Assembly: GCA_021738405.1 (NCBI GenBank)
Contig: JAIPCC010000004.1
Span: 1 to 59,367 of the forward strand
Source: Crocinitomicaceae bacterium
Lineage (GTDB): Bacteria; Bacteroidota; Bacteroidia; Flavobacteriales_D; Crocinitomicaceae
DNA: 59,367 nt
Direction of reading: 5' to 3'
Part shown: positions 1-59,367 of the stretch, in pieces
Layout: each line of letters starts with the position of its first letter
Position numbering within the stretch: the stretch's first letter is position 1
Notes under the pieces: model-generated
Seen by the model: the letters and a program-made list of their open reading frames with translations, nothing else
What the model was told of the DNA's origin: nothing
Databases searched by the model: none
Program-made: the position numbers and the translations under genes

Positions 1-1
1 G

Positions 2-958
2 CAGTTACTTGCCGGTTTGGCCAGAGACTCGCGCGCTGCTCTAGGGCAAGCCATTACACTCATCGAAAGCAACAAAGACTCCGATCAACTCCTCGCCCAA
101 CAACTCTTGCGCGCCCTGCCTGCGCCCACCCAAGTCGCCAAGCGCATTGGCATTACAGGTGTGCCGGGCGTTGGTAAAAGTACTTTTATAGAAAACTTCG
201 GGCTTCAGTTGGTAGCGCAGGGGCATAAAGTGGCTGTTTTGGCCATAGACCCGTCCTCCTCGCGCACAGGCGGCAGTATCCTCGGCGACAAAACCCGCAT
301 GGAGCGCCTCTCCCAAGAGCTCAATGTCTTCATTCGGCCGAGCGCCGCAGGCCGCACACTTGGCGGTGTTGCCAAAAACACCCGCGAGGCTATTGCGCTC
401 TGCGAGGCGGCAGGCTACGACATCATTTTAGTAGAAACGGTAGGCGTAGGGCAGTCAGAAACGCTTGTGCACGGTATGGTCGATTTCTTTTTGCTCTTGA
501 TGTTGGCCGGCGCCGGAGATGAGCTGCAAGGCATCAAGCGCGGCATCATGGAACTCGCCGACTCTGTTGTAATCAATAAGTCCGACGGTGCCAACGAGGC
601 CGCAGCCAAAGCTGCACGCTCAGAATACGCAGGCGCGCTCCATGTTTTTAGCCAAAGACCAGACCAATGGCAACCCCGTGTACTCTGCACCTCTGGCCTT
701 ACAGGCTTGGGCCTCACCGAACTTTGGTCTCAAATAGAAGCCTATTTTGTGCACATGCAATTCAATGGCGCCCTGCACCGCAAGCGCACCGAACAAGAGT
801 TATTGTTATTTGAACAATTACTCACCGATCTGCTGCAGCAACAATTCTTTGCCGATTCAAGTCAAAAAGAAAAATTTACCCAAATGAAGTTGGCGATTGC
901 CAGTGGAAACCTCCTCGCTTATGAGGCCATTGTTGCATTTACCGACATTAAGCAATAA
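2..958 (+). CDS. meaB: MeaB/ArgK-type GTPase (methylmalonyl-CoA mutase chaperone), 5' end outside window
   Basis: G3E-family P-loop GTPase that loads and protects the cobalamin cofactor of methylmalonyl-CoA mutase. The reading frame is open from base 2, and the residues before the first possible TTG start (base 17) already match the family's N-terminal LLAG-type segment, so the true start lies upstream of the window. Seen: Walker A GVPGVGKST (about 147-180 nt), the DPSSxRTGGSILGDKTRM switch segment, VETVGVGQSE, and the NKSDG specificity motif. The C-terminal part is complete. It ends 8 bases from the convergent CotH gene. No mutase gene is visible; it would be expected upstream. Family assignment is firm; a role with another B12 mutase is possible. 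Confidence 0.93.
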   Translation, partial: QLLAGLARDSRAALGQAITLIESNKDSDQLLAQQLLRALPAPTQVAKRIGITGVPGVGKSTFIENFGLQLVAQGHKVAVLAIDPSSSRTGGSILGDKTRMERLSQELNVFIRPSAAGRTLGGVAKNTREAIALCEAAGYDIILVETVGVGQSETLVHGMVDFFLLLMLAGAGDELQGIKRGIMELADSVVINKSDGANEAAAKAARSEYAGALHVFSQRPDQWQPRVLCTSGLTGLGLTELWSQIEAYFVHMQFNGALHRKRTEQELLLFEQLLTDLLQQQFFADSSQKEKFTQMKLAIASGNLLAYEAIVAFTDIKQ

Positions 959-966
959 TGCTTACT

Positions 967-3966
967 TCAATATTTGAGTAGTTCGAGGGTTTGTAGTTTA
1001 TCCTCCCCTTTGTAAATCGTTAGCCAATAAACAGCCGCACGTTGCACAGTAAGGTCAAGTATGGTTTCATAAGTGTCCGAAATGGGTCCTTTTTGAATGA
1101 CCCTTCCCTGTAAATCGTAAATAAAATACTGACAATCTTTGGCAAGATCTTTATTGGTGCTCCAAACTGAAAAGAGACCATTACTCGGGTTGGGCTGCAC
1201 ACTGAACTCAATATAAGGAGGGTCGGGCGGAAGCGGCACCACTTTAAACACAGCCGTGAAAGTCTGGTTGGTTTGCGTGACAAAAACCGATAGGCTATCT
1301 GCTAGGCTATCAACAATATTTGCCGCGGGTAGCCAATGCGAAAAAATATAGCCGGGCTTGGCAACAGGCTGCAGTTGAATGGGCACGCCGTCATAGTAGG
1401 TTCCGGACCATGGGTAGCTTGCGGGTTGAATCGTATTGAGCTGGATTTCGCCAGCCATTTCAGGGTATACTTGCAGATTGACTTGTACTTTTTTGGTCAG
1501 GTTGAATTGTGCGAGCAGCTGATTGAATACGAAAGTAGAACGACACAGCAATTGATCCTGGAATATTTGGTGGTTTGCTTCAAACGTAGCCATTTGGCCT
1601 GCAATGTTGTTGGGGTCGCCCCAGCGGGCAAACTGTAACGGCATTTCGGGCAGCATCGATTCGTAAAACCCTTGTTCGGTGGCCAGCAATTGTTCTTGGC
1701 GGTAGCTGGTGTTCATTTGGTCGGCGAAGCGATTGATGAAATAATTGCGGTAGGCCAAATTTTCAATGCTTTGTTTCCAGATATTGATATACGGGTTGTC
1801 TTCGGATTGCCCCATCATGTAGGCGATGTGGTTGTCTGTACAGTTGGTCCAGCCGTTGGGTTGCATGGATAATTCTAAATCGATGAGCGCAAAGCGCCAA
1901 CGCTTTTGGCTGGCATCTGAGCGGTAAATTTTGATGTTGTTGCCGGGCCAGTCTACGTTGCCCATCCAAGACTCCCCAATGATGTAGTCAGTGTAGTGCT
2001 TGAGGTCAAAATATTGGTCGACATCTTGCCAATAAGTGGGCGACGACGGGTCGAGCGCATTGAAATTGCTGTAGTCAGACCAAAAATTATCTACATCGCC
2101 TTCTACCGCTCGCAAAACAAGATTGTACCAGTAGCTGAGGGAGAGCAGTTCGATGGAGTCGCGGGTGGCGTTGTCGTGTTGTTCAAAGAACTCTTGGTTG
2201 AATTTTTCGCGCAGTTCATAGAGCCCAAAATAGGCGCCGTTGATGTAGACACTTACTGGTCGGTAACTCGCATAATAATTGGCAGAACCTTCGCTCATCA
2301 TCCGAACCTGGCTGGCGTCTTTATAAGGCAAGTTGAGGTATTGATTGGATCCATTGCGCAAATAAATATCGCTGTATAGTGTTCTGTTTGGTCTGTCGGG
2401 TAATAACGGAAACGAAATGGGCTTGTCTCCAAAGGCACCATCCGTAAAACTCAAACGGAAGGAATGCTGCGGATGAGAACGACTGCCGCCTGCTCCGCCA
2501 TCCATGCGCATTGCTGTTTTGGTTTGATGCAATATGGGGTGTGTTTGCCCGGTGTCTAAGAGCACTGCATAAGCCGGCTTGACCCAATCGGTCCACCAGT
2601 TGTCGAAAATGCCACTCGCACCGTAAAGGTTTTCGTTGGGCGTATTGACCAATAGAATAGGCGTAGAGTGTGAGACCCCAAAAAGATAGGTCGCAACCGC
2701 TTGTTCACTTGGCAACAGGTTATTGTTGTTCAATGGAAAAACTTTTGCGCGCAAAACCTGGTTGCTACTGACCGATACAGGGCCAACATAGGTGGCAGAA
2801 TTGATAGTAGGGTCTTGGCCGTTGATGGTATAAACGAGCTTGCCTACAGTATTTGGAATACTCGTTGAGATTTGAACACTTTGCAAGCCGTTGTAGATTC
2901 CGCTGGCCAAGCTAATTTGCGGGCGAGGTAGGGTATCTGAAAAGGTTTGGTTGCCGTTGTTGCTCAGGCCAGGGCTTGGGCTCATCCAAGTGAGGTTTGT
3001 GCTGCCGTTCGGGAAGCGCCCGATTGAAATATCTGGCTGCGGGCAAACGATTTCTAGCTGATCTTGGAGTTGATTAGTTGAATTGAAAAGATAGACGTGC
3101 TCGCCGGTACCATCCAATTTAAAGTTGGTATGGAGCAATTGGCCTTGTAAGGGCAGGAAATTGGCATCGAGTTCGGTGAGTGGGGTTTGAATAAGGGCGA
3201 TATCGATGTAATCATAAAACTCTCCGTTGGTGCTGGCTACCTGAAAAGAAAGTGAAAAAATAGGGCCTGCATTGAGCCCCGCCGCTTGTAGTTCACTAGC
3301 TAAAATGAGCATTTGGTGTCTAGCGCCCCAATACCAGTTGCCGTAAGGTGCAGGGTAGTCTGTATTGCTGTTGGTAATGGTACCGGTGCCTATAATGGCA
3401 TTATTGAGCTTGATGTTAGGTCTTTGGTTATAAGTTTGCCCGATGTTATTGCTGCAGGCCGCAGGTGATCCGTCTACAAAGCTTGCTACACAAGATGTAA
3501 ATGGCGTTGAGCTTTGATAGAAAACGGAATTCTCTGTATAGCCCGTATTGTTGTAAGAACAAACATTGACAATGATATTTGAGCTGCCATCCCAGTTAAA
3601 CGCTTGGCTAAAAGGGTGTGTGTTCCAGCTAACGACAGGCTGAAAACTAGTGGTGTTGGCAGTTGGCGTAAACGGTGGGCTGCCGTAGCGGTCTTTGCCA
3701 CTGCAAAAAACGCGCATAAATGATTGCGCAGGGATGTTGAGATTTGGGAATATCCATGCATTGAGTCCGTTCAATTGATCTGCTAATTTCCAATTCTCGA
3801 GATTTACGCTAGAAGTGCTGTTATTGTATAATTCTATCCAATCGGGGGCATCGCCGTTTTCGTCTTGTTCGGCAAAGGCATTTTTGTTGCAACCTTCGTT
3901 GAGCAATACTTGTGCATCAAAAGACCCTAGAAAGCATAAAATGACTAAAGTTTGAAAAAATCTCAT
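967..3966 (-). CDS. Secreted CotH-kinase / lamin-tail protein with T9SS sorting domain
   Basis: 999 residues. Domains in order: signal peptide (1-18, ending FDAQ), lamin-tail domain (about 19-125, with DWIELYN), a beta-rich region, a chitobiase C-terminal-type beta domain (about 345-430, with YTINGQDPT), a CotH-like protein kinase domain (about 435-800, with ELREKFN), a beta repeat with GYIFSHW, and a C-terminal type A T9SS sorting domain (about 920-999, starting VQPNPSNG and ending in short KLQTLELLKY). CotH domains phosphorylate secreted proteins in Bacillus; the substrate here is unknown. The usual DLD metal motif reads DLE near residue 695, so activity is not certain. The protein is predicted to be exported and anchored at the cell surface or released. 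A strong terminator for the upstream gene lies just before this start. Confidence 0.85.
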   Translation of the reverse strand: MRFFQTLVILCFLGSFDAQVLLNEGCNKNAFAEQDENGDAPDWIELYNNSTSSVNLENWKLADQLNGLNAWIFPNLNIPAQSFMRVFCSGKDRYGSPPFTPTANTTSFQPVVSWNTHPFSQAFNWDGSSNIIVNVCSYNNTGYTENSVFYQSSTPFTSCVASFVDGSPAACSNNIGQTYNQRPNIKLNNAIIGTGTITNSNTDYPAPYGNWYWGARHQMLILASELQAAGLNAGPIFSLSFQVASTNGEFYDYIDIALIQTPLTELDANFLPLQGQLLHTNFKLDGTGEHVYLFNSTNQLQDQLEIVCPQPDISIGRFPNGSTNLTWMSPSPGLSNNGNQTFSDTLPRPQISLASGIYNGLQSVQISTSIPNTVGKLVYTINGQDPTINSATYVGPVSVSSNQVLRAKVFPLNNNNLLPSEQAVATYLFGVSHSTPILLVNTPNENLYGASGIFDNWWTDWVKPAYAVLLDTGQTHPILHQTKTAMRMDGGAGGSRSHPQHSFRLSFTDGAFGDKPISFPLLPDRPNRTLYSDIYLRNGSNQYLNLPYKDASQVRMMSEGSANYYASYRPVSVYINGAYFGLYELREKFNQEFFEQHDNATRDSIELLSLSYWYNLVLRAVEGDVDNFWSDYSNFNALDPSSPTYWQDVDQYFDLKHYTDYIIGESWMGNVDWPGNNIKIYRSDASQKRWRFALIDLELSMQPNGWTNCTDNHIAYMMGQSEDNPYINIWKQSIENLAYRNYFINRFADQMNTSYRQEQLLATEQGFYESMLPEMPLQFARWGDPNNIAGQMATFEANHQIFQDQLLCRSTFVFNQLLAQFNLTKKVQVNLQVYPEMAGEIQLNTIQPASYPWSGTYYDGVPIQLQPVAKPGYIFSHWLPAANIVDSLADSLSVFVTQTNQTFTAVFKVVPLPPDPPYIEFSVQPNPSNGLFSVWSTNKDLAKDCQYFIYDLQGRVIQKGPISDTYETILDLTVQRAAVYWLTIYKGEDKLQTLELLKY

Positions 3967-3980
3967 AAGGCGAATTTACA

Positions 3981-4010
3981 AAAAAAAAGCCCGGCATGCG
4001 CCGGGCTTTT
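3981..4010 (-). terminator. Rho-independent terminator of the SprB-repeat gene
   Basis: Perfect 7-bp GC-rich stem (GCCCGGC / GCCGGGC at 3989-3995 and 4000-4006) with a 4-base loop. It extends with A/T pairs and is followed on the minus strand by a run of at least eight T. It lies 23 bases past the stop at 4033 and separates the two secreted-protein genes. Confidence 0.9.
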
Positions 4011-4032
4011 CAAAGCAGTAAAATCATGCCTT

Positions 4033-7000
4033 TTAATGGATGAGCTGAATGGCTTTGCGCACAATAGCATCTTCACTTTGGAGTTCTAAAATATAAGAAC
4101 CGTTGGCAAGCTGATTGGTCAATACTTGGTATTTTCCTTCGCCCATTGTAGACAATTCAAGCGCTACTTTCTGACCAAATTGGTTGTAGAGTACTACTGA
4201 ATTGAGTGCAGGGCTCGCAATAAAGAATTGGCCGTTGCTCGGATTCGGGAAAATTTGTACGTTGTTCAAGTCATTGATTTCAAGACCCACCAAAGAGTTC
4301 ACCACAATAGAATCTGTGTAAGTACAACCTACAGAGTCAGTGATTGTGACAACATAAGTGCCGCCGTCGAGGTTGTTGAGGTCTTGGGTGGTGGCGTTGT
4401 TATCCCAACTGTAGGTGTAAGGGCTAGATGCACCACTGACAATAATGTCAATTGCGCCGTCGGCACCAAAAACCGCAGGTGTTACTGCTGCACTCACAGT
4501 CCATGCTGCTGGTTCGTTGACACTTGCCGAAGCAGCTGTGCTACAACCATAAGCATCGGTAACTACAACAGAATAGCTTCCTTCGCTCAGACCTGAAAGT
4601 ACAGTTCCTGAAGTCAGTGAACCTGCCCAGTCATAAGTGTAAGGGCCAGTTCCGCCAGTGGCAGAAACGGTTACGCTACCTGTACCTGAACCATAGCAAA
4701 GTGGATTTGATGCGGTAGCTGCTGCAGCTAGATCTGTTACGGCAAGAACGGTACTCACGGTGTCTGTACAACCCAAGGCATCGGTTACCACACAAGTGTA
4801 GGTACCTGCGCCCACAGATGTGACGTATGTGCTGGTGTTGCTTGTGCCTGTCCATTGGTATGTATAAGGCGCTACACCATTTGCTGCTGTTATTTCCAAG
4901 TTACCTGTTTGTGCGCTGTTGCAAAGTACGTCTGTGCCGTTGGCAGCAGCAGCTAAGTTGGAAAGCTCAGTAAGGGTGTTGGAAATAATGACCACACAAC
5001 CTGTGGCATCTGTAACGGTACATTCGTAGGTTCCGGCTGGCACGTTGCTCAAGGCAGGTGTTGTTGCAGGGTTTCCTGTCCAAGTGTAGGTATATGGCTC
5101 CACACCTTGGCTTGCATTGAGTGCGATGTTACCCGTAGACTGACCACCACACGTGACATTCTGTGCAGTTGCGGCAACCGTTAGGTTAGACAAGCTCGGA
5201 ACAATGACGCTTACCGTGGCAGGGCAACCATTGATATCCGTTAAAATACAAGGATACTGACCTGCACCAACTCCACTGATGTTCGGCGCAGTAACACCAT
5301 TAGACCAAAGGAAGTTAACTGTTCCTGTTCCGCCTGTAGTAGCGATACTTGCTGCGCCATCATTAGCACCACAAGATGCGGCAGTTGTGGTTACGGTTTG
5401 GTTGTAGGCTACACATGATTTAAAGATCGGATTCACTACAAACGAGTAGGCTGTTGCAGCGTAGGTTCCGCCGTTGCTGCCAATCCAGCGGTAGAATACC
5501 GTGTTCGGAGAAACGTAATCTGTAGAAGTTGCCAAACGGATGTTTCCAGTTGCTACTGCCGCTTGGTAAACACCAAAGAAATAAGTGCCAGGCACCATAT
5601 TGAGCGTACCCGTTGCGATTGGCAACTTGATGACAGCACCGTTGAGGTTATCTGCAGCAGTTGTTGTGTAGGTAATTGTAGAGGCGAGGGCGGTCGTGTT
5701 CGGAACCATTACGCCTGTTGCATTGGCAGTTGTTCCGTAGATATTGACACTCGCTACATAACCAATTGGTGTGCCTGGGTTCAGTACAAACATCACGGAG
5801 TCAAGGTAGTCGTTTTGGGTGAGGGTATAGTTGTTACCAAATTCAATGTTGGTCGCACCTGGCGCACTGGTAGTGCTGACACCCAAAGAACCTGTTACCC
5901 CAACCGTGCGAGACATTTCGCCAGTGGTGCGGGTAAAGGTGGTTGTTTTGCTATTGTTTTGCGGAATTTGGTCTCCGGTGTTGTTGAACACATAATCGAT
6001 GGTGTAAACACCTAAAGCCGTTACGTTGAAATTCGCTACTGTAAAGGTATCGATTTGCGTTGGCGCGAGGTCTTGAGCGGCACTCGTTGCCGTATACAAA
6101 ACTGCATTGCTGGCATCTTTGACAGTTACGGTCATGGTGACACCCGTTACCGCTGCAGTTCCTGTATTGACACCTCTAGCCCAGAACGTAAGGTCGTTAC
6201 CCGTGAGTGACTGACGCGTATGTAGTTTCGTGCTTTGTCCGCCTGGGTTGGCGTTGTTCAAGAAAGCAATTTCGTTTGACGGATCTGTACCAAATTTAGG
6301 ACGGATCATGAAAGCTGGGCTAACGCCGTAGGCTTCAACTGGGTTCCAAGCACCAGCTGCACCTGTGCGCACTAAGTTTTTACCTGCGGTAAACAAGCTG
6401 AGGTCAGCACCAACAGGGAAAGAAGTTGTTCCAGTTTTTCTGATGGCAATGAGGTATTCACCTGCCGTAACCGCAATAGGTGTTGGGAAGGTATGGAACT
6501 TCCAGCCTGAACCATTTGCAGTGATGTTTGCAGAGGTATACAAAGGAGTTGTGGCAACAACACCAGCAGTTACTTGAAATACTTGTACGGTATACACTTG
6601 TGTTGTTGAGGTACTTTGGATGAAGTAAGCAGCACCCGTCATGTTGTCTGCACCATATACAGTATGAATGACACCTTGCGTGTATTCTAGTGTAGAAGAC
6701 CAGTTATAGGCCACTTGATAGACGTTGTTGTCGCGGGCAGTATAGTTGTAGTCAATGGTGAGGTTTTGTGTCGTTTGGTCGTTGGTGGTTACACCGTCTA
6801 CCTCAGTTTGTGTTTTGATGTACTTAATGAGGTAAGATTTAGAAGATGTAAGCACTGGCGCCCAAGTACCCGCGGTAATGGCTTGTTGTGCACCAATCCC
6901 CAAAGTTTGGGCTGTACTCGCATAAGTCTGAATAGGCGTTGTGATGTTGGGCAACTCGTAAATCTCTGTAGTCAATACCACATTGGTAAGTGGTGAGCCA

Positions 7001-7554
7001 CTGAAGTTCTTGACGGTAGCGCCCATCGGGATTCCAAAACTTGCTTGCGAAATAGCTACTCGAGTGTTGCGGTTGGCAACAGCGGTAATTCCTGCATCGT
7101 TGTTGGCAGGAAGCGCGGTAAAGGTAAAGCTCCAGGTAAAGCCTGTCGCTTCCCAGACGTTGTCCCATTCAAAATAATAAGTGGTGCCAGCCATCAAAAT
7201 AACGTTTTCGATTTTGGAGGCATAAGCGTTTGTTCCTGTAGAGATACAGCCTGTGAAATCGTCGTTATTGGCGATTGGTGCAAGTGCTGCACAAGCGCCA
7301 GACCAAATCCAAAGACGCGTATCGGAACCGCCACTACAAGAATTGATATTCAAGATACCATTCGAAGTGGGGGTGTAGGCATACCAACCAGCTGCTGTAG
7401 CAGAAGCTTGAGAAGGCGTTCCGACGAGGGTGCTCGCGGTAAATGTACCGGGCGTAACGGGTAGGGCCGACGCGCAAGTTAAACCCTGCGCATGGGTCTT
7501 GAAGCCTACACCGAGCAGTAAAATACTGCACAAAATGTGTACTAATTTTTTCAT
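4033..7554 (-). CDS. Large secreted protein with five SprB-like repeats and T9SS sorting domain
   Basis: 1173 residues. The start at 7554 is chosen because it gives a classical signal peptide (MKKLVHILCS... ending THAQ); an ATG 30 bases upstream adds a polar non-signal extension. The N-terminal half is a Thr/Ala/Asn-rich beta-sandwich region with an adhesin-like look and no enzyme motif. About residues 718-1088 hold five SprB-type repeats of about 72-76 residues, each with a PYTYxW core and a GxYxxxVTDxxGC end; the fifth has lost the first cysteine. A type A T9SS sorting domain follows (IFPNPSNG, then NGSYILEL, ending AIQLIH). SprB-like repeats occur in gliding and surface adhesins; an adhesive surface role is inferred. 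It sits alone, with its own terminator. Confidence 0.88.
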   Translation of the reverse strand: MKKLVHILCSILLLGVGFKTHAQGLTCASALPVTPGTFTASTLVGTPSQASATAAGWYAYTPTSNGILNINSCSGGSDTRLWIWSGACAALAPIANNDDFTGCISTGTNAYASKIENVILMAGTTYYFEWDNVWEATGFTWSFTFTALPANNDAGITAVANRNTRVAISQASFGIPMGATVKNFSGSPLTNVVLTTEIYELPNITTPIQTYASTAQTLGIGAQQAITAGTWAPVLTSSKSYLIKYIKTQTEVDGVTTNDQTTQNLTIDYNYTARDNNVYQVAYNWSSTLEYTQGVIHTVYGADNMTGAAYFIQSTSTTQVYTVQVFQVTAGVVATTPLYTSANITANGSGWKFHTFPTPIAVTAGEYLIAIRKTGTTSFPVGADLSLFTAGKNLVRTGAAGAWNPVEAYGVSPAFMIRPKFGTDPSNEIAFLNNANPGGQSTKLHTRQSLTGNDLTFWARGVNTGTAAVTGVTMTVTVKDASNAVLYTATSAAQDLAPTQIDTFTVANFNVTALGVYTIDYVFNNTGDQIPQNNSKTTTFTRTTGEMSRTVGVTGSLGVSTTSAPGATNIEFGNNYTLTQNDYLDSVMFVLNPGTPIGYVASVNIYGTTANATGVMVPNTTALASTITYTTTAADNLNGAVIKLPIATGTLNMVPGTYFFGVYQAAVATGNIRLATSTDYVSPNTVFYRWIGSNGGTYAATAYSFVVNPIFKSCVAYNQTVTTTAASCGANDGAASIATTGGTGTVNFLWSNGVTAPNISGVGAGQYPCILTDINGCPATVSVIVPSLSNLTVAATAQNVTCGGQSTGNIALNASQGVEPYTYTWTGNPATTPALSNVPAGTYECTVTDATGCVVIISNTLTELSNLAAAANGTDVLCNSAQTGNLEITAANGVAPYTYQWTGTSNTSTYVTSVGAGTYTCVVTDALGCTDTVSTVLAVTDLAAAATASNPLCYGSGTGSVTVSATGGTGPYTYDWAGSLTSGTVLSGLSEGSYSVVVTDAYGCSTAASASVNEPAAWTVSAAVTPAVFGADGAIDIIVSGASSPYTYSWDNNATTQDLNNLDGGTYVVTITDSVGCTYTDSIVVNSLVGLEINDLNNVQIFPNPSNGQFFIASPALNSVVLYNQFGQKVALELSTMGEGKYQVLTNQLANGSYILELQSEDAIVRKAIQLIH

Positions 7555-7612
7555 AATAGGTTGTTTTAGTGGTTTATGGACCACAAGTTAACAAAATATT
7601 ATCAAAAAAAGT

Positions 7613-8263
7613 TTAAAAGTTTATAAGGATGATTTTATTGCGCAATAATTTGATTTCGCCCTTCGTTTCAAGTTGTTTGAGTAGCCTTGAAATGACCACC
7701 CTTGAAGAATGTAAGTCGTCGGCTACTTGTTGGTGGGTATGATTGATTTCCACGCTGCCGAGAATTTTAGCCTGATCAGAAAGGTACCTAAGCAAGCGCT
7801 GATCCAAGTTCATAAAAGCAATGGCATCTATGGATTCCATTAGCTCTAGCATGCGCGTGTGGTAGCTGTCTAAAATGAATTGGCGCCAAGATTTATAGTG
7901 GTCTAGCCAGCGCTCCATGAATTCTGTAGGAAACATCAAGAGCAGGGAGGGCTCCATGGAGGTGGCCTTAATTTGAGAGTCGATTTTTCGGGTACAACAC
8001 TGCAAGGACATCGCGCAGGTATCTCCGCCTTCCATATAGTAAAGCAGCAATTCGTCTCCGTTTTCGTTTTCTCGAGAAATTTTAATGGAGCCTTCAATGA
8101 CGATCGGAATCATTTGCAACTGATCGCCCACATGAACCACCACCTCGTCAGTGGCAGTCTCTCTAATTTTGGCTACTTCTGCCATTTCTTCGAGCAAGGC
8201 CGCTTCTAGCACATAGCCCAAATGAGCCTGCAGCATTTCGAGTTTACTTTCTGCTCTGAGCAT
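7613..8263 (-). CDS. Crp/Fnr-family transcriptional regulator
   Basis: 216 residues from the ATG at 8263; the longer frame upstream only reads the antisense of the neighbour. Seen: an N-terminal cyclic-nucleotide-binding-type beta-roll (with VVHVGDQLQMIPIVIEGSIK), a cysteine cluster C83, C89, C90 (GGDTCAMSLQCC), and a C-terminal winged helix with recognition helix SSRVVISRLLKQLE. The Cys cluster recurs in a Bacteroidota subgroup of Crp/Fnr proteins and suggests redox or metal sensing rather than cAMP (inference). The start overlaps the 3' end of the DUF983 gene by 20 bases, so the two are probably coupled. A palindrome 8685-8701 upstream of the pair is a candidate operator. Confidence 0.87.
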   Translation of the reverse strand: MLRAESKLEMLQAHLGYVLEAALLEEMAEVAKIRETATDEVVVHVGDQLQMIPIVIEGSIKISRENENGDELLLYYMEGGDTCAMSLQCCTRKIDSQIKATSMEPSLLLMFPTEFMERWLDHYKSWRQFILDSYHTRMLELMESIDAIAFMNLDQRLLRYLSDQAKILGSVEINHTHQQVADDLHSSRVVISRLLKQLETKGEIKLLRNKIILINF

Positions 8264-8633
8264 CTTTGTCGTACTTGATAAACATATTAGCCCAAATGAT
8301 TTTGGAGAGCGCAAATAAATAAGGTGAAAGTACAATAGTGAAAAAGACAACTAGACCAATCTGGCCCCAAGCATTAAGCCACGGAAACCAAAGATTGCAC
8401 GAAGTCCATATCGTCACAAATAAAGCGACTCCTAATGCGTAAGAAACGTACATAGCACCGTAATAAAAACCGGGCTCGCGCTCGTATTTCAAATGACAAA
8501 CATCGCATTCCGTCTTGACATCGCCCAAATATTTAAAGTCATAAGGGTGTGAAACCAAGAATTGACCTTCGTTGCATTGCGGACATTTCATCTTGGCAAT
8601 GCTATACATTTTTGTTCCTTTTCCAAATATCAT
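8244..8633 (-). CDS. DUF983 membrane protein with two CxxC motifs
   Basis: 129 residues. The N-terminal cytoplasmic part carries CPQC and CDVC, a likely zinc ribbon, followed by EREPGFYYGAMYVSY, the DUF983 signature, and two transmembrane helices (about 60-82 and 88-110). The start at 8633 fits family members that begin with a short KGTKxYSIxKxKCP segment, and a -7 box ends four bases before it. Function is unknown in the family. It is first in a two-gene unit with the Crp/Fnr regulator, so that regulator may control it. Confidence 0.85.
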   Translation of the reverse strand: MIFGKGTKMYSIAKMKCPQCNEGQFLVSHPYDFKYLGDVKTECDVCHLKYEREPGFYYGAMYVSYALGVALFVTIWTSCNLWFPWLNAWGQIGLVVFFTIVLSPYLFALSKIIWANMFIKYDKDAQSRK

Positions 8634-8637
8634 AAAC

Positions 8638-8645
8638 CAAAGTTA
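8638..8645 (-). promoter_or_regulatory. -7 promoter box of the DUF983-Crp operon
   Basis: TAACTTTG on the minus strand (CAAAGTTA on plus) matches the Bacteroidota -7 consensus TAnnTTTG. It ends 4 bases before the ATG at 8633, so the transcript would start at or next to the start codon. I see no TTG at the usual -33 spacing. Confidence 0.5.
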
Positions 8646-8684
8646 CAAGCTTTATCAGTGTATTTACGTAACCTAAGTTACCAA

Positions 8685-8701
8685 TGTCAGCAAAACTGAC
8701 A
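8685..8701. promoter_or_regulatory. Palindrome in the DUF983/dnaK divergent region
   Basis: Perfect inverted repeat TGTCAG-N5-CTGACA. It lies about 105 bases upstream of the predicted dnaK transcription start and about 50 upstream of the DUF983-crp operon. The half-sites TGTCA-N7-TGACA resemble a Crp/Fnr-type operator with one extra spacer base. It could be an autoregulatory site or an activator site for dnaK; both are inference. Confidence 0.5.
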
Positions 8702-8763
8702 AAAAGACATCTGGACAGGTATGAAATAGATCAAAATGTCATAAAAATGCAGCTTTTTTCTGC

Positions 8764-8778
8764 TGGCACAATACTTGA
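8764..8778 (+). promoter_or_regulatory. Sigma-54-like -24/-12 element upstream of dnaK
   Basis: TGGCAC at 8764-8769 and TTGA at 8775-8778 give GG-N10-GA. The sigma-54 consensus is TGGCAC-N5-TTGC (GG-N10-GC), so only the -12 C is missing. It places a transcription start near 8790, about 20 bases before the dnaK ATG. No TAnnTTTG box is seen here, unlike most neighbours. Confidence 0.45.
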
Positions 8779-8809
8779 CAAAAGCTAGTATCAAAAATTA
8801 AAAAATAAA

Positions 8810-10711
8810 ATGGGAAAAATAATCGGAATCGACCTCGGAACAACCAACTCTTGTGTTTCGGTCATGGAAGGCAATGAACCAGTTGTCATTGCCAACGCAG
8901 AAGGTAAGCGCACCACACCTTCAGTTGTTGCTTTTGTAGAGGGCGGAGAACGCAAAGTAGGTGACCCAGCTAAAAGACAAGCTATCACCAACCCAACCAA
9001 AACCATCTCTTCTATCAAACGCTTTATGGGCTCTAGCTTCGACGAATCTTCGAAAGAAGTGTCGCGCATGCCTTATCAAGTAGTCAAAGGCGATAACAAC
9101 ACGCCGCGCGTCAAAATAGACGACAGACTGTATTCTCCGCAAGAAATCTCTGCCATGATCCTTCAAAAAATGAAGAAAACAGCAGAAGACTACCTCGGGC
9201 AAGAAGTCACAGAAGCAGTTGTTACTGTACCAGCATACTTCAACGATGCACAGCGCCAAGCTACTAAGGAAGCAGGTGAAATCGCTGGTCTTACCATCAA
9301 GCGTATCATCAACGAGCCTACCGCTGCAGCACTTGCCTATGGCCTAGATAAAAAAGGCATCGATCAAAAAATCGTTGTTTTTGACTTCGGTGGCGGTACC
9401 CACGACGTCTCTGTTCTTGAATTAGGCGATGGCGTATTCGAAGTATTGGCTACAGATGGCGATACCCACCTCGGTGGCGACGACGTCGATGAAGCAATCA
9501 TTTCTTGGTTGGCCGAAGAATTCAAATCTGAAGAAGGCCTTGATTTACGTCAAGATCCAATGGCTCTTCAGCGCTTGAAAGAAGCCGCAGAAAAAGCAAA
9601 AATCGAGTTGTCTTCTACCACATCAACAGAAATCAACTTGCCTTATATCATGCCGGTTAATGGCATTCCTAAGCACTTAGTGCGCACTATGCAACGCGCC
9701 AAATTCGAGCAACTCATTTCTAGCATCGTGGAGCGCACCATCGCGCCTTGCCGTTCAGCGCTTTCTAACGCTGGCTTGCAGCCATCAGACATCGATGAAG
9801 TGATCCTCGTTGGTGGTTCTACACGTATTCCAATCATCCAAGAAGCCGTTGAGCGTTTCTTTGGCAAAGCGCCTTCTAAAGGTGTGAACCCGGATGAAGT
9901 AGTAGCTGTTGGTGCCGCTATTCAAGGTGGTGTCCTTACAGGTGAAGTCAAAGACGTTTTATTGTTAGATGTCATTCCACTTTCTTTAGGAATCGAAACA
10001 ATGGGCGGTGTATTCACCAAACTCATCGACGCAAACACCACTATTCCAACCAAAAAATCTGAAGTATTCTCTACAGCTGCCGACAACCAGCCTTCTGTAG
10101 AAATCCACGTATTGCAAGGTGAGCGCGCCATGGCCACAGACAACAAAACACTTGGTCGTTTCCAACTTACAGACATTCCGCCTGCACAGCGCGGTGTACC
10201 GCAAATCGAGGTAACTTTCGATATCGATGCAAACGGCATCATGAACATCTCTGCCAAAGACAAAGGAACTGGCAAGCTCCAATCCATCAAAATTGAAGCG
10301 TCTAGCGGTTTGTCTGACGAAGAAATCCAACGCATGAAAGCAGAGGCTGAAGCCAATGCAGACGCCGATAACAAGCGCCGCGAAGAAGCCGAGATGGTCA
10401 ACAAAGCAGACTCTCTTATTTTCCAAACAGAGCGTCAGTTGAAAGAATACGGTGACAAAATCCCTGCCGATAAAAAGCAACCAATCGAAGATGCTTTGGC
10501 AGCACTTAAAACGGAGTTTGAAGCCAAAAACATGGCCAATCTTCAGCCAGCTATGGATCGCCTCAACGAAGTATTTAGCGCAGCGTCACAAGACATGTAC
10601 AATGCTTCTAACGATCAAGGTGCAGCTTCAGGCCAAGGTGCAGACGCCGGTTCTGGTTCAGCTCAAGACGAAGTCACAGACGTAGACTTCGAAGAAGTGA
10701 AAGATAAATAA
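8810..10711 (+). CDS. dnaK: Hsp70 molecular chaperone DnaK
   Basis: 633 residues, full length for the family. ATP-driven cytosolic chaperone that works with DnaJ and GrpE. Seen: N-terminal [12 protein letters not shown], the phosphate-2 segment [16 protein letters not shown] with the H common in Bacteroidota, LVGGSTRIP near residue 342, the linker [19 protein letters not shown], the substrate-binding domain, and a C-terminal Gly/Ser/Gln-rich tail ending [11 protein letters not shown]. No dnaJ or grpE is adjacent. It has its own upstream regulatory region and a strong terminator, so it is monocistronic. Confidence 0.98.
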
Positions 10712-10735
10712 GCCACTTTATTTATATAATTCATG

Positions 10736-10765
10736 AAAACACCCGTTTTGAACGGGTGTTTTTTT
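10736..10765 (+). terminator. Rho-independent terminator of dnaK
   Basis: Perfect 10-bp stem AACACCCGTT / AACGGGTGTT (10738-10747 and 10751-10760) with a 3-base loop, then a T run. It lies 26 bases after the dnaK stop. Confidence 0.93.
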
Positions 10766-10772
10766 ATTTTTG
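10765..10772 (+). promoter_or_regulatory. Possible -7 box of the alpha/beta hydrolase gene
   Basis: TATTTTTG fits TAnnTTTG. It overlaps the T tract of the dnaK terminator and ends 3 bases before the ATG at 10776. The nearest TTG (10748) gives a spacer of only 14, so support is limited. Confidence 0.35.
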
Positions 10773-10775
10773 CAC

Positions 10776-11555
10776 ATGCTCTACTCTAAGTCTTTTTTGC
10801 ACCGCAGCTCTGATCAATGGGTTGTGTTTGTCCATGGGGCAGGAGGGAGCTCCTCTATCTGGCACAAACAACTCAAAGATTTTTGTGAGCGCCACAACGT
10901 TTTGGTGCTCGATTTAAGAGGCCACGGCAAGAGCCAAAAAGTCAGTGCATACAATCAAAAATATTCTTTTGAGCTCATCGCTTCTGATGTCATTGCGCTA
11001 CTCGATCAAAAAGGGATCGCACAAGCACATTTTGTAGGGGTTTCATTAGGTTCAATTGTCATCAAATCCTTGCGTGCCCAACGACCAGATTTAGTCAGGA
11101 GCATGATCTTTGCTGGGGCCGTCACCAAACTCAATGTGCGTTCGCGCCTCATTTTGCGCATGGGCCGCATGCTCTACAGCTTTTTGCCTCAAATGTCTTT
11201 GTATCAACTCATGGCCCGTATCATGATGCCGCGTGCCAACCACAAAGAATCGCGTCACTTGTTTGTCAATGAGGCTAAAAAAGTAATGGACAAAGAGTTT
11301 CAGCGTTGGTTCAAGCTCACCGCTCGGCTCACTGCCTACCTCACGCGCATCAATGCCGCTCCCGAAACCATTCCAACTTTATATGTCATGGGAGAGCAAG
11401 ACCACATGTTTTTGAATCCTGTCAAAATACTTGTCGGTCAAGACAAAGCCTCAGAACTGCGCGTTGTTCCCGAATGTGGCCATGTGGTCAACTACGAACA
11501 AGCCGAGGTCTTCAATCATTTCGCCTTGCAATTTATCTCGCGTCACTGCGTATAA
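10776..11555 (+). CDS. Alpha/beta-fold hydrolase
   Basis: 259 residues from the ATG at 10776; a TTG two codons earlier is less likely. Seen: the oxyanion-region motif VHGAGGSSSIW, DLRGHGKS, the nucleophile elbow GVSLGS near residue 92, the acid region GEQDHMF and the catalytic histidine in CGHVVNYE. The layout is that of small esterases and lipases of the MhpC/RsbQ type; the substrate cannot be told. It stands alone between the dnaK terminator and the carB promoter. No signal peptide, so cytoplasmic. Confidence 0.85.
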   Translation: MLYSKSFLHRSSDQWVVFVHGAGGSSSIWHKQLKDFCERHNVLVLDLRGHGKSQKVSAYNQKYSFELIASDVIALLDQKGIAQAHFVGVSLGSIVIKSLRAQRPDLVRSMIFAGAVTKLNVRSRLILRMGRMLYSFLPQMSLYQLMARIMMPRANHKESRHLFVNEAKKVMDKEFQRWFKLTARLTAYLTRINAAPETIPTLYVMGEQDHMFLNPVKILVGQDKASELRVVPECGHVVNYEQAEVFNHFALQFISRHCV

Positions 11556-11583
11556 TTACCATTTAATTAACATTGGCAGCTCA

Positions 11584-11601
11584 GATTGTTAAAAAACAAT
11601 C
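11584..11601. repeat. Inverted repeat between hydrolase and carB
   Basis: GATTGTT-AAAA-AACAATC, a perfect 7-bp inverted repeat 28 bases past the hydrolase stop and just upstream of the carB -33 element. No T run follows, so an operator is as likely as a weak terminator. Confidence 0.45.
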
Positions 11602-11609
11602 CTGCTTAA

Positions 11610-11642
11610 TTGCCGCTATCGACCGAATTTAACTTAAATTTG
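11610..11642 (+). promoter_or_regulatory. Candidate carB promoter
   Basis: TTG (11610-11612), 22-base spacer, TAAATTTG (11635-11642). This is a consensus Bacteroidota -33/-7 pair with a leader of about 50 bases to the carB ATG. Confidence 0.55.
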
Positions 11643-11696
11643 TGCTCAATTTGCAGCGAAGGTTTCGCTCAAAGAAACTAGTAAATTGAAGCCCTT

Positions 11697-14513
11697 ATGC
11701 CTAAAGATCTTTCGATCAAATCCGTTCTCATTATTGGTAGTGGTCCTATTGTAATTGGTCAAGCCTGTGAATTCGACTACTCTGGTTCTCAAGCAGCACG
11801 CTCGCTGCGCGAAGAAGGAATTGAAGTCACGCTCATCAACTCCAATCCGGCAACCATCATGACCGACAAAGTTGTTGCAGACAACATCTACCTGCAGCCA
11901 CTCGAGCCCGAGAGCATTGTCAAGATCCTTCAAAACCATCAAATCGACGCCGTTTTGCCAACCATGGGTGGTCAAACTGCACTCAATCTCTGCATTCAGT
12001 GCGACGAGATGGGCATCTGGGAAGAACACGGCGTGCGCATCATCGGCGTAGACATCAACGCCATCGAAATCACCGAAAACCGCGAAGCTTTCCGCGAACT
12101 CATGCTCAAAATTGGCGTGCCAATGGCGCCCCAAAAAACAGCTAAGTCTTTCTTAGAAGGCAAAGAAATTGCGCAAGAATTTGGTTTTCCGCTCTGTATT
12201 CGTCCGTCTTATACTTTAGGTGGTTCAGGCGCAAGTATCTTGCACGAACCAAAAGAATTTGACAACCTCCTCGAACGCGGCTTGCAACTTTCACCGATCC
12301 ACGAGGTCATGATAGACAAAGCACTCTTGGGCTGGAAAGAATACGAACTCGAGCTCCTGCGCGATGCCAACGACAACGTCGTGATCATCTGCTCCATCGA
12401 GAACTTCGATCCAATGGGCATTCACACCGGAGACTCCATCACCGTGGCCCCAGCCATGACCCTCTCCGACACCACCTTTCAAAAAATGCGCGACATGGCC
12501 ATCAACATGATGCGTTCCATCGGCAATTTTGCAGGAGGTTGTAATGTGCAGTTTGCGGTTTCCCCAGACAACAACGAAGACATCATCGCTATTGAAATCA
12601 ATCCGCGGGTGTCGCGTTCATCTGCTTTGGCTTCTAAGGCTACAGGTTATCCAATTGCCAAAATTGCCTCCAAGTTGGCCATCGGTTATCACCTCAACGA
12701 GCTCAGCAATCAAATTACCAAAACTACCTCTGCACTTTTTGAACCAACGCTAGACTACGTTATTGTCAAAATACCGCGTTGGAACTTCAATAAATTCCCC
12801 GGAACCAATCGCCAATTAGGGCTGCAAATGAAGTCTGTTGGCGAGGTCATGGCCATCGGTCGTAGCTTCCAAGAAGCGCTGCAAAAAGCGTGTCAGTCTC
12901 TAGAAATCAACCGAAACGGTCTCGGTGCCGACGGCAAAGAACTAACCAACCAAAACGAGATCCTCAATTCCCTCGAATTTGCGAGCTGGAATCGCTTGTT
13001 TCACATCTACGATGCCATTAAATTGGGTATTCCCTTTAAAACCATCGTCGAAAAGACCAAAATTGACATCTGGTTCCTCAAGCAAATCGAAGACCTCATT
13101 AAACTCGAGCGCAAAATTGAAAAATTCCACCTCGAAAACATCCCACAAGAGCTCCTTTTCGAAGCCAAGCAAAAAGGATACGCCGACCGCCAAGTCGCGC
13201 ACCTCTTGCGCTGCCTAGAGTCCGAAGTATATCAAAAAAGAAAAGACTTCGGTATCAATCGCGTCTACAAGCTGGTAGACACCTGCGCTGCTGAGTTTGA
13301 AGCCAAAACGCCTTATTACTACTCCACTTTTGAATACGAAAACGAAAGTGTGGTCAGCGAGCGTCCTAAAGTGGTGGTTTTGGGTTCTGGCCCCAACCGC
13401 ATTGGCCAGGGCATCGAATTCGATTACTCTTGCGTGCACGGTGTGTTGGCAGCCAAAGAATGTGGCTACGAGACCATCATGATCAACTGTAACCCCGAAA
13501 CCGTCTCCACTGACTTCGACACCGCCGACAAACTCTATTTTGAGCCTGTTTTCTGGGAACACATTTACGACATCATTCAGCACGAGAAGCCAATCGGCGT
13601 TATTGTGCAGCTGGGCGGTCAAACCGCGCTCAAATTGGCAGAAAAGCTCGAGCGCTACGGCATTCCAATCCTCGGCACCTCCTATGAAGCCCTAGACCTC
13701 GCCGAAGACCGCGGTCGTTTCTCCAAATTACTCGAGAAAAACAACGTGCCATTCCCGCAATATGGTGTGGTAGAGAGCGCTGAGCAAGCCATCGAATTAT
13801 CAGAAACACTTGGCTTTCCATTGCTCGTACGCCCTTCATATGTCTTGGGTGGGCAAAAAATGAAAATCGTCATCAATAAAGAAGAGCTTGAGCACCATGT
13901 CGTCGATATCCTCAACGAAATGGGCAACAACCAAATCTTGCTCGATCACTTCTTGGGTGGCGCTATTGAAGCCGAAGCCGATGCCATCTGCGACGGCGAA
14001 AACGTCTACATCATCGGCATCATGCAACATATCGAGCCTGCCGGAATTCACTCCGGCGATTCCTACGCGGTGTTGCCTCCATACAACCTCGGCGATTTCG
14101 TCATGACACAAATCGAAGACATCACCAAAAAAATTGCCGTGGAACTCAAAACCGTAGGTTTACTCAATATCCAATTTGCCATCAAAGACGACAAAGTTTA
14201 CGTCATTGAAGCCAATCCGCGTGCATCTCGCACCGTTCCGTTTATTGCAAAGGCTTACGACGAGCCTTATGTCAACTACGCCACAAAAGTGATGCTCGGG
14301 CACAACAAAGTCACCGACTTCAATTTCCAGCCCCGCAAAGAAGGCTATGCCATCAAAATCCCGGTTTTCTCCTACGAGAAATTCCCGGATATCAAAAAAG
14401 AGTTGGGTCCTGAAATGAAATCTACTGGTGAGGCCATCCGTTTCATCAAAGATTTAAAGGATCCTTTCTTTACCAAAATTTACTCAGAAAGAAATATGCA
14501 CCTTTCGCGCTAA
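11697..14513 (+). CDS. carB: Carbamoyl-phosphate synthase large subunit, short form without MGS domain
   Basis: 938 residues. Makes carbamoyl phosphate from glutamine-derived ammonia, bicarbonate and ATP, for pyrimidine and arginine synthesis. The two ATP-grasp halves are clear: first synthetase unit from VLIIGSGPIVIGQACEFDYSG, second from VVLGSGPNRIGQGIEFDYSC, each followed by a GGQTAL segment and an ATP-grasp SYxLGG segment. The protein ends right after the second synthetase unit (GEAIRFIKDLKDPF...) and lacks the roughly 130-residue allosteric MGS-like domain of the about 1070-residue E. coli enzyme; short CarB proteins are, as I recall, usual in flavobacteria. carA is not adjacent. Confidence 0.95.
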   Translation: MPKDLSIKSVLIIGSGPIVIGQACEFDYSGSQAARSLREEGIEVTLINSNPATIMTDKVVADNIYLQPLEPESIVKILQNHQIDAVLPTMGGQTALNLCIQCDEMGIWEEHGVRIIGVDINAIEITENREAFRELMLKIGVPMAPQKTAKSFLEGKEIAQEFGFPLCIRPSYTLGGSGASILHEPKEFDNLLERGLQLSPIHEVMIDKALLGWKEYELELLRDANDNVVIICSIENFDPMGIHTGDSITVAPAMTLSDTTFQKMRDMAINMMRSIGNFAGGCNVQFAVSPDNNEDIIAIEINPRVSRSSALASKATGYPIAKIASKLAIGYHLNELSNQITKTTSALFEPTLDYVIVKIPRWNFNKFPGTNRQLGLQMKSVGEVMAIGRSFQEALQKACQSLEINRNGLGADGKELTNQNEILNSLEFASWNRLFHIYDAIKLGIPFKTIVEKTKIDIWFLKQIEDLIKLERKIEKFHLENIPQELLFEAKQKGYADRQVAHLLRCLESEVYQKRKDFGINRVYKLVDTCAAEFEAKTPYYYSTFEYENESVVSERPKVVVLGSGPNRIGQGIEFDYSCVHGVLAAKECGYETIMINCNPETVSTDFDTADKLYFEPVFWEHIYDIIQHEKPIGVIVQLGGQTALKLAEKLERYGIPILGTSYEALDLAEDRGRFSKLLEKNNVPFPQYGVVESAEQAIELSETLGFPLLVRPSYVLGGQKMKIVINKEELEHHVVDILNEMGNNQILLDHFLGGAIEAEADAICDGENVYIIGIMQHIEPAGIHSGDSYAVLPPYNLGDFVMTQIEDITKKIAVELKTVGLLNIQFAIKDDKVYVIEANPRASRTVPFIAKAYDEPYVNYATKVMLGHNKVTDFNFQPRKEGYAIKIPVFSYEKFPDIKKELGPEMKSTGEAIRFIKDLKDPFFTKIYSERNMHLSR

Positions 14514-14529
14514 GTTTCGCAGCTCTGCT

Positions 14530-14561
14530 TTGCGATTAGGCCATGGCTTTTCGTATATTTG
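14530..14561 (+). promoter_or_regulatory. Promoter of the polyprenyl synthase gene
   Basis: TTG (14530-14532), 21-base spacer, TATATTTG (14554-14561). The -7 box ends 4 bases before the ATG, which predicts a leaderless or near-leaderless mRNA. Confidence 0.65.
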
Positions 14562-14565
14562 TTAG

Positions 14566-15537
14566 ATGCAGCGCCTAGACGACATCACCGCACCAATTCA
14601 GCAAGAATTAGTGGATTTTGAAATTCATTTTCAAAATGCTATGCACGCCGATGTCGCTTTGCTCGATAAAGTAACGAGCTATATTGTCAAGCGCAAAGGC
14701 AAGCAATTGCGTCCTATGTTTGTTTTTCTGAGCGCCAAAATGCTCGGCGAAATCAACCCCATTACCTTCGACGCAACAACCCTTGTAGAGCTCCTCCACA
14801 CAGCCACGCTCGTTCACGACGACGTCGTAGACGACGCCGCTGAGCGCCGCGGATTTTTCTCCGTGAACGCCCTTTGGAAAAACAAAATTGCTGTACTGGT
14901 CGGCGATTACATGCTCTCTCGCATTTTGTTGCTCTCCATCGAAAAGCGCAACATGGACCTCCTCGAGATTGTCGCAAGAGCCGTTCAAGAAATGTCAGAA
15001 GGCGAGTTGCTTCAAATTGAAAAAGCGCGCCACCTGGACATCACCGAAGAAATTTACTACGAAGTCATCCGCAAAAAAACTGCTTCGCTCATCGCTACTT
15101 GCTGTGAGGCCGGAGCACTGAGTGTAGGCGCGCAGGCAGAGCGCAGCAAGCTCCGTCAGTTTGGCGAGCTCATTGGTTTGGCTTTTCAAATCAAAGACGA
15201 CATCTTTGACTACGGTACGGGCGAGCATATCGGCAAGCCTACAGGTATTGATATCCGCGAGCAAAAACTCACGCTTCCCCTCATTTACGCGCTGCAAAAC
15301 GCACCGCAAGCCATTCAAAAAGAATTGCGCTACATCATCAAAAACGAATACGACGTCAGCAACCGCGTGCAGCGCGCTATTCAACTGGTTTGGGAGTCTG
15401 GCGGTGTGCAATACGCGCAAAAGCGCATGGAGGAGTTGGCAGCTGAGGCTTTAGAAATTTTAGCCAGCTACCCCGACAGCCCCGCAAAAGCTTCGTTAAT
15501 AGGTTTGGTGGCTTACACCATGAACCGCGAAAAATAA
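14566..15537 (+). CDS. Polyprenyl (octaprenyl-type) diphosphate synthase
   Basis: 323 residues. Trans-isoprenyl diphosphate synthase that builds the side chain of menaquinone. Seen: the basic KGKQLRP motif, first Asp-rich motif DDVVD (D85, D86, D89) followed by ERRG, and second motif QIKDDIFDYG (D211, D212, D215). Length and motifs fit the IspB/long-chain class; chain length cannot be read. The first gene of a + run with the MORN lipoprotein, dnaG and mscS (gaps of 1-8 bases). Confidence 0.92.
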   Translation: MQRLDDITAPIQQELVDFEIHFQNAMHADVALLDKVTSYIVKRKGKQLRPMFVFLSAKMLGEINPITFDATTLVELLHTATLVHDDVVDDAAERRGFFSVNALWKNKIAVLVGDYMLSRILLLSIEKRNMDLLEIVARAVQEMSEGELLQIEKARHLDITEEIYYEVIRKKTASLIATCCEAGALSVGAQAERSKLRQFGELIGLAFQIKDDIFDYGTGEHIGKPTGIDIREQKLTLPLIYALQNAPQAIQKELRYIIKNEYDVSNRVQRAIQLVWESGGVQYAQKRMEELAAEALEILASYPDSPAKASLIGLVAYTMNREK

Positions 15538-15541
15538 TACC

Positions 15542-15946
15542 ATGAAACACATTAATTTTATTTTCATCCTTACGCTGCTGTTACTTGGTGTTTCTTGCCA
15601 AAACCAAAGCAAAGACAAGCAAACCAAGCAAACTGTCAAAGAAAAACTTGTCGAAATCAAAGACGGCCACTACAAAGAGTGGTACCCTGGTAAAAAACAA
15701 CTCAAGTATGAGGGTGAGCTCACCAAAAAAGGTGCGCGCGAAGGCAAATGGAATTATTACAGTGAAAAAGGCAACTTGCAGTCTTTCACGTTTTATGTTG
15801 CGGGCAAAAAGAATGGGCATTCAATTGTCAAGTATCCGAACGGAAAGATCCACTATTACGGCCAATACAAAGACGATCAAATGATAGGCGAGTGGGTCAC
15901 CTACGACGAAAAAGGCAACAAAACCGTCAATAATTTCAATCCCTAA
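15542..15946 (+). CDS. MORN-variant repeat lipoprotein
   Basis: 134 residues. Signal peptide with lipobox LGVSC (Cys19), a Lys/Gln-rich linker, then three or four short repeats of the form YYxxGKIHYYGQYKDDQMIGEW, as in the YwqK/MORN_2 family. It is probably an outer-membrane-anchored lipoprotein. Members are often labelled YwqK-family antitoxin, but nothing here suggests a toxin-antitoxin pair: the neighbours are the polyprenyl synthase and primase genes. Function unknown. Confidence 0.8.
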   Translation: MKHINFIFILTLLLLGVSCQNQSKDKQTKQTVKEKLVEIKDGHYKEWYPGKKQLKYEGELTKKGAREGKWNYYSEKGNLQSFTFYVAGKKNGHSIVKYPNGKIHYYGQYKDDQMIGEWVTYDEKGNKTVNNFNP

Positions 15947-15954
15947 GGGCCTTA

Positions 15955-17913
15955 ATGAGTAAAATTCCGCCGCATATCGTCGATCAAATTCTACAAACCG
16001 CTCGCATCGAAGAAGTGATCGGAGAATTTGTGCAACTCAAGCGCGCGGGTTCTAATCTCAAAGGCTTGAGCCCCTTCACAGACGAGAAAACACCTTCGTT
16101 TGTGGTGTCGCCGGTCAAGCAAATTTTCAAGTGTTTTTCCACTGGAAAGGGCGGTAACGCGGCCAGTTTCTTGATGGAAAAGGAGCATTTTAGCTACCCA
16201 GAAGCCCTGCGTTGGTTGGCCAAGCGCTACAACATCGAAGTTCCAGAAGTGCGCGAAGCCACTGCCGAAGAACTAGCCGCCCTCAACGAGCGCGAGAGTT
16301 TTTTGATCATCAATGAGTTTGCTAAAAACACCTTCTCCGACATGTTACTCAATGCTCAAGAGGGCAAAGCCATTGGGCTTTCTTATTTTGAGGAGCGCGG
16401 TTTCAGTCGGGCGACCATCGAAAAATTCCAACTGGGCTATTGCCTCAATACAGGTGCAGCCTTCACCGATTTAGCCCTCGAAAAAGGCTATAACAAAGCC
16501 TACTTAGAAGCTATCGGCCTCACCAAATCAAAAGAAGAGCGCACCTTCGATTTTTTCAAGGGTCGCGTGATGTTCCCTATTCATAGTGTGTCTGGGCGCG
16601 TACTTGGTTTTGGTGGCCGCACCCTGCTTGCCGATAAAAAAATCGCCAAGTATTTCAATTCGCCCGAGAGCATTATTTACAACAAAAGTGAGATCCTTTA
16701 CGGTCTTTATTTTGCCAAAGGCGACATCGTCAAATACAACGAATGTTTGCTCTGCGAGGGGTATACCGACGTTATTAGTATGCACCAAGCGGGCATCCAA
16801 AATGTGGTGTCCTCGTCCGGAACTTCCCTTACCAAAGAACAAGTCAAGTTGGTTAGCCGTTATACCAAAAACCTCACTATTCTTTACGATGGCGATGCGG
16901 CTGGTATCAAAGCGAGTTTCCGCGGCATCGACCTCATTTTGGAAGAAGGCCTCAACGTCAAGGTAGTACTCTTCCCCGACGGCGAAGACCCCGACTCCTT
17001 CTCTAAATCGCGCTCATCTGCCGAATTAAGCGCCTATATTGCAGCTCACAAACAAGATTTCATCTCCTTCAAGGCTGGTATTTTATTAGCCGACGGCGGT
17101 AATGACCCCATTTTGCGTGCGGGCCTCATCAAAGATATTGTTCATTCCGTTTCACTTATTCCCGATCAAATTACGCGCTCTGTTTACGTGCAGCAGTTGG
17201 CGCAGCAGTTCGATATCGCAGAGTCTATTGTGCAGTCCGAATTGCTTCAGTTGCGCAAAAACGCAATGGCTAAATCTTACCAAGATCCTGCGCTAGATGC
17301 CATTCAACTTCCCAAAACACCCGCGCCGCAATCTTTGCAGGCGAGCGCAGTACATGAAGAAGACCTCACGCTTTTTGAGGCAGAGCTCATCCGTGTGCTG
17401 ATCAAATACGGTACCCGCGCCCTCATTTGGCAAGAGCCCGGGCAGCCCGAAACCCAAACGAGCGTCATTGAGCTCATCGTGAACGAACTCCAAAAAGACG
17501 AGCTCCATTTTGAAAATGCGCTCTACGAAGAAATCTACCGCATTTTTGAAAATGGCGTGCTTGCAGAAAACACACTCTACGAGGCCACCTATTTTTTGCG
17601 CCACGAAAAACAAGCGATCGTTCAATTTGTGGCCGACATCGAAGCTCAAGAGCAAGAGCTGAGCCACAACTGGGTGACGCGCTATAAAATCCAAACGAAG
17701 TCGGAATCCGACGACCTCTACCAAACGGTGGTGCAAGTGATTTACCGTTTTAAGTTGGCTTTTGTCGAGCAAAAAATTAAAAATATCCGCAAAGAGCTCA
17801 GCGATAAAAACCTCCAAGACGACGACCTTCTTTTGGCACTCGGTGAATTAGTCAGCCTAGAAAAAGTCAAGATGCTCCTTTCCGAGCAAATTGGCATCAC
17901 GCTTATCCGTTGA
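15955..17913 (+). CDS. dnaG: DNA primase DnaG with a degenerate zinc-binding domain
   Basis: 652 residues. Synthesises RNA primers at the replication fork. The N-terminal CHC2-type region (about 30-95) keeps the fold signature (LSPFTDEKTPSF, GKGGN) but three of four zinc ligands are replaced: S39, T42 and T63, with only C60 kept. To my knowledge this loss is common in Bacteroidota primases. The TOPRIM core is intact: EGYTD (E268) and YDGDAAG (D312, D314). The C-terminal part matches a DnaB-interaction region in length. In a run with the lipoprotein and the MscS gene. Confidence 0.95.
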   Translation: MSKIPPHIVDQILQTARIEEVIGEFVQLKRAGSNLKGLSPFTDEKTPSFVVSPVKQIFKCFSTGKGGNAASFLMEKEHFSYPEALRWLAKRYNIEVPEVREATAEELAALNERESFLIINEFAKNTFSDMLLNAQEGKAIGLSYFEERGFSRATIEKFQLGYCLNTGAAFTDLALEKGYNKAYLEAIGLTKSKEERTFDFFKGRVMFPIHSVSGRVLGFGGRTLLADKKIAKYFNSPESIIYNKSEILYGLYFAKGDIVKYNECLLCEGYTDVISMHQAGIQNVVSSSGTSLTKEQVKLVSRYTKNLTILYDGDAAGIKASFRGIDLILEEGLNVKVVLFPDGEDPDSFSKSRSSAELSAYIAAHKQDFISFKAGILLADGGNDPILRAGLIKDIVHSVSLIPDQITRSVYVQQLAQQFDIAESIVQSELLQLRKNAMAKSYQDPALDAIQLPKTPAPQSLQASAVHEEDLTLFEAELIRVLIKYGTRALIWQEPGQPETQTSVIELIVNELQKDELHFENALYEEIYRIFENGVLAENTLYEATYFLRHEKQAIVQFVADIEAQEQELSHNWVTRYKIQTKSESDDLYQTVVQVIYRFKLAFVEQKIKNIRKELSDKNLQDDDLLLALGELVSLEKVKMLLSEQIGITLIR

Positions 17914-17914
17914 T

Positions 17915-19039
17915 ATGTTTGCAGAAACCCTCTTTTACATCGGACCTTACAAGATTTGTTTTTGGAATCTTATTTTTTTGCTGCTCATCTTTTTGGCCGC
18001 CGCCGTATTGCGTCGTTTGGTTCATAAAGCCTTGAAAGGCTATGTCAAGAGTGCCAATATACAATTAGAAGTCAAGCAAATGGCGCGTTTGCGTTTGGTC
18101 AGCCAGAGTGTTTATTTGTTGGCCATTTACATCGCTGTGCTGAGCATGCGCTACAACAACGGGCATGTTACCTTCAATGATTTCTTGCAGTTTAAATTGC
18201 TGTCTTTTGAGAGTTTTAAAATTGATTTTGCCGATATCCTGATCGTTATTTCGGTCTTTTTTGGCGCCAAAATCGCTGTCAATCTCTCGAGGCTCTATTT
18301 TGCGAGGCGCTTCAAAGGAAGCTCAAATTATGATGCCGGCACTGAGTTTGTCTATAACCAATTGGCCAAGTATTTTATTTATGTGGCCTCCATCTTGTTT
18401 TGCTTCAAGCTACTCGGCATAGACCTCATGATCTTACTCACCAGTTCGGTGGGGCTTTTAGTGGGTTTAGGCTTGGGCTTGCAAGATGTTTTCAAGGACA
18501 TGATAGCCGGTGTCGTTTTGCTTTTCGAAGGAAATTTGCGCGTAGGCGATATCGTCGAAATTTCAGGTAAGTCCAAAATGAATGGGGTGAGCAATGAGTC
18601 GATTGTCGCTAAAATTGTTAAAATCAATGTGCGCACCACCCAAATACAGACCCGAGAGGGCAATGTACTGATCATTCCCAATACGCATCTAACCCAAGAC
18701 CGCATCGAAAATTGGAGCCATGGTTCCGAGCTCACGCGTTTTACTATTACACTCACTGTTGCCTATGGCTCCGATATTCCACTCATTGAACGCTTACTTA
18801 CGCAAGCCGCACTCGCGCACCCTAAAGTCAAAAAGAGCAATCCGGTATTTGTTCGGCTTTACGATTTTGGCGATTCAGGCCTAGAGTTGGAACTTGTATT
18901 TTGGGCCGACCAAAGTTGGGATATCAACAACTATAAATCGGAGATCAGACTAGAAATCGACCGCTTGTTTAGAACTTATTCTATAGAAATTCCGTACCCG
19001 CAACGCGTGTTGCATCAGGCGCCTTCTCGCAATTCGTAA
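17915..19039 (+). CDS. MscS-family mechanosensitive channel (larger form)
   Basis: 374 residues from the ATG at 17915, one base after the dnaG stop (TGATATG). Several N-terminal transmembrane helices, then the pore helix and beta domain: [56 protein letters not shown]. This is the MscS core that releases osmolytes on hypo-osmotic shock, in the inner membrane. Its 3' end overlaps the convergent pdxJ by 25 bases. A second, smaller MscS protein lies at 25529-26329. Confidence 0.92.
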
Positions 19040-19737
19040 AGATAGCGCTGGATGGTATTTTCAATGCCTAAATACAGTGCATCGGAAATTAATGCATGGC
19101 CAATAGAAACTTCGTCTAGCGCCACAAGCGAAGCCTTCAAGAATGCTAAATTTTCCAAACTGAGGTCGTGCCCAGCATTGATGCCCAAACCTTGTGCATG
19201 TGCGTGAAGCGCTGCTAGGCGGTAGGGTTCTACTGCTGCCTGAGGCCCCAAAGTATAATTTTCGGCATAAGGCCCAGTATAGAATTCAATGCGGTCTGCA
19301 CCAAGCGCCTTGGCTTTGTCAATTTGCGCTAAATCTGTTTCCATAAAAAGCGAAACACGCACCCCTAAAGCTTGAATTTGAGCAATAACAGGCTCGAGAA
19401 ATATAGCTTGTTCGATGCAATTCCAGCCGGCATTGGAGGTGAGTACACCTGGTGGGTCTGGCACTAAAGTGGCTTGTGCCGGACGCAGGTCTTTGATGAG
19501 TTGTAGGTAGCGCGCATCGGGATAGCCTTCGATGTTGAATTCAGTCTGAACGCGCTCGTGTAGGTCGTAGCAATCTTGGGTAGTGATGTGCCGCTCGTCG
19601 GGCCTAGGGTGCACCGTGATGCCCTGGGCACCGAATCTCTCGGCATCGAGTGCAAACTGCAGCACATTTGGGGTCTGACCGCCGCGTGCATTGCGCAGTG
19701 TTGCGATTTTATTGATATTCACGCTGAGTCTGGTCAT
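19015..19737 (-). CDS. pdxJ: Pyridoxine 5'-phosphate synthase PdxJ
   Basis: 240 residues, the usual family length. Condenses 3-amino-1-hydroxyacetone phosphate with 1-deoxyxylulose 5-phosphate in vitamin B6 synthesis. The start at 19737 gives the family opening [20 protein letters not shown]; a further upstream Met adds 7 residues without support. Seen: [33 protein letters not shown] and GHDLSLENL. Single gene, tail-to-tail with mscS (25-base overlap) and divergent from the CBS gene. Confidence 0.96.
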
Positions 19738-19755
19738 GGCACAATAATTGAGTTG

Positions 19756-19763
19756 CAAAAGTA
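19756..19763 (-). promoter_or_regulatory. Candidate -7 box of pdxJ
   Basis: TACTTTTG on the minus strand, 18 bases before the pdxJ ATG, fits TAnnTTTG. No -33 TTG is seen at normal spacing. Confidence 0.35.
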
Positions 19764-19799
19764 CGAAACATTCAAGTAATTTAGTATTTTGCGCCCACT

Positions 19800-20462
19800 A
19801 TGAGAGCTTCCAATATTCTTTCTGAACAAATACCGCCTTTATTGCACACCGATAGCGGAGAAAAAGCGCTGTTATGGATGGACGAATTTCAGGTCAATCA
19901 CCTACCTGTACTGAAAAACGGCAATTTTGTCGGGCTGGTTTCGGAATCCGAATTACTCGATCAAATCAGTCTCGAAGAAAGCCTAGATGAGCTCTTTCAG
20001 CACCTTCCGCGTCCTTTTGCTTTTGCCGATGCGCATCTGTTTGATTTACTTCAGCATTTTGCGCTCTTCAAATTAACGGTCTTACCCGTCCTGGACCGCC
20101 AGGAAAATTACCTCGGCGTCATTAGCGCGCAAGAATTGCTTCAGTTACTAGCAGACACCAGCGGGCTCAACGAATCCGGTTCTGTTTTGGTCCTCGAAAT
20201 GAATGCCAACGACTACACACTTGCTCAGATTGCTCAAATCGTAGAGAGCAACCAAGCTAAAATCCTGAATTTATTCGTGAGCTACGTTCCAGATAGCACC
20301 AAAATTCAGGTCAATTTGCGCATCAATCAACAAAATTTAAGTGCAATTATCCGTACCTTTGAGCGCTATGATTACCATGTATTGGTCAGCTATGAAGACA
20401 GTCAACAACCAAGTGAGCTCCAAGATCGCTACCAAGAACTCATGCATTATTTGAGCATGTAA
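19800..20462 (+). CDS. CBS-domain protein
   Basis: 220 residues. Two CBS motifs (about 1-60 with HLPVLKNGNFVGLVSESEL, and about 75-120 with VLPVLDRQENYLGVIS) form a Bateman module that normally binds adenosine nucleotides. The C-terminal about 90 residues look like an ACT-type fold (SVLVLEMNANDYTLAQIAQIVESN). No catalytic domain, so a stand-alone nucleotide-sensing protein. The stop TAA overlaps the nadK start by one base, so it may act on or with NAD kinase, a conserved-looking pairing (inference). Confidence 0.82.
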   Translation: MRASNILSEQIPPLLHTDSGEKALLWMDEFQVNHLPVLKNGNFVGLVSESELLDQISLEESLDELFQHLPRPFAFADAHLFDLLQHFALFKLTVLPVLDRQENYLGVISAQELLQLLADTSGLNESGSVLVLEMNANDYTLAQIAQIVESNQAKILNLFVSYVPDSTKIQVNLRINQQNLSAIIRTFERYDYHVLVSYEDSQQPSELQDRYQELMHYLSM

Positions 20463-21349
20463 TGAAACAAATCGCCTTATACGCCAAAAAAGTATTCAAG
20501 CAAGACTACAGCGTCTTTGAAAACCTACTCAAGGGAATTGAGCTTTTGGGTTGGGTGCCGGTACTCGAGAAAGAACTCGCACAACAACTGCACACAAAAT
20601 ACCATCTCAATACAAACTACAAAACCTTCGAGAACCACCTCGATCTCCAAACTGGCTATGACCTCATGATCAGTCTTGGTGGCGACGGCACTTTTTTGAA
20701 GGCAGTTTCTTTTATCCGAGATTCCGGCGTGCCTATACTCGGGATCAACACCGGCCGTTTGGGTTTTTTATCCAATCTTTCCAAAGACCAGATCGCTCAA
20801 ACGCTTGAGCGCTTTGCTGCAGGTCAGTACGAGTTTCAGAAAAGGTCTTTGCTCAGGGTTCATACCGAAAACGACCTCTTTGCAGACGAAAACTTTGCCC
20901 TCAACGAGCTCACGCTACAGAAAAAAGACACGTCATCCATGATCAAAGTGCATGCGTATCTCGGCGATAAATTCCTCAATACCTATTGGGCCGATGGCCT
21001 AATTGTTGCCACGCCAACAGGTTCTACAGCCTACAGCCTCAGTTGCGGTGGCCCCATCATTACGCCAGGTTGCCAAGTGCATATCCTCACGCCAATTGCC
21101 CCACACAACCTCAATGTGCGTCCGGTAGTTGTACCAGACCACATGCCGATATCACTGCAAGTAGAGGGCCGAGATCGTTCTTATTTACTATCTTTGGATG
21201 GCCATTCTCAGCACATTAAACAGGGGGAGAAGGTGACCATTACCAAAGCAGAATTCATGATCAACGTCGTGAAATTCGAAGACAACAACTTTTTAGACAC
21301 CATCCGAAACAAAATGTTTTGGGGCTCAGATACCCGAAATGAAATTTAA
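20462..21349 (+). CDS. nadK: NAD kinase
   Basis: 295 residues. Phosphorylates NAD to NADP with ATP in the cytoplasm. Seen: GGDGT (73-77), NTGRLGFL, NELTL, and the ADGLIVATPTGSTAYSLSCGGP segment. Coupled to the CBS gene (TAATG overlap) and abutting the FKBP gene, whose ATG follows the stop directly. Confidence 0.97.
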   Translation: MKQIALYAKKVFKQDYSVFENLLKGIELLGWVPVLEKELAQQLHTKYHLNTNYKTFENHLDLQTGYDLMISLGGDGTFLKAVSFIRDSGVPILGINTGRLGFLSNLSKDQIAQTLERFAAGQYEFQKRSLLRVHTENDLFADENFALNELTLQKKDTSSMIKVHAYLGDKFLNTYWADGLIVATPTGSTAYSLSCGGPIITPGCQVHILTPIAPHNLNVRPVVVPDHMPISLQVEGRDRSYLLSLDGHSQHIKQGEKVTITKAEFMINVVKFEDNNFLDTIRNKMFWGSDTRNEI

Positions 21350-22072
21350 ATGAACATGAAAAAAACACTTATCCCTATTATGGCCATTGCGTTGGCTTTT
21401 CAAGCAAATGCCCAAGAGCCACAAGTCAAATCAAGAATAGATTCTGTCAGCTACTTAGCCGGACAAAACATCGCGCAAAGCGTCCTCAAAGATTTTCCGG
21501 AGGCCAATGTAACCTTGTTACTACAAGGTATTAGCGATGCCATGATGGAGCGCCCAAGTTTGATTCAAGATCCAGCCAATCAGTGCGTCATGTCTTATTT
21601 TCAAGAAAAGATGCAGGCGGTACAGCAAGCAGAAGAAGCAGTCAATCAAGAAGCACTTGCTGCCGAAAAAGAAGCGGGCAGAGTGAATCGCGAGAAAGGA
21701 GAAGCTTTTCTGATTGAAAATGCCAAGAAAAAAGAAATTCAAGTAACGGCCAGCGGCCTGCAATACGAAGTCCTCAAAAAGGGTAGAGGCAGCAAGCCGA
21801 CCGCGAGTTCTACTGTAAAGGTTCACTACACAGGCACCAACATTGACGGTCAAATTTTTGATAGCTCCGTAGAGCGCAAAGAACCTATCTCTTTCCCGCT
21901 CAATGCAGTCATTCCCGGCTGGACCGAAGGCGTACAGCTCATGAGCGTAGGTTCTAAATACCGTTTTTACATCCCACAAGAATTGGCTTATGGCCCGGGT
22001 TCACCAACAGAATTGATTCCGCCATATTCCGTTCTTATCTTTGAAGTTGAATTACTAGACATCGAAAAATAA
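21350..22072 (+). CDS. Exported FKBP-type peptidyl-prolyl isomerase
   Basis: 240 residues. Signal peptide (1-21, ending ANAQ), an N-terminal dimerisation/helical region ([20 protein letters not shown] type), a long helix, then the FKBP domain (about 150-240) with [30 protein letters not shown] and PELAYG-like QELAYG. Resembles FkpA/Mip foldases of the periplasm. Immediately followed by a cyclophilin-FKBP fusion. Confidence 0.92.
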
Positions 22073-22076
22073 TATC

Positions 22077-23177
22077 ATGAAAAAGTTACTTTTTACACTC
22101 CTCTTTTTGCCATTTACTGGTTTACTTCATGCGCAGCACGCCACCGAAATCCAAGATGGTATTTATGCGCGCTTTACCACCAATAAGGGCATTATTGTTT
22201 GTCAATTAGAATACCAAAAAACACCCATGACCGTCGGAAATTTCGTCGGTTTGGCAGAAGGAAAGCTCAAAGTCAACGATATCGTTGTGAGCAAGCCCTT
22301 TTTTGACGGCTTGGTGTTTCACCGCGTAATCGCCGATTTCATGATCCAAGGTGGCGACCCACAAGGTACCGGTGCCGGCGATCCAGGTTACAAATTTTAT
22401 GACGAAATTGACCCAACGCTCAAGCATGTAGGCCCAGGGATCCTCTCCATGGCTAACTCAGGCCCGAACACCAACGGCTCGCAATTTTTCATCACGCACA
22501 AAGAAACGGCTTGGCTAGACGGCAAGCACACCGTTTTTGGAAATGTGGTTTCGGGGCAAGAGGTCGTGGACGCTATTGCACAAAACGACACCATGCGCAA
22601 AGTAGAAATCATTCGCGTGGGTACAAAAGCTCAAAAATGGGATGCGCAGGCTGCATTTGACCAAGTTTATTTGGCTAAAAAAGCAGCAGAAGCACAAGAG
22701 CAAGCCGAGCTCGCACAAATTGCGGCAATGTCCCAGGATGACTACAAAAACTTTATGTTTGCCGAAGTAAAAAAGAATTATCCTAAGGCGCAGCAGAGCC
22801 CAACAGGATTGGTTTATGTCATTTTAGATGGGGGTAAAGGAGCTGAGGTCAAGGAAGGCAACAAAGTGAGCCTGCACTATACCGGTACTTTCCGTCGCGG
22901 CGGCAAAAAATTCGACTCCTCCAAAGACCGCAATGCACCTATGGATTTTCAATACAAAGTGCAGCGCATGATTCCCGGTTTTGAGGAAGGCATCACGCTC
23001 ATCAAAGAGGGCGGGAAAATCTTATTGTTTATTCCTTACTACAACGCCTACGGCAAACAAGGCCGTCCGGGTTCTATTCCAGCCTATGCAGATTTGGTTT
23101 TTGAAATTGAATTATTGCAAGTAACTGCAGACGCACAAGCAGTTCCTCACGGAGAACACGACGGACATCAGCATTAA
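22077..23177 (+). CDS. Exported cyclophilin-FKBP fusion peptidyl-prolyl isomerase
   Basis: 366 residues. Signal peptide (1-19, ending LLHAQ), cyclophilin domain (about 30-185: [35 protein letters not shown]), an Ala/Gln-rich helical linker, then an FKBP domain (about 250-350: [30 protein letters not shown]). Two unrelated prolyl isomerase folds in one secreted chain. The tail is His-rich (HGEHDGHQH) and might bind metal. Four bases separate it from the upstream FKBP gene. Confidence 0.93.
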
Positions 23178-23189
23178 AATACCGCTGTT

Positions 23190-23840
23190 TTAGTTCGAAA
23201 AAGCGTAAGAAACAATATTGGCGCCCATCTGCAAAGCTTGGCGCCTTTTTTCTGCGGTGTCGTTGTGCACTTGTGGGTCTTCCCAACCGTCGGACAAATC
23301 GGTTTCGTAGGTATACAGGCAAACCAATCGGCCATCAATGACTATCCCAAAAGCTTGAGGGCGTTTGCCGTCGTGCTCATGAATTTTAGGCAAGCCATTT
23401 GCAAAAGTATAATGTGCCGAAAAAATAGGATGGCTAGACGGCACTTCGGTCAGGGTAGCTTCTGGAAACACTTTTTTGAGCTCAGCCCGAATGAAGCCAT
23501 CCATCCCGTAGTTGTCGTCGATGTGTAAAAAACCACCCGCGAGCAAGTAGGTTCTCAGGTTCAAGGCTTCAGCTTTTGAAAACACAACATTTCCATGGCC
23601 AGTCATGTGTAAGAGCGGATACTGATACAAATCTGCACTTCCTACCTCTACATACGGCACTTCTTTAGAGATGCTCATGCCGAGCTCTGTATTGCAGAAT
23701 TTGATCAAGTTGGGCAGCGCTGTGGGGTTGGCATAGTAATCGCCGCCGCCATTATACTTGAGCACCGCTAACTGATAGCTTTGTGCCAATACACTGAGCG
23801 TTACAAATAGGGAACAGATGAGCAGACTGATTTTTTTCAC
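23190..23840 (-). CDS. DUF4159-domain exported protein
   Basis: 216 residues. Signal peptide (1-19, ending VLAQ). The body carries the DUF4159 core MTGHGNVVFSKAEALNLRTYL followed by GGFLHIDDNYGMDGF, related to glutamine-amidotransferase-like folds but without an evident catalytic cysteine. Exact function unknown. Its ATG overlaps the ribD stop by 4 bases, so it is translated from the ribD transcript. Convergent with the PPIase fusion gene. Confidence 0.88.
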   Translation of the reverse strand: MKKISLLICSLFVTLSVLAQSYQLAVLKYNGGGDYYANPTALPNLIKFCNTELGMSISKEVPYVEVGSADLYQYPLLHMTGHGNVVFSKAEALNLRTYLLAGGFLHIDDNYGMDGFIRAELKKVFPEATLTEVPSSHPIFSAHYTFANGLPKIHEHDGKRPQAFGIVIDGRLVCLYTYETDLSDGWEDPQVHNDTAEKRRQALQMGANIVSYAFSN

Positions 23841-24871
23841 GTTCGTCTTTTATAATAGTAAATTTGGTCGGTCCCGAAAGGATGCACATTGGTAGGCACC
23901 CGATTCAACACAGGTGCTTTGATGCCCTCTCCGTAGTTCAGGTCTCCAACGAGCACATACGCTTCGTCCCAGACGTTGTCAATGATGAAATATTGTAGTG
24001 TCCGGCTTCCGCCTTCAACCATTACAGAGTGAATGCCACGTTTGTAGAGCTCTTCGAGGATGTTTTTGGTGGCGGTTTCTTGGATTTTGATCCATTCGAT
24101 GTTGCCTTTGGTTTCGTTTTTGAGCCGATTGAAGATGAGCGTTGGGGCGTCTTCGGAAAACAAACTGATGTCGTTTTGAACTTGAAGTTGGCTGTCGATT
24201 AAAATTCTGATGGGGTTTTTGCCGCTGACTTCCCGGACTGTTAGAGATGGGTTGTCATTGAGTGCGGTGTGCTTACCCACAAGAATACTCATTTCCTGAC
24301 TGCGCCAATGGTGCACGAGTGATCTCGATTCTTCGGAGGATATCCAGTTGATGCCTTTTTGTGCGGTGTCTCGGAGGCGGTCCAGAAAGCCATCTTTGGT
24401 TTGGGCCCACTTCAGTACCACATGCGGTCTTTGTTTTTGATGGAAGCAAAAAAAGCGTTTGTTGAGCTGTTTGGCAGCGGCTTCCAAGATACCAAGCTCT
24501 ACTTGAATTCCTGCTTTGAGTAGGCGCTCAATGCCTTTGCCGGCAACTTTCGGATTGGGGTCTTTGCAAGCAACCACCACTTGGGCCACTTTTTTTTCAA
24601 TGAGTAGGTTGCTGCAGGGTGGTGTTTTGCCAAAATGCGCACAGGGTTCTAGACTTACATAGACCGTAGCGCCTTCAATTTCATGTTGATCCTGAACGGC
24701 TGCCATGGCCTGAACCTCGGCATGCGGCCCTCCAAAAACTTGGTGGTAACCTTCGCCAATAATTTTGCCGTTCTTGACAATGACGCAGCCCACCATAGGG
24801 TTAGGCGCAACCAATCCTTGGCCCAAAATAGCGAGGTCGAGGCAGCGCTGCATGTAGTCTTGAGGCTTCAT
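23837..24871 (-). CDS. ribD: Bifunctional riboflavin deaminase/reductase RibD
   Basis: 344 residues. Second and third steps of riboflavin synthesis. N-terminal deaminase: HAEVQAM with H50 and E52, PCAHFGKTPPC with C77 and C86 as zinc ligands. C-terminal reductase from about 150: VVLKWAQTKDGFLD, SLVHHWRSQ, MVEGGSRTLQYF. A -7 box ends 5 bases before the ATG. The unit ends with the DUF4159 gene. Confidence 0.96.
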   Translation of the reverse strand: MKPQDYMQRCLDLAILGQGLVAPNPMVGCVIVKNGKIIGEGYHQVFGGPHAEVQAMAAVQDQHEIEGATVYVSLEPCAHFGKTPPCSNLLIEKKVAQVVVACKDPNPKVAGKGIERLLKAGIQVELGILEAAAKQLNKRFFCFHQKQRPHVVLKWAQTKDGFLDRLRDTAQKGINWISSEESRSLVHHWRSQEMSILVGKHTALNDNPSLTVREVSGKNPIRILIDSQLQVQNDISLFSEDAPTLIFNRLKNETKGNIEWIKIQETATKNILEELYKRGIHSVMVEGGSRTLQYFIIDNVWDEAYVLVGDLNYGEGIKAPVLNRVPTNVHPFGTDQIYYYKRRT

Positions 24872-24876
24872 TGATC

Positions 24877-24884
24877 CAAAGTTA
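24877..24884 (-). promoter_or_regulatory. -7 box of ribD
   Basis: TAACTTTG on the minus strand, ending 5 bases before the ribD ATG. Identical to the boxes of the DUF983 and cca genes. No -33 TTG found. Confidence 0.5.
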
Positions 24885-24890
24885 CTGATT

Positions 24891-25502
24891 TCATACAGAC
24901 GGCTGTATCCAACGAAAGGTTAAATTGAGCCGGGCTTCAGTCAAAGCGCGTTTTTTTGGAAGTTGGTGTTTGTAGTGGTGTTGCAAAGGCCCGTGCATGT
25001 GCAGCAAACTTCCGTCTGCCAAAAGAACACTTTTTTTCTGCCCTGTAGACAAATGTTTCAGTTCAAAGGAGCGTTCGGCACCCAGGCTGATCGAAGCGAT
25101 GCTAGGGTTCAGGCCAAGTGTTTTTTCGTTGTCGGCATGCCAGCCATTTGAATCTTGTCCGTCTCGGTAGTAATTGATCAAGAGCGCATTGTACTTGTAG
25201 CCAGTGCGTTCTTGTACTTCGAGCCTAAGCTCTTCGAGGAAAGTAGGGAATTTTTCGGCTTGTAGTTGTTGACCTGAGTAGCCGTATTGTTCGCCGTTCA
25301 GGGCATAGTAAGCTTCGAGTCTTGGCACTTTGATTTTTTTTCCAAAGAGCACGATTTCGTTTTGTTGAAAGGAGTCGAGGCGAAGGAGCTGTTGGAGCAG
25401 TGCTGCGCGTGCAGCTGGCGCTAAAAAATTTGGGTAATAGTCGGCAAAGCCATCGGTGGCTACAACCCTAATTGGCTCCAAATTTTCATACTCGCTAAAC
25501 AT
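24891..25502 (-). CDS. AlkB-like 2-oxoglutarate/Fe(II)-dependent dioxygenase
   Basis: 203 residues, as usual for AlkB homologues. Repairs alkylated bases by oxidative demethylation. Seen: the YNALLINYYRDGQDSNGWHAD segment with H122 and D124, third iron ligand H179 in HHYKHQLPK, and RLNLTFR (R191, R197) for 2-oxoglutarate. Its stop is 19 bases from the ribD start on the same strand. Divergent from the second MscS gene. Confidence 0.93.
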   Translation of the reverse strand: MFSEYENLEPIRVVATDGFADYYPNFLAPAARAALLQQLLRLDSFQQNEIVLFGKKIKVPRLEAYYALNGEQYGYSGQQLQAEKFPTFLEELRLEVQERTGYKYNALLINYYRDGQDSNGWHADNEKTLGLNPSIASISLGAERSFELKHLSTGQKKSVLLADGSLLHMHGPLQHHYKHQLPKKRALTEARLNLTFRWIQPSV

Positions 25503-25505
25503 TTC

Positions 25506-25513
25506 TATTTTTG
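25506..25513 (+). promoter_or_regulatory. Candidate -7 box of the small MscS gene
   Basis: TATTTTTG, 15 bases before the ATG at 25529, in the 26-base divergent gap with the alkB-like gene. No -33 TTG at normal spacing. Confidence 0.4.
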
Positions 25514-25528
25514 TGTTAAAATTACGAC

Positions 25529-26329
25529 ATGCACTTTATAGAAACACTTTTTGATCTCAAAACCGGAGATTTTAGCAAAGTTATTTTTGGTTTACTGACT
25601 AATCTGTTGCTGGCCATCGTTATTGCTGTCGTTGGTTTTTGGCTGACGGGTGTCCTGACGCGCTTGGTTAACCGCATTTTGCGCAAAAGCGAAACAGATC
25701 CTGGGCTCATTTCATTTTTAACGAGTTTCTTATCGATGGCCCTCAAAATTATGGTGTCCATTACGGCGATTACCCAATTGGGTGTCGAGATGACCTCCTT
25801 TTTGACGCTACTTGGTGCCGCAGGTATTGCAGTTGGTATGGCTTTTTCAGGAACGCTTTCAAACTTTGCTGGTGGCATCATGATTCTCGTGCTCAAGCCC
25901 TTCAAAGTGGGTGACGACATCGAGGCGCTCGGCGAACAAGGCGTTGTTTCCGAAATTCAGATTTTCAATACCTACCTCAAAACTGCCGACAACAAAATAT
26001 TGGTGCATCCAAACGGCCCTTTGGCCAACGGCACTATTGTCAATTTCACCAAAGAAAAAACGCGCAGAATCGAATGGACCTTCGTTTTTGAACAAAGCGT
26101 TCAAATCAGCCAAATTCAAGAGGTAATCTTGGCTAGTTTGGCCTCAGACAAACGTATCTTGCACAAACCCGAGCCATTAGTGGGCGTACAGCAACTCAAT
26201 GCATCTGGTCTGCACATGCAGGTGCATTGCTGGGTCAAAACCGCAGACTATGGAACTGTTTTTCATCAGGGGCAACAAGCACTCATCGAAGCATTGTATG
26301 CGCATGCGCTGCCTTTTGCTAAATCTTAA
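25529..26329 (+). CDS. Small MscS-family mechanosensitive channel
   Basis: 266 residues, close to E. coli MscS. Transmembrane helices at about 20-40 and 65-85, pore helix GAAGIAVGMAFSGTLSNFAGG, then LVLKPFKVGDDIEALGEQG and the beta domain with HPNGPLANGTIVNFT. Inner-membrane osmotic safety valve. Shorter than the MscS-like protein at 17915 and not closely similar outside the core. Confidence 0.93.
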   Translation: MHFIETLFDLKTGDFSKVIFGLLTNLLLAIVIAVVGFWLTGVLTRLVNRILRKSETDPGLISFLTSFLSMALKIMVSITAITQLGVEMTSFLTLLGAAGIAVGMAFSGTLSNFAGGIMILVLKPFKVGDDIEALGEQGVVSEIQIFNTYLKTADNKILVHPNGPLANGTIVNFTKEKTRRIEWTFVFEQSVQISQIQEVILASLASDKRILHKPEPLVGVQQLNASGLHMQVHCWVKTADYGTVFHQGQQALIEALYAHALPFAKS

Positions 26330-26366
26330 AGTTTTTATTAATTTCGGGCCCTAACCCATTTCTACT

Positions 26367-27296
26367 ATGCTACTCACTATCCTGCTTTTAATTTTTACTG
26401 TTGTTGTTGCACCACTGATTTGTTTGAACTTCGGCTACACGCCCAATGAACTGCAATTTGATATTTTAAGTCAGATGGCTTTGCCTGTTGGTTTGGTCAT
26501 TGCGTATTGCTTTGTTGTCGGTGAAATCTCGCGCAACAACTCTCAGGTCGATAAACTCTGGAGCATCGTTCCCATCTACTACGTTTGGCACATGACCCTT
26601 TTGGCGCCAGAATTGTCAGAGCGCATGGTCTTGATGGCTATTCTCGTCACCATTTGGGGTGCACGCCTGACCTTCAATTTTGCCCGCCGCGGTGCCTACA
26701 CTTGGCGTTTTTGGGCTGGAGAAGAAGACTACCGCTGGGAAGAACTCCGCAAGCGCCCAGGCTTCAACAACAACTTCATTTGGGGTCTTTTCAACTTGTT
26801 TTTCATCTCGGCATACCAAAATATCCTGATTTTCTCCTTCACAGTACCCATCATTGCAACACTTTCTGATCAAGCCAATCCGCAATTGAATGTCGTGGAC
26901 TACCTCTTGTCTGCACTCCTTTTGCTTGCGGTAGCCATTGAGTTTGTGGCAGATCAGCAACAATACGTTTTTCAGACAGAAAAGCACCGTCGCATCAAGG
27001 CGGGAGAAGCTCTCGGCGACTACGAAAAAGGATTTGTATCCACAGGCTTGTGGGGCATTGTACGCCATCCAAATTATGCCATGGAGCAAAGTATTTGGGT
27101 CATTTTCTACTTGTTCAGCGTCAATGCTACTGGCCAATGGGTCAACTGGACGATCGGAGGTTGTGTCTTGCTACTCATTCTTTTCAAAGGCAGTTCAGAT
27201 TTTTCTGAAGAGCTCTCCGCCAACAAGTATCCAGCCTACAAAGACTACCAAAAAAACGTTCCGAGGTTTATTCCGTTTTTGAAATTGGGGAAGTAA
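26367..27296 (+). CDS. DUF1295 (steroid 5-alpha-reductase-like) membrane protein
   Basis: 309 residues with about seven transmembrane helices. Seen: the DUF1295 signature near the C-terminus, GLWGIVRHPNYAMEQSIW, and FSEELSANKYPAYKDYQKNVPRFIP, and an upstream RKRPGFNN segment. The fold is that of isoprenylcysteine methyltransferases and steroid reductases, which act on lipids in the inner membrane. The substrate is unknown. Confidence 0.87.
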   Translation: MLLTILLLIFTVVVAPLICLNFGYTPNELQFDILSQMALPVGLVIAYCFVVGEISRNNSQVDKLWSIVPIYYVWHMTLLAPELSERMVLMAILVTIWGARLTFNFARRGAYTWRFWAGEEDYRWEELRKRPGFNNNFIWGLFNLFFISAYQNILIFSFTVPIIATLSDQANPQLNVVDYLLSALLLLAVAIEFVADQQQYVFQTEKHRRIKAGEALGDYEKGFVSTGLWGIVRHPNYAMEQSIWVIFYLFSVNATGQWVNWTIGGCVLLLILFKGSSDFSEELSANKYPAYKDYQKNVPRFIPFLKLGK

Positions 27297-27320
27297 GAAA
27301 GTTTTGAAGAGGTGGTATGG

Positions 27321-27483
27321 CTACCTCATGAACTTCATGACACTAAACGCCAACGCAAAAAATACGACAATTTGCATGAACCATTGCGCACTGCTACGGT
27401 GTCCTTTAGAGCGCAGGTAGAAATGATTGGTAGTTCCTAAAATGAGGCCAATAAGCAAGGAAAGTAAATAAAGGATTTTTCAT
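27321..27483 (-). CDS. Small two-helix membrane protein, start unclear or single-base frameshift
   Basis: Read on the minus strand to the TAG at 27321-27323, an open frame encodes ILYLLSLLIGLILGTT, then a short polar loop NHFYLRSKGHRSSAQW, then a second hydrophobic helix ending SVMKFMR. The only well placed ATG (27483) is followed by a run of five A that puts it one base out of frame; four A would give a clean 53-residue protein starting MKILYLL. As it stands, translation would need the TTG at 27458 (45 residues), slippage in the A run, or a sequence error. It lies 28 bases after the DinB-like gene on the same strand. No family recognised. Confidence 0.5.
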
Positions 27484-27511
27484 CGAAAGCACAAGCGCAA
27501 AAGCAAATACT

Positions 27512-27967
27512 TTATATCAGACCAAACTGCTCAAAATGATGTGCGAAGTGTTTGGAGTGCAAGCGCTGCCATTGGGCGTAATTCAATTGCCCATAAAAAG
27601 GATGTAGGGCTGTTGCATTTTCATTTTCTTCGTAATGCTCTAGAAAACTAAGGTAGGCATCTGTGAATTCGTCGATGGCGGTTTCGAGTTCGTCGTTGCG
27701 CAAAGGTGTAGTAGGGGTGGCAAACGATACTTGCACATCTTTGGCCATTGGTTTGTCTGAGTCTAGCCAAGCTTGCATGCGCTCGATGCGCTCTTCTGCG
27801 ACTTCTAGTTGGTATTCACCTTGCCCCATGGACATGTAAAGCGCGTCGGCGAGGTGTTCGACCATGCGTTGTGGGCTCATTTGGCCCCAAGAAGGTGAGG
27901 TGTGTGCTTGTAGCGTTGAAAGTTGGGCCAACATGGCCTCGAGATCGAGTTGAAAAGGAGTAGCCAT
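27512..27967 (-). CDS. DinB-superfamily (DUF1569-like) protein
   Basis: 151 residues, all-helical. Seen: SPQRMVEHLADAL near residue 32 and the closing signature LHPFYGQLNYAQWQRLHSKH with HHFEQFGLI, matching DUF1569/DinB-like four-helix proteins in which three histidines bind a metal. Such proteins include thiol-dependent transferases; the substrate is not known. Its ATG overlaps the lipid kinase stop by one base (TAATG). Confidence 0.75.
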   Translation of the reverse strand: MATPFQLDLEAMLAQLSTLQAHTSPSWGQMSPQRMVEHLADALYMSMGQGEYQLEVAEERIERMQAWLDSDKPMAKDVQVSFATPTTPLRNDELETAIDEFTDAYLSFLEHYEENENATALHPFYGQLNYAQWQRLHSKHFAHHFEQFGLI

Positions 27968-28845
27968 TATTTTTGACCTACGATAATGTGAAGTGAGTGA
28001 GGAACCACGCGCACATTGAGTTCGCGCATAACTATAAGGGGCTCGCCGTCGTGGTGTGCAACACCATTGGGTAGAGAGATTTTTGCGTTCTTAAATGAAA
28101 TGATTTCAGAATAAATTGATTTGTCTGAACGGCCCGTAAAGAACTGAAAAATCATTTTGGGGATGCCAAATAAGGAGAAGGGCTTGAGTAGAAATAATTC
28201 TAATTTGCCGTCTGTGGCATCGGATTTTGGAGAGACTTTAAAGCCATTGCCGAATTCAGAAGTATTGGCAATGGTGCAAAGCACAACTGGTAATTTTTTG
28301 ATTTGCCCATTGGTATCAATGGAGATATTCATGGGATTGTAGCGAAAAAACTCTTTGAGGACATGTTTGACGTAGGTCCAGAAACCGCGTTTGTGGTCTT
28401 CGTCGAATTTTTTGGCAATAATGGCATCTAGTCCGTAGCCGCCAACACCGAGGAAAGGTTGGTCGTTGACCATGACGGTATCCATGAGGATTTGTTGGTT
28501 GAGGTTGATGGTTTGGATGGCTTTTTTGATGTTGCGCGGAATAAACATGTGGCGCGCTAAACCGTTGCCCGATCCGATTGGAATAACGGCTAGGCTTGTG
28601 TTGGTGCCGATGAGCGCTGTGCCAACTTCGTGTACAGAGCCATCGCCGCCCACTGCACAAACGATGTCGACACCGAGTTCAACAGCTTGTTGAGCGATAT
28701 CGATGGCGTGGCCTTTGTGTTTGGTGTATTGGATTTCAAAAGTGTAGGTGTCGTGGTCGAGAAAGCGGCGGATAAGCGCGGGAATGTCGTCTTTGCGACG
28801 AACACCTGAAATAGGGTTGATGATAAACCAAATGCGCTTTTTCAT
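27967..28845 (-). CDS. Diacylglycerol-kinase-family lipid kinase
   Basis: 292 residues from the ATG at 28845, which opens with the family MKKRIWFIINPISG; an ATG 33 bases upstream adds a basic stretch. Seen: CAVGGDGSVHEV and PIGSGNGLA for ATP binding, then the beta-rich C-terminal domain with FGNGFKVSPKSDATDGKLEL and HDGEP. Related to YegS/BmrU/DgkB; phosphorylates a lipid diacylglycerol-like or sphingoid substrate at the membrane. Upstream of, and overlapping, the DinB-like gene. Confidence 0.93.
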   Translation of the reverse strand: MKKRIWFIINPISGVRRKDDIPALIRRFLDHDTYTFEIQYTKHKGHAIDIAQQAVELGVDIVCAVGGDGSVHEVGTALIGTNTSLAVIPIGSGNGLARHMFIPRNIKKAIQTINLNQQILMDTVMVNDQPFLGVGGYGLDAIIAKKFDEDHKRGFWTYVKHVLKEFFRYNPMNISIDTNGQIKKLPVVLCTIANTSEFGNGFKVSPKSDATDGKLELFLLKPFSLFGIPKMIFQFFTGRSDKSIYSEIISFKNAKISLPNGVAHHDGEPLIVMRELNVRVVPHSLHIIVGQK

Positions 28846-28875
28846 TTTTTTTGACCGCGCTACGTGCGCTTTTCT

Positions 28876-28883
28876 CAAAGTTA
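28876..28883 (-). promoter_or_regulatory. Candidate -7 box of the lipid kinase unit
   Basis: TAACTTTG on the minus strand, 30 bases before the ATG at 28845. It would give a normal short leader. No TTG at the usual spacing. Confidence 0.4.
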
Positions 28884-28973
28884 AACATTTTTTGCCAATG
28901 CCACATAAAGATTTATCGATGAAATGTCGATAACTCCTGCATTTGCGTTATTTTTAACAGCAAATATAATGCC

Positions 28974-29681
28974 ATGAAGAAAAAACCAGCTGCCGACCCA
29001 ATTGTGGCCAATCGCCAACAACTCATCGATATCCTTTTACATAAATCAGCCCTTAAACAAGATATCGCCGACGACGCTGAACGCGTTTTTGAACAACTCC
29101 GTGCGCTCATAGACAAAGAACTCATTGCGCTCAAGGAGGTCATTACCGATGAACGCGTGCGCCTCTGGATCAAGGACAGGGGTGACCACGAATTTCACGT
29201 GTATATCGGCAGTGATGTGCTCGTTTTCAATCTGCACCACAACGTTTTTCGCTTGCCTGATTCCAATCCGCTATGGGGGACGGCCTATTTCAAGTCGAAC
29301 CCAAACAATGGCTACTTTGGCACCATTCACATTTACAATTTTTTGGCAGAATCTATGCAGCAAAATCGCCTAGACGACATGGGGAATTTGATTGCGCGCA
29401 TTTTTGTCAATCACGAAAGGCATTTTTTCATCGAAGGAAAAGGGTCGCTTGGCGCCACCTTTAATGACCCCCAACATATGTTGTTGTCAGAGCAATTGCT
29501 GCAGCTTATTGCACAGATGGCTTTTGCCTATGCACTGCAATTTGACCTCTATATTCCGCCGTTTGAATATATGGATAATGTCAGTGTGGGACAGATTTTC
29601 GTGATGGGTGAGCAGCTCAAACTCAAAACAGCCAAGCGTTTGGGCTTTAAGATGAGTTCTGACGCCCCTGAAATTTCTTAA
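28974..29681 (+). CDS. Conserved hypothetical protein
   Basis: 235 residues, family not recognised. No signal peptide or transmembrane helix, so cytoplasmic. The N-terminal third is helical and charged (IADDAERVFEQLRALIDKELIALKEV), the middle is beta-rich (EFHVYIGSDVLVFNLHHNVFR), followed by FGTIHIYNFLAESMQQNR and a C-terminal GQIFVMGEQLKLKTAKRLGF. Its composition fits its neighbours. Upstream of the tRNA-Glu pair, with no gene-specific partner nearby. Confidence 0.75.
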   Translation: MKKKPAADPIVANRQQLIDILLHKSALKQDIADDAERVFEQLRALIDKELIALKEVITDERVRLWIKDRGDHEFHVYIGSDVLVFNLHHNVFRLPDSNPLWGTAYFKSNPNNGYFGTIHIYNFLAESMQQNRLDDMGNLIARIFVNHERHFFIEGKGSLGATFNDPQHMLLSEQLLQLIAQMAFAYALQFDLYIPPFEYMDNVSVGQIFVMGEQLKLKTAKRLGFKMSSDAPEIS

Positions 29682-29716
29682 AAAAAATGTCAAGCGCCCT
29701 TGCGCTTCAAGAAATT
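29672..29716. repeat. Nested inverted repeats across the tRNA promoter
   Basis: Outer arms AATTTCTT (29672-29679) and AAGAAATT (29709-29716) enclose a perfect inner hairpin AAGCGC-CCTT-GCGCTT (29692-29707). The outer arm overlaps the end of the upstream gene, and the -33 TTG of the tRNA promoter sits in the inner loop. No T run follows on plus. May be a weak terminator or a control structure. Confidence 0.45.
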
Positions 29717-29729
29717 CCTACTATATTTG
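29700..29729 (+). promoter_or_regulatory. Promoter of the tRNA-Glu genes
   Basis: TTG (29700-29702), 19-base spacer, TATATTTG (29722-29729), a textbook Bacteroidota -33/-7 promoter 30 bases before the first tRNA. Confidence 0.75.
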
Positions 29730-29759
29730 CAATCCCAAATTCTGGGGTTTTGACATTTT

Positions 29760-29831
29760 GGCCCATTCGTCTAGTGGTTAGGACGCAAGGTTTTCATCCT
29801 TGTAACAGGAGTTCGATTCTCCTATGGGCTG
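29760..29831 (+). tRNA. tRNA-Glu (TTC), copy 1, CCA encoded
   Basis: 72 bases plus encoded CCA (29832-29834). Cloverleaf: acceptor GGCCCAT/ATGGGCT with a G-T first pair, D arm CTAGTGG, anticodon stem CAAGG/CCTTG with loop TTTTCAT (anticodon TTC), T arm AGGAG/CTCCT around TTCGATT. Discriminator G. Confidence 0.95.
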
Positions 29832-29842
29832 CCAATTTTTTT

Positions 29843-29914
29843 GGCCCATTCGTCTAGTGGTTAGGACGCAAGGTTTTCATCCTTGTAACAGGAGTTCGAT
29901 TCTCCTATGGGCTG
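29843..29914 (+). tRNA. tRNA-Glu (TTC), copy 2, CCA not encoded
   Basis: Identical in all 72 bases to copy 1, 83 bases downstream in tandem. After the discriminator G the sequence reads CAT, so CCA must be added by the tRNA nucleotidyltransferase (gene at 34705-36141). A T run follows. Confidence 0.95.
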
Positions 29915-29948
29915 CATTTTTTTAATGAGATTAATTATATAAATAGCT

Positions 29949-30200
29949 ATGGCAAACCATAAATCATCCATCAAGCGCATTCGTTCAAATGAGTCTAAGC
30001 GCGTATTGAATAAATACCAGCACAAAACAACTCGCAACGCGATGCGTAAATTGCGTGCAACCAAAGATCGCAAAGAGGCAGAAGGTTTGTTTCCTGCTGT
30101 TGTAGCCATGCTAGACAAACTTGCAAAACGCAATATCATTCACAAAAACAAAGCAGCTAACCTTAAGTCAGGTTTGCAAGTGCGCATCAACGCACTCTAA
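29949..30200 (+). CDS. rpsT: 30S ribosomal protein S20
   Basis: 83 residues, Lys/Arg-rich and helical: [18 protein letters not shown] at the start, [10 protein letters not shown], and [14 protein letters not shown] near the end, the S20 signature. Binds 16S rRNA early in 30S assembly. 34 bases after the second tRNA-Glu, so perhaps co-transcribed, with its own terminator. Confidence 0.97.
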
Positions 30201-30222
30201 GCTTCTTTTTATTCGAATTATG

Positions 30223-30257
30223 AAGGGCTGCCTCTATGGGGTGGCCCTTATTTTTTT
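30223..30257 (+). terminator. Rho-independent terminator of rpsT
   Basis: Stem AAGGGC/GCCCTT extended by G-T and G-C pairs (30223-30232 with 30240-30249), then TATTTTTTT. Confidence 0.85.
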
Positions 30258-30259
30258 CT

Positions 30260-30267
30260 TAAGTTTG
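30260..30267 (+). promoter_or_regulatory. -7 box of the barrel-protein gene
   Basis: TAAGTTTG directly after the rpsT terminator; it ends 4 bases before the ATG at 30272. No -33 TTG at normal spacing. Confidence 0.5.
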
Positions 30268-30271
30268 CGTC

Positions 30272-32035
30272 ATGAAATACTTTTTGTCTTTTTTGTTGCT
30301 CACCTCGCTTTACAGCCGCATTGAAGCTCAAGTTTTAGCCCCAATAGACACCCTCAAACTAGAGACGCGCACCTTCGGAGACCTCCAGGCCTTGACGCAG
30401 CAAATGGACGGTTTTGGCGCTAATTTCTTCTTCAATCCGCAGCAAATTCTGCCAGATGCCACCGATTTATACCAACTTGGCTGTACCACATTCGCTAAAC
30501 CTCAAACACTCCTCAAACCACTCACATTTTCAGCACTTCCGCACCTAGGTTTTGGCTATGGTTTTGGTGCACAAGGCGCACAGCGTATCCGCGTAGATTT
30601 TGAGCAGGCTTTTGCACATCGTGTTTTATTTAACCTGCGCTACGATCGCTGGCAACGCACGGGTTTTATCCGCGCCGATGATTTGCGCTATAGCCAATTG
30701 CAGCTCAATTTATATCAAACCGGAAAACGACACGAAGCGTTGCTGCATTTTGGCAATGCCAGCGATGATCGCCAGTGGGCGGGCGGCTTGGCGTCTTACG
30801 TAGCTCTAGGGAGCATTGCAATGGATTTACTGCCCGTGGTCAAGGAAAGCTCCCGTACACAAAAAAATGCTTACCATGCAAGCCTAGACTTCCGCTATCG
30901 TTTATTTGGCGATTCCTTGCATGCTTTCAATTTAGCGACTCAACATCAGTACCAATTGCAAAAGAGGCTCTATCTGGAGGAGGGTCCCTTGAGTACATTT
31001 TACCCACAAACTTATTTTAGTCCCGATTCCTGTGCTGATGTTTTTGACCAACAACTCCTAGAGAACCGCGTGGGTTTACAAGCGCAAATACCCGGTTTAG
31101 AATGGAATTCACAAATTGGCCTCAGACAGCGGCTTTGGTCCGATGCACTCATGCAATACGACACCCTAGAAATCAATTGGCACAACCATTTACAGCTCAA
31201 ACGGGCAGCACATGATCTGGCGCATGAAAATGAATTCAATATCAGTGGTGCTGCACAAGGATGGCATGCCAATAGTACCTACCGTTGGGCTCAAAAGAAC
31301 TGGAAAGTCGCTGTGGAGCATCGCTTTGCCAATGAATGGCCGCTGTTGTTACAACGCGCGTACCAAAGTAACCTCACCAACTATTTCTGGAGTAATCCGC
31401 AAAAACAGTTTTTTCAGGAATTGAGCGCGTTGGGAGCGTATCAAAATAACGCCAAGACACTGAGTGCCCGCATGAAATTGAGCCTCCTTCAGTACAAAAA
31501 TGCTTACCGTTTTGACCCGCTACTAATGCTTTGGTCTACTGCTGCAACGGTCTCAGCTGGTCAATTGGCGAGCCTTCAAACCGACATCAGTTACACTTTG
31601 CCCAACAATATAAAAACGCCATCAAATGGCGCGTGGGCGCTAGGATCAAAGTACAAGTTTTTGGCCCAGAAGGATGCTTTTTTACCGAAGCATCAAGCTG
31701 CCCTCACTTTGGCATGGCAGGGTGGCGTTTTCAAAGACAAGCGCTTAAATATGCGCGTAGAAGGTCAGGTGACCTACCAATCTGAGAGCAAAACTTTGGT
31801 TTATCTTCCGTTTATGGAGAGCATTGACTGGGGAGCATCTCAACTTGGAGCGGTGAACGCAGCATTCTTGAATGCGCAATTCAATGTGGCACTAGAAGTA
31901 AAAACTTTCAGATTTTTTGTGAATGTCGCTAATCTAGGCAGTTATTGGAACGCTGCACAGCTTTCTACAGTGCAAGGTTATCCGCTTCCAACCATGCAAA
32001 TCAGGTTGGGGCTTACTTGGGATTTCTGGAATTAA
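30272..32035 (+). CDS. Putative outer-membrane beta-barrel (porin-like) protein
   Basis: 587 residues. Signal peptide (1-19, ending IEAQ). The mature part is a long series of alternating amphipathic strands with aromatic ends and finishes RLGLTWDFWN, the aromatic C-terminus seen in outer-membrane barrels. The length and the middle part (FNPQQILPD, GYGFGAQGAQRI) recall the Bacteroidota putative-porin family, but I cannot confirm this. No plug or TonB box. Stands alone, convergent with sucD (14-base gap). Confidence 0.65.
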   Translation: MKYFLSFLLLTSLYSRIEAQVLAPIDTLKLETRTFGDLQALTQQMDGFGANFFFNPQQILPDATDLYQLGCTTFAKPQTLLKPLTFSALPHLGFGYGFGAQGAQRIRVDFEQAFAHRVLFNLRYDRWQRTGFIRADDLRYSQLQLNLYQTGKRHEALLHFGNASDDRQWAGGLASYVALGSIAMDLLPVVKESSRTQKNAYHASLDFRYRLFGDSLHAFNLATQHQYQLQKRLYLEEGPLSTFYPQTYFSPDSCADVFDQQLLENRVGLQAQIPGLEWNSQIGLRQRLWSDALMQYDTLEINWHNHLQLKRAAHDLAHENEFNISGAAQGWHANSTYRWAQKNWKVAVEHRFANEWPLLLQRAYQSNLTNYFWSNPQKQFFQELSALGAYQNNAKTLSARMKLSLLQYKNAYRFDPLLMLWSTAATVSAGQLASLQTDISYTLPNNIKTPSNGAWALGSKYKFLAQKDAFLPKHQAALTLAWQGGVFKDKRLNMRVEGQVTYQSESKTLVYLPFMESIDWGASQLGAVNAAFLNAQFNVALEVKTFRFFVNVANLGSYWNAAQLSTVQGYPLPTMQIRLGLTWDFWN

Positions 32036-32049
32036 AAGAGGAAGAAAGC

Positions 32050-32922
32050 TTAGCGGCCGAGTACTTCTGCCATTTTGGCACCGATCTGAGCAGGAGAATC
32101 TACTACGTGGATACCACATTCGCTCATGATGCGTTTTTTCGCCTCTGCGGTGTCGTCTGCGCCACCAACAATAGCGCCAGCATGACCCATTGTGCGTCCT
32201 TTTGGTGCGGTTTCACCAGCGATGAAACCAACTACTGGTTTGGTGCCATTTTCTTTGATCCAGCGCGCTGCAATAGCTTCTAAATTACCGCCGATTTCGC
32301 CGATCATGACAATACCTTCAGTTTCTGGGTCGTTCATAAGGAGCTCTACTGCTTCGCGGGTAGTGGTGCCGATAATTGGGTCGCCACCGATACCGATTGC
32401 TGTAGTGATGCCCATTCCTGCTTTGGCAACTTGGTCTGCTGCTTCGTAAGTGAGGGTACCAGATTTAGAAACGATTCCAATTTTACCTTTCTTGAAGACA
32501 AAACCGGGCATGATCCCTACTTTGGCTTCGCCAGCAGTAATGACACCTGGGCAGTTTGGCCCGATGAGTCTTGTTTCAAAAGCTTTGATGTATTCTTTTG
32601 CCTTGACCATGTCGTTGACAGGAATGCCTTCTGTGATACAGACAATAACCTTAATACCTGCTTCTGCAGCTTCCATTATGGCGTCTGCAGCAAAGGCTGG
32701 CGGAACAAAAATGATAGAGGTATCGGCTTGTGTTTGAGCAACAGCGTCAGAAACGGTATTGAAAACTGGACGATCTAAGTGGCTAGAGCCGCCTTTTCCT
32801 GGGGTAACACCACCAACCACGTTTGTACCAAATTCGATCATTTGGGTGGCGTGAAAGGTGCCTTCGCTACCTGTAAAACCTTGAACAATTACTCTGGAGT
32901 TTTTATTTACCAATACACTCAT
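32050..32922 (-). CDS. sucD: Succinyl-CoA synthetase alpha subunit
   Basis: 290 residues, full length. Citric-acid-cycle enzyme making ATP/GTP from succinyl-CoA. Seen: [17 protein letters not shown] and [14 protein letters not shown] (CoA site), [33 protein letters not shown] and the phospho-histidine in [11 protein letters not shown] at about residue 247. The beta subunit gene sucC is not in the window, unlike many genomes where the two are adjacent. Confidence 0.97.
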
Positions 32923-32944
32923 AATATCACTTTTTTTTGCGAGT

Positions 32945-32971
32945 CAAAATTAAACATTTATTTGGCATCAA
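32945..32971 (-). promoter_or_regulatory. Candidate sucD promoter
   Basis: On the minus strand, TTG (32971-32969), 16-base spacer, TAATTTTG (32952-32945), 22 bases before the ATG. It lies partly in the 3' end of the FKBP gene. Spacer is one base short of the usual range. Confidence 0.45.
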
Positions 32972-33401
32972 TTACCTTCATTTTAAAATAGAGGATTTTA
33001 TCTTTTCCGATGCGATCAGTTCCGCTCTGGCCATAAGCGAGTTGAGGTGGCGCAATACAGCGCAATTGACTCCCGACGGGCAAGCCGTAAAGGGCTTCCC
33101 TCCAGCCCTTGATGAGTCCGTTGAGGGGTAGGCCAACTGCCTGATCCTGAACTTCAATGATTTTGCCGGATAGTAATTTGAGCGTGTAACTTACCCAAAC
33201 GCTGTCTTGAATTTGGATGGCTCTTCCTGTGCCCAACGAATCTATTTTGAGGTATAGACCACTGCCTGTAGGTTTGAGATTTAATTTGTATTTCTTGTTG
33301 TAGGCTTGAATCTGTTTTTCAAATTTGCTGACTTCGGTTTTTGAATAGCCACAAGCGCTGAATAGCACTAACAAACTTAAAATGAGTATGAGCGGCTTCA
33401 T
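32958..33401 (-). CDS. FKBP-type peptidyl-prolyl isomerase lipoprotein
   Basis: 147 residues. Signal peptide with lipobox FSAC (Cys17), helical stretch, then a short FKBP domain: VWVSYTLKLLSGKIIEV, GLIKGWREALYGLPVGSQ, PPQLAYGQ. Likely periplasmic face of a membrane. Several FKBP active-site residues differ (for instance no DSS motif), so activity may be weak. Its ATG overlaps the methyltransferase stop by 4 bases. Confidence 0.87.
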   Translation of the reverse strand: MKPLILILSLLVLFSACGYSKTEVSKFEKQIQAYNKKYKLNLKPTGSGLYLKIDSLGTGRAIQIQDSVWVSYTLKLLSGKIIEVQDQAVGLPLNGLIKGWREALYGLPVGSQLRCIAPPQLAYGQSGTDRIGKDKILYFKMKVIDAK

Positions 33402-34123
33402 ATTTTTTCTAAAACCGCTAAATAATGTTCCTCTACCGAATAGGCCCTACGACATTTGAAGCCGCAGTCTGTGGCGTGTTGGTGCAGGGTGTCGTAGTCG
33501 ACGTATAGCCATTCAAATTCAGGGCCACTCACTTTTTGATAGTGCATCTGGAACTTGAAGTTGCCGTAATAGGCAGAATTGAGGTCGAGCCAATAGCCTC
33601 CGTCTTCATCTTCGTACAGATATTTCACATCTGTGGAGTCGGCGATCAGGCGGCCACCAGGCAAGAGGAGTTCGTGCGCTTTTTTCAAAAATGCAGGAAG
33701 GTTTTCAAGATTTTTTGCCAAACCCATCCCGTTCATCAGCGATAAAATGGTGTTGTATTGGGTTTTGTTTTGGAGGGCGTAAAAGTCAATTTGCTTGGCA
33801 TCTAGGCCGTTTTCTTTCATTTGGGCTACGGCTCCGGCAGAGAGGTCAATAGCGCTGACTTTGTGTCCGCGGTCTTGCAAAGCAAGTGCATGCACACCTG
33901 CGCCAGCTCCGATGTCTAGCACTGCACCTCTGCATTGGTCTAAAGCACTGAGTTCGAGTTCGGGCATTTCTTCTTCTTTGCGGAACAAGACCTCAATTGG
34001 GATGATGTCGTCGTCGCATAGATCTGAGCTGACAATGATGTCAAAGGGTTTTCTAAATTTGGCGTAGTCTTGGATGGCTTGGCCAATAGGATCGCCGGTT
34101 GGTGCGGTGGTCTTAGTATTCAT
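33398..34123 (-). CDS. SAM-dependent methyltransferase
   Basis: 241 residues from the ATG at 34123. The longer frame upstream is a Thr-rich shadow of the neighbour's acidic tail. Class I fold: motif I VLDIGAGAGVHALALQDRG near residue 70, AIDLSAG, SLMNGMGLAK, and PGGRLIADSTD. Substrate unknown. The start overlaps the end of the pRiA4b-like gene by 11 bases. Confidence 0.87.
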   Translation of the reverse strand: MNTKTTAPTGDPIGQAIQDYAKFRKPFDIIVSSDLCDDDIIPIEVLFRKEEEMPELELSALDQCRGAVLDIGAGAGVHALALQDRGHKVSAIDLSAGAVAQMKENGLDAKQIDFYALQNKTQYNTILSLMNGMGLAKNLENLPAFLKKAHELLLPGGRLIADSTDVKYLYEDEDGGYWLDLNSAYYGNFKFQMHYQKVSGPEFEWLYVDYDTLHQHATDCGFKCRRAYSVEEHYLAVLEKI

Positions 34124-34676
34124 ATTCGCTGTAATCGTTGAGGTCGTCGTCTGCGTAGTCGTCGTCAAAATCTTGGAAACCAAATTCGTCTTCTTCTTCG
34201 TCGGCATCGGCAATTTGATTTTCGGGGCCGAATAGATTTTCGTCGAGCATTGATTTGGTGCTTTCTTGTGGCGCATTGCCAATGGCTAAGGCCATAATGG
34301 GGCTTTCTGGTGCTTCTTTTTCGTAGGCGATGAGTTCTATTAAGAAGATCCACATGCGCATGAAGTCGTAGACCAAAATAAAGCGTTGGTCGGGTTCGGT
34401 GAGGAAATCTTGTAGGCAAGCTTGTTTCATGACCGAAGCGGGCTCGTCTATGGCGTCGTCGTCGTAGGACATATCCAATAAAGAGAGCTCATGGCCTTTG
34501 TCCCAGCTGTCGTTGGAGACGTAAAAGCTGGCCATTTGATCTCCGTTGAAACCAAATGCAGCCATAATAGCATGGTAAAAAGTTTCGAAATCAGCATCGT
34601 TGGCGATGAGGATGTCTCTAAAGACTTCTTCGTTTTTGTCGCTATCAAGCAATACGCGAAATTTTAAACCGGGCAT
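34113..34676 (-). CDS. Plasmid pRiA4b ORF-3-like protein
   Basis: 187 residues from the ATG at 34676. Matches the PRiA4_ORF3 family by the opening LKFRVLLDSDKNEEVFRDILI and ETFYHAIMAAFGFNGDQMASFYV. It ends in a strongly acidic low-complexity tail (about 150-187, rich in Asp, Glu and Tyr). Despite the plasmid name, the protein is widespread on chromosomes and there are no mobile-element marks here. Function unknown. Between the cca gene (28-base gap) and the methyltransferase. Confidence 0.78.
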   Translation of the reverse strand: MPGLKFRVLLDSDKNEEVFRDILIANDADFETFYHAIMAAFGFNGDQMASFYVSNDSWDKGHELSLLDMSYDDDAIDEPASVMKQACLQDFLTEPDQRFILVYDFMRMWIFLIELIAYEKEAPESPIMALAIGNAPQESTKSMLDENLFGPENQIADADEEEDEFGFQDFDDDYADDDLNDYSEYEY

Positions 34677-34704
34677 GTTGTTGGATTTAGGATAAAGGTA
34701 ATGA

Positions 34705-36141
34705 TTATTCAGGCTGTGGAGCCACAACGACCGCTTTTAAACCGAGTTCAGCGCCAAAACGCAGCATTTCGGCAAAGGCCTCTTGGTACTCGTTGGCGAT
34801 GTGCCCTTCGAGAATGGCATCTTTGATGTGCATTTTGATGGAGCCAATTGCCGAACACGGGCCAATTTGGAAGGTATCCATAATGAGCTGACCTGAAATT
34901 GGTGGTTGAAAATTGCGCACGCGGTCTTTTTCTTCTACCAACTTGAGCTTTTCGGAGACGAGTTCAAAATTTTGCTTGTAGCGCTTGACTTTGAATTCGT
35001 TTTTGCTCGTGATATCGGCGTTGCATAATAACATGAGGTCTTCGATGTCGTCGCCGGCTTCGTGCAGCAATCTGCGTATGGCGGCGTCCGTAACCGAACC
35101 TTTGACTAAAGCAATAGGCCTCAAATGCAAGCGGACCAACTTCTGGACATATTTCATTTGGTGGTCTAGCGGCAAGCGCAAGCGTTTAAAAAGTTTGGGA
35201 ACCATTTTGGAGCCTAATTCTTCGTGTCCGTGGAAAGTCCAGCCTACTTGTGGGTCAAAGCGCTTGGTTGGGGCTTTGGCGATGTCGTGCAAAATTGCAG
35301 CCCAGCGCAGCCAAAGGTTGTTGGTGTGCAAGGCTAGGTTGTCCAATACTTCTAAGGTATGCAGAAAATTATCTTTATGTGCTTTGCCGTCGCGGGTTTC
35401 GATGCCCTGAAGCGCCGTGAGTTCGGCAAAGAAAAGATCGAGTAGACTCGTGGCTTGCATGAGTTTGAAGCCGCGCGAGGGTTGTTTGGTCAGGATGATT
35501 TTGTTGAGTTCGTCGGTAATGCGCTCTTGCGAAAGAATCTGCAGCCTATCGGCGTTTGCTTTCATGGCTTCTAAACATGGAGCTGTAATTGTAAATTCAA
35601 AGCGAGTGGCAAAGCGAATGGCGCGAAGCATGCGCAGCGGATCATCGCTGAATGTGATGTGTGGGTCTAGTGGCGTGCGGATGATGCCGGCTTCGATGTC
35701 GGCTTGCCCATTGAAAGGATCGATGAGCTGGCCAAGGGTTTCGGCGCGCAAACTTATAGCCATAGAATTAATGGTGAAGTCGCGTCGGTTTTGGTCGTCT
35801 TGGAGGGTACCTGCGACGGTTTCTGGTTTGCGCGATGCCGGGCTGTAAGATTCTTTGCGGGCGCCTACAAATTCGATGTCTAGGTCTTTGTACTTAAAAT
35901 GGGCTGTGCCAAAATTTTTGAAAATACTGACCTTCTTGACCCTTAAAATGTCTGCAGTTGCACGCGCGAGTGCTGGGCCATCGCCAAGTACTAAAATGTC
36001 GATGTCTTTGCTAGGGCGATCCATGATGAGGTCTCGGACCCATCCGCCAATAACGTATACGTCGAGCTTGTGCTCAGTTGCGTACTGAGATAATACTTTA
36101 AATACGGGGTGTTTGAGGTGACTAGCGTAAGAAACATCCAT
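34705..36141 (-). CDS. cca: CCA-adding tRNA nucleotidyltransferase with HD domain
   Basis: 478 residues from the ATG at 36141; a longer upstream frame is Thr/Ser-rich antisense-like sequence. Adds or repairs the 3' CCA of tRNAs. Seen: head-domain YVIGGWVRDLIMDRPSKDIDI (GG 32-33, D46/D48), RRDFTINSMA, DDPLRMLRAIRFATRF, then an HD domain (ILHDIAKAPTKRF). Needed for tRNA-Glu copy 2 in this window, which lacks CCA. Confidence 0.95.
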   Translation of the reverse strand: MDVSYASHLKHPVFKVLSQYATEHKLDVYVIGGWVRDLIMDRPSKDIDILVLGDGPALARATADILRVKKVSIFKNFGTAHFKYKDLDIEFVGARKESYSPASRKPETVAGTLQDDQNRRDFTINSMAISLRAETLGQLIDPFNGQADIEAGIIRTPLDPHITFSDDPLRMLRAIRFATRFEFTITAPCLEAMKANADRLQILSQERITDELNKIILTKQPSRGFKLMQATSLLDLFFAELTALQGIETRDGKAHKDNFLHTLEVLDNLALHTNNLWLRWAAILHDIAKAPTKRFDPQVGWTFHGHEELGSKMVPKLFKRLRLPLDHQMKYVQKLVRLHLRPIALVKGSVTDAAIRRLLHEAGDDIEDLMLLCNADITSKNEFKVKRYKQNFELVSEKLKLVEEKDRVRNFQPPISGQLIMDTFQIGPCSAIGSIKMHIKDAILEGHIANEYQEAFAEMLRFGAELGLKAVVVAPQPE

Positions 36142-36147
36142 GGGATG

Positions 36148-36155
36148 CAAAGTTA
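36148..36155 (-). promoter_or_regulatory. -7 box of cca
   Basis: TAACTTTG on the minus strand, ending 6 bases before the cca ATG, in the 46-base gap after the RRM gene. No -33 TTG found. Confidence 0.45.
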
Positions 36156-36187
36156 GCGTAATCGCCGAAATGTGGAGCTTTCCGACT

Positions 36188-36787
36188 TTAGAAATCGTCT
36201 TCGTCTTCGTCGTCTTCGAAGAAATCTTCGTCTGGCTTCTTGTAGTTGAGCAATTCGTCGTCGAGGTCGTCGTCGTCATCGTCAAAAAACTTTGGACTTT
36301 TGCCGCTCTTTTTGTAGGCATCCATTTTGGGCTTTTTGTTGCGGTTGTCGTCTTCGATTTTGCGCTCTTTTACATTCAATTTCTTTCGGGGTTCTACCTT
36401 CGGTAAGATAAATCCCGCCGCTGGAGTGGCGTCGTCGTCGCTGCGCGCTTCTGATCGGGGTGCGGGGGCATCATTGGATCTAGCGGGCGAGTTGTTGTCT
36501 CGGGGCGTAAAAGGTCTTGGATTTGGATTCGGCCGGTTGTCTGTGCGTTGTTCGGCTTCTTTAACTGCCAAAGCACGACCATTGATTACATGACCATCTA
36601 GAGCTGAGATGGCATTTGAAGCCTCTTGGCGATCGGCCATTTCGACAAATGCGAATCCTCTCGGTTTTCCGGTCTCGCGGTCTGTGGCAACAGTAGCTTT
36701 CAGAACTGTACCGTAGTTTTCGAAAAGTTGGCGCAACTCTAGGTTACTGACGCCAAAATCAAGTTTAGCAACAAAAATACTTGTCAT
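36188..36787 (-). CDS. RRM RNA-binding protein with acidic tail
   Basis: 199 residues. One RRM (about 1-80) with RNP2 IFVAKL and RNP1 KPRGFAFVEM; the aromatic positions are kept, so it should bind RNA. Then a Pro/Asn/Arg-rich linker, a basic stretch (KKLNVKERKIEDDNRNKK) and a highly acidic Asp/Glu tail ending DEDEDDF. Single-RRM proteins of this kind are found in Bacteroidota and may act as RNA chaperones; the long tail is unusual. Confidence 0.9.
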   Translation of the reverse strand: MTSIFVAKLDFGVSNLELRQLFENYGTVLKATVATDRETGKPRGFAFVEMADRQEASNAISALDGHVINGRALAVKEAEQRTDNRPNPNPRPFTPRDNNSPARSNDAPAPRSEARSDDDATPAAGFILPKVEPRKKLNVKERKIEDDNRNKKPKMDAYKKSGKSPKFFDDDDDDLDDELLNYKKPDEDFFEDDEDEDDF

Positions 36788-36913
36788 AATGTGATTTAAA
36801 CAACACAGATTTAGGTAAATACTAATCGTTCTTGGTCCGAAATTAGAACAAAATTGAAAAACTGCCTACTTTTTGAAAAAAAATATTCATTTGATGTCCG
36901 TAATTATACCTCA

Positions 36914-36942
36914 TTGGGCCTGCCTGAAAAGAATTATATTTG
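36914..36942 (+). promoter_or_regulatory. Promoter of the 82-aa protein / OmpH operon
   Basis: TTG (36914-36916), 18-base spacer, TATATTTG (36935-36942), ending 4 bases before the ATG at 36947. The promoter lies inside a longer open frame starting at 36854, which excludes that earlier start. Confidence 0.7.
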
Positions 36943-36946
36943 CAAA

Positions 36947-37195
36947 ATGCGCTTAGTCCGTCAAATTCCTCACGAGCATTTTTTAATCTCGCTGCATCAC
37001 TACAACGATAATTATTTGTTGAGTATTACCCTCGACGACTACCAACAACAATTTAAAGTTCCCGTCTCCGATCTTCAAAATATCGATGCGTTCGAACAAT
37101 TACTCAGCCCAGCATTTTACTCGGCTTGCCTACAAGATTTTATCCGCATGCGCGAGCGCTGGCTTCAACTTCTAAAACCACTTCAACATGACTAA
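36947..37195 (+). CDS. Small hypothetical protein
   Basis: 82 residues, starting MRLVRQIPHEHF; family not recognised. The start is fixed by the promoter box at 36935-36942. No signal peptide. Beta-rich start (FLISLHHYNDNYLLSITLDDYQ) then helices, ending in KPLQHD. First gene of a three-gene + operon; it overlaps the OmpH-like lipoprotein gene by 8 bases (ATGACTAA). Confidence 0.7.
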   Translation: MRLVRQIPHEHFLISLHHYNDNYLLSITLDDYQQQFKVPVSDLQNIDAFEQLLSPAFYSACLQDFIRMRERWLQLLKPLQHD

Positions 37196-37775
37196 ACTTC
37201 TTTACTTCACCATCGTTTTGGCATTAAGTACCGCGTGTTCTTCGCCAACCCCTCCAAAAAATGACCAAACTCCAAAGGTGCCTATTACGCGTCTGGACGG
37301 CTTGAAAATCGCCTACTATGCCAACGATAGCATTAAAAAGTATTTTGACTATTTCAAAAAAGAAGAAGCCGTAGCCGAGAAAAATCAAAAACGCTTTGAA
37401 AACGAACTGCAAAAGCGCAACCAAGTCTACGAAAACTACATCGTCAAAAAAGACCAAGAAGCCCGTGCCGGATTGCTCTCTGATAATGAAATAGCTATGG
37501 TTCAACAAAAGGCCCAGCAAATGCAAAGCGAGCTCATGCAATATCAACAAACTGAAGGCGCACGCATCGAAAAGCAAACGCTCAAATCCTTAGAAGTCAT
37601 CAATAAAAAAGTAGAGCTGTGGGGTAAAAAATATTGTGAAAAACACCACATCGACCTGCTCTTGATACAAGGTCAAGACGGGCAAATCAACTACGTCAAT
37701 AAAAAGATGGATGTCACGAAGGAATTCATCAATTTCCTCAACGAGAACCAAAGCTCCATCGAAAAAGAACTTTAA
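37188..37775 (+). CDS. OmpH/Skp-like lipoprotein
   Basis: 195 residues. Lipobox LSTAC (Cys17), then IAYYANDSIKKYFDYF and a long coiled coil (about 55-140) rich in Glu, Gln and Lys, then a compact C-terminal strand-helix part (DLLLIQGQDGQINYVNKKMDVTKEF). This is the OmpH/Skp fold, a periplasmic chaperone of outer-membrane proteins, here membrane-anchored. Abuts the DUF4924 gene. Confidence 0.85.
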   Translation: MTKLLYFTIVLALSTACSSPTPPKNDQTPKVPITRLDGLKIAYYANDSIKKYFDYFKKEEAVAEKNQKRFENELQKRNQVYENYIVKKDQEARAGLLSDNEIAMVQQKAQQMQSELMQYQQTEGARIEKQTLKSLEVINKKVELWGKKYCEKHHIDLLLIQGQDGQINYVNKKMDVTKEFINFLNENQSSIEKEL

Positions 37776-38327
37776 ATGCGCCCAAACCCTGCCCTCCAAA
37801 ACGAAAATGTCGCCGAATATTTACTCTATATTTTTCAGATAGAAGCGCTTGTTCGCACCATAGACCTCGACATCACGCGGCTAGAAAACGAACTTTTAGC
37901 ACCAGCTTTTACAGATCCAACACAGCTTCAGGATCAACTCAGCTGGTACCGAGCCATCCTTACCGAAATGCAGCAGCGCGGTTTGCAAAAAGAAGGGCAC
38001 CTCGACCAAGTAGACGAAATCCTGTTGGAATTAATTTACCTGCACAACACGCTGCTCACCATCCTCAACGATGAAAAGTACAAAGGCTTGTGTGAACACG
38101 CCCACGATGCCCTGCAAGCATTTAAAGTAAAGTCTAATATGGCCAGCAGACACGACATCGAAGTGTTGCTGCACGCCATGTTCATGAAGCTTCAACTCAA
38201 GATGAAAAAACAAGAAATCAGTGCCGAAACAGAAGCTGCATTTGATTTATTTCGCATTCAGTTGGCTTATTTGTCCAAAAATTACCAGCGCATGAAAGCT
38301 GGCGAACTCAATTTCGTTCAGAATTGA
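37776..38327 (+). CDS. DUF4924 protein
   Basis: 183 residues, helical. Seen: NVAEYLLYIFQIEALVRTIDLD near the start, GLQKEGHLDQV, FMKLQLKMKKQEISAETEAAFDLFR and SKNYQRM near the end, the pattern of the Bacteroidota-restricted DUF4924 family. No signal peptide. Function unknown. Last gene of the OmpH-like operon; convergent with and overlapping the HSDR_N gene by 10 bases. Confidence 0.85.
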   Translation: MRPNPALQNENVAEYLLYIFQIEALVRTIDLDITRLENELLAPAFTDPTQLQDQLSWYRAILTEMQQRGLQKEGHLDQVDEILLELIYLHNTLLTILNDEKYKGLCEHAHDALQAFKVKSNMASRHDIEVLLHAMFMKLQLKMKKQEISAETEAAFDLFRIQLAYLSKNYQRMKAGELNFVQN

Positions 38328-38773
38328 TTTTTTGGAAAGTGCTGCATTTGGGTTAAACTTTTTTGTTCCGCGTCAATCTCGTAGACCAAATGCTGTTGTC
38401 CGTTACTTAAAATAAGACAAGCGGCCCCGATCATTTTCTGATAAGTAGAAATTTGCATAAACACCTCATGACTGAGCTTGATTTGCGGTGCTTTGCATTC
38501 TACCAAAATAGCGGCCTCAAATTGTGCGTTGTATACAACGACATCCCATCTGCGCGTAAAACCATCGTATTGGATTTGCTTTTCTACGGCAATTTTTTCG
38601 ATTGGATAACCCTGATGTAAGTGGAGGTAGGAAATGAGGTGTTGGCGTACCCATTCTTCTGGAGTGAGGACAATTTGCTTTTTGCGCACCAAACAATTGA
38701 CGAATACTCGCCCTGCCTTGCTGCTCAGTTTTAAAGGGGCAGGCGGCAAATTGAGAGGCTGCAACAAGGACAT
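38318..38773 (-). CDS. HsdR N-terminal-like nuclease-fold protein
   Basis: 151 residues, only the restriction-endonuclease-like domain of type I HsdR (HSDR_N_2). Seen: the core YDGFTRRWDVVVYN with conserved D, then ILVECKAPQIKLS (E-x-K) and the helix HEVFMQISTYQ. No HsdM, HsdS or helicase domain follows, so this is not a restriction system. Stand-alone proteins of this type are common in Bacteroidota; role unknown. Coupled to ald (1-base overlap). Confidence 0.87.
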   Translation of the reverse strand: MSLLQPLNLPPAPLKLSSKAGRVFVNCLVRKKQIVLTPEEWVRQHLISYLHLHQGYPIEKIAVEKQIQYDGFTRRWDVVVYNAQFEAAILVECKAPQIKLSHEVFMQISTYQKMIGAACLILSNGQQHLVYEIDAEQKSLTQMQHFPKNQF

Positions 38774-39993
38774 CAGATACCCGGTAGAATGAGGTGGATG
38801 TCTTTGTATTGGAGGTCAAAAACCTTTCCTAAGACTTCATTGGTGAGAATGCCCCTGAACATATAGACTCCATTTCTGAATCCGGGATGTGTTCTGATGA
38901 GGTCAGGAACGCCGCCGCGCTCTCCCATTTCTAAGAGCAAAGGGGAAAGTGTATTGGATAGGGCAAAAGAGGCCGTTCTGGATACGCGTGATGCAATATT
39001 TGGTACGCAATAATGCGTGACGTCGTGCTTTACAAATGTGGGTTCGCTGTGGTTGGTGATTTTGGAGGTCTCAAAACAACCGCCCTGATCAATACTAACA
39101 TCTAGGACAACCGAGCCAGGTTTCATTTGGGAGATCATGTCTTCAGTAACCACACATGGTGTGCGGCCAATAGTGGAGCGCAAGGCACCGATCACGACAT
39201 CTGCGCGCCTGACTGCCTTCGCCAATACTTTTGGTTGTAAAACTGACGTATAAACGCGCTGTCCTAAATCGTTTTGAAGTCGGCGCAGTCTAGAGAGGGA
39301 GTTGTCGAATATTTTGACCGATGCGCCCAAACCCAATGCAGCTCTGGTGGCAAATTCACCAACAGTGCCTGCGCCGAGTACTACAATTTCGGTGGGCTGC
39401 ACACCTGCAATGCCGCCGAGCATGAGGCCCTTGCCTTCTGAGAAAGAGGAGAGGAGTTCGCCCGCAACAATAATGGAAGTGGTGCCCGCAATTTCACTCA
39501 TGGTGCGCACAATAGAAAAAACGCCTTCTTCGTCGCGGATGTAATCCCAGGCGATGGCTGTTATTTTTTTAGCGCTGAGTTGTTGTAAAATTTCTTTGGG
39601 TTGGGTAGCGAGTTGTAGTGCCGAGATAAACGTTTGATTACCCGGCATGAGTGCGATTTCTTCTTCTGAAGGTGGTGCAACTTTGAGGATGATATCGGAC
39701 TGGTACACGCCCTTGCGGTCGTAGATAATTTGTGCACCGGCTTCGCTGTATTCGTTGTCTGTAAAGTGCGCTCCTTCGCCAGCCTTGCTTTCAAGAAGCA
39801 CCTGATGGCCGTTGGCAACGAGCAAACTGACCGCCTCCGGAACCAAAGCTACCCTTCTCTCTTGAAAGGAGGTTTCTTTCGGAATGCCGATGAGGAGCTC
39901 GCCCTTTTTTCTGCGCACCTCGAGGAGGTCCTCTTTGGGCATGAGGGCTCCTTGTTGAATTAAGGTTTTGAGCAAGTGTGGATCAGTGGTCAT
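38773..39993 (-). CDS. ald: Alanine dehydrogenase
   Basis: 406 residues, with about 33 residues before the usual start of the core (GIPKETSFQERRVALVPEAV). Interconverts L-alanine and pyruvate with NAD. Seen: LGAGTVGEFATRAALGLGASV (NAD site), IGRTPCVVTEDMISQMKPGSVVLDVSIDQGG, and the late THYCVPNIASRVSRTAS. The N-terminal extension is unusual relative to the about 370-residue classical enzyme. Overlaps tsaE by 11 bases. Confidence 0.93.
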   Translation of the reverse strand: MTTDPHLLKTLIQQGALMPKEDLLEVRRKKGELLIGIPKETSFQERRVALVPEAVSLLVANGHQVLLESKAGEGAHFTDNEYSEAGAQIIYDRKGVYQSDIILKVAPPSEEEIALMPGNQTFISALQLATQPKEILQQLSAKKITAIAWDYIRDEEGVFSIVRTMSEIAGTTSIIVAGELLSSFSEGKGLMLGGIAGVQPTEIVVLGAGTVGEFATRAALGLGASVKIFDNSLSRLRRLQNDLGQRVYTSVLQPKVLAKAVRRADVVIGALRSTIGRTPCVVTEDMISQMKPGSVVLDVSIDQGGCFETSKITNHSEPTFVKHDVTHYCVPNIASRVSRTASFALSNTLSPLLLEMGERGGVPDLIRTHPGFRNGVYMFRGILTNEVLGKVFDLQYKDIHLILPGI

Positions 39994-40423
39994 AGCGCAG
40001 CGTGATTTCTCGACTTTGGTCGGGTTCTATACGAATATACAGCCTAAAGTGCGGATTTGGAATAATCGCCTCGATTTTTTGTGGCCATTCAACTAAAAAA
40101 TAAGCATTTTCATCGAAGAGTTCTTCTAGACCGAGGTTTTGAATTTCTTGCTCATTTTCAATGCGATAGCAATCGAGGTGATAAACAGCACCCTTTTGCG
40201 GGCTGTCATAAGGTTGAATCAGGGCAAATGTGGGAGAGCCTTCAAAGTGTGTTATTGCTACCTCTTCGAGTAAAGCCCGAACAAGTGTTGTTTTGCCGCA
40301 GCCCATTTCTGCTTCTAGCGCCACAAAACAAGGGGCAGGAAGTAGAGACCAAAGCGCTTTGGCAATTGTTGGCAGCTGCTCAAGACTTACCCCAGGCCAA
40401 AAACCGATGGTTTCAGTTGCCAT
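39983..40423 (-). CDS. tsaE: tRNA threonylcarbamoyladenosine synthesis ATPase TsaE
   Basis: 146 residues. Part of the TsaBDE complex that forms t6A37 in tRNAs. Walker A EMGCGKTTLVRALL (G41-T46) where most have GAGKTT, SPTFALIQPY, YHLDCYRI, and EWPQKIEAIIP. Overlaps ald and lpxH by 11 bases each, so translation of the three is likely coupled. Confidence 0.93.
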   Translation of the reverse strand: MATETIGFWPGVSLEQLPTIAKALWSLLPAPCFVALEAEMGCGKTTLVRALLEEVAITHFEGSPTFALIQPYDSPQKGAVYHLDCYRIENEQEIQNLGLEELFDENAYFLVEWPQKIEAIIPNPHFRLYIRIEPDQSREITLRYDH

Positions 40424-41192
40424 GGTAAGCGCTTACTTGGTTATCGGCCCACTGCAGGAGTTCGAGTTTTTCGGTGTCAAAGCGGGCAAAAGTATAGTAT
40501 TGCAACCAATCTCCTGTATTGACATAAAGCGCGTTTTCGTGCTGCAGATATAAAGGAAGGTGGCGATGTCCAAAAATATAGTAGTCGTGGTGTTGTGTTT
40601 GCGCGAGTTCTTGCACATATTGAAAGAGCCATTCGTCTTGTGGCCCCGTGTATTTAGCGTCTTTCGACCCGCCATTAGCACGGCTTCTGCGCGATAAAAA
40701 GCTTGCCAAACCAATTCCGAAATTAGGATGTAGCCGGGCAAAAAGCCATTGACATAAGCTGCTTCTGAAAAAGCGCTTGAGCACTTTGTATTTGTAGTCG
40801 CCGGGGCCTAAGCCGTCGCCGTGATGCAAATAAAATTGTTTGTCGCCGTAGTTGAAGGTATAGGAATCGCTGTGGAGCGTAAGGCCGAGTTCTTTTTCAA
40901 AATAATCAAATACCCACATGTCGTGGTTGCCCTTGAAAAAGTGAATTTCAATACCTGCGTCTGAAAGCTCGGCAATTTTGCCAAAAAGCCTGGTGTAGCC
41001 TTTTGGTACAACCGTTTTGTATTCAAACCAGAAGTCAAATACATCGCCTAGCAGATAAATGGCCTTTGCACTTGGTTTGATATGATCTAGCCAATTGATG
41101 AAGGCTTTTTCTCGGGCAGCACTTTTTTGTGCATTGGGCGCACCCAAATGGAGATCTGAGGCAAAATAGATGTATTTAGGCTGGTCTGCCAT
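40413..41192 (-). CDS. lpxH: UDP-2,3-diacylglucosamine diphosphatase LpxH
   Basis: 259 residues. Metallophosphatase step of lipid A synthesis, at the inner membrane. Seen: FASDLHLGAPN (D13, H15), LLGDVFDFWFEYK, FFKGNHDMWVFDY, LHHGDG and the closing YYIFGHRHLPLYL. The layout fits Bacteroidota LpxH. One-base overlap with the TlpA gene upstream; lpxK lies 4.6 kb away in the same run. Confidence 0.92.
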   Translation of the reverse strand: MADQPKYIYFASDLHLGAPNAQKSAAREKAFINWLDHIKPSAKAIYLLGDVFDFWFEYKTVVPKGYTRLFGKIAELSDAGIEIHFFKGNHDMWVFDYFEKELGLTLHSDSYTFNYGDKQFYLHHGDGLGPGDYKYKVLKRFFRSSLCQWLFARLHPNFGIGLASFLSRRSRANGGSKDAKYTGPQDEWLFQYVQELAQTQHHDYYIFGHRHLPLYLQHENALYVNTGDWLQYYTFARFDTEKLELLQWADNQVSAYHGN

Positions 41193-42298
41193 TAGAAACC
41201 AAAGATTTGCTGAAGGGTTTGCTCGAGCGCAGCACCTCTTAAATTAGTGGCAATGACGCGGCCCTCTTTGTCTAGTAATACAGTAAACGGAATGGATTGA
41301 ACGCCGTAGAGTTGAGCCACTTTACTTTGCCATCCGCCGAGGTCACTGACGTGATTAGGCCATGCCAATTGATCGGCTGCAATAGCCGCCAACCATTTGT
41401 CTTTGTTGGAGTCAAGGGAAACACTCATGACGGTAAAGCCGGCATCTTTGTATTTTTGGTAGTTCTTCACCACGTTGGGGTTTTCTGCACGGCAGGGCCC
41501 ACACCAAGATGCCCAGAAGTCCAGTAATACGACTTGTCCTTTCAGGTCTGAAAGTTTCATTTGCTTTTTGCCGTCTGTGCGCAATTCTTCAAAATCAGGT
41601 ACCAATTTGCCGCGTGCAAAAGGGTCTGCGGCCTCGCGCTCTTGTTTTTTGGCTAAGTATTGTTTGTAAAGGTTTTGAACAATTGTACTTTGACCAAAAC
41701 TTTGATAAAGCGGTAGCATAAGTTTTTCGTAATTCGCAAAGTCTTGGTCTATTTGCATGCTGCTGAGAGGTAAAATGAGGGCCGCTGAGTTGGCGTACAT
41801 CCCGACATAACTCTGGAGTGCTGTTTGGAATTGGCTGTAGGCTTGGGTCATGTAGCTATTGATCTCGGCTTCTTTACTCGGGTCGGTCTTGATGGCCAAA
41901 AGCGCGGAGTCTGCTTTGTTTCTCCAATTGGCATTGAGCACTACATATTCGAACATTTGACGCGATTCTTCTGAATTGACGAAGTTGCAAAATTGAAGTA
42001 GGTTGCGTCCGTCTCCAAAGATTTTGATGCGCGTGGTATCGCGGATGACGATATTGAGGGAGTTCTGACCGATGCGTAAGATATAGTAGTCGGGGCCAGG
42101 TAAGATACCCTTGAGTTCAAAATTACCTTTGTTGCTTACTGGACTCGCGTAATAATCTTTAAATGTGCTGCCGAATTGTTGAGATAAATAAACTGAATCT
42201 GCGCCGCTCGAAAAAATCTGCCCACTGATTTGAAAAGGCTGACCTTGTCCAAAACAAAATAGGGGTAGCAGCAAAAGAAGGGTGAGACAGCGGTTCAT
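41192..42298 (-). CDS. TlpA-like thioredoxin with DUF4369 domain, copy 1
   Basis: 368 residues. Signal peptide (1-18, ending FGQG; no lipobox). N-terminal DUF4369-type beta domain (about 22-130), helical linker, then a thioredoxin/AhpC-TSA domain with FWASWCGPC at about residue 262 and a cis-Pro SIPFTVL. Periplasmic thiol-disulfide oxidoreductase of the TlpA/ResA type. The next gene upstream is a tandem paralogue. Confidence 0.9.
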   Translation of the reverse strand: MNRCLTLLLLLPLFCFGQGQPFQISGQIFSSGADSVYLSQQFGSTFKDYYASPVSNKGNFELKGILPGPDYYILRIGQNSLNIVIRDTTRIKIFGDGRNLLQFCNFVNSEESRQMFEYVVLNANWRNKADSALLAIKTDPSKEAEINSYMTQAYSQFQTALQSYVGMYANSAALILPLSSMQIDQDFANYEKLMLPLYQSFGQSTIVQNLYKQYLAKKQEREAADPFARGKLVPDFEELRTDGKKQMKLSDLKGQVVLLDFWASWCGPCRAENPNVVKNYQKYKDAGFTVMSVSLDSNKDKWLAAIAADQLAWPNHVSDLGGWQSKVAQLYGVQSIPFTVLLDKEGRVIATNLRGAALEQTLQQIFGF

Positions 42299-42299
42299 G

Positions 42300-43487
42300 T
42301 TATTTGAAAATTTGAGCTAATTTGTCTTGAAGTTTTTGCCCTCTGAGGTTGGTGCCTATTATTTTACCATCTGGATTGACCAATACGGTGTAAGGGATGC
42401 CATCAAATTGATAAAGTTGTGGCAGATTTGACTTCCAGCCCAGTGCTTCATTTACTTGGTCTGGCCAGGTCATTCCAAAGGATTTGATGCCTTCTTGCCA
42501 TTTATTTTTGTCTTCGTCGAGGGAAACGCTGAAAACGGTGAAGCCTTTATTTTTGTATTTGTTGTAAGCGGCTATGACATTTGGCATCTCGCTCTTGCAG
42601 GGCCCACACCAAGAAGCCCAGAAGTCAATTAGGACGTATTTGCCTCTCAAGGAACTCAGGGAACGCGTTTTGCCAGTAGGGTCGGGGAGCGCAATTTCTG
42701 GTGCAGCCATACTGCCATTAGTCATTTGGGTGTAGGCAAAAAAGGCGTCCTCAATTTGGGCATATTGCGCTTGCATGTTTTGACTTGCCGCTTGCCCTGG
42801 AAAGCGCTGTGCGTAAGCTGCGCTTAATTTTTCTAAGGTGGTGAGATGGGAGGCATTCCAATCTTCAAAGCCGGTGGTGGGCAGCAAATTCATGCTGAGC
42901 ATGATATTCAACGGACTGCTCAAATCTTGGTTAATTGCCTTGACACAAAACGCTTCATAGCTTGCTTTTGCTGCTGTGTACGCCGCATTGATGGCGTCTT
43001 GATCGAGCTTGCGCGTATTTTGCTGCAATTCGTTTTGGGTCGATTCAAAACGTTTGGTTGCCATCAATAGTTCGGCATAGGTATTTGCCCATTTGACACC
43101 ACCTAAACCTGGTTTGAAGCTGAAATCCGTGAGTCGACAGCGCAGCGAAATGTGGTCTTTAGGTTGCAAGGGGAGCCAAAGTGTGCTGCCGTTTAAATCT
43201 GATATACGCAAGTTGTAGAGCCCGAGCCCAGGAATATTGGCTGGGAGTTCAAAAGAACCATCTGCTGCAATTTCAGTTTGGGCAACGGAAATGACACCGC
43301 GGTCACTAGGGGCTTCTAAAAAGAGCTGCAAGCCACCAGCACCTTGAATTTGTCCGCTGATGAAAAGATTTTCTTCAAGTCCGTTTTTTTCGAGATCAGA
43401 GCGATTGACATACCACAAGATGAGACCTCCGATGGCCACTAGGAGGAGAATCCAAACTAGTTTTTTATTGGATTTCAAGAAGGACAT
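42300..43487 (-). CDS. TlpA-like thioredoxin, membrane-anchored, copy 2
   Basis: 395 residues. A transmembrane helix at about 8-26 anchors it to the inner membrane, then a DUF4369-like beta domain (LFISGQIQGAGG...), a linker and a thioredoxin domain with FWASWCGPC near residue 290 and cis-Pro GIPYTVL. The last about 110 residues are alike to copy 1 (FTVxSVSLDxxKxKW, IGTNLRGQKL). Only one base separates the two. One-base overlap with gatB. Confidence 0.9.
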   Translation of the reverse strand: MSFLKSNKKLVWILLLVAIGGLILWYVNRSDLEKNGLEENLFISGQIQGAGGLQLFLEAPSDRGVISVAQTEIAADGSFELPANIPGLGLYNLRISDLNGSTLWLPLQPKDHISLRCRLTDFSFKPGLGGVKWANTYAELLMATKRFESTQNELQQNTRKLDQDAINAAYTAAKASYEAFCVKAINQDLSSPLNIMLSMNLLPTTGFEDWNASHLTTLEKLSAAYAQRFPGQAASQNMQAQYAQIEDAFFAYTQMTNGSMAAPEIALPDPTGKTRSLSSLRGKYVLIDFWASWCGPCKSEMPNVIAAYNKYKNKGFTVFSVSLDEDKNKWQEGIKSFGMTWPDQVNEALGWKSNLPQLYQFDGIPYTVLVNPDGKIIGTNLRGQKLQDKLAQIFK

Positions 43488-44941
43488 TAGTTTTCAAGTT
43501 TTTGTCTGAGTAGTCCATTTGCCGCTTTAGGGTCGGCTTTACCGCCAGAAACCTTCATGAGTTGGCCCATAAAGAACCCGATGAGTTGTTTTTCACCGCT
43601 TCTGTATCGGTTGACTTCGTCCGGATTTTGCACAATAACGGTGTCGATGAAACCTTCGATGACATTGCTATCTGAACTCTGGATGAGGTTGAGTCTTTCG
43701 GCGATTTCTAAGGGTGTTTCTGTGGTTTCAAAAAGCGCAGGAAACAGTCGTTGGGCTGCAATGGAGTTGGATATTTTGCCTTGATCGATGAGCTGAATCA
43801 AAGCAGCGATTCGCGCTGCGGAAATCGGGAAGGTGGAGATATCTACACCTTGCTCATTGAGGTAAGATTTGATTTCGCCCATGAGCCAATTGGCTGCAGC
43901 TTTGTAATTTTTGGTAGCACTGATGAGCGCTTCGTAATACAAGGCCAAACCTTTTTGATCGGTAATGTTGTAGGCATCGTAATCGCTGAGGCCATACGTT
44001 TTGGTATAGCGTTCAAATAACGCATTTGGCAAGGCCGGCATGTCTTTGGCGATCTCCGCAATTTGGTCTGTGCTGACTGTAATGGGAGGGAGGTCGGGTT
44101 CTGGGAAGTAACGGTAGTCGTTGGCGGCTTCTTTGGTACGCATCGAGATGGTGCTACCTTTTAGCGCATCAAAGGCACGGGTTTCTTGGGTCAGCGGCTC
44201 GCCGTTTTCTAATGCTTCAATTTGGCGGGTAATTTCAAACTCAATGGCTCTTTGTACGTTGCGGATGGAGTTCATGTTTTTGACCTCTACCTTGGTACCA
44301 AATTCTTGGGCGCCAACCAAACGCACAGAGACGTTGGCATCGCAGCGCATAGATCCTTCTTCCATGTTGCCATCGCAGATGTCGAGGTAGCGCAATAGTT
44401 TGCGTACTTCTGTGAGGTAGTTGTAGGCTTCGGTAGACGAACGCAAATCGGGTTCGGAAACAATTTCGAGTAGGGGCGTGCCGGCGCGGTTGAGGTCCAC
44501 GAGGGTGTCGTAGACATCGACGTCGTGGATGCTTTTTCCAGCATCTTCTTCCATGTGAATACGCGTAATTCCAATAGATTTTTGCGAACCGTCTTCGGTG
44601 CGGATCAGGATTTGACCACCTGTACAAATTGGGGTGGTGTCTTGGGTAATTTGATAACCTTTTGGAAGGTCAGGGTAGAAATAGTTTTTGCGCGCAAAGT
44701 ATTGTGCTGGGGCTATCTGACAGCCACAAGCAAGTCCGAGTCTGATGGCAAAATCAATGGTTTTGCGGTTCATGACGGGTAGGGTGCCCGGGTGGCCTAA
44801 GGTAATGGCACTCACGTTGGTGTTGGGTGCTGAACCATAGGCATTGAGGTCCGAAGAATAAGCTTTGGTTTGTGTCAGGAGCTGCGCATGGACTTCAAGT
44901 CCGATGACGACCTCATAACGATCTCTGAGCGTTTGTTCCAT
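43487..44941 (-). CDS. gatB: Aspartyl/glutamyl-tRNA amidotransferase subunit B
   Basis: 484 residues, full length. Kinase-like subunit of GatCAB, which turns Glu-tRNA-Gln into Gln-tRNA-Gln. Seen: VVIGLEVHAQLLTQTKAYS, HPGTLPVMN, FYPDLPKGYQITQ, EEDAGKSIH, SMRCDANVSVR, KEAANDYRYFPEPDLPP and a C-terminal YqeY-type helical tail. gatA and gatC are not adjacent. Confidence 0.97.
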   Translation of the reverse strand: MEQTLRDRYEVVIGLEVHAQLLTQTKAYSSDLNAYGSAPNTNVSAITLGHPGTLPVMNRKTIDFAIRLGLACGCQIAPAQYFARKNYFYPDLPKGYQITQDTTPICTGGQILIRTEDGSQKSIGITRIHMEEDAGKSIHDVDVYDTLVDLNRAGTPLLEIVSEPDLRSSTEAYNYLTEVRKLLRYLDICDGNMEEGSMRCDANVSVRLVGAQEFGTKVEVKNMNSIRNVQRAIEFEITRQIEALENGEPLTQETRAFDALKGSTISMRTKEAANDYRYFPEPDLPPITVSTDQIAEIAKDMPALPNALFERYTKTYGLSDYDAYNITDQKGLALYYEALISATKNYKAAANWLMGEIKSYLNEQGVDISTFPISAARIAALIQLIDQGKISNSIAAQRLFPALFETTETPLEIAERLNLIQSSDSNVIEGFIDTVIVQNPDEVNRYRSGEKQLIGFFMGQLMKVSGGKADPKAANGLLRQKLEN

Positions 44942-44955
44942 GCTGGAGTAGTGTA

Positions 44956-45768
44956 TTAGATGCTGGAAATGAGTTCTTTCATGATGTGCGTCATTTTGGG
45001 CTCTTGACGGCTTGCCACTTCAATGACATCTTGGACACTTACTTTTTTGATTTTGCCCGGTACACCTAAGTCGGTGATGATCGAGATGGCAAAACAAGGA
45101 ATGCTCATGTGGCGTGCTACAATGACTTCTGGTACGGTAGACATTCCGACTGCGTCGGCGCCAATTGTGCGCACATATTTGTATTCAGATGGCGTTTCGA
45201 GGGTCGGGCCCGTGAGGCCTGCATAACAACCCACCGCAACGCGAATGCCTAAATTTTTGGCAATTGCAGTGGCTTTGTCGATCATTTCTTGGTCGTAAGG
45301 GTCTGACATGTCGGGGAAGCGTGGGCCGAGCTCGTCGATGTTTTTGCCGATCAAGGGGTTGCCCGGAAATAAATTGATGTGGTCGTTCATGATCATGATT
45401 TCACCCACCTCAAAATCCGGATTGACGCCCCCAGAAGCGTTGCTGACAAAAAGACGCTCTATGCCGAGTAGTTTCATGACGCGAACGGGGAAGGTAACTT
45501 GCTGCAGCGTGTAGCCCTCGTAGTAATGAAAGCGACCTTGCATCGCGACCACATTTTTGCCGCCAATGCGACCAAAGATGAGTTTTCCAGAATGGCTTTC
45601 TACGGTAGAAACCGGAAAGTTCGGGATGTCTTCGTAGTTGATTTCGTCGATGATTTCGATTTCCTTGACCAAACCACCCAAGCCTGTTCCTAAAATGATA
45701 CCAATGCTGGGTACAACATTTGTTTTACTTTGAATGTAGGCGGTACTTTCTTTAATTTGAGACAACAT
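44956..45768 (-). CDS. Purine-nucleoside phosphorylase (PNP family 2-type)
   Basis: 270 residues. Phosphorolysis of purine nucleosides in salvage. Seen: GIILGTGLGGLV, HSGKLIFGRIGG, AMQGRFHYYEGY, VSNASGGVNPDFEVGEIM, NPLIGKN, GCYAGLTGPTLETPSEY and DAVGMSTVPEVIVA. This is the mammalian/PunA-like trimeric class. Its start overlaps the 3' end of lpxK by 17 bases. Confidence 0.94.
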   Translation of the reverse strand: MLSQIKESTAYIQSKTNVVPSIGIILGTGLGGLVKEIEIIDEINYEDIPNFPVSTVESHSGKLIFGRIGGKNVVAMQGRFHYYEGYTLQQVTFPVRVMKLLGIERLFVSNASGGVNPDFEVGEIMIMNDHINLFPGNPLIGKNIDELGPRFPDMSDPYDQEMIDKATAIAKNLGIRVAVGCYAGLTGPTLETPSEYKYVRTIGADAVGMSTVPEVIVARHMSIPCFAISIITDLGVPGKIKKVSVQDVIEVASRQEPKMTHIMKELISSI

Positions 45769-46768
45769 AAGCGCTAATAAATTGATTAAATGCAGCTTGT
45801 TCCAACCATTGGAGCTCGAAAGTCAACAGATACCAAGGGTACTTTTGTCGGTCTTCGGCGCTCAGTAAAGATTGAATTTTGACCCAATCTTTGGCGGTTG
45901 TCACAATTGCAGAATTTGCTGTGGCAAAGGTATCAAAAAAATGGTGAATTTCATCCACGTTTGCCTGTGTGTACGCGTGGTGATCCGGATAACTAATGTG
46001 TTGAATGCGCACATCTTGAGCGAAGGCTTCGTCGAGGTAACCCGGTTTGGCAATTGCACTCACCAGTAAAACATCTTGAATGTCCGCTACTTCATTGGTG
46101 AGGCTAATCAGTGGCTTGTAGACATATCTCGAAAAAAACACCGGGATTTTCCACTTTTGATACTGTTTGGCAAATGCAATGTGGTCGAAGGTGTCAAACG
46201 GCGGACATTTGGTAATGATCAGTGCGTCTGCGCGCTTTAGGCCGCCTTTGTGCTCTCGCAAATTTCCTGCGGGTAAGAGTGCGTCTTGATGCAAAGGCTG
46301 TGCATGGGTTGAAAGTACTAGGTTCAAGCCTGCCTTGACCCAGCGGTGTTGGAAAGCATCGTCTAATAAAATGAGCGATGCAGGTGCTGTACTTCTAAGT
46401 CGTTGGATGCCGTAATGTCTGTTTTCACAAACTGCAAATTGTGCTTTCAGGTGGTATTGAGCATACAACATGCATGATTCATCTCCCACTTCTCGAGGTG
46501 TTTTTGCGGCATCTAACAAAATGAATCCGGAGGTTTTCCTGCCATAGCCACGGCTCAAAACCTGGACTTGGAACTTTTCGGAAAGTTGTTCGATCAGATA
46601 GCCCACATGTGGCGATTTGCCGGTGCCGCCAACAGCAATATTACCGACGCATATCGATTTGCCTGATATGGGTTTCGTGCGCAGAATTTGCAGCTCAAAG
46701 CAGCGGTTTCGCAACCAGATCACAGCGCCGTAAATCAGCGCAAAAGGATATAGCGCCAGCCTGCGCAT
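45752..46768 (-). CDS. lpxK: Tetraacyldisaccharide 4'-kinase LpxK
   Basis: 338 residues. Phosphorylates the lipid A disaccharide at the inner membrane. N-terminal membrane helix (about 6-20), Walker A NIAVGGTGKSPH (47-52), LSRGYGRKTSGF, VGDESCMLYA, and LILLDDAFQHRWV. Runs into the purine nucleoside phosphorylase gene with a 17-base overlap. One base lies between it and the DUF4956 gene. Confidence 0.95.
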   Translation of the reverse strand: MRRLALYPFALIYGAVIWLRNRCFELQILRTKPISGKSICVGNIAVGGTGKSPHVGYLIEQLSEKFQVQVLSRGYGRKTSGFILLDAAKTPREVGDESCMLYAQYHLKAQFAVCENRHYGIQRLRSTAPASLILLDDAFQHRWVKAGLNLVLSTHAQPLHQDALLPAGNLREHKGGLKRADALIITKCPPFDTFDHIAFAKQYQKWKIPVFFSRYVYKPLISLTNEVADIQDVLLVSAIAKPGYLDEAFAQDVRIQHISYPDHHAYTQANVDEIHHFFDTFATANSAIVTTAKDWVKIQSLLSAEDRQKYPWYLLTFELQWLEQAAFNQFISAYVVSN

Positions 46769-46769
46769 A

Positions 46770-47441
46770 TTACTGTACGTGGTAGTCAGAGAATTCTTGC
46801 TCGTCGGCGTAGTAGTAAATGCGCAATAATGCCGTATCGTTCAAGAAGTCAATTTTACCCACCTCCACACGGTTGATTGTCAGGCCTGTACGTTTTTCGA
46901 GGTCTGCCTTGAGTAAGTCGTGATTTTCTGGCTTGATGAGGTCGATGCGCTCGTAGTTGATGGTTTTGCGTGTTTCGTGCTTCATTAACCAAAGGTTTTC
47001 GAGCACGTAAGTCATTATAACAATGGTGATATTGATGACGGCTACCTCGGAAATACTGAGTTCGTTAGAGGCCAAAGCGTTTACAACACTCACACCAATG
47101 ACCATAAATAAATACGTCATTTCTTTGATTTCAATGGCGTCGGTGCGGTAGCGGATGATGCCGAAAATGGCAAAAAGACCCAAGCCCATTCCGGTGTCGA
47201 TGTCCATTTGCATGAGGCCAAAACACAAGAAGAACGTGATGGTTCCGATCAAGTAATACGTGAATAGGTAATCTTTGCGACGCGTTTTGGTGTAGTATAA
47301 ACCACGGATGAGGATGGTCAAAAAGATTAGGTTGATACCTAAACGCATGAGTAATCCGTAAAAATCTTCACTGAACCAAGTGATGGTATTTGGAGAAATT
47401 GCTTTTTTGAGGGGGAGTAGGAAAAATAGGTCAGCTAGCAT
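46770..47441 (-). CDS. DUF4956 membrane protein
   Basis: 223 residues. About four transmembrane helices in the N-terminal half, then the DUF4956 signature FAIFGIIRYRTDAIEIKEMTYLF, and a soluble C-terminal domain (about 160-223, with VEVGKIDFLNDTALLRIYYY). Partner of the VTC-domain gene upstream, with an 11-base overlap. Such pairs are seen in many bacteria; the membrane protein may move or store the polymer (inference). Confidence 0.9.
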   Translation of the reverse strand: MLADLFFLLPLKKAISPNTITWFSEDFYGLLMRLGINLIFLTILIRGLYYTKTRRKDYLFTYYLIGTITFFLCFGLMQMDIDTGMGLGLFAIFGIIRYRTDAIEIKEMTYLFMVIGVSVVNALASNELSISEVAVINITIVIMTYVLENLWLMKHETRKTINYERIDLIKPENHDLLKADLEKRTGLTINRVEVGKIDFLNDTALLRIYYYADEQEFSDYHVQ

Positions 47442-48186
47442 GGTTGATTTTATTTAAAAAGAGGAGCTTCTTTTTGAAGCGATTGAATTTGAGTACTTCT
47501 TCACCGTAAATTTCTACACTGCCAATGCAATATTTCGAGAGGCGGTAGGGTCTGATGCGTTCCTTTTTCATGAGAATATAAAAAGGAGAATTGCGGTCTA
47601 GGGTTTCTTGTTTGAGTTCGGCAATGACCAATTGTTTGAATTCGCGTTTGACGTCGCCCATATGAAAATTGATATCGAAATCTAGGGTGAGGCGTTCTTT
47701 ACTAGTGTTAGAGACGAGGGTGATGCGCTGAAAAGCATTCCACATAGTGGGTTGCAATTGGGTATCTTCGTTGAGCTGTCTGCGCAAGAAGTCACGCTCT
47801 TTCTCGTCCTGAAGCTCATTGAAATCGTTGGTGAGTATGCGGCGTTTGTCGGTGCGGCCTTTGATTTTGTGCTTGATTTCTAAAAAATGAATGTTGGATT
47901 CGACGTATTTGCGAATCCGGACTTTGTAGCGGTCGGCCTTTCCGTTGTGATGATCTCGGAAAAATGAAAAAGAAGCATCGTCAAAATAGAGGCTTTCGTA
48001 ATGTGGTAACATAGTGCCTTCAACCTTTAAAGCGCGGTAATCGGCGGCTAAAATGGGTAAAAATCGGAGTAGGTCGTCTTGGCGAAAAGCAAACTTGGTG
48101 TCTACGCGGTTCATCAGGTTGACATCTGCCATTTCCCGGAGGTCAATGGGGTCAAACTGCTCGATTTCTGTCTTGATATTGCTCAT
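47431..48186 (-). CDS. VTC-domain polyphosphate polymerase-like protein
   Basis: 251 residues, only the tunnel-type catalytic VTC domain found in eukaryotic Vtc4. Seen: the conserved basic and acidic tunnel residues in NRVDTKFAF, YKVRIRKY, FLEIKHKIKGRTDKRR, LDFDINFHM and VIAELKQE. The Vtc4 domain makes polyphosphate from ATP; bacterial relatives are mostly untested. No SPX domain. First in an operon with DUF4956. Divergent from purT. Confidence 0.87.
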   Translation of the reverse strand: MSNIKTEIEQFDPIDLREMADVNLMNRVDTKFAFRQDDLLRFLPILAADYRALKVEGTMLPHYESLYFDDASFSFFRDHHNGKADRYKVRIRKYVESNIHFLEIKHKIKGRTDKRRILTNDFNELQDEKERDFLRRQLNEDTQLQPTMWNAFQRITLVSNTSKERLTLDFDINFHMGDVKREFKQLVIAELKQETLDRNSPFYILMKKERIRPYRLSKYCIGSVEIYGEEVLKFNRFKKKLLFLNKINHAS

Positions 48187-48196
48187 CTATGTTTTC

Positions 48197-48204
48197 CAAA
48201 AATA
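48197..48204 (-). promoter_or_regulatory. Candidate -7 box of the VTC operon
   Basis: TATTTTTG on the minus strand, 10 bases before the ATG at 48186. The 51-base divergent gap also holds the purT box. Confidence 0.4.
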
Positions 48205-48225
48205 ACAAATTCTTAGCTGATTGCT

Positions 48226-48233
48226 TACATTTG
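48226..48233 (+). promoter_or_regulatory. -7 box of purT
   Basis: TACATTTG, ending 4 bases before the purT ATG. No -33 TTG at normal spacing. Confidence 0.5.
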
Positions 48234-48237
48234 CTTC

Positions 48238-49419
48238 ATGAAGTTCAAAATTCTCTTACTCGGCTCGGGTGAACTCGGAAAGGAGTTCGTCATTGCAGCC
48301 AAGCGCTATGGTCAGACCGTTATTGCGGTCGATAGCTATGCTGGCGCGCCAGCGATGCAAGTGGCCGATCAGTACGAAGTCATCGATATGTTAGACGGAG
48401 CCGCGCTCGATAAGGTTGTAGCCAAGCACCAACCCGACATCATTGTGCCGGAAATTGAAGCGATCCGCACCGAACAATTTTATCAATACGAGGCCCAAGG
48501 TATCCGCGTGGTACCGAGTGCAAAGGCGGCAAATTTCACGATGAACCGCAAAGCCATCCGCGACCTCGCCGCAAAAGAAGTTGGGGTGCGCACGGCGCCG
48601 TATCGCTACGCAACTAGTTTGTCTGAACTCCAAGAAGGCGTGGCTTTTTGCGGCTACCCTTGTGTGGTGAAGCCTTTGATGTCCAGCTCTGGCAAAGGGC
48701 AATCTGTGATCCGTACCGAGGCCGACATCGAAAACGCCTGGAACTACGCCATGGAAGGTTCCCGAGGCGACCTCAAAGAAGTCATTGTAGAGGGCTTCAT
48801 TAATTTTGACTACGAAATCACGCTGCTCACCTTGACCCAACAAAATGGCCCCACTTTGTTTTGCGCGCCAATTGGCCACCGACAAGAGCGCGGCGATTAC
48901 CAAGAAAGTTGGCAGCCAATGCCCATGAATGCGGCGCACCTTGCCGAGGCACAAGATATGGCCGCAAGGGTCACTGCGGAACTCGGTGGAGCGGGCATTT
49001 GGGGCGTGGAATTTTTCATTACCCCAGAAGGTGCTTATTTTTCAGAATTATCTCCGCGTCCGCACGACACCGGAATGGTGACGCTTGCTGGCACACAAAA
49101 CCTCAATGAATTTGAGCTGCATGCCCGTGCTGTTTTGGGCTTGCCCATCGCTGAAATCCGTCAGATTCAGAACGGTGCAAGCGCTGTTGTTCTAGCCACT
49201 CAAAATAGCGAAAGTGCGCCTCAATATCTCGGCCTTGATAAAGTACTCTCAGACACGAATGCCGAAGTGCGCATTTTTGGCAAGCCCACAACTAGGCCCT
49301 ATCGCCGCATGGCAGTTGCTTTGGCTTTTGGCCCCGAAAATGTAGATGATTTGGTCCAAACCGCAAAAAAGCATGCGGCCAATATTCAAATTGCTTATGC
49401 AAATGAGAAAATGAATTAA
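48238..49419 (+). CDS. purT: Formate-dependent phosphoribosylglycinamide formyltransferase
   Basis: 393 residues. ATP-grasp enzyme making formyl-GAR from GAR, formate and ATP in purine synthesis. Seen: [28 protein letters not shown] at the start, [40 protein letters not shown] and [12 protein letters not shown]. Single gene with its own promoter. Confidence 0.96.
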
Positions 49420-49444
49420 TTTCAGTGATAAAACAATTGTAGAC

Positions 49445-51214
49445 ATGAAATCTTTTTTACTACTCCTTTTTTCCTTTTTGTTCACGTTAGGCGCGAGTGC
49501 CATCGAACTGCGTTATCATTTATCGATGCCGCAACCCAACTCTCATTATTTTGCCGTCAAGATCGATGTGAACAAAAACGACCAAGCCACTCAAGAGTTC
49601 AAGCTTCCGGTCTGGACGCCAGGTTCTTATTTGGTGCGCGAGTTTTCCAAAAACCTCAATCAGGTCAAGGCCATTGATGCAAATGGCAAGGCGCTAAGCG
49701 TCAAGAAGAAATCAAAAAATGCCTGGGAGGTAGAGTGTTTAGATGCGGTATCTTACACCGTTTTTTACGAAGTGTATGCTTTTGAGCTTTCTGTGCGCAC
49801 GCCTTTTCTCGACAATACGCATGGTTTTGTACCTGGCGCAGCGGTTTTTATGTACACCGAAAACAGCCGCAACCAACAAGGGGTGGTGAAGGTATATCCG
49901 CATCAATCGTTTAAAAAAGTGAGTACGGCCTTGCCAAGTACCGATTTCAAATCAGAACCGGGCTGTCAAACTTTTGTATTCAAAGATTACGATCAGTTAG
50001 TCGATTGCCCAATTGAGATCGGCAACCAACAAGAATTTAGCTTCACCGCTGCCGGTGTCAGACATCGGGTCGCAATGTATGGCGAGGCCAATTACGACGT
50101 CAGCCTCTTGCAACGCGACATGGCCAAAGTAGTAGAGGCCGCAACAGCTGTCTTCGGAAGCAACCCCAACCAAGATTACCTTTTTATTATACACAACGTT
50201 TCGGACGGTCAAGGCGGCCTTGAGCACATGAATTCTTGCGTCTTGAGCGTGAGCCGTTGGTCTTACACGGGGTCGAATTACATTGGTTTCATCAACTTAG
50301 TAGCGCATGAATATTTCCATCTTTGGAATGTCAAGCGCATCCGACCTATTGAATTAGGTCCTTTCAATTACGACCAAGAGTGCTACACTTCTTTGCTTTG
50401 GGTTATGGAAGGCATTACGTCTTATTACGACGAGCTTTTGTTGCGCAGGGCTGGTTTTTACACGCCTGCTGAGTTCTTAGCAAAAATGCAGTCCCAGATC
50501 AATTACGTCGAAGGATCGCCGGGTTCACGTGTTCAGCCAGTTGCGCACGCCAGTTTTGATGCCTGGATCAAAGCCTACAGACCCAACGAGAATTCTGGCA
50601 ATACCACCATGACCTATTATTCGAGAGGAGCTGTTTTAGGCGCCGTACTCGACGCGTTCATTATTCAAAAATCGAAGGGCAAGCAAAGTTTGGATGGTTT
50701 CATGCAATTGCTCTACAAGAAGTATGCGCTCGAACAAAAGCGCGGTTTTACCGAGCAAGAGTTTGAATTGGAGTTGTCTAATTTTTGTGGAGAAGACATG
50801 CGCTCGTTTTTTACCAATTACGTCAACGGGACGCAAATCATTCCGTATCAAAAGTATTTTGAACCAATGGGCATCAAAGTCATGGATCAAACCAGCACGC
50901 TCACCAATTTTGGTGCGGCCCTCGAATCTGGAGAAGTACTCAAGGTGCGCACCGTGCGCAGTGGCTCTGCGGCAGAAGATGCCGGAATCAATGTTGGCGA
51001 TGAAATCCTTGCCTGCGACGGCTACAGAATCGACAAAACCGCGCTGGAGAACAAATACAATAACCTCCAGCCAGGTGCCACACTCGAATTGTTATTGGCT
51101 AGAGATGGCAAGATCTTCACGACAAAATGCGCCATGAAAACCTTCGCTAAACCTCAATTTTCACTTCAAATCAAGGATGCCAATGCGCCACTTCTTCTTT
51201 ATTGGCTTCGTTAG
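49445..51214 (+). CDS. M61-family metallopeptidase with PDZ domain
   Basis: 589 residues. Signal peptide (1-20). N-terminal beta domain (about 25-170), catalytic domain with zinc motif HEYFHLWNVKRI (H288, E289, H292), GITSYYDELLLRRAG, then a PDZ domain (about 485-570, with GSAAEDAGINVGDEILACDG). The M61 glycyl-aminopeptidase-like layout; secreted or periplasmic. It overlaps the next gene by about 38 bases. Confidence 0.93.
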   Translation: MKSFLLLLFSFLFTLGASAIELRYHLSMPQPNSHYFAVKIDVNKNDQATQEFKLPVWTPGSYLVREFSKNLNQVKAIDANGKALSVKKKSKNAWEVECLDAVSYTVFYEVYAFELSVRTPFLDNTHGFVPGAAVFMYTENSRNQQGVVKVYPHQSFKKVSTALPSTDFKSEPGCQTFVFKDYDQLVDCPIEIGNQQEFSFTAAGVRHRVAMYGEANYDVSLLQRDMAKVVEAATAVFGSNPNQDYLFIIHNVSDGQGGLEHMNSCVLSVSRWSYTGSNYIGFINLVAHEYFHLWNVKRIRPIELGPFNYDQECYTSLLWVMEGITSYYDELLLRRAGFYTPAEFLAKMQSQINYVEGSPGSRVQPVAHASFDAWIKAYRPNENSGNTTMTYYSRGAVLGAVLDAFIIQKSKGKQSLDGFMQLLYKKYALEQKRGFTEQEFELELSNFCGEDMRSFFTNYVNGTQIIPYQKYFEPMGIKVMDQTSTLTNFGAALESGEVLKVRTVRSGSAAEDAGINVGDEILACDGYRIDKTALENKYNNLQPGATLELLLARDGKIFTTKCAMKTFAKPQFSLQIKDANAPLLLYWLR

Positions 51215-52454
51215 CCTTTTCGCTGCTGAGTTACTTGCTCAACCAATCAAAAATATTCAAATTCCGCCCGTTGCGGCCAAATATGCTTTCAACGAATGCG
51301 AGCCTTCTATTGCCATTAACCCGCGCAATCCACAAGAAATAACTGCCGGCACCGTACTCCAGGGCTACCACTTTTCTGCAGATGGCGGTCAAACCTGGAA
51401 ATCAAGCGCGCTCAAAAGCCCTTTTGGCGTCTACGGCGACCCCGTTTTGCAATACGACAACAGCGGTCGTTTGTACTACTTTCACTTGAGCGATTACAGC
51501 AAAGGAAGTCACTTAGATCGCATCGTGTGTCAGGTGTCAGACCAGCCAGGAAAGTTCTCAAAAGGATCTTTTCCGAAGCCCAATGGCACGAAAGTACAAG
51601 ACAAACACTGGGTGGTCATCGATCCCAAAACAAATGTGGTTTACATGACCTGGACGCAATTCGACGCCTATGACTCTCCCGACCCCAAGGACACCTCCAT
51701 CATTGTCTTTTCAAAGTCTATGGACAGAGGTGAGAGTTGGTCCGAGCCCGTTAGGATCTCCAAGTTTGGTGGCGATTGCCTCGATGGAGACAACACCGTA
51801 GAAGGCGCTGTACCTGCGCTCGGGCCAAATGGCGAACTGTATGTCTGCTGGACCGGCCCGCGCGGCATCATGTTTCAGAAATCTACCGACGGCGGCCTCA
51901 CCTGGTTGCCAGAAGAACGCAAACTCGCTGACCACATCGGCGGTTGGGACATCCAAATCCCGGGTATTTACCGCGCCAACGGTCTGCCTTTTTTAATGTC
52001 GGATTTGAGCGGCGGGCCCAATAACGGAACGCTCTACCTCAATTGGTGCGACCAACGCAACGGCAGCGACAATACCGACGTCTGGTTGCTCAAATCGACC
52101 GACTGCGGCAGCACTTGGTCGGCGCCGATCCAAGTCAATCAAGATAAGGGCGCCAAGCACCAATTTCTGACCTCAATGGCTATAGACCCCGTGCGCGGCG
52201 ATCTCCATTTTGTCTATTACGACCGCAGGCGCTATGAAGACAACCGTACCGACGTCATTTGGACCACCAGCACCGACGGCGCTCAAACTTTTAAAGAACA
52301 GCGCATTTCCGCACAGCCCTTCACGCCGAGCCCACTGGTTTTCTTTGGAGATTATTTAGGTATTGCCGCTTATGACGGGCGTGTGAGGCCCATCTGGCCG
52401 CGCATGGACAGCGGTAAAATTTCACTTTGGGTAGCGCTCATCGACCTCGAATAA
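51177..52454 (+). CDS. Secreted sialidase-like (BNR repeat) protein
   Basis: 425 residues. Signal peptide (ending LLAQ); the start is at 51177 or 51183, both inside the M61 gene. A six-bladed-propeller pattern with Asp-box/BNR repeats: FSADGGQTWKSS, SKSMDRGESWSEP, QKSTDGGLTWLP, STDCGSTWSAP and STDGAQTF. True sialidases keep an Arg triad and a nucleophile Tyr/Glu pair, which I cannot place here, so an enzyme or a binding propeller are both possible. No T9SS sorting domain. Confidence 0.8.
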   Translation: MPMRHFFFIGFVSLFAAELLAQPIKNIQIPPVAAKYAFNECEPSIAINPRNPQEITAGTVLQGYHFSADGGQTWKSSALKSPFGVYGDPVLQYDNSGRLYYFHLSDYSKGSHLDRIVCQVSDQPGKFSKGSFPKPNGTKVQDKHWVVIDPKTNVVYMTWTQFDAYDSPDPKDTSIIVFSKSMDRGESWSEPVRISKFGGDCLDGDNTVEGAVPALGPNGELYVCWTGPRGIMFQKSTDGGLTWLPEERKLADHIGGWDIQIPGIYRANGLPFLMSDLSGGPNNGTLYLNWCDQRNGSDNTDVWLLKSTDCGSTWSAPIQVNQDKGAKHQFLTSMAIDPVRGDLHFVYYDRRRYEDNRTDVIWTTSTDGAQTFKEQRISAQPFTPSPLVFFGDYLGIAAYDGRVRPIWPRMDSGKISLWVALIDLE

Positions 52455-53129
52455 ATGCTCCTGGATAGTCTTCCTTCGGATTGGCAGCAACTATTGCAAG
52501 CTGAACTTCAAAAGCCCTATTTAACTGAATTGTTGAGTAAGGTCGAAAAGGTCTATGCGTCAAATCCGGGTCAAATATATCCTCCAAAATCTCAACTTTT
52601 TGCTGCTTTTCAATTTTGTGCAGAAGCGCATTTAAAAGTAGTCATCCTTGGTCAAGACCCGTATCCGTCCAAAGGTCACGCCAATGGTTTGTGTTTTTCA
52701 GTGGCCTCTGACGTCAAACCGCTACCGAAAAGCTTGCACAGTATTTTCAAAGAAAGAAAAGCCGACCTTCAACTACCTGATTTACCCAATGGCAATCTTG
52801 AACATTGGGCAAAACAAGGCGTTTTGTTGCTCAATTCCGTATTGACAGTCGATGAAGGGAAGCCAGATAGCCATAAAAATTGGGGCTGGGAACAATTCAC
52901 AGACGCAGTGATTCAAAAAATTGCCACTGAAAAACACCAGGTGGTTTTTATATTATGGGGCGCCAAAGCCCAGGCCAAAGCTGAGTATATTGACGCCAGT
53001 AAGCACTTGATTTTGAAAGCGGTGCATCCTTCTCCTTTGGCTGCCTACCGCGGTTTTTTTGGCTGCAAACATTTCAGTAAAACAAATGCGTTTTTACGCA
53101 TGGTGGGCGCGCGCGAAATTCAATGGTAA
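52455..53129 (+). CDS. ung: Uracil-DNA glycosylase
   Basis: 224 residues. Removes uracil from DNA. Seen: GQDPYPSKGHANGLCFSV (catalytic D68), LLNSVLTVDEGKPDSH, VFILWGAKAQAK and HPSPLAAYRGFFGCKHFSKTN (H191). Starts right after the sialidase-like stop. Confidence 0.97.
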   Translation: MLLDSLPSDWQQLLQAELQKPYLTELLSKVEKVYASNPGQIYPPKSQLFAAFQFCAEAHLKVVILGQDPYPSKGHANGLCFSVASDVKPLPKSLHSIFKERKADLQLPDLPNGNLEHWAKQGVLLLNSVLTVDEGKPDSHKNWGWEQFTDAVIQKIATEKHQVVFILWGAKAQAKAEYIDASKHLILKAVHPSPLAAYRGFFGCKHFSKTNAFLRMVGAREIQW

Positions 53130-53134
53130 TTGCG

Positions 53135-53142
53135 TACCTTTG
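53135..53142 (+). promoter_or_regulatory. -7 box of hemE
   Basis: TACCTTTG, ending 5 bases before the ATG at 53148. It lies after the ung stop and inside the longer frame that begins at 53130, supporting 53148 as the start. Confidence 0.45.
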
Positions 53143-53147
53143 CACAG

Positions 53148-54194
53148 ATGATTCAAAACGATTTATTTCTACGCGCGCACCGTGGCGAGGCCATCGAGCG
53201 CTATCCAGTATGGCTCATGCGTCAGGCAGGCCGAATCCTCCCGGAATACCGCGCCGTCAGAGCCAAATTATCGGGCTTTAAAGAACTCGTCGAAACACCC
53301 GAATTCGCCACCGAAGTCACTATCCAACCTGTAGATTTACTCGGCGTAGATGCCGCAATTATCTTTTCGGATATTTTAGTGATTCCAGAGGCGATGGGTT
53401 TGCCGTATCAAATGATCGAGCAAAAGGGGCCTTGGTTTGAAAACACCATCCGCACACAAGCACAGCTCGATCAGCTCGACGCCGTTGTAGATGTTCAAGA
53501 CCGTTTGTGGTATGTTTTTGAAGCCTTAAAGCAAACCAAAGCCGGTTTAGGTGGCCGTGTGCCGCTCATCGGTTTTGCCGGCGCTCCCTGGACTATTCTC
53601 TGCTACATGGTAGAAGGTCATGGTTCCAAAACTTTCAGTGAATCCAGAAAATTACTCTATACCCAACCGTTGCTCGCACATCAACTTTTGCAACGCATCA
53701 CCGACGTCACCATCGCCTACCTCAAAGGGCAAATTGCCGCCGGAGCCGATGCACTGCAACTTTTTGATTCCTGGGCTGGTATTCTCGGCGAAGACCAATA
53801 CCGCGAATTCGGTTTGCGTTACATCCAACAAATTTGTGCGGCCCTACAAGAGGTTCCGCTTACTGTCTTCTCCAAAGGCGCAATTGCCTCTTTGCCTGAA
53901 ATCGCACAATTGCCCTGCACCACCATCGGCCTCGACTGGAATATGTCTGTACCTGTGGCACGAAGTTTGGTTCAAGAGCAAAAGACTTTACAAGGCAATT
54001 TAGATCCTTGTGTACTCTATGGTAGCGCACAATTGATCGAGCAAGAAACCAAAAAAATGCTCAATTCCTTTAAAAGTCAAAGACATATTGTAAATTTGGG
54101 TCACGGAGTCTATCCCGATATTGATCCAGAAAAGGTCAAAGTATTTATAAATACCGTTAAAAACTATGAAATTACAAACCACGCCAATTCGTAG
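53148..54194 (+). CDS. hemE: Uroporphyrinogen decarboxylase
   Basis: 348 residues from the ATG at 53148, which opens with the family [14 protein letters not shown]. Decarboxylates uroporphyrinogen III in heme synthesis. Seen: [77 protein letters not shown] and [12 protein letters not shown]. Its 3' end overlaps the OmpA-family start by 29 bases. Confidence 0.97.
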
Positions 54195-55410
54195 CATTTT
54201 AGTTGCTTGTTCAATTCTAGCCCTCTCACAAGGTGCTTTTGCTCAAAAAGGCAAAAAAACCAACGAGAAAGAAATCGTCAACATTACTTTTGAAGGCGCT
54301 TCCGAAGACCTCACCGAACTCAACGGCATTGAAGCAGCCGGAAAGGGTATTAGCTCACCAACCGAACTCAAAGCCGATTTATTTTCAAAATCTGCCACCG
54401 GAGACATCGGTGTGCCAGTCAACGTCTATGGTTCTGAAGAGCCAACTACCGAAAACGGCGGAAACGTTTATGCAGGAATCGTTGCCTACAAACCGGGTAA
54501 ACTCGCAGGTGAGCGCTCTTACATCACCATTCAGTTGATGCAAGGCAAAGAACCTGTCACCCTCAAAAAAGGTCTCACATATTGCATTGAATATGCGGTT
54601 TCACTTGGTGAGTCGTCTAAATTTGCTTGCAACAACCTTGGAGCTTATCTTTCTAAAGATGCGCCAGGCAACGGCGAAGCTGGTGCCATTTATATGGCCG
54701 GTGACCACGTCATGAAAGCACAACTCAACAAAGTATACAACGGTTTCTTCGGTTGGGAGAAAGTTTGCAATACCTATACAGCTAAAGGCGATGAAAAATA
54801 CATCACCATCGGAAACTTCGACCTCAACGACAAAACACAATTTCAAGCGGTCAAGAAACCAAAAGATGCAGAAGCTGATCCGCTTACACACGCCTACTAC
54901 TACATCGACAACATCATCGTTCGTTTGGTAGACAGCCCAACAGAGTGTGCTTGCTTCAATGCCAAGCCACCAAAAATCGAAGATGGCTTCTCTACATTGG
55001 TTTTTGACAAAACGCCAGAAATCAACGACAAAATGAATACCGAAAAGAAGATTGCTGCGCAAACCATTTATTTCCGTGCGGGTAAAACTTCTTTAACAGA
55101 AAATGCACGTGTGAACCTCGATTTCATCATTTCTCAAATGAATGCCAACCCGGCCATGAAATTAGAAGTAGAAGGTCACAATGACGGTCTTGAAATCAAA
55201 GCAGGCGCCGAAAACGAAGACTACCTCGACATGGACCGCAAGCGCGTGGCAGCAGCTGTGAAGTACTTAACCAACAACGGTATTGCTGAAGAGCGCATCG
55301 TGAAGTCTTACAAATCAGATACTACGCCAAGTGCTGAAATCAGCGAAGACGACGACCAAGAGGTCAAAGACGCTAAAAACCGCAGGGTTGAATTCAGAGT
55401 CAAGCTCTAA
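54166..55410 (+). CDS. OmpA-family outer-membrane protein
   Basis: 414 residues. Signal peptide (1-26, ending GAFAQ). N-terminal beta-rich domain of unknown family (about 30-265, with [13 protein letters not shown] and [10 protein letters not shown]), then an OmpA-like peptidoglycan-binding domain (about 300-414): [44 protein letters not shown] and [10 protein letters not shown]. The usual GHTD reads GHND. Probably links outer membrane and cell wall. Confidence 0.87.
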
Positions 55411-55445
55411 AAAACATAGAGCTACTTAGCTCAATTTGCTAATAC

Positions 55446-55478
55446 AAAAAAACCGCAGGAGATCCTGCGGTTTTTTTT
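55446..55478. terminator. Bidirectional Rho-independent terminator
   Basis: Perfect stem AACCGCAGGA / TCCTGCGGTT with a 2-base centre, flanked by A run and T run on both strands (55446-55460 and 55463-55478). It serves the convergent OmpA (+) and maf (-) genes. Confidence 0.93.
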
Positions 55479-55500
55479 GTGTTCTTGATGTTGAGACAAA

Positions 55501-56061
55501 TCAGCTTAAATTTTTCAAGAAAGGATAGAGTCTTTGGGTAGGGAGGCCCATGACGTTGGTATACGAACCCCGAATTTCTACGACGCCGATATGTCCAATC
55601 CAGTCCTGAATGCCGTAAGAACCCGCTTTGTCCATCGCTTGGTGCTGTTCCACGTAATGTAGGATATCTGCCAACTTGAGTTCTTGGAAGCGCACTGTAG
55701 TGCAATCTACGAGTTGGTGTTCACCTTGCTCGTCTTTAATGACCACCCCAGTATACACCTCATGGCTTTGCCCAGATAATTTTTGGATCATTTCAATGGC
55801 GGCGGCTTTGCTTGTTGGCTTGCCTAAAACTTCACCGTTTAGGTACACGATGGTATCTGCACAGATGAGTCTTTCTCCTTGGGCGAGTTGTGGCCAAATG
55901 GCAGCAATTTTCTTTCGACAAATAGACAATACCAATTCTTCCGGGCCTAACGAAGGGTCAAAAGATTCGTCTGTATCGGCTGTGAGCACTCGAAAATCAA
56001 ATCCGAGTTCGTTGAGCAATGCTTTTCTTCTTGGTGAAGCGGATCCGAGTACGAGTTGCAT
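55501..56061 (-). CDS. maf: Maf-like nucleoside triphosphate pyrophosphatase
   Basis: 186 residues. Hydrolyses non-canonical or pyrimidine NTPs. Seen: LVLGSASPRRKALLNELGF (substrate site), ICADTIVYLNGEVLGKPTSKAAA (general base Asp), GQSHEVYTGV and DKAGSYGIQDWIG. Last gene of the - run with the UbiA-like gene. Confidence 0.94.
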   Translation of the reverse strand: MQLVLGSASPRRKALLNELGFDFRVLTADTDESFDPSLGPEELVLSICRKKIAAIWPQLAQGERLICADTIVYLNGEVLGKPTSKAAAIEMIQKLSGQSHEVYTGVVIKDEQGEHQLVDCTTVRFQELKLADILHYVEQHQAMDKAGSYGIQDWIGHIGVVEIRGSYTNVMGLPTQRLYPFLKNLS

Positions 56062-56062
56062 C

Positions 56063-56983
56063 TTAAAAATATAGACAAGTCAGACCTAAAATCAGGGCAA
56101 TGGTGGGCAGCCAGCGCATATACTTGGCTAGTATGTTGGGTGCAAGAAAATAAGCTGCAAAACCAACAAGAAAGAATCCTTCGAGCAGACTCAAGACCAA
56201 AGTTGTATAGAAACTCGGTAGTGAAAAATCGGAGATCAGTTTGAGTATGAGAAAAAATACCGCAGGGAGCTGGAGAATGATAAGCGCCAAGAGTGTTGCT
56301 TTTTGTGTGCCAATTTGACGCGGAATGGTATGTGCATCAATGAGGCTATCGCCAGGAATATCGCGGATGTCTTTGATGATTTCTCTGCTCAGGTTGATAA
56401 AAAATGCGCAGATGGCCACAAAATAAATGAAGCGGTAATCCAAAAACGTAGACCAAGTTTCTTCTTGATAAGAGGAGAAGCGGCTATGTCGCTCATTGAG
56501 CACCTGAAAAAACCAGCTCGACAAAAACAAGACCAACCCGGGCAAGGCTGCAAGTATAACGATACCCAAGACCAATTTGCGTTTCCAATAGGCGCTGTAA
56601 AACCAAAGTAAATTGATGCTCAATAAATGCACAAAGACAAAAAGAAGGGTGTCGTAGTGCCAAGATAGGATAACAGCCATCAAGAAGCCAAGGATGTTTA
56701 AGATCCAGTTGGCTAAGATTGCCCAGCGCTTGGCCATGTATTTGGTGAGTACGAGCGCATCGGGTTTGTTGATGCGGTCGGCCTTGAGGTCAAAGTAGTC
56801 ATTGATGATGTGTCCGGCTGCCGCAATGATGAGGGTAGAACACATCAAAAGCCCATAATGGAACGGATGAAAGTCAATGACCACATAAGGGTTTTGCTTG
56901 TGTAGAAAATAGGCTACGCCAAGCATGGCAACTAAAATGGCCAGGAGGTTTTTGACGCGAATGAGTCTTAAGAATGGGATCAT
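56063..56983 (-). CDS. UbiA-family prenyltransferase
   Basis: 306 residues with about eight transmembrane helices. First Asp motif NDYFDLKADRINKPD near residue 62, second DIRDIPGD near residue 195. Transfers a prenyl group to an acceptor within the membrane. In flavobacteria the closest named members are geranylgeranylglycerol-phosphate geranylgeranyltransferases; the acceptor cannot be read from sequence. 4-base overlap with the OmpA/PD40 gene. Confidence 0.88.
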   Translation of the reverse strand: MIPFLRLIRVKNLLAILVAMLGVAYFLHKQNPYVVIDFHPFHYGLLMCSTLIIAAAGHIINDYFDLKADRINKPDALVLTKYMAKRWAILANWILNILGFLMAVILSWHYDTLLFVFVHLLSINLLWFYSAYWKRKLVLGIVILAALPGLVLFLSSWFFQVLNERHSRFSSYQEETWSTFLDYRFIYFVAICAFFINLSREIIKDIRDIPGDSLIDAHTIPRQIGTQKATLLALIILQLPAVFFLILKLISDFSLPSFYTTLVLSLLEGFFLVGFAAYFLAPNILAKYMRWLPTIALILGLTCLYF

Positions 56984-59004
56984 GGTACTATTTTATAACA
57001 GGTTCTGCGGTTTTTCTGATGCGCGGCCTCGATTTGAGCAGCTTCGCTTAAATTGGCAATGGCAGCATTACTGACGATAGGTTGGGTAGCTCCGTAGCCT
57101 TTGAACGTGAGTCGGCTAGCGGCTATGCCTTCTTGGATTAAAAATTCATAAACAGTTTTGGCGCGCGCCTCTGATAAAAGGAGGTTTTTTGTGGCATCGC
57201 CTCGGCTATCTGTGTGGCCTTGGATTTCTATTTTGAGTTGTGGGTTTTTGAGCAAGTAGTTGCTGAGGTTGAGCAGTTCCACTTTTGATTCTGGCCTGAG
57301 GGTGGCTTTGCCGAGGTCAAAAAAGACGTTGTTAAGGACGTTTTCTGCCGTTGAGCTCAGCGGATTGAGCGGCATGTCGAGCAGGTAACTTTTTGCGCCG
57401 GAAAGGTTTGTTAAGTCAAAATTGAGTGAAAAAGGATGGTAACCCGGATGGTTGACTAGCACCGCATAACTCTGATTGACGGGCAAAGGCAGTGTGATTT
57501 TTCCGTCAAAAGCATCGGCCAAACCATCGAATACTTTTTGCCCTGAAGAAAGGTCTGTGAGCTCAATATGCGCCGCGAGTTTCTTGTTATTCGTGGCGTC
57601 AAAAGCAGTGCCTTCAAAGTAAAATGTTTGCACTGCTTGAAGTTCTGAGGGGAGTTCAAAAGTGTAAATGTCAAGTGCGCCATAACCGCCTTGTCGGTCG
57701 GAGGCAAAAAAAGCGATGTCTCCTTGAGCAGAAACGAGCAAGGAATTTTCATCGAAGCGCGTATTGATCGGATAACCAAGATTAACGGGTTTGCCCCAGT
57801 TGCCTTTGGCATCTTTTCTACTCATAAATAAATCAGAGCCGCCAAGGCCGATGTGGCCGCGCGAGGCAAAGTATAAGGTTGTGCCATCCGGATGAATCTG
57901 AACAGATTCTTCGTTAGACGGTGTATTGATGACATTAGACAGTCTTTGTGCTTCAGACCAAGCCCCGTTATCAAGCAGGTAAGCTACATAAATATCGCTA
58001 TTGGCTCTCCCTTCTCTGGTTCTGACTGCGCGAATAAAATAAAGTGTCTGCCCATCAGCACTCAAGGATGGTTGGGTCTCCCAATTGGCCGTATTGACAC
58101 CTCCGGGTAAATTGACCGGGGTTGACCAGCGACCCTTGACTTTTTGGGTGATAAAAAGGTCACAAGATCCTTTGCCTGTGCGGTTGTCGCCGTAATTCGT
58201 TCCGGACGGGTCGGTGCAAGCCACAAAAATGATGGTCTTGCCATCGCCGGATATTGTCGGGGCACCTTCATTCCAAGAGGTGTTGATATTACGTGGCATA
58301 GGGGAAGATAGCTCCCATTTGGATGAATAAGCATTCCAAGTAGAAATATAGAAATCTTCTTGTTCATCGTTGGCGCCCATTTCGTTGACGTGTGGCAATC
58401 TTCGGGTAAAGAGTAGGTTGCGGCCGTCAACTGTCAAAGTAGGGTAATATTCGGGGTAGGGCGTATTGATGCCCTCGCCTACGTTGCGCGGTTCAAAAGC
58501 TCGAGGATTGTTGATAGCTGCGATAGAAAATTCAGCACTGGCTTTGATTTGATAAGCTTGTGCTTGGAATTTTTCGTTGGCATTCGGATTTCTTAAATAG
58601 ATATCGATGGTTTGCAGCGCTTCTTTGTAGTTGCCAATGGTGAGTTGACAAATAGCTAGAAAAAAATGGGTATTGCCACTGATGCTGTGGGTGGGGTCTA
58701 TTTCTAAAGCTTTTTGATAAGAGACTGCTGCATCTGCGTACTTGCGCTGGTACTCTAAAAATTCAGCTTTCAGTAAGTAGGCTTCCCAAAAGTTGGGGTC
58801 TTTGGTGAGCGCGGCATTCAAGAGCACAATGCCTTGCTCATAGTTGGGCGCACCCGTATGTGGATTGCGTTGTTCTGTAGGTGCTTTTTGAGCAGCTTCG
58901 AAGAGCTTGATGGCTTTTTTACTCGTAGTCGAGTAGGGGAATTGTGCAAAAACCGTCTGAAGCGCAAAGAAGAAAATGAAGAGCAATAACTGTTTAAACC
59001 TCAT
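56980..59004 (-). CDS. PorE-like OmpA protein with TPR and WD40/PD40 repeats
   Basis: 674 residues. Signal peptide (1-20; no lipobox). TPR array (about 30-165: LKAEFLEYQRKYADAAVSYQKALEIDPT), PD40/WD40-type beta-propeller (about 185-450: YPTLTVDGRNLLFT, GAPTISGDGKTIIFV, QPSLSADGQTLYFI, VQIHPDGTTLYFA), carboxypeptidase-regulatory-like domain (about 455-545), and a C-terminal OmpA domain (about 560-674: NNVFFDLGKATLRPES, IQGHTDSRGD). This order is that of PorE, a T9SS component, and of related OmpA proteins. Overlaps ubiA and queE by 4 bases each. Confidence 0.85.
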   Translation of the reverse strand: MRFKQLLLFIFFFALQTVFAQFPYSTTSKKAIKLFEAAQKAPTEQRNPHTGAPNYEQGIVLLNAALTKDPNFWEAYLLKAEFLEYQRKYADAAVSYQKALEIDPTHSISGNTHFFLAICQLTIGNYKEALQTIDIYLRNPNANEKFQAQAYQIKASAEFSIAAINNPRAFEPRNVGEGINTPYPEYYPTLTVDGRNLLFTRRLPHVNEMGANDEQEDFYISTWNAYSSKWELSSPMPRNINTSWNEGAPTISGDGKTIIFVACTDPSGTNYGDNRTGKGSCDLFITQKVKGRWSTPVNLPGGVNTANWETQPSLSADGQTLYFIRAVRTREGRANSDIYVAYLLDNGAWSEAQRLSNVINTPSNEESVQIHPDGTTLYFASRGHIGLGGSDLFMSRKDAKGNWGKPVNLGYPINTRFDENSLLVSAQGDIAFFASDRQGGYGALDIYTFELPSELQAVQTFYFEGTAFDATNNKKLAAHIELTDLSSGQKVFDGLADAFDGKITLPLPVNQSYAVLVNHPGYHPFSLNFDLTNLSGAKSYLLDMPLNPLSSTAENVLNNVFFDLGKATLRPESKVELLNLSNYLLKNPQLKIEIQGHTDSRGDATKNLLLSEARAKTVYEFLIQEGIAASRLTFKGYGATQPIVSNAAIANLSEAAQIEAAHQKNRRTCYKIVP

Positions 59005-59367
59005 GGAATCTGCATGTATTTATGCGTCTGTAACGAGATTTTCCAGTTTTTGTTGCGTTTGATGTAGTCGATAATGAGGGGTAGAAAGCGCTCTTGCTTT
59101 TCCCATTCGGTTTGGAGGTAGAGCTCACAAGAAGCTGAAACCTTGGCGGCATGTTGTTCTGCCCATTCGAAATCTGAAGGGTGCGCAATAACCACTTTGA
59201 GTTCTTGGGCCAACGTGTAGGCTTCGGCAATGGGTGCCTTGAATTTTTTGGGCGAGAAGCAATACCAATCTATTTGCCCTTTTAAAGGGTGTACGCCGGC
59301 GGTTTCGATGGCAATTTCATAGCCCTTGGCATGTAGGGCGCTAGTGAGTTCGGTGAGGTTGTGCATG
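59001..59367 (-). CDS. queE: 7-carboxy-7-deazaguanine synthase QueE, C-terminal part (cut by window end)
   Basis: The frame is open to the window edge; the Met at 59366 is internal, as in the family GGEPLMHNLTEL. Seen: YEIAIETAGVHPLKGQIDWYCFSPKK, LKVVIAHPSDFEWAE and the closing ISLQTHKYMQIP. Radical SAM enzyme of queuosine/deazaguanine synthesis. The CxxxCxxC iron-sulfur motif would lie outside the window. First of the queE-porE-like-ubiA-maf run, with a 4-base overlap. Confidence 0.9.
   Translation of the reverse strand, partial: MHNLTELTSALHAKGYEIAIETAGVHPLKGQIDWYCFSPKKFKAPIAEAYTLAQELKVVIAHPSDFEWAEQHAAKVSASCELYLQTEWEKQERFLPLIIDYIKRNKNWKISLQTHKYMQIP

Follow-up and report, generated by a model that had tools for sequence, protein, structure and literature searches.

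A VTC-type polyphosphate polymerase domain paired with a DUF4956 membrane protein in Crocinitomicaceae: a conserved gene pair and candidate membrane-coupled polyphosphate synthase

Bacterial polyphosphate synthesis is described through PPK1 and PPK2, and the presence of a VTC-type domain beside a DUF4956 membrane protein in a Crocinitomicaceae genome raises the question of what such a pair does. One simple answer, that VTC replaces PPK1, is ruled out, as the same genome also has PPK1; VTC would hence be an additional polyphosphate route. We analysed the pair within a stretch of 59,367 nucleotides (herein referred to as the window), in which the following features are relevant:

967-3966, minus strand: CotH-domain secreted protein with LTD, CHB_HEX_C and CotH domains and a T9SS tail; judged to lie outside the system
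45752-46768, minus strand: lpxK (lipid A 4'-kinase; PF02606, E 7.5e-68), 1 base 3' of the DUF4956 gene
46770-47441, minus strand: DUF4956 protein, 223 aa, ATG start; five predicted helices long enough to span the membrane, then an ACT-like domain at the C-terminus
47431-47441, minus strand: 11-base overlap between the 3' end of the VTC gene and the 5' end of the DUF4956 gene, from the sequence
47431-48186, minus strand: VTC-domain protein, 251 aa, ATG start; predicted soluble polyphosphate polymerase with a triphosphate tunnel fold
48238-49419, plus strand: purT (NF006766, E 5.2e-172), divergent neighbour and operon boundary

The window pair is an authentic, conserved VTC-DUF4956 unit of a kind already known. 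Both open reading frames were confirmed on the minus strand at the positions given by an earlier, sequence-only reading of this DNA, as was the 11-base overlap that it described, through which translation of the two genes is likely coupled. The upstream frame matches the Pfam VTC family (PF09359: E 1.9e-24, 87 bits against a cut-off of 23, profile positions 1-231 of 235) and the downstream frame matches DUF4956 (PF16316: E 8.1e-57, 192 bits against a cut-off of 30.6, profile positions 1-169 of 169); no NCBIfam family was found for either protein. Both genes are under purifying selection, with dN/dS of 0.03-0.05 among nine relatives wherever the ratio was computable (synonymous sites were saturated for some values), and chance open reading frames or a wrong annotation are ruled out by the Pfam matches together with this constraint. 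Ten bases 5' of the VTC start codon, the minus-strand sequence TATTTTTG (48197-48204) fits the Bacteroidota -7 promoter consensus, TAnnTTTG, and given this promoter-like element a near-leaderless VTC transcript is possible.

The arrangement extends to named relatives at 91-98% identity, largely MAGs that carry the label Crocinitomicaceae, Cryomorphaceae or Flavobacteriales. VTC and DUF4956 are both present in 61 of 62 named loci (which were fetched with the VTC protein), lpxK lies on the same strand in 46 of the 62 and purT on the opposite strand in 46; the named loci without the lpxK/purT arrangement are short contigs or belong to other lineages. We regard lpxK as a conserved operon neighbour in this lineage that probably has no role in the mechanism. 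It is followed on the same strand by a purine nucleoside phosphorylase gene, gatB, two thioredoxin-fold genes and an lpxH-like gene (the thioredoxin-fold and lpxH-like genes were named by reading their sequences). These genes (40413-46768), lpxK and the lpxH-like gene among them, form with VTC-DUF4956 a single compact operon that is conserved across freshwater Crocinitomicaceae-type MAGs.

Pairing of the two families is near-obligate in a wider sample. Among 296 genomes drawn from the phylum, VTC was found in 48, DUF4956 in 74, CotH in 107 and PPK1 in 267, and the co-occurrence survey proposed in the sequence-only reading places DUF4956 in 48 of 48 VTC genomes, directly downstream, on the same strand and within 600 bp for 51 of 55 VTC matches. 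Of the four matches without a direct DUF4956 neighbour, three lie in loci where other genes separate the two and one is a fragment, and a 787-aa frame containing VTC in locus L025 was set aside as a spurious long frame. Two loci, L182 (G254:C123) and L183 (G019:C20), have the gene order DUF4956-CotH-VTC in place of VTC-DUF4956; their CotH-like proteins (875-900 aa, with an N-terminal hydrophobic segment) take the CotH label from our own drifting model only. PPK1 accompanies VTC in 46 of the 48 genomes, including that of the window.

The converse association is looser: VTC is absent from 26 of the 74 DUF4956 genomes, which argues that DUF4956 is not only a polyphosphate channel. In one such locus (L053; G188:C1:1470104-1473556), DUF4956 without VTC is flanked by genes for a myo-inositol-1-phosphate synthase and a phosphate-selective-porin-like protein, with CotH next; the inositol neighbour is intriguing, given that eukaryotic VTC is regulated by inositol pyrophosphates. 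In two others (L055 and L060), VTC-less DUF4956 proteins of 185 aa adjoin MORN-repeat proteins.

We favour, with a probability of about one half for the model as a whole, the reading that the pair is a membrane-coupled polyphosphate synthase, with export as its weakest step. VTC would bind ATP in its basic tunnel in the cytoplasm, add phosphates to a growing polyphosphate chain and dock on DUF4956, which would be a divergent inner-membrane protein of the MgtC superfamily whose conserved R-x-R motif would sit where predicted membrane helix 3 meets the cytoplasm. The chain would pass from the VTC tunnel to DUF4956 and then across the inner membrane, and the ACT-like cytoplasmic domain of DUF4956 may act as a gate that responds to a bound small ligand, the part played by SPX in yeast. 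A DUF2490 outer-membrane barrel or a HlyD/TolC-type pair would, in other lineages, complete the path to the outside, where an extracytoplasmic CotH protein would act; in this lineage, any barrel, HlyD/TolC or CotH partner would be unlinked to VTC-DUF4956. What survives of the interpretation first put forward is a VTC-type domain with intact tunnel residues and a membrane protein that is always present in our sample, whereas the CotH gene 43 kb away does not stand as a partner.

That membrane protein had been described as four-helical; its AlphaFold2 model (pLDDT 83.7) instead has five membrane-length helices and a C-terminal beta-alpha-beta-beta domain. Aspartate kinase ACT chains match the model at E about 0.4, with a Foldseek probability of up to 0.92. 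R97 (47153-47151) and R99 (47147-47145) are the sole fully invariant residues across the 37 aligned DUF4956 rows (alignment A2, 37 of 46 rows), and hydropathy and charges suggest a cytoplasmic C-terminus and would place both arginines where helix 3 reaches the cytoplasmic side. No confident match to the model was found among solved (PDB) and viral structures, there is no MgtC entry among the rows listed in the DUF4956 structure searches, and the best result of a DUF4956 profile search of the PDB was only E about 1.

Profile comparison nevertheless identifies the DUF4956 family as a remote relative of MgtC/SapB (PF02308) by transitivity. The window protein matches DUF4956 as its sole family, with no PF02308 match even at E 10; PF02308 is matched by 14 of 37 DUF4956 members at E up to 10 (best 1.2e-6), as the second family after DUF4956, and a PF02308 search of 61 genomes weakly matched two DUF4956 genes. 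Against MgtC (alignment A3, 11 of 26 extracted rows), hhalign gave probabilities of 77.6-82.5% for the whole DUF4956 set and 96.9-98.1% for 15 divergent members, and no direct signal (0.03%) for 22 window-type members, which in turn matched the 15 divergent members at 97.9%. The relation follows because window-type members resemble the divergent members and these resemble MgtC. Controls remained low throughout (no more than 0.71% in 30 column shuffles, under 1% in reversals and no more than 0.18% for six other hydrophobic-segment clusters). An MgtC relation is already in print for the family: the available portion of PMC12345266 describes SIR_1592 of Streptococcus intermedius as MgtC plus ACT, and SIR_1592 is probably a DUF4956 protein, judging from the available portion of PMC7112168.

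The same MgtC relation and ACT-like C-terminus favour the main rival of a membrane-coupled synthase, namely that DUF4956 is an MgtC-like regulator that responds to a metabolite through its ACT domain and turns VTC (and, in other genomes, CotH or an export pair) on or off, with polyphosphate staying in the cytoplasm at the membrane. Salmonella MgtC targets PhoR and activates phosphate transport (as given in the accessible part of PMC6658541), and the 26 DUF4956 genomes without VTC also speak for a regulator. We nonetheless consider this reading somewhat unlikely, as recurrent HlyD/OEP-type and outer-membrane barrel neighbours better fit a role in transport.

Such neighbours occur in two forms. 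Among the 29 VTC loci outside the main operon type of the window's lineage, 17 have a member of a DUF2490-like cluster (210-259 aa) no more than four genes from the pair, in 16 cases immediately 3' of DUF4956, and Flavobacteriaceae account for 6 of these 17 loci, so that the independent events are fewer than 17. All three of the 17 cluster members scanned with Pfam are DUF2490 (PF10677), two of them with outer-membrane barrel matches, and BT3498-BT3499 of Bacteroides thetaiotaomicron are listed as DUF4956 with DUF2490 in the available text of PMC10434189. The second form is an HlyD-like gene (cluster c6, 8 loci) 3' of DUF4956 in the VTC-less loci L173-L178 and in L179 and L181; the four cluster members scanned with Pfam all have biotin-lipoyl/HlyD matches, and L181 shows the gene order CotH-DUF4956-HlyD-OEP-VTC (HlyD_D23 4.9e-12, OEP 4.3e-17). 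Six third genes were scanned in these HlyD-type loci: besides the OEP gene of L181, that of L174 has a sub-cut-off OEP match (0.0019), and for those of L173, L175, L177 and L179 no Pfam match was found. The window operon has no export gene, and the three DUF2490 genes of the genome lie on other contigs.

If the favoured synthase is extended to its fullest form, the pair would belong to a polyphosphate export machine running from VTC through an MgtC-like DUF4956 channel to HlyD/TolC or a barrel in some lineages, and polyphosphate in the periplasm or at the surface would supply phosphate to CotH kinases outside the cytoplasm, where ATP is unavailable. We regard this extension as a long shot.

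A profile built from 44 diverse VTC members (alignment A1, 44 of 54 non-redundant rows) retrieved seven PDB sequences at E<=1, all yeast Vtc4 or Vtc2 (best 3.9e-15); the profile was needed, as a single-sequence search gave only weak, chance-like matches to GID4, which we rejected. In the aligned profile, the tunnel Arg/Lys residues and the metal-binding Glu of yeast Vtc4 (K200, R264, R266, K281, K294, R361, R373, E426, K428 and K458) are identical at ten of ten positions. Their counterparts in the window protein are K31, R90, R92, K105, K114, R154, R165, E190, K192 and K218 (217 in the numbering of the profile). All 44 rows agree at twelve columns, including R90, K105, R154 and K218, and conservation of E190 and K192 is 90% or higher. 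A catalytically impaired yeast Vtc4 carries R264A/R266A/E426N (available portion of PMC9911596).

The AlphaFold2 model of the VTC protein (pLDDT 94.6) likewise finds VTC chains at ranks 1-8 of its structural matches (Z 15.4-18.6), the seven best being VTC tunnel domains (Z 17.5-18.6, rmsd 3.1-3.5, 208-220 aligned residues). Loss of the tunnel Arg/Lys/Glu residues, which the sequence-only reading had named as grounds for abandoning a polymerase, is therefore ruled out. The alternative that VTC is a CYTH-type triphosphatase, or acts on some other triphosphate, and forms no polymer draws on the shared superfamily fold (the best non-VTC match to the model reaches Z 14.8) and on our literature search, in which no measured activity of a bacterial VTC protein was found in the text available. 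We judge it improbable: no CYTH enzyme chain appears at E<=1 in the VTC profile search of the PDB, the best fold matches are all VTC, and the N-terminal ExExK motif of CYTH triphosphatases is absent near the VTC N-terminus, where residues 27-31 read R-V-D-T-K, with arginine in place of the first glutamate.

CotH connects the pair to a further reading. CotH occurs in 47 of 48 VTC genomes and in 60 of the 248 without VTC (a statistic that ignores kinship among genomes), and by hand count a Pfam CotH match lies within 6 kb of at least 17 of the 55 VTC matches and within 3 kb of at least 13, lower bounds taken from the Pfam matches listed. Our own iterated CotH model drifted and gathered T9SS tails (L062:7966-8973, for one, lacks a Pfam CotH match), so its labels are treated as leads only and CotH counts are from Pfam. 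In the window, VTC-DUF4956 is flanked by purT and lpxK rather than by CotH. The CotH gene at 967-3966, to which the sequence-only reading had drawn attention, is real (PF08757, E 6.2e-18), but the tree rules it out as the operon-type partner: it forms a long branch in a weakly supported group, whereas two of the four CotH matches in the source genome, on contigs C10 (481 aa) and C67 (531 aa), group with CotH proteins that adjoin VTC-DUF4956 elsewhere (support 97/98 and 100/100). This tree kept 26 of 29 rows, three short-domain rows having been dropped, and some of the kept rows are proteins from the drifted model.

The least probable reading considered here, that the pair contributes to a polymer at the cell surface, or to decorating it, through extracellular phosphate chemistry rather than storage, is encouraged by this CotH association, by lpxK and the lpxH-like gene in the window operon and by the same genes in Gram-positive Pel loci (available portions of PMC7112168 and PMC12345266), but PelG is above cut-off in none of the 48 VTC genomes (two weak sub-cut-off matches were seen) and no polysaccharide-synthase gene was found among the window neighbours scanned.

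If the membrane-coupled synthase is real, bacteria with PPK1 would have a second synthase beside it and a separate polyphosphate pool, possibly outside the cytoplasm, and the widespread DUF4956 and CotH families would share a chemistry. Translocation or gating of polyphosphate by MgtC-related proteins, if true, would also bear on the influence of MgtC on phosphate and ATP. Specialists may be surprised by the export-gene context and by the occurrence of the CotH-VTC-DUF4956 trio outside Pel loci.

Known systems close to the pair include the accessory genes of Gram-positive Pel loci. According to the available portion of PMC7112168, CotH, poly-phosphate polymerase, DUF4956 and DUF4832 genes adjoin Gram-positive pel genes, and the Pel locus of S. 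intermedius (SIR_1592-1594) shares with our loci a VTC-type polymerase with DUF4956 (there, MgtC plus ACT). The differences are that PelG is missing above cut-off from all 48 VTC genomes, which places the CotH-VTC-DUF4956 neighbourhoods found here outside Pel loci, and that in the window genome CotH is unlinked and lpxK lies 3' of the pair. The available text of PMC12345266 states that the three-gene arrangement is not found outside Pel loci, and the CotH-VTC-DUF4956 groups in genomes without PelG contradict this statement. The sequence-only reading had called such pairs little tested; our literature search found no work that names DUF4956 together with VTC, but this 2025 deletion study covers the Gram-positive trio. 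In the portion available, deletion of SIR_1592 (MgtC plus ACT) or SIR_1594 (CotH) lowered aggregation and no loss of aggregation is reported for deletion of SIR_1593 (polyphosphate polymerase), a result that, together with the VTC-less DUF4956 loci, weighs against polyphosphate as the only cargo.

MgtC/SapB proteins resemble DUF4956 in a multi-helix membrane domain with an ACT-like C-terminus and in the profile link through divergent members, whereas the MgtC motifs GxERE, AGxRT and GLTTAA (alignment A3) are absent from the window protein. PPK1 (PF02503) has the same proposed product, polyphosphate from ATP, but belongs to an unrelated family and is co-resident with VTC in the window genome as in most VTC genomes of the sample. 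The yeast VTC complex (the Vtc4 tunnel domain with Vtc1/2/3/5; PDB 3g3q, 3g3r, 7ytj, 8i6v, 9umg) shares the tunnel fold, the listed Arg/Lys/Glu residues and the pairing of a catalytic domain with membrane helices; it differs in that the 251-aa window protein consists of the VTC domain only by Pfam, without SPX or DUF202, and the membrane part is encoded by a separate gene of another family.
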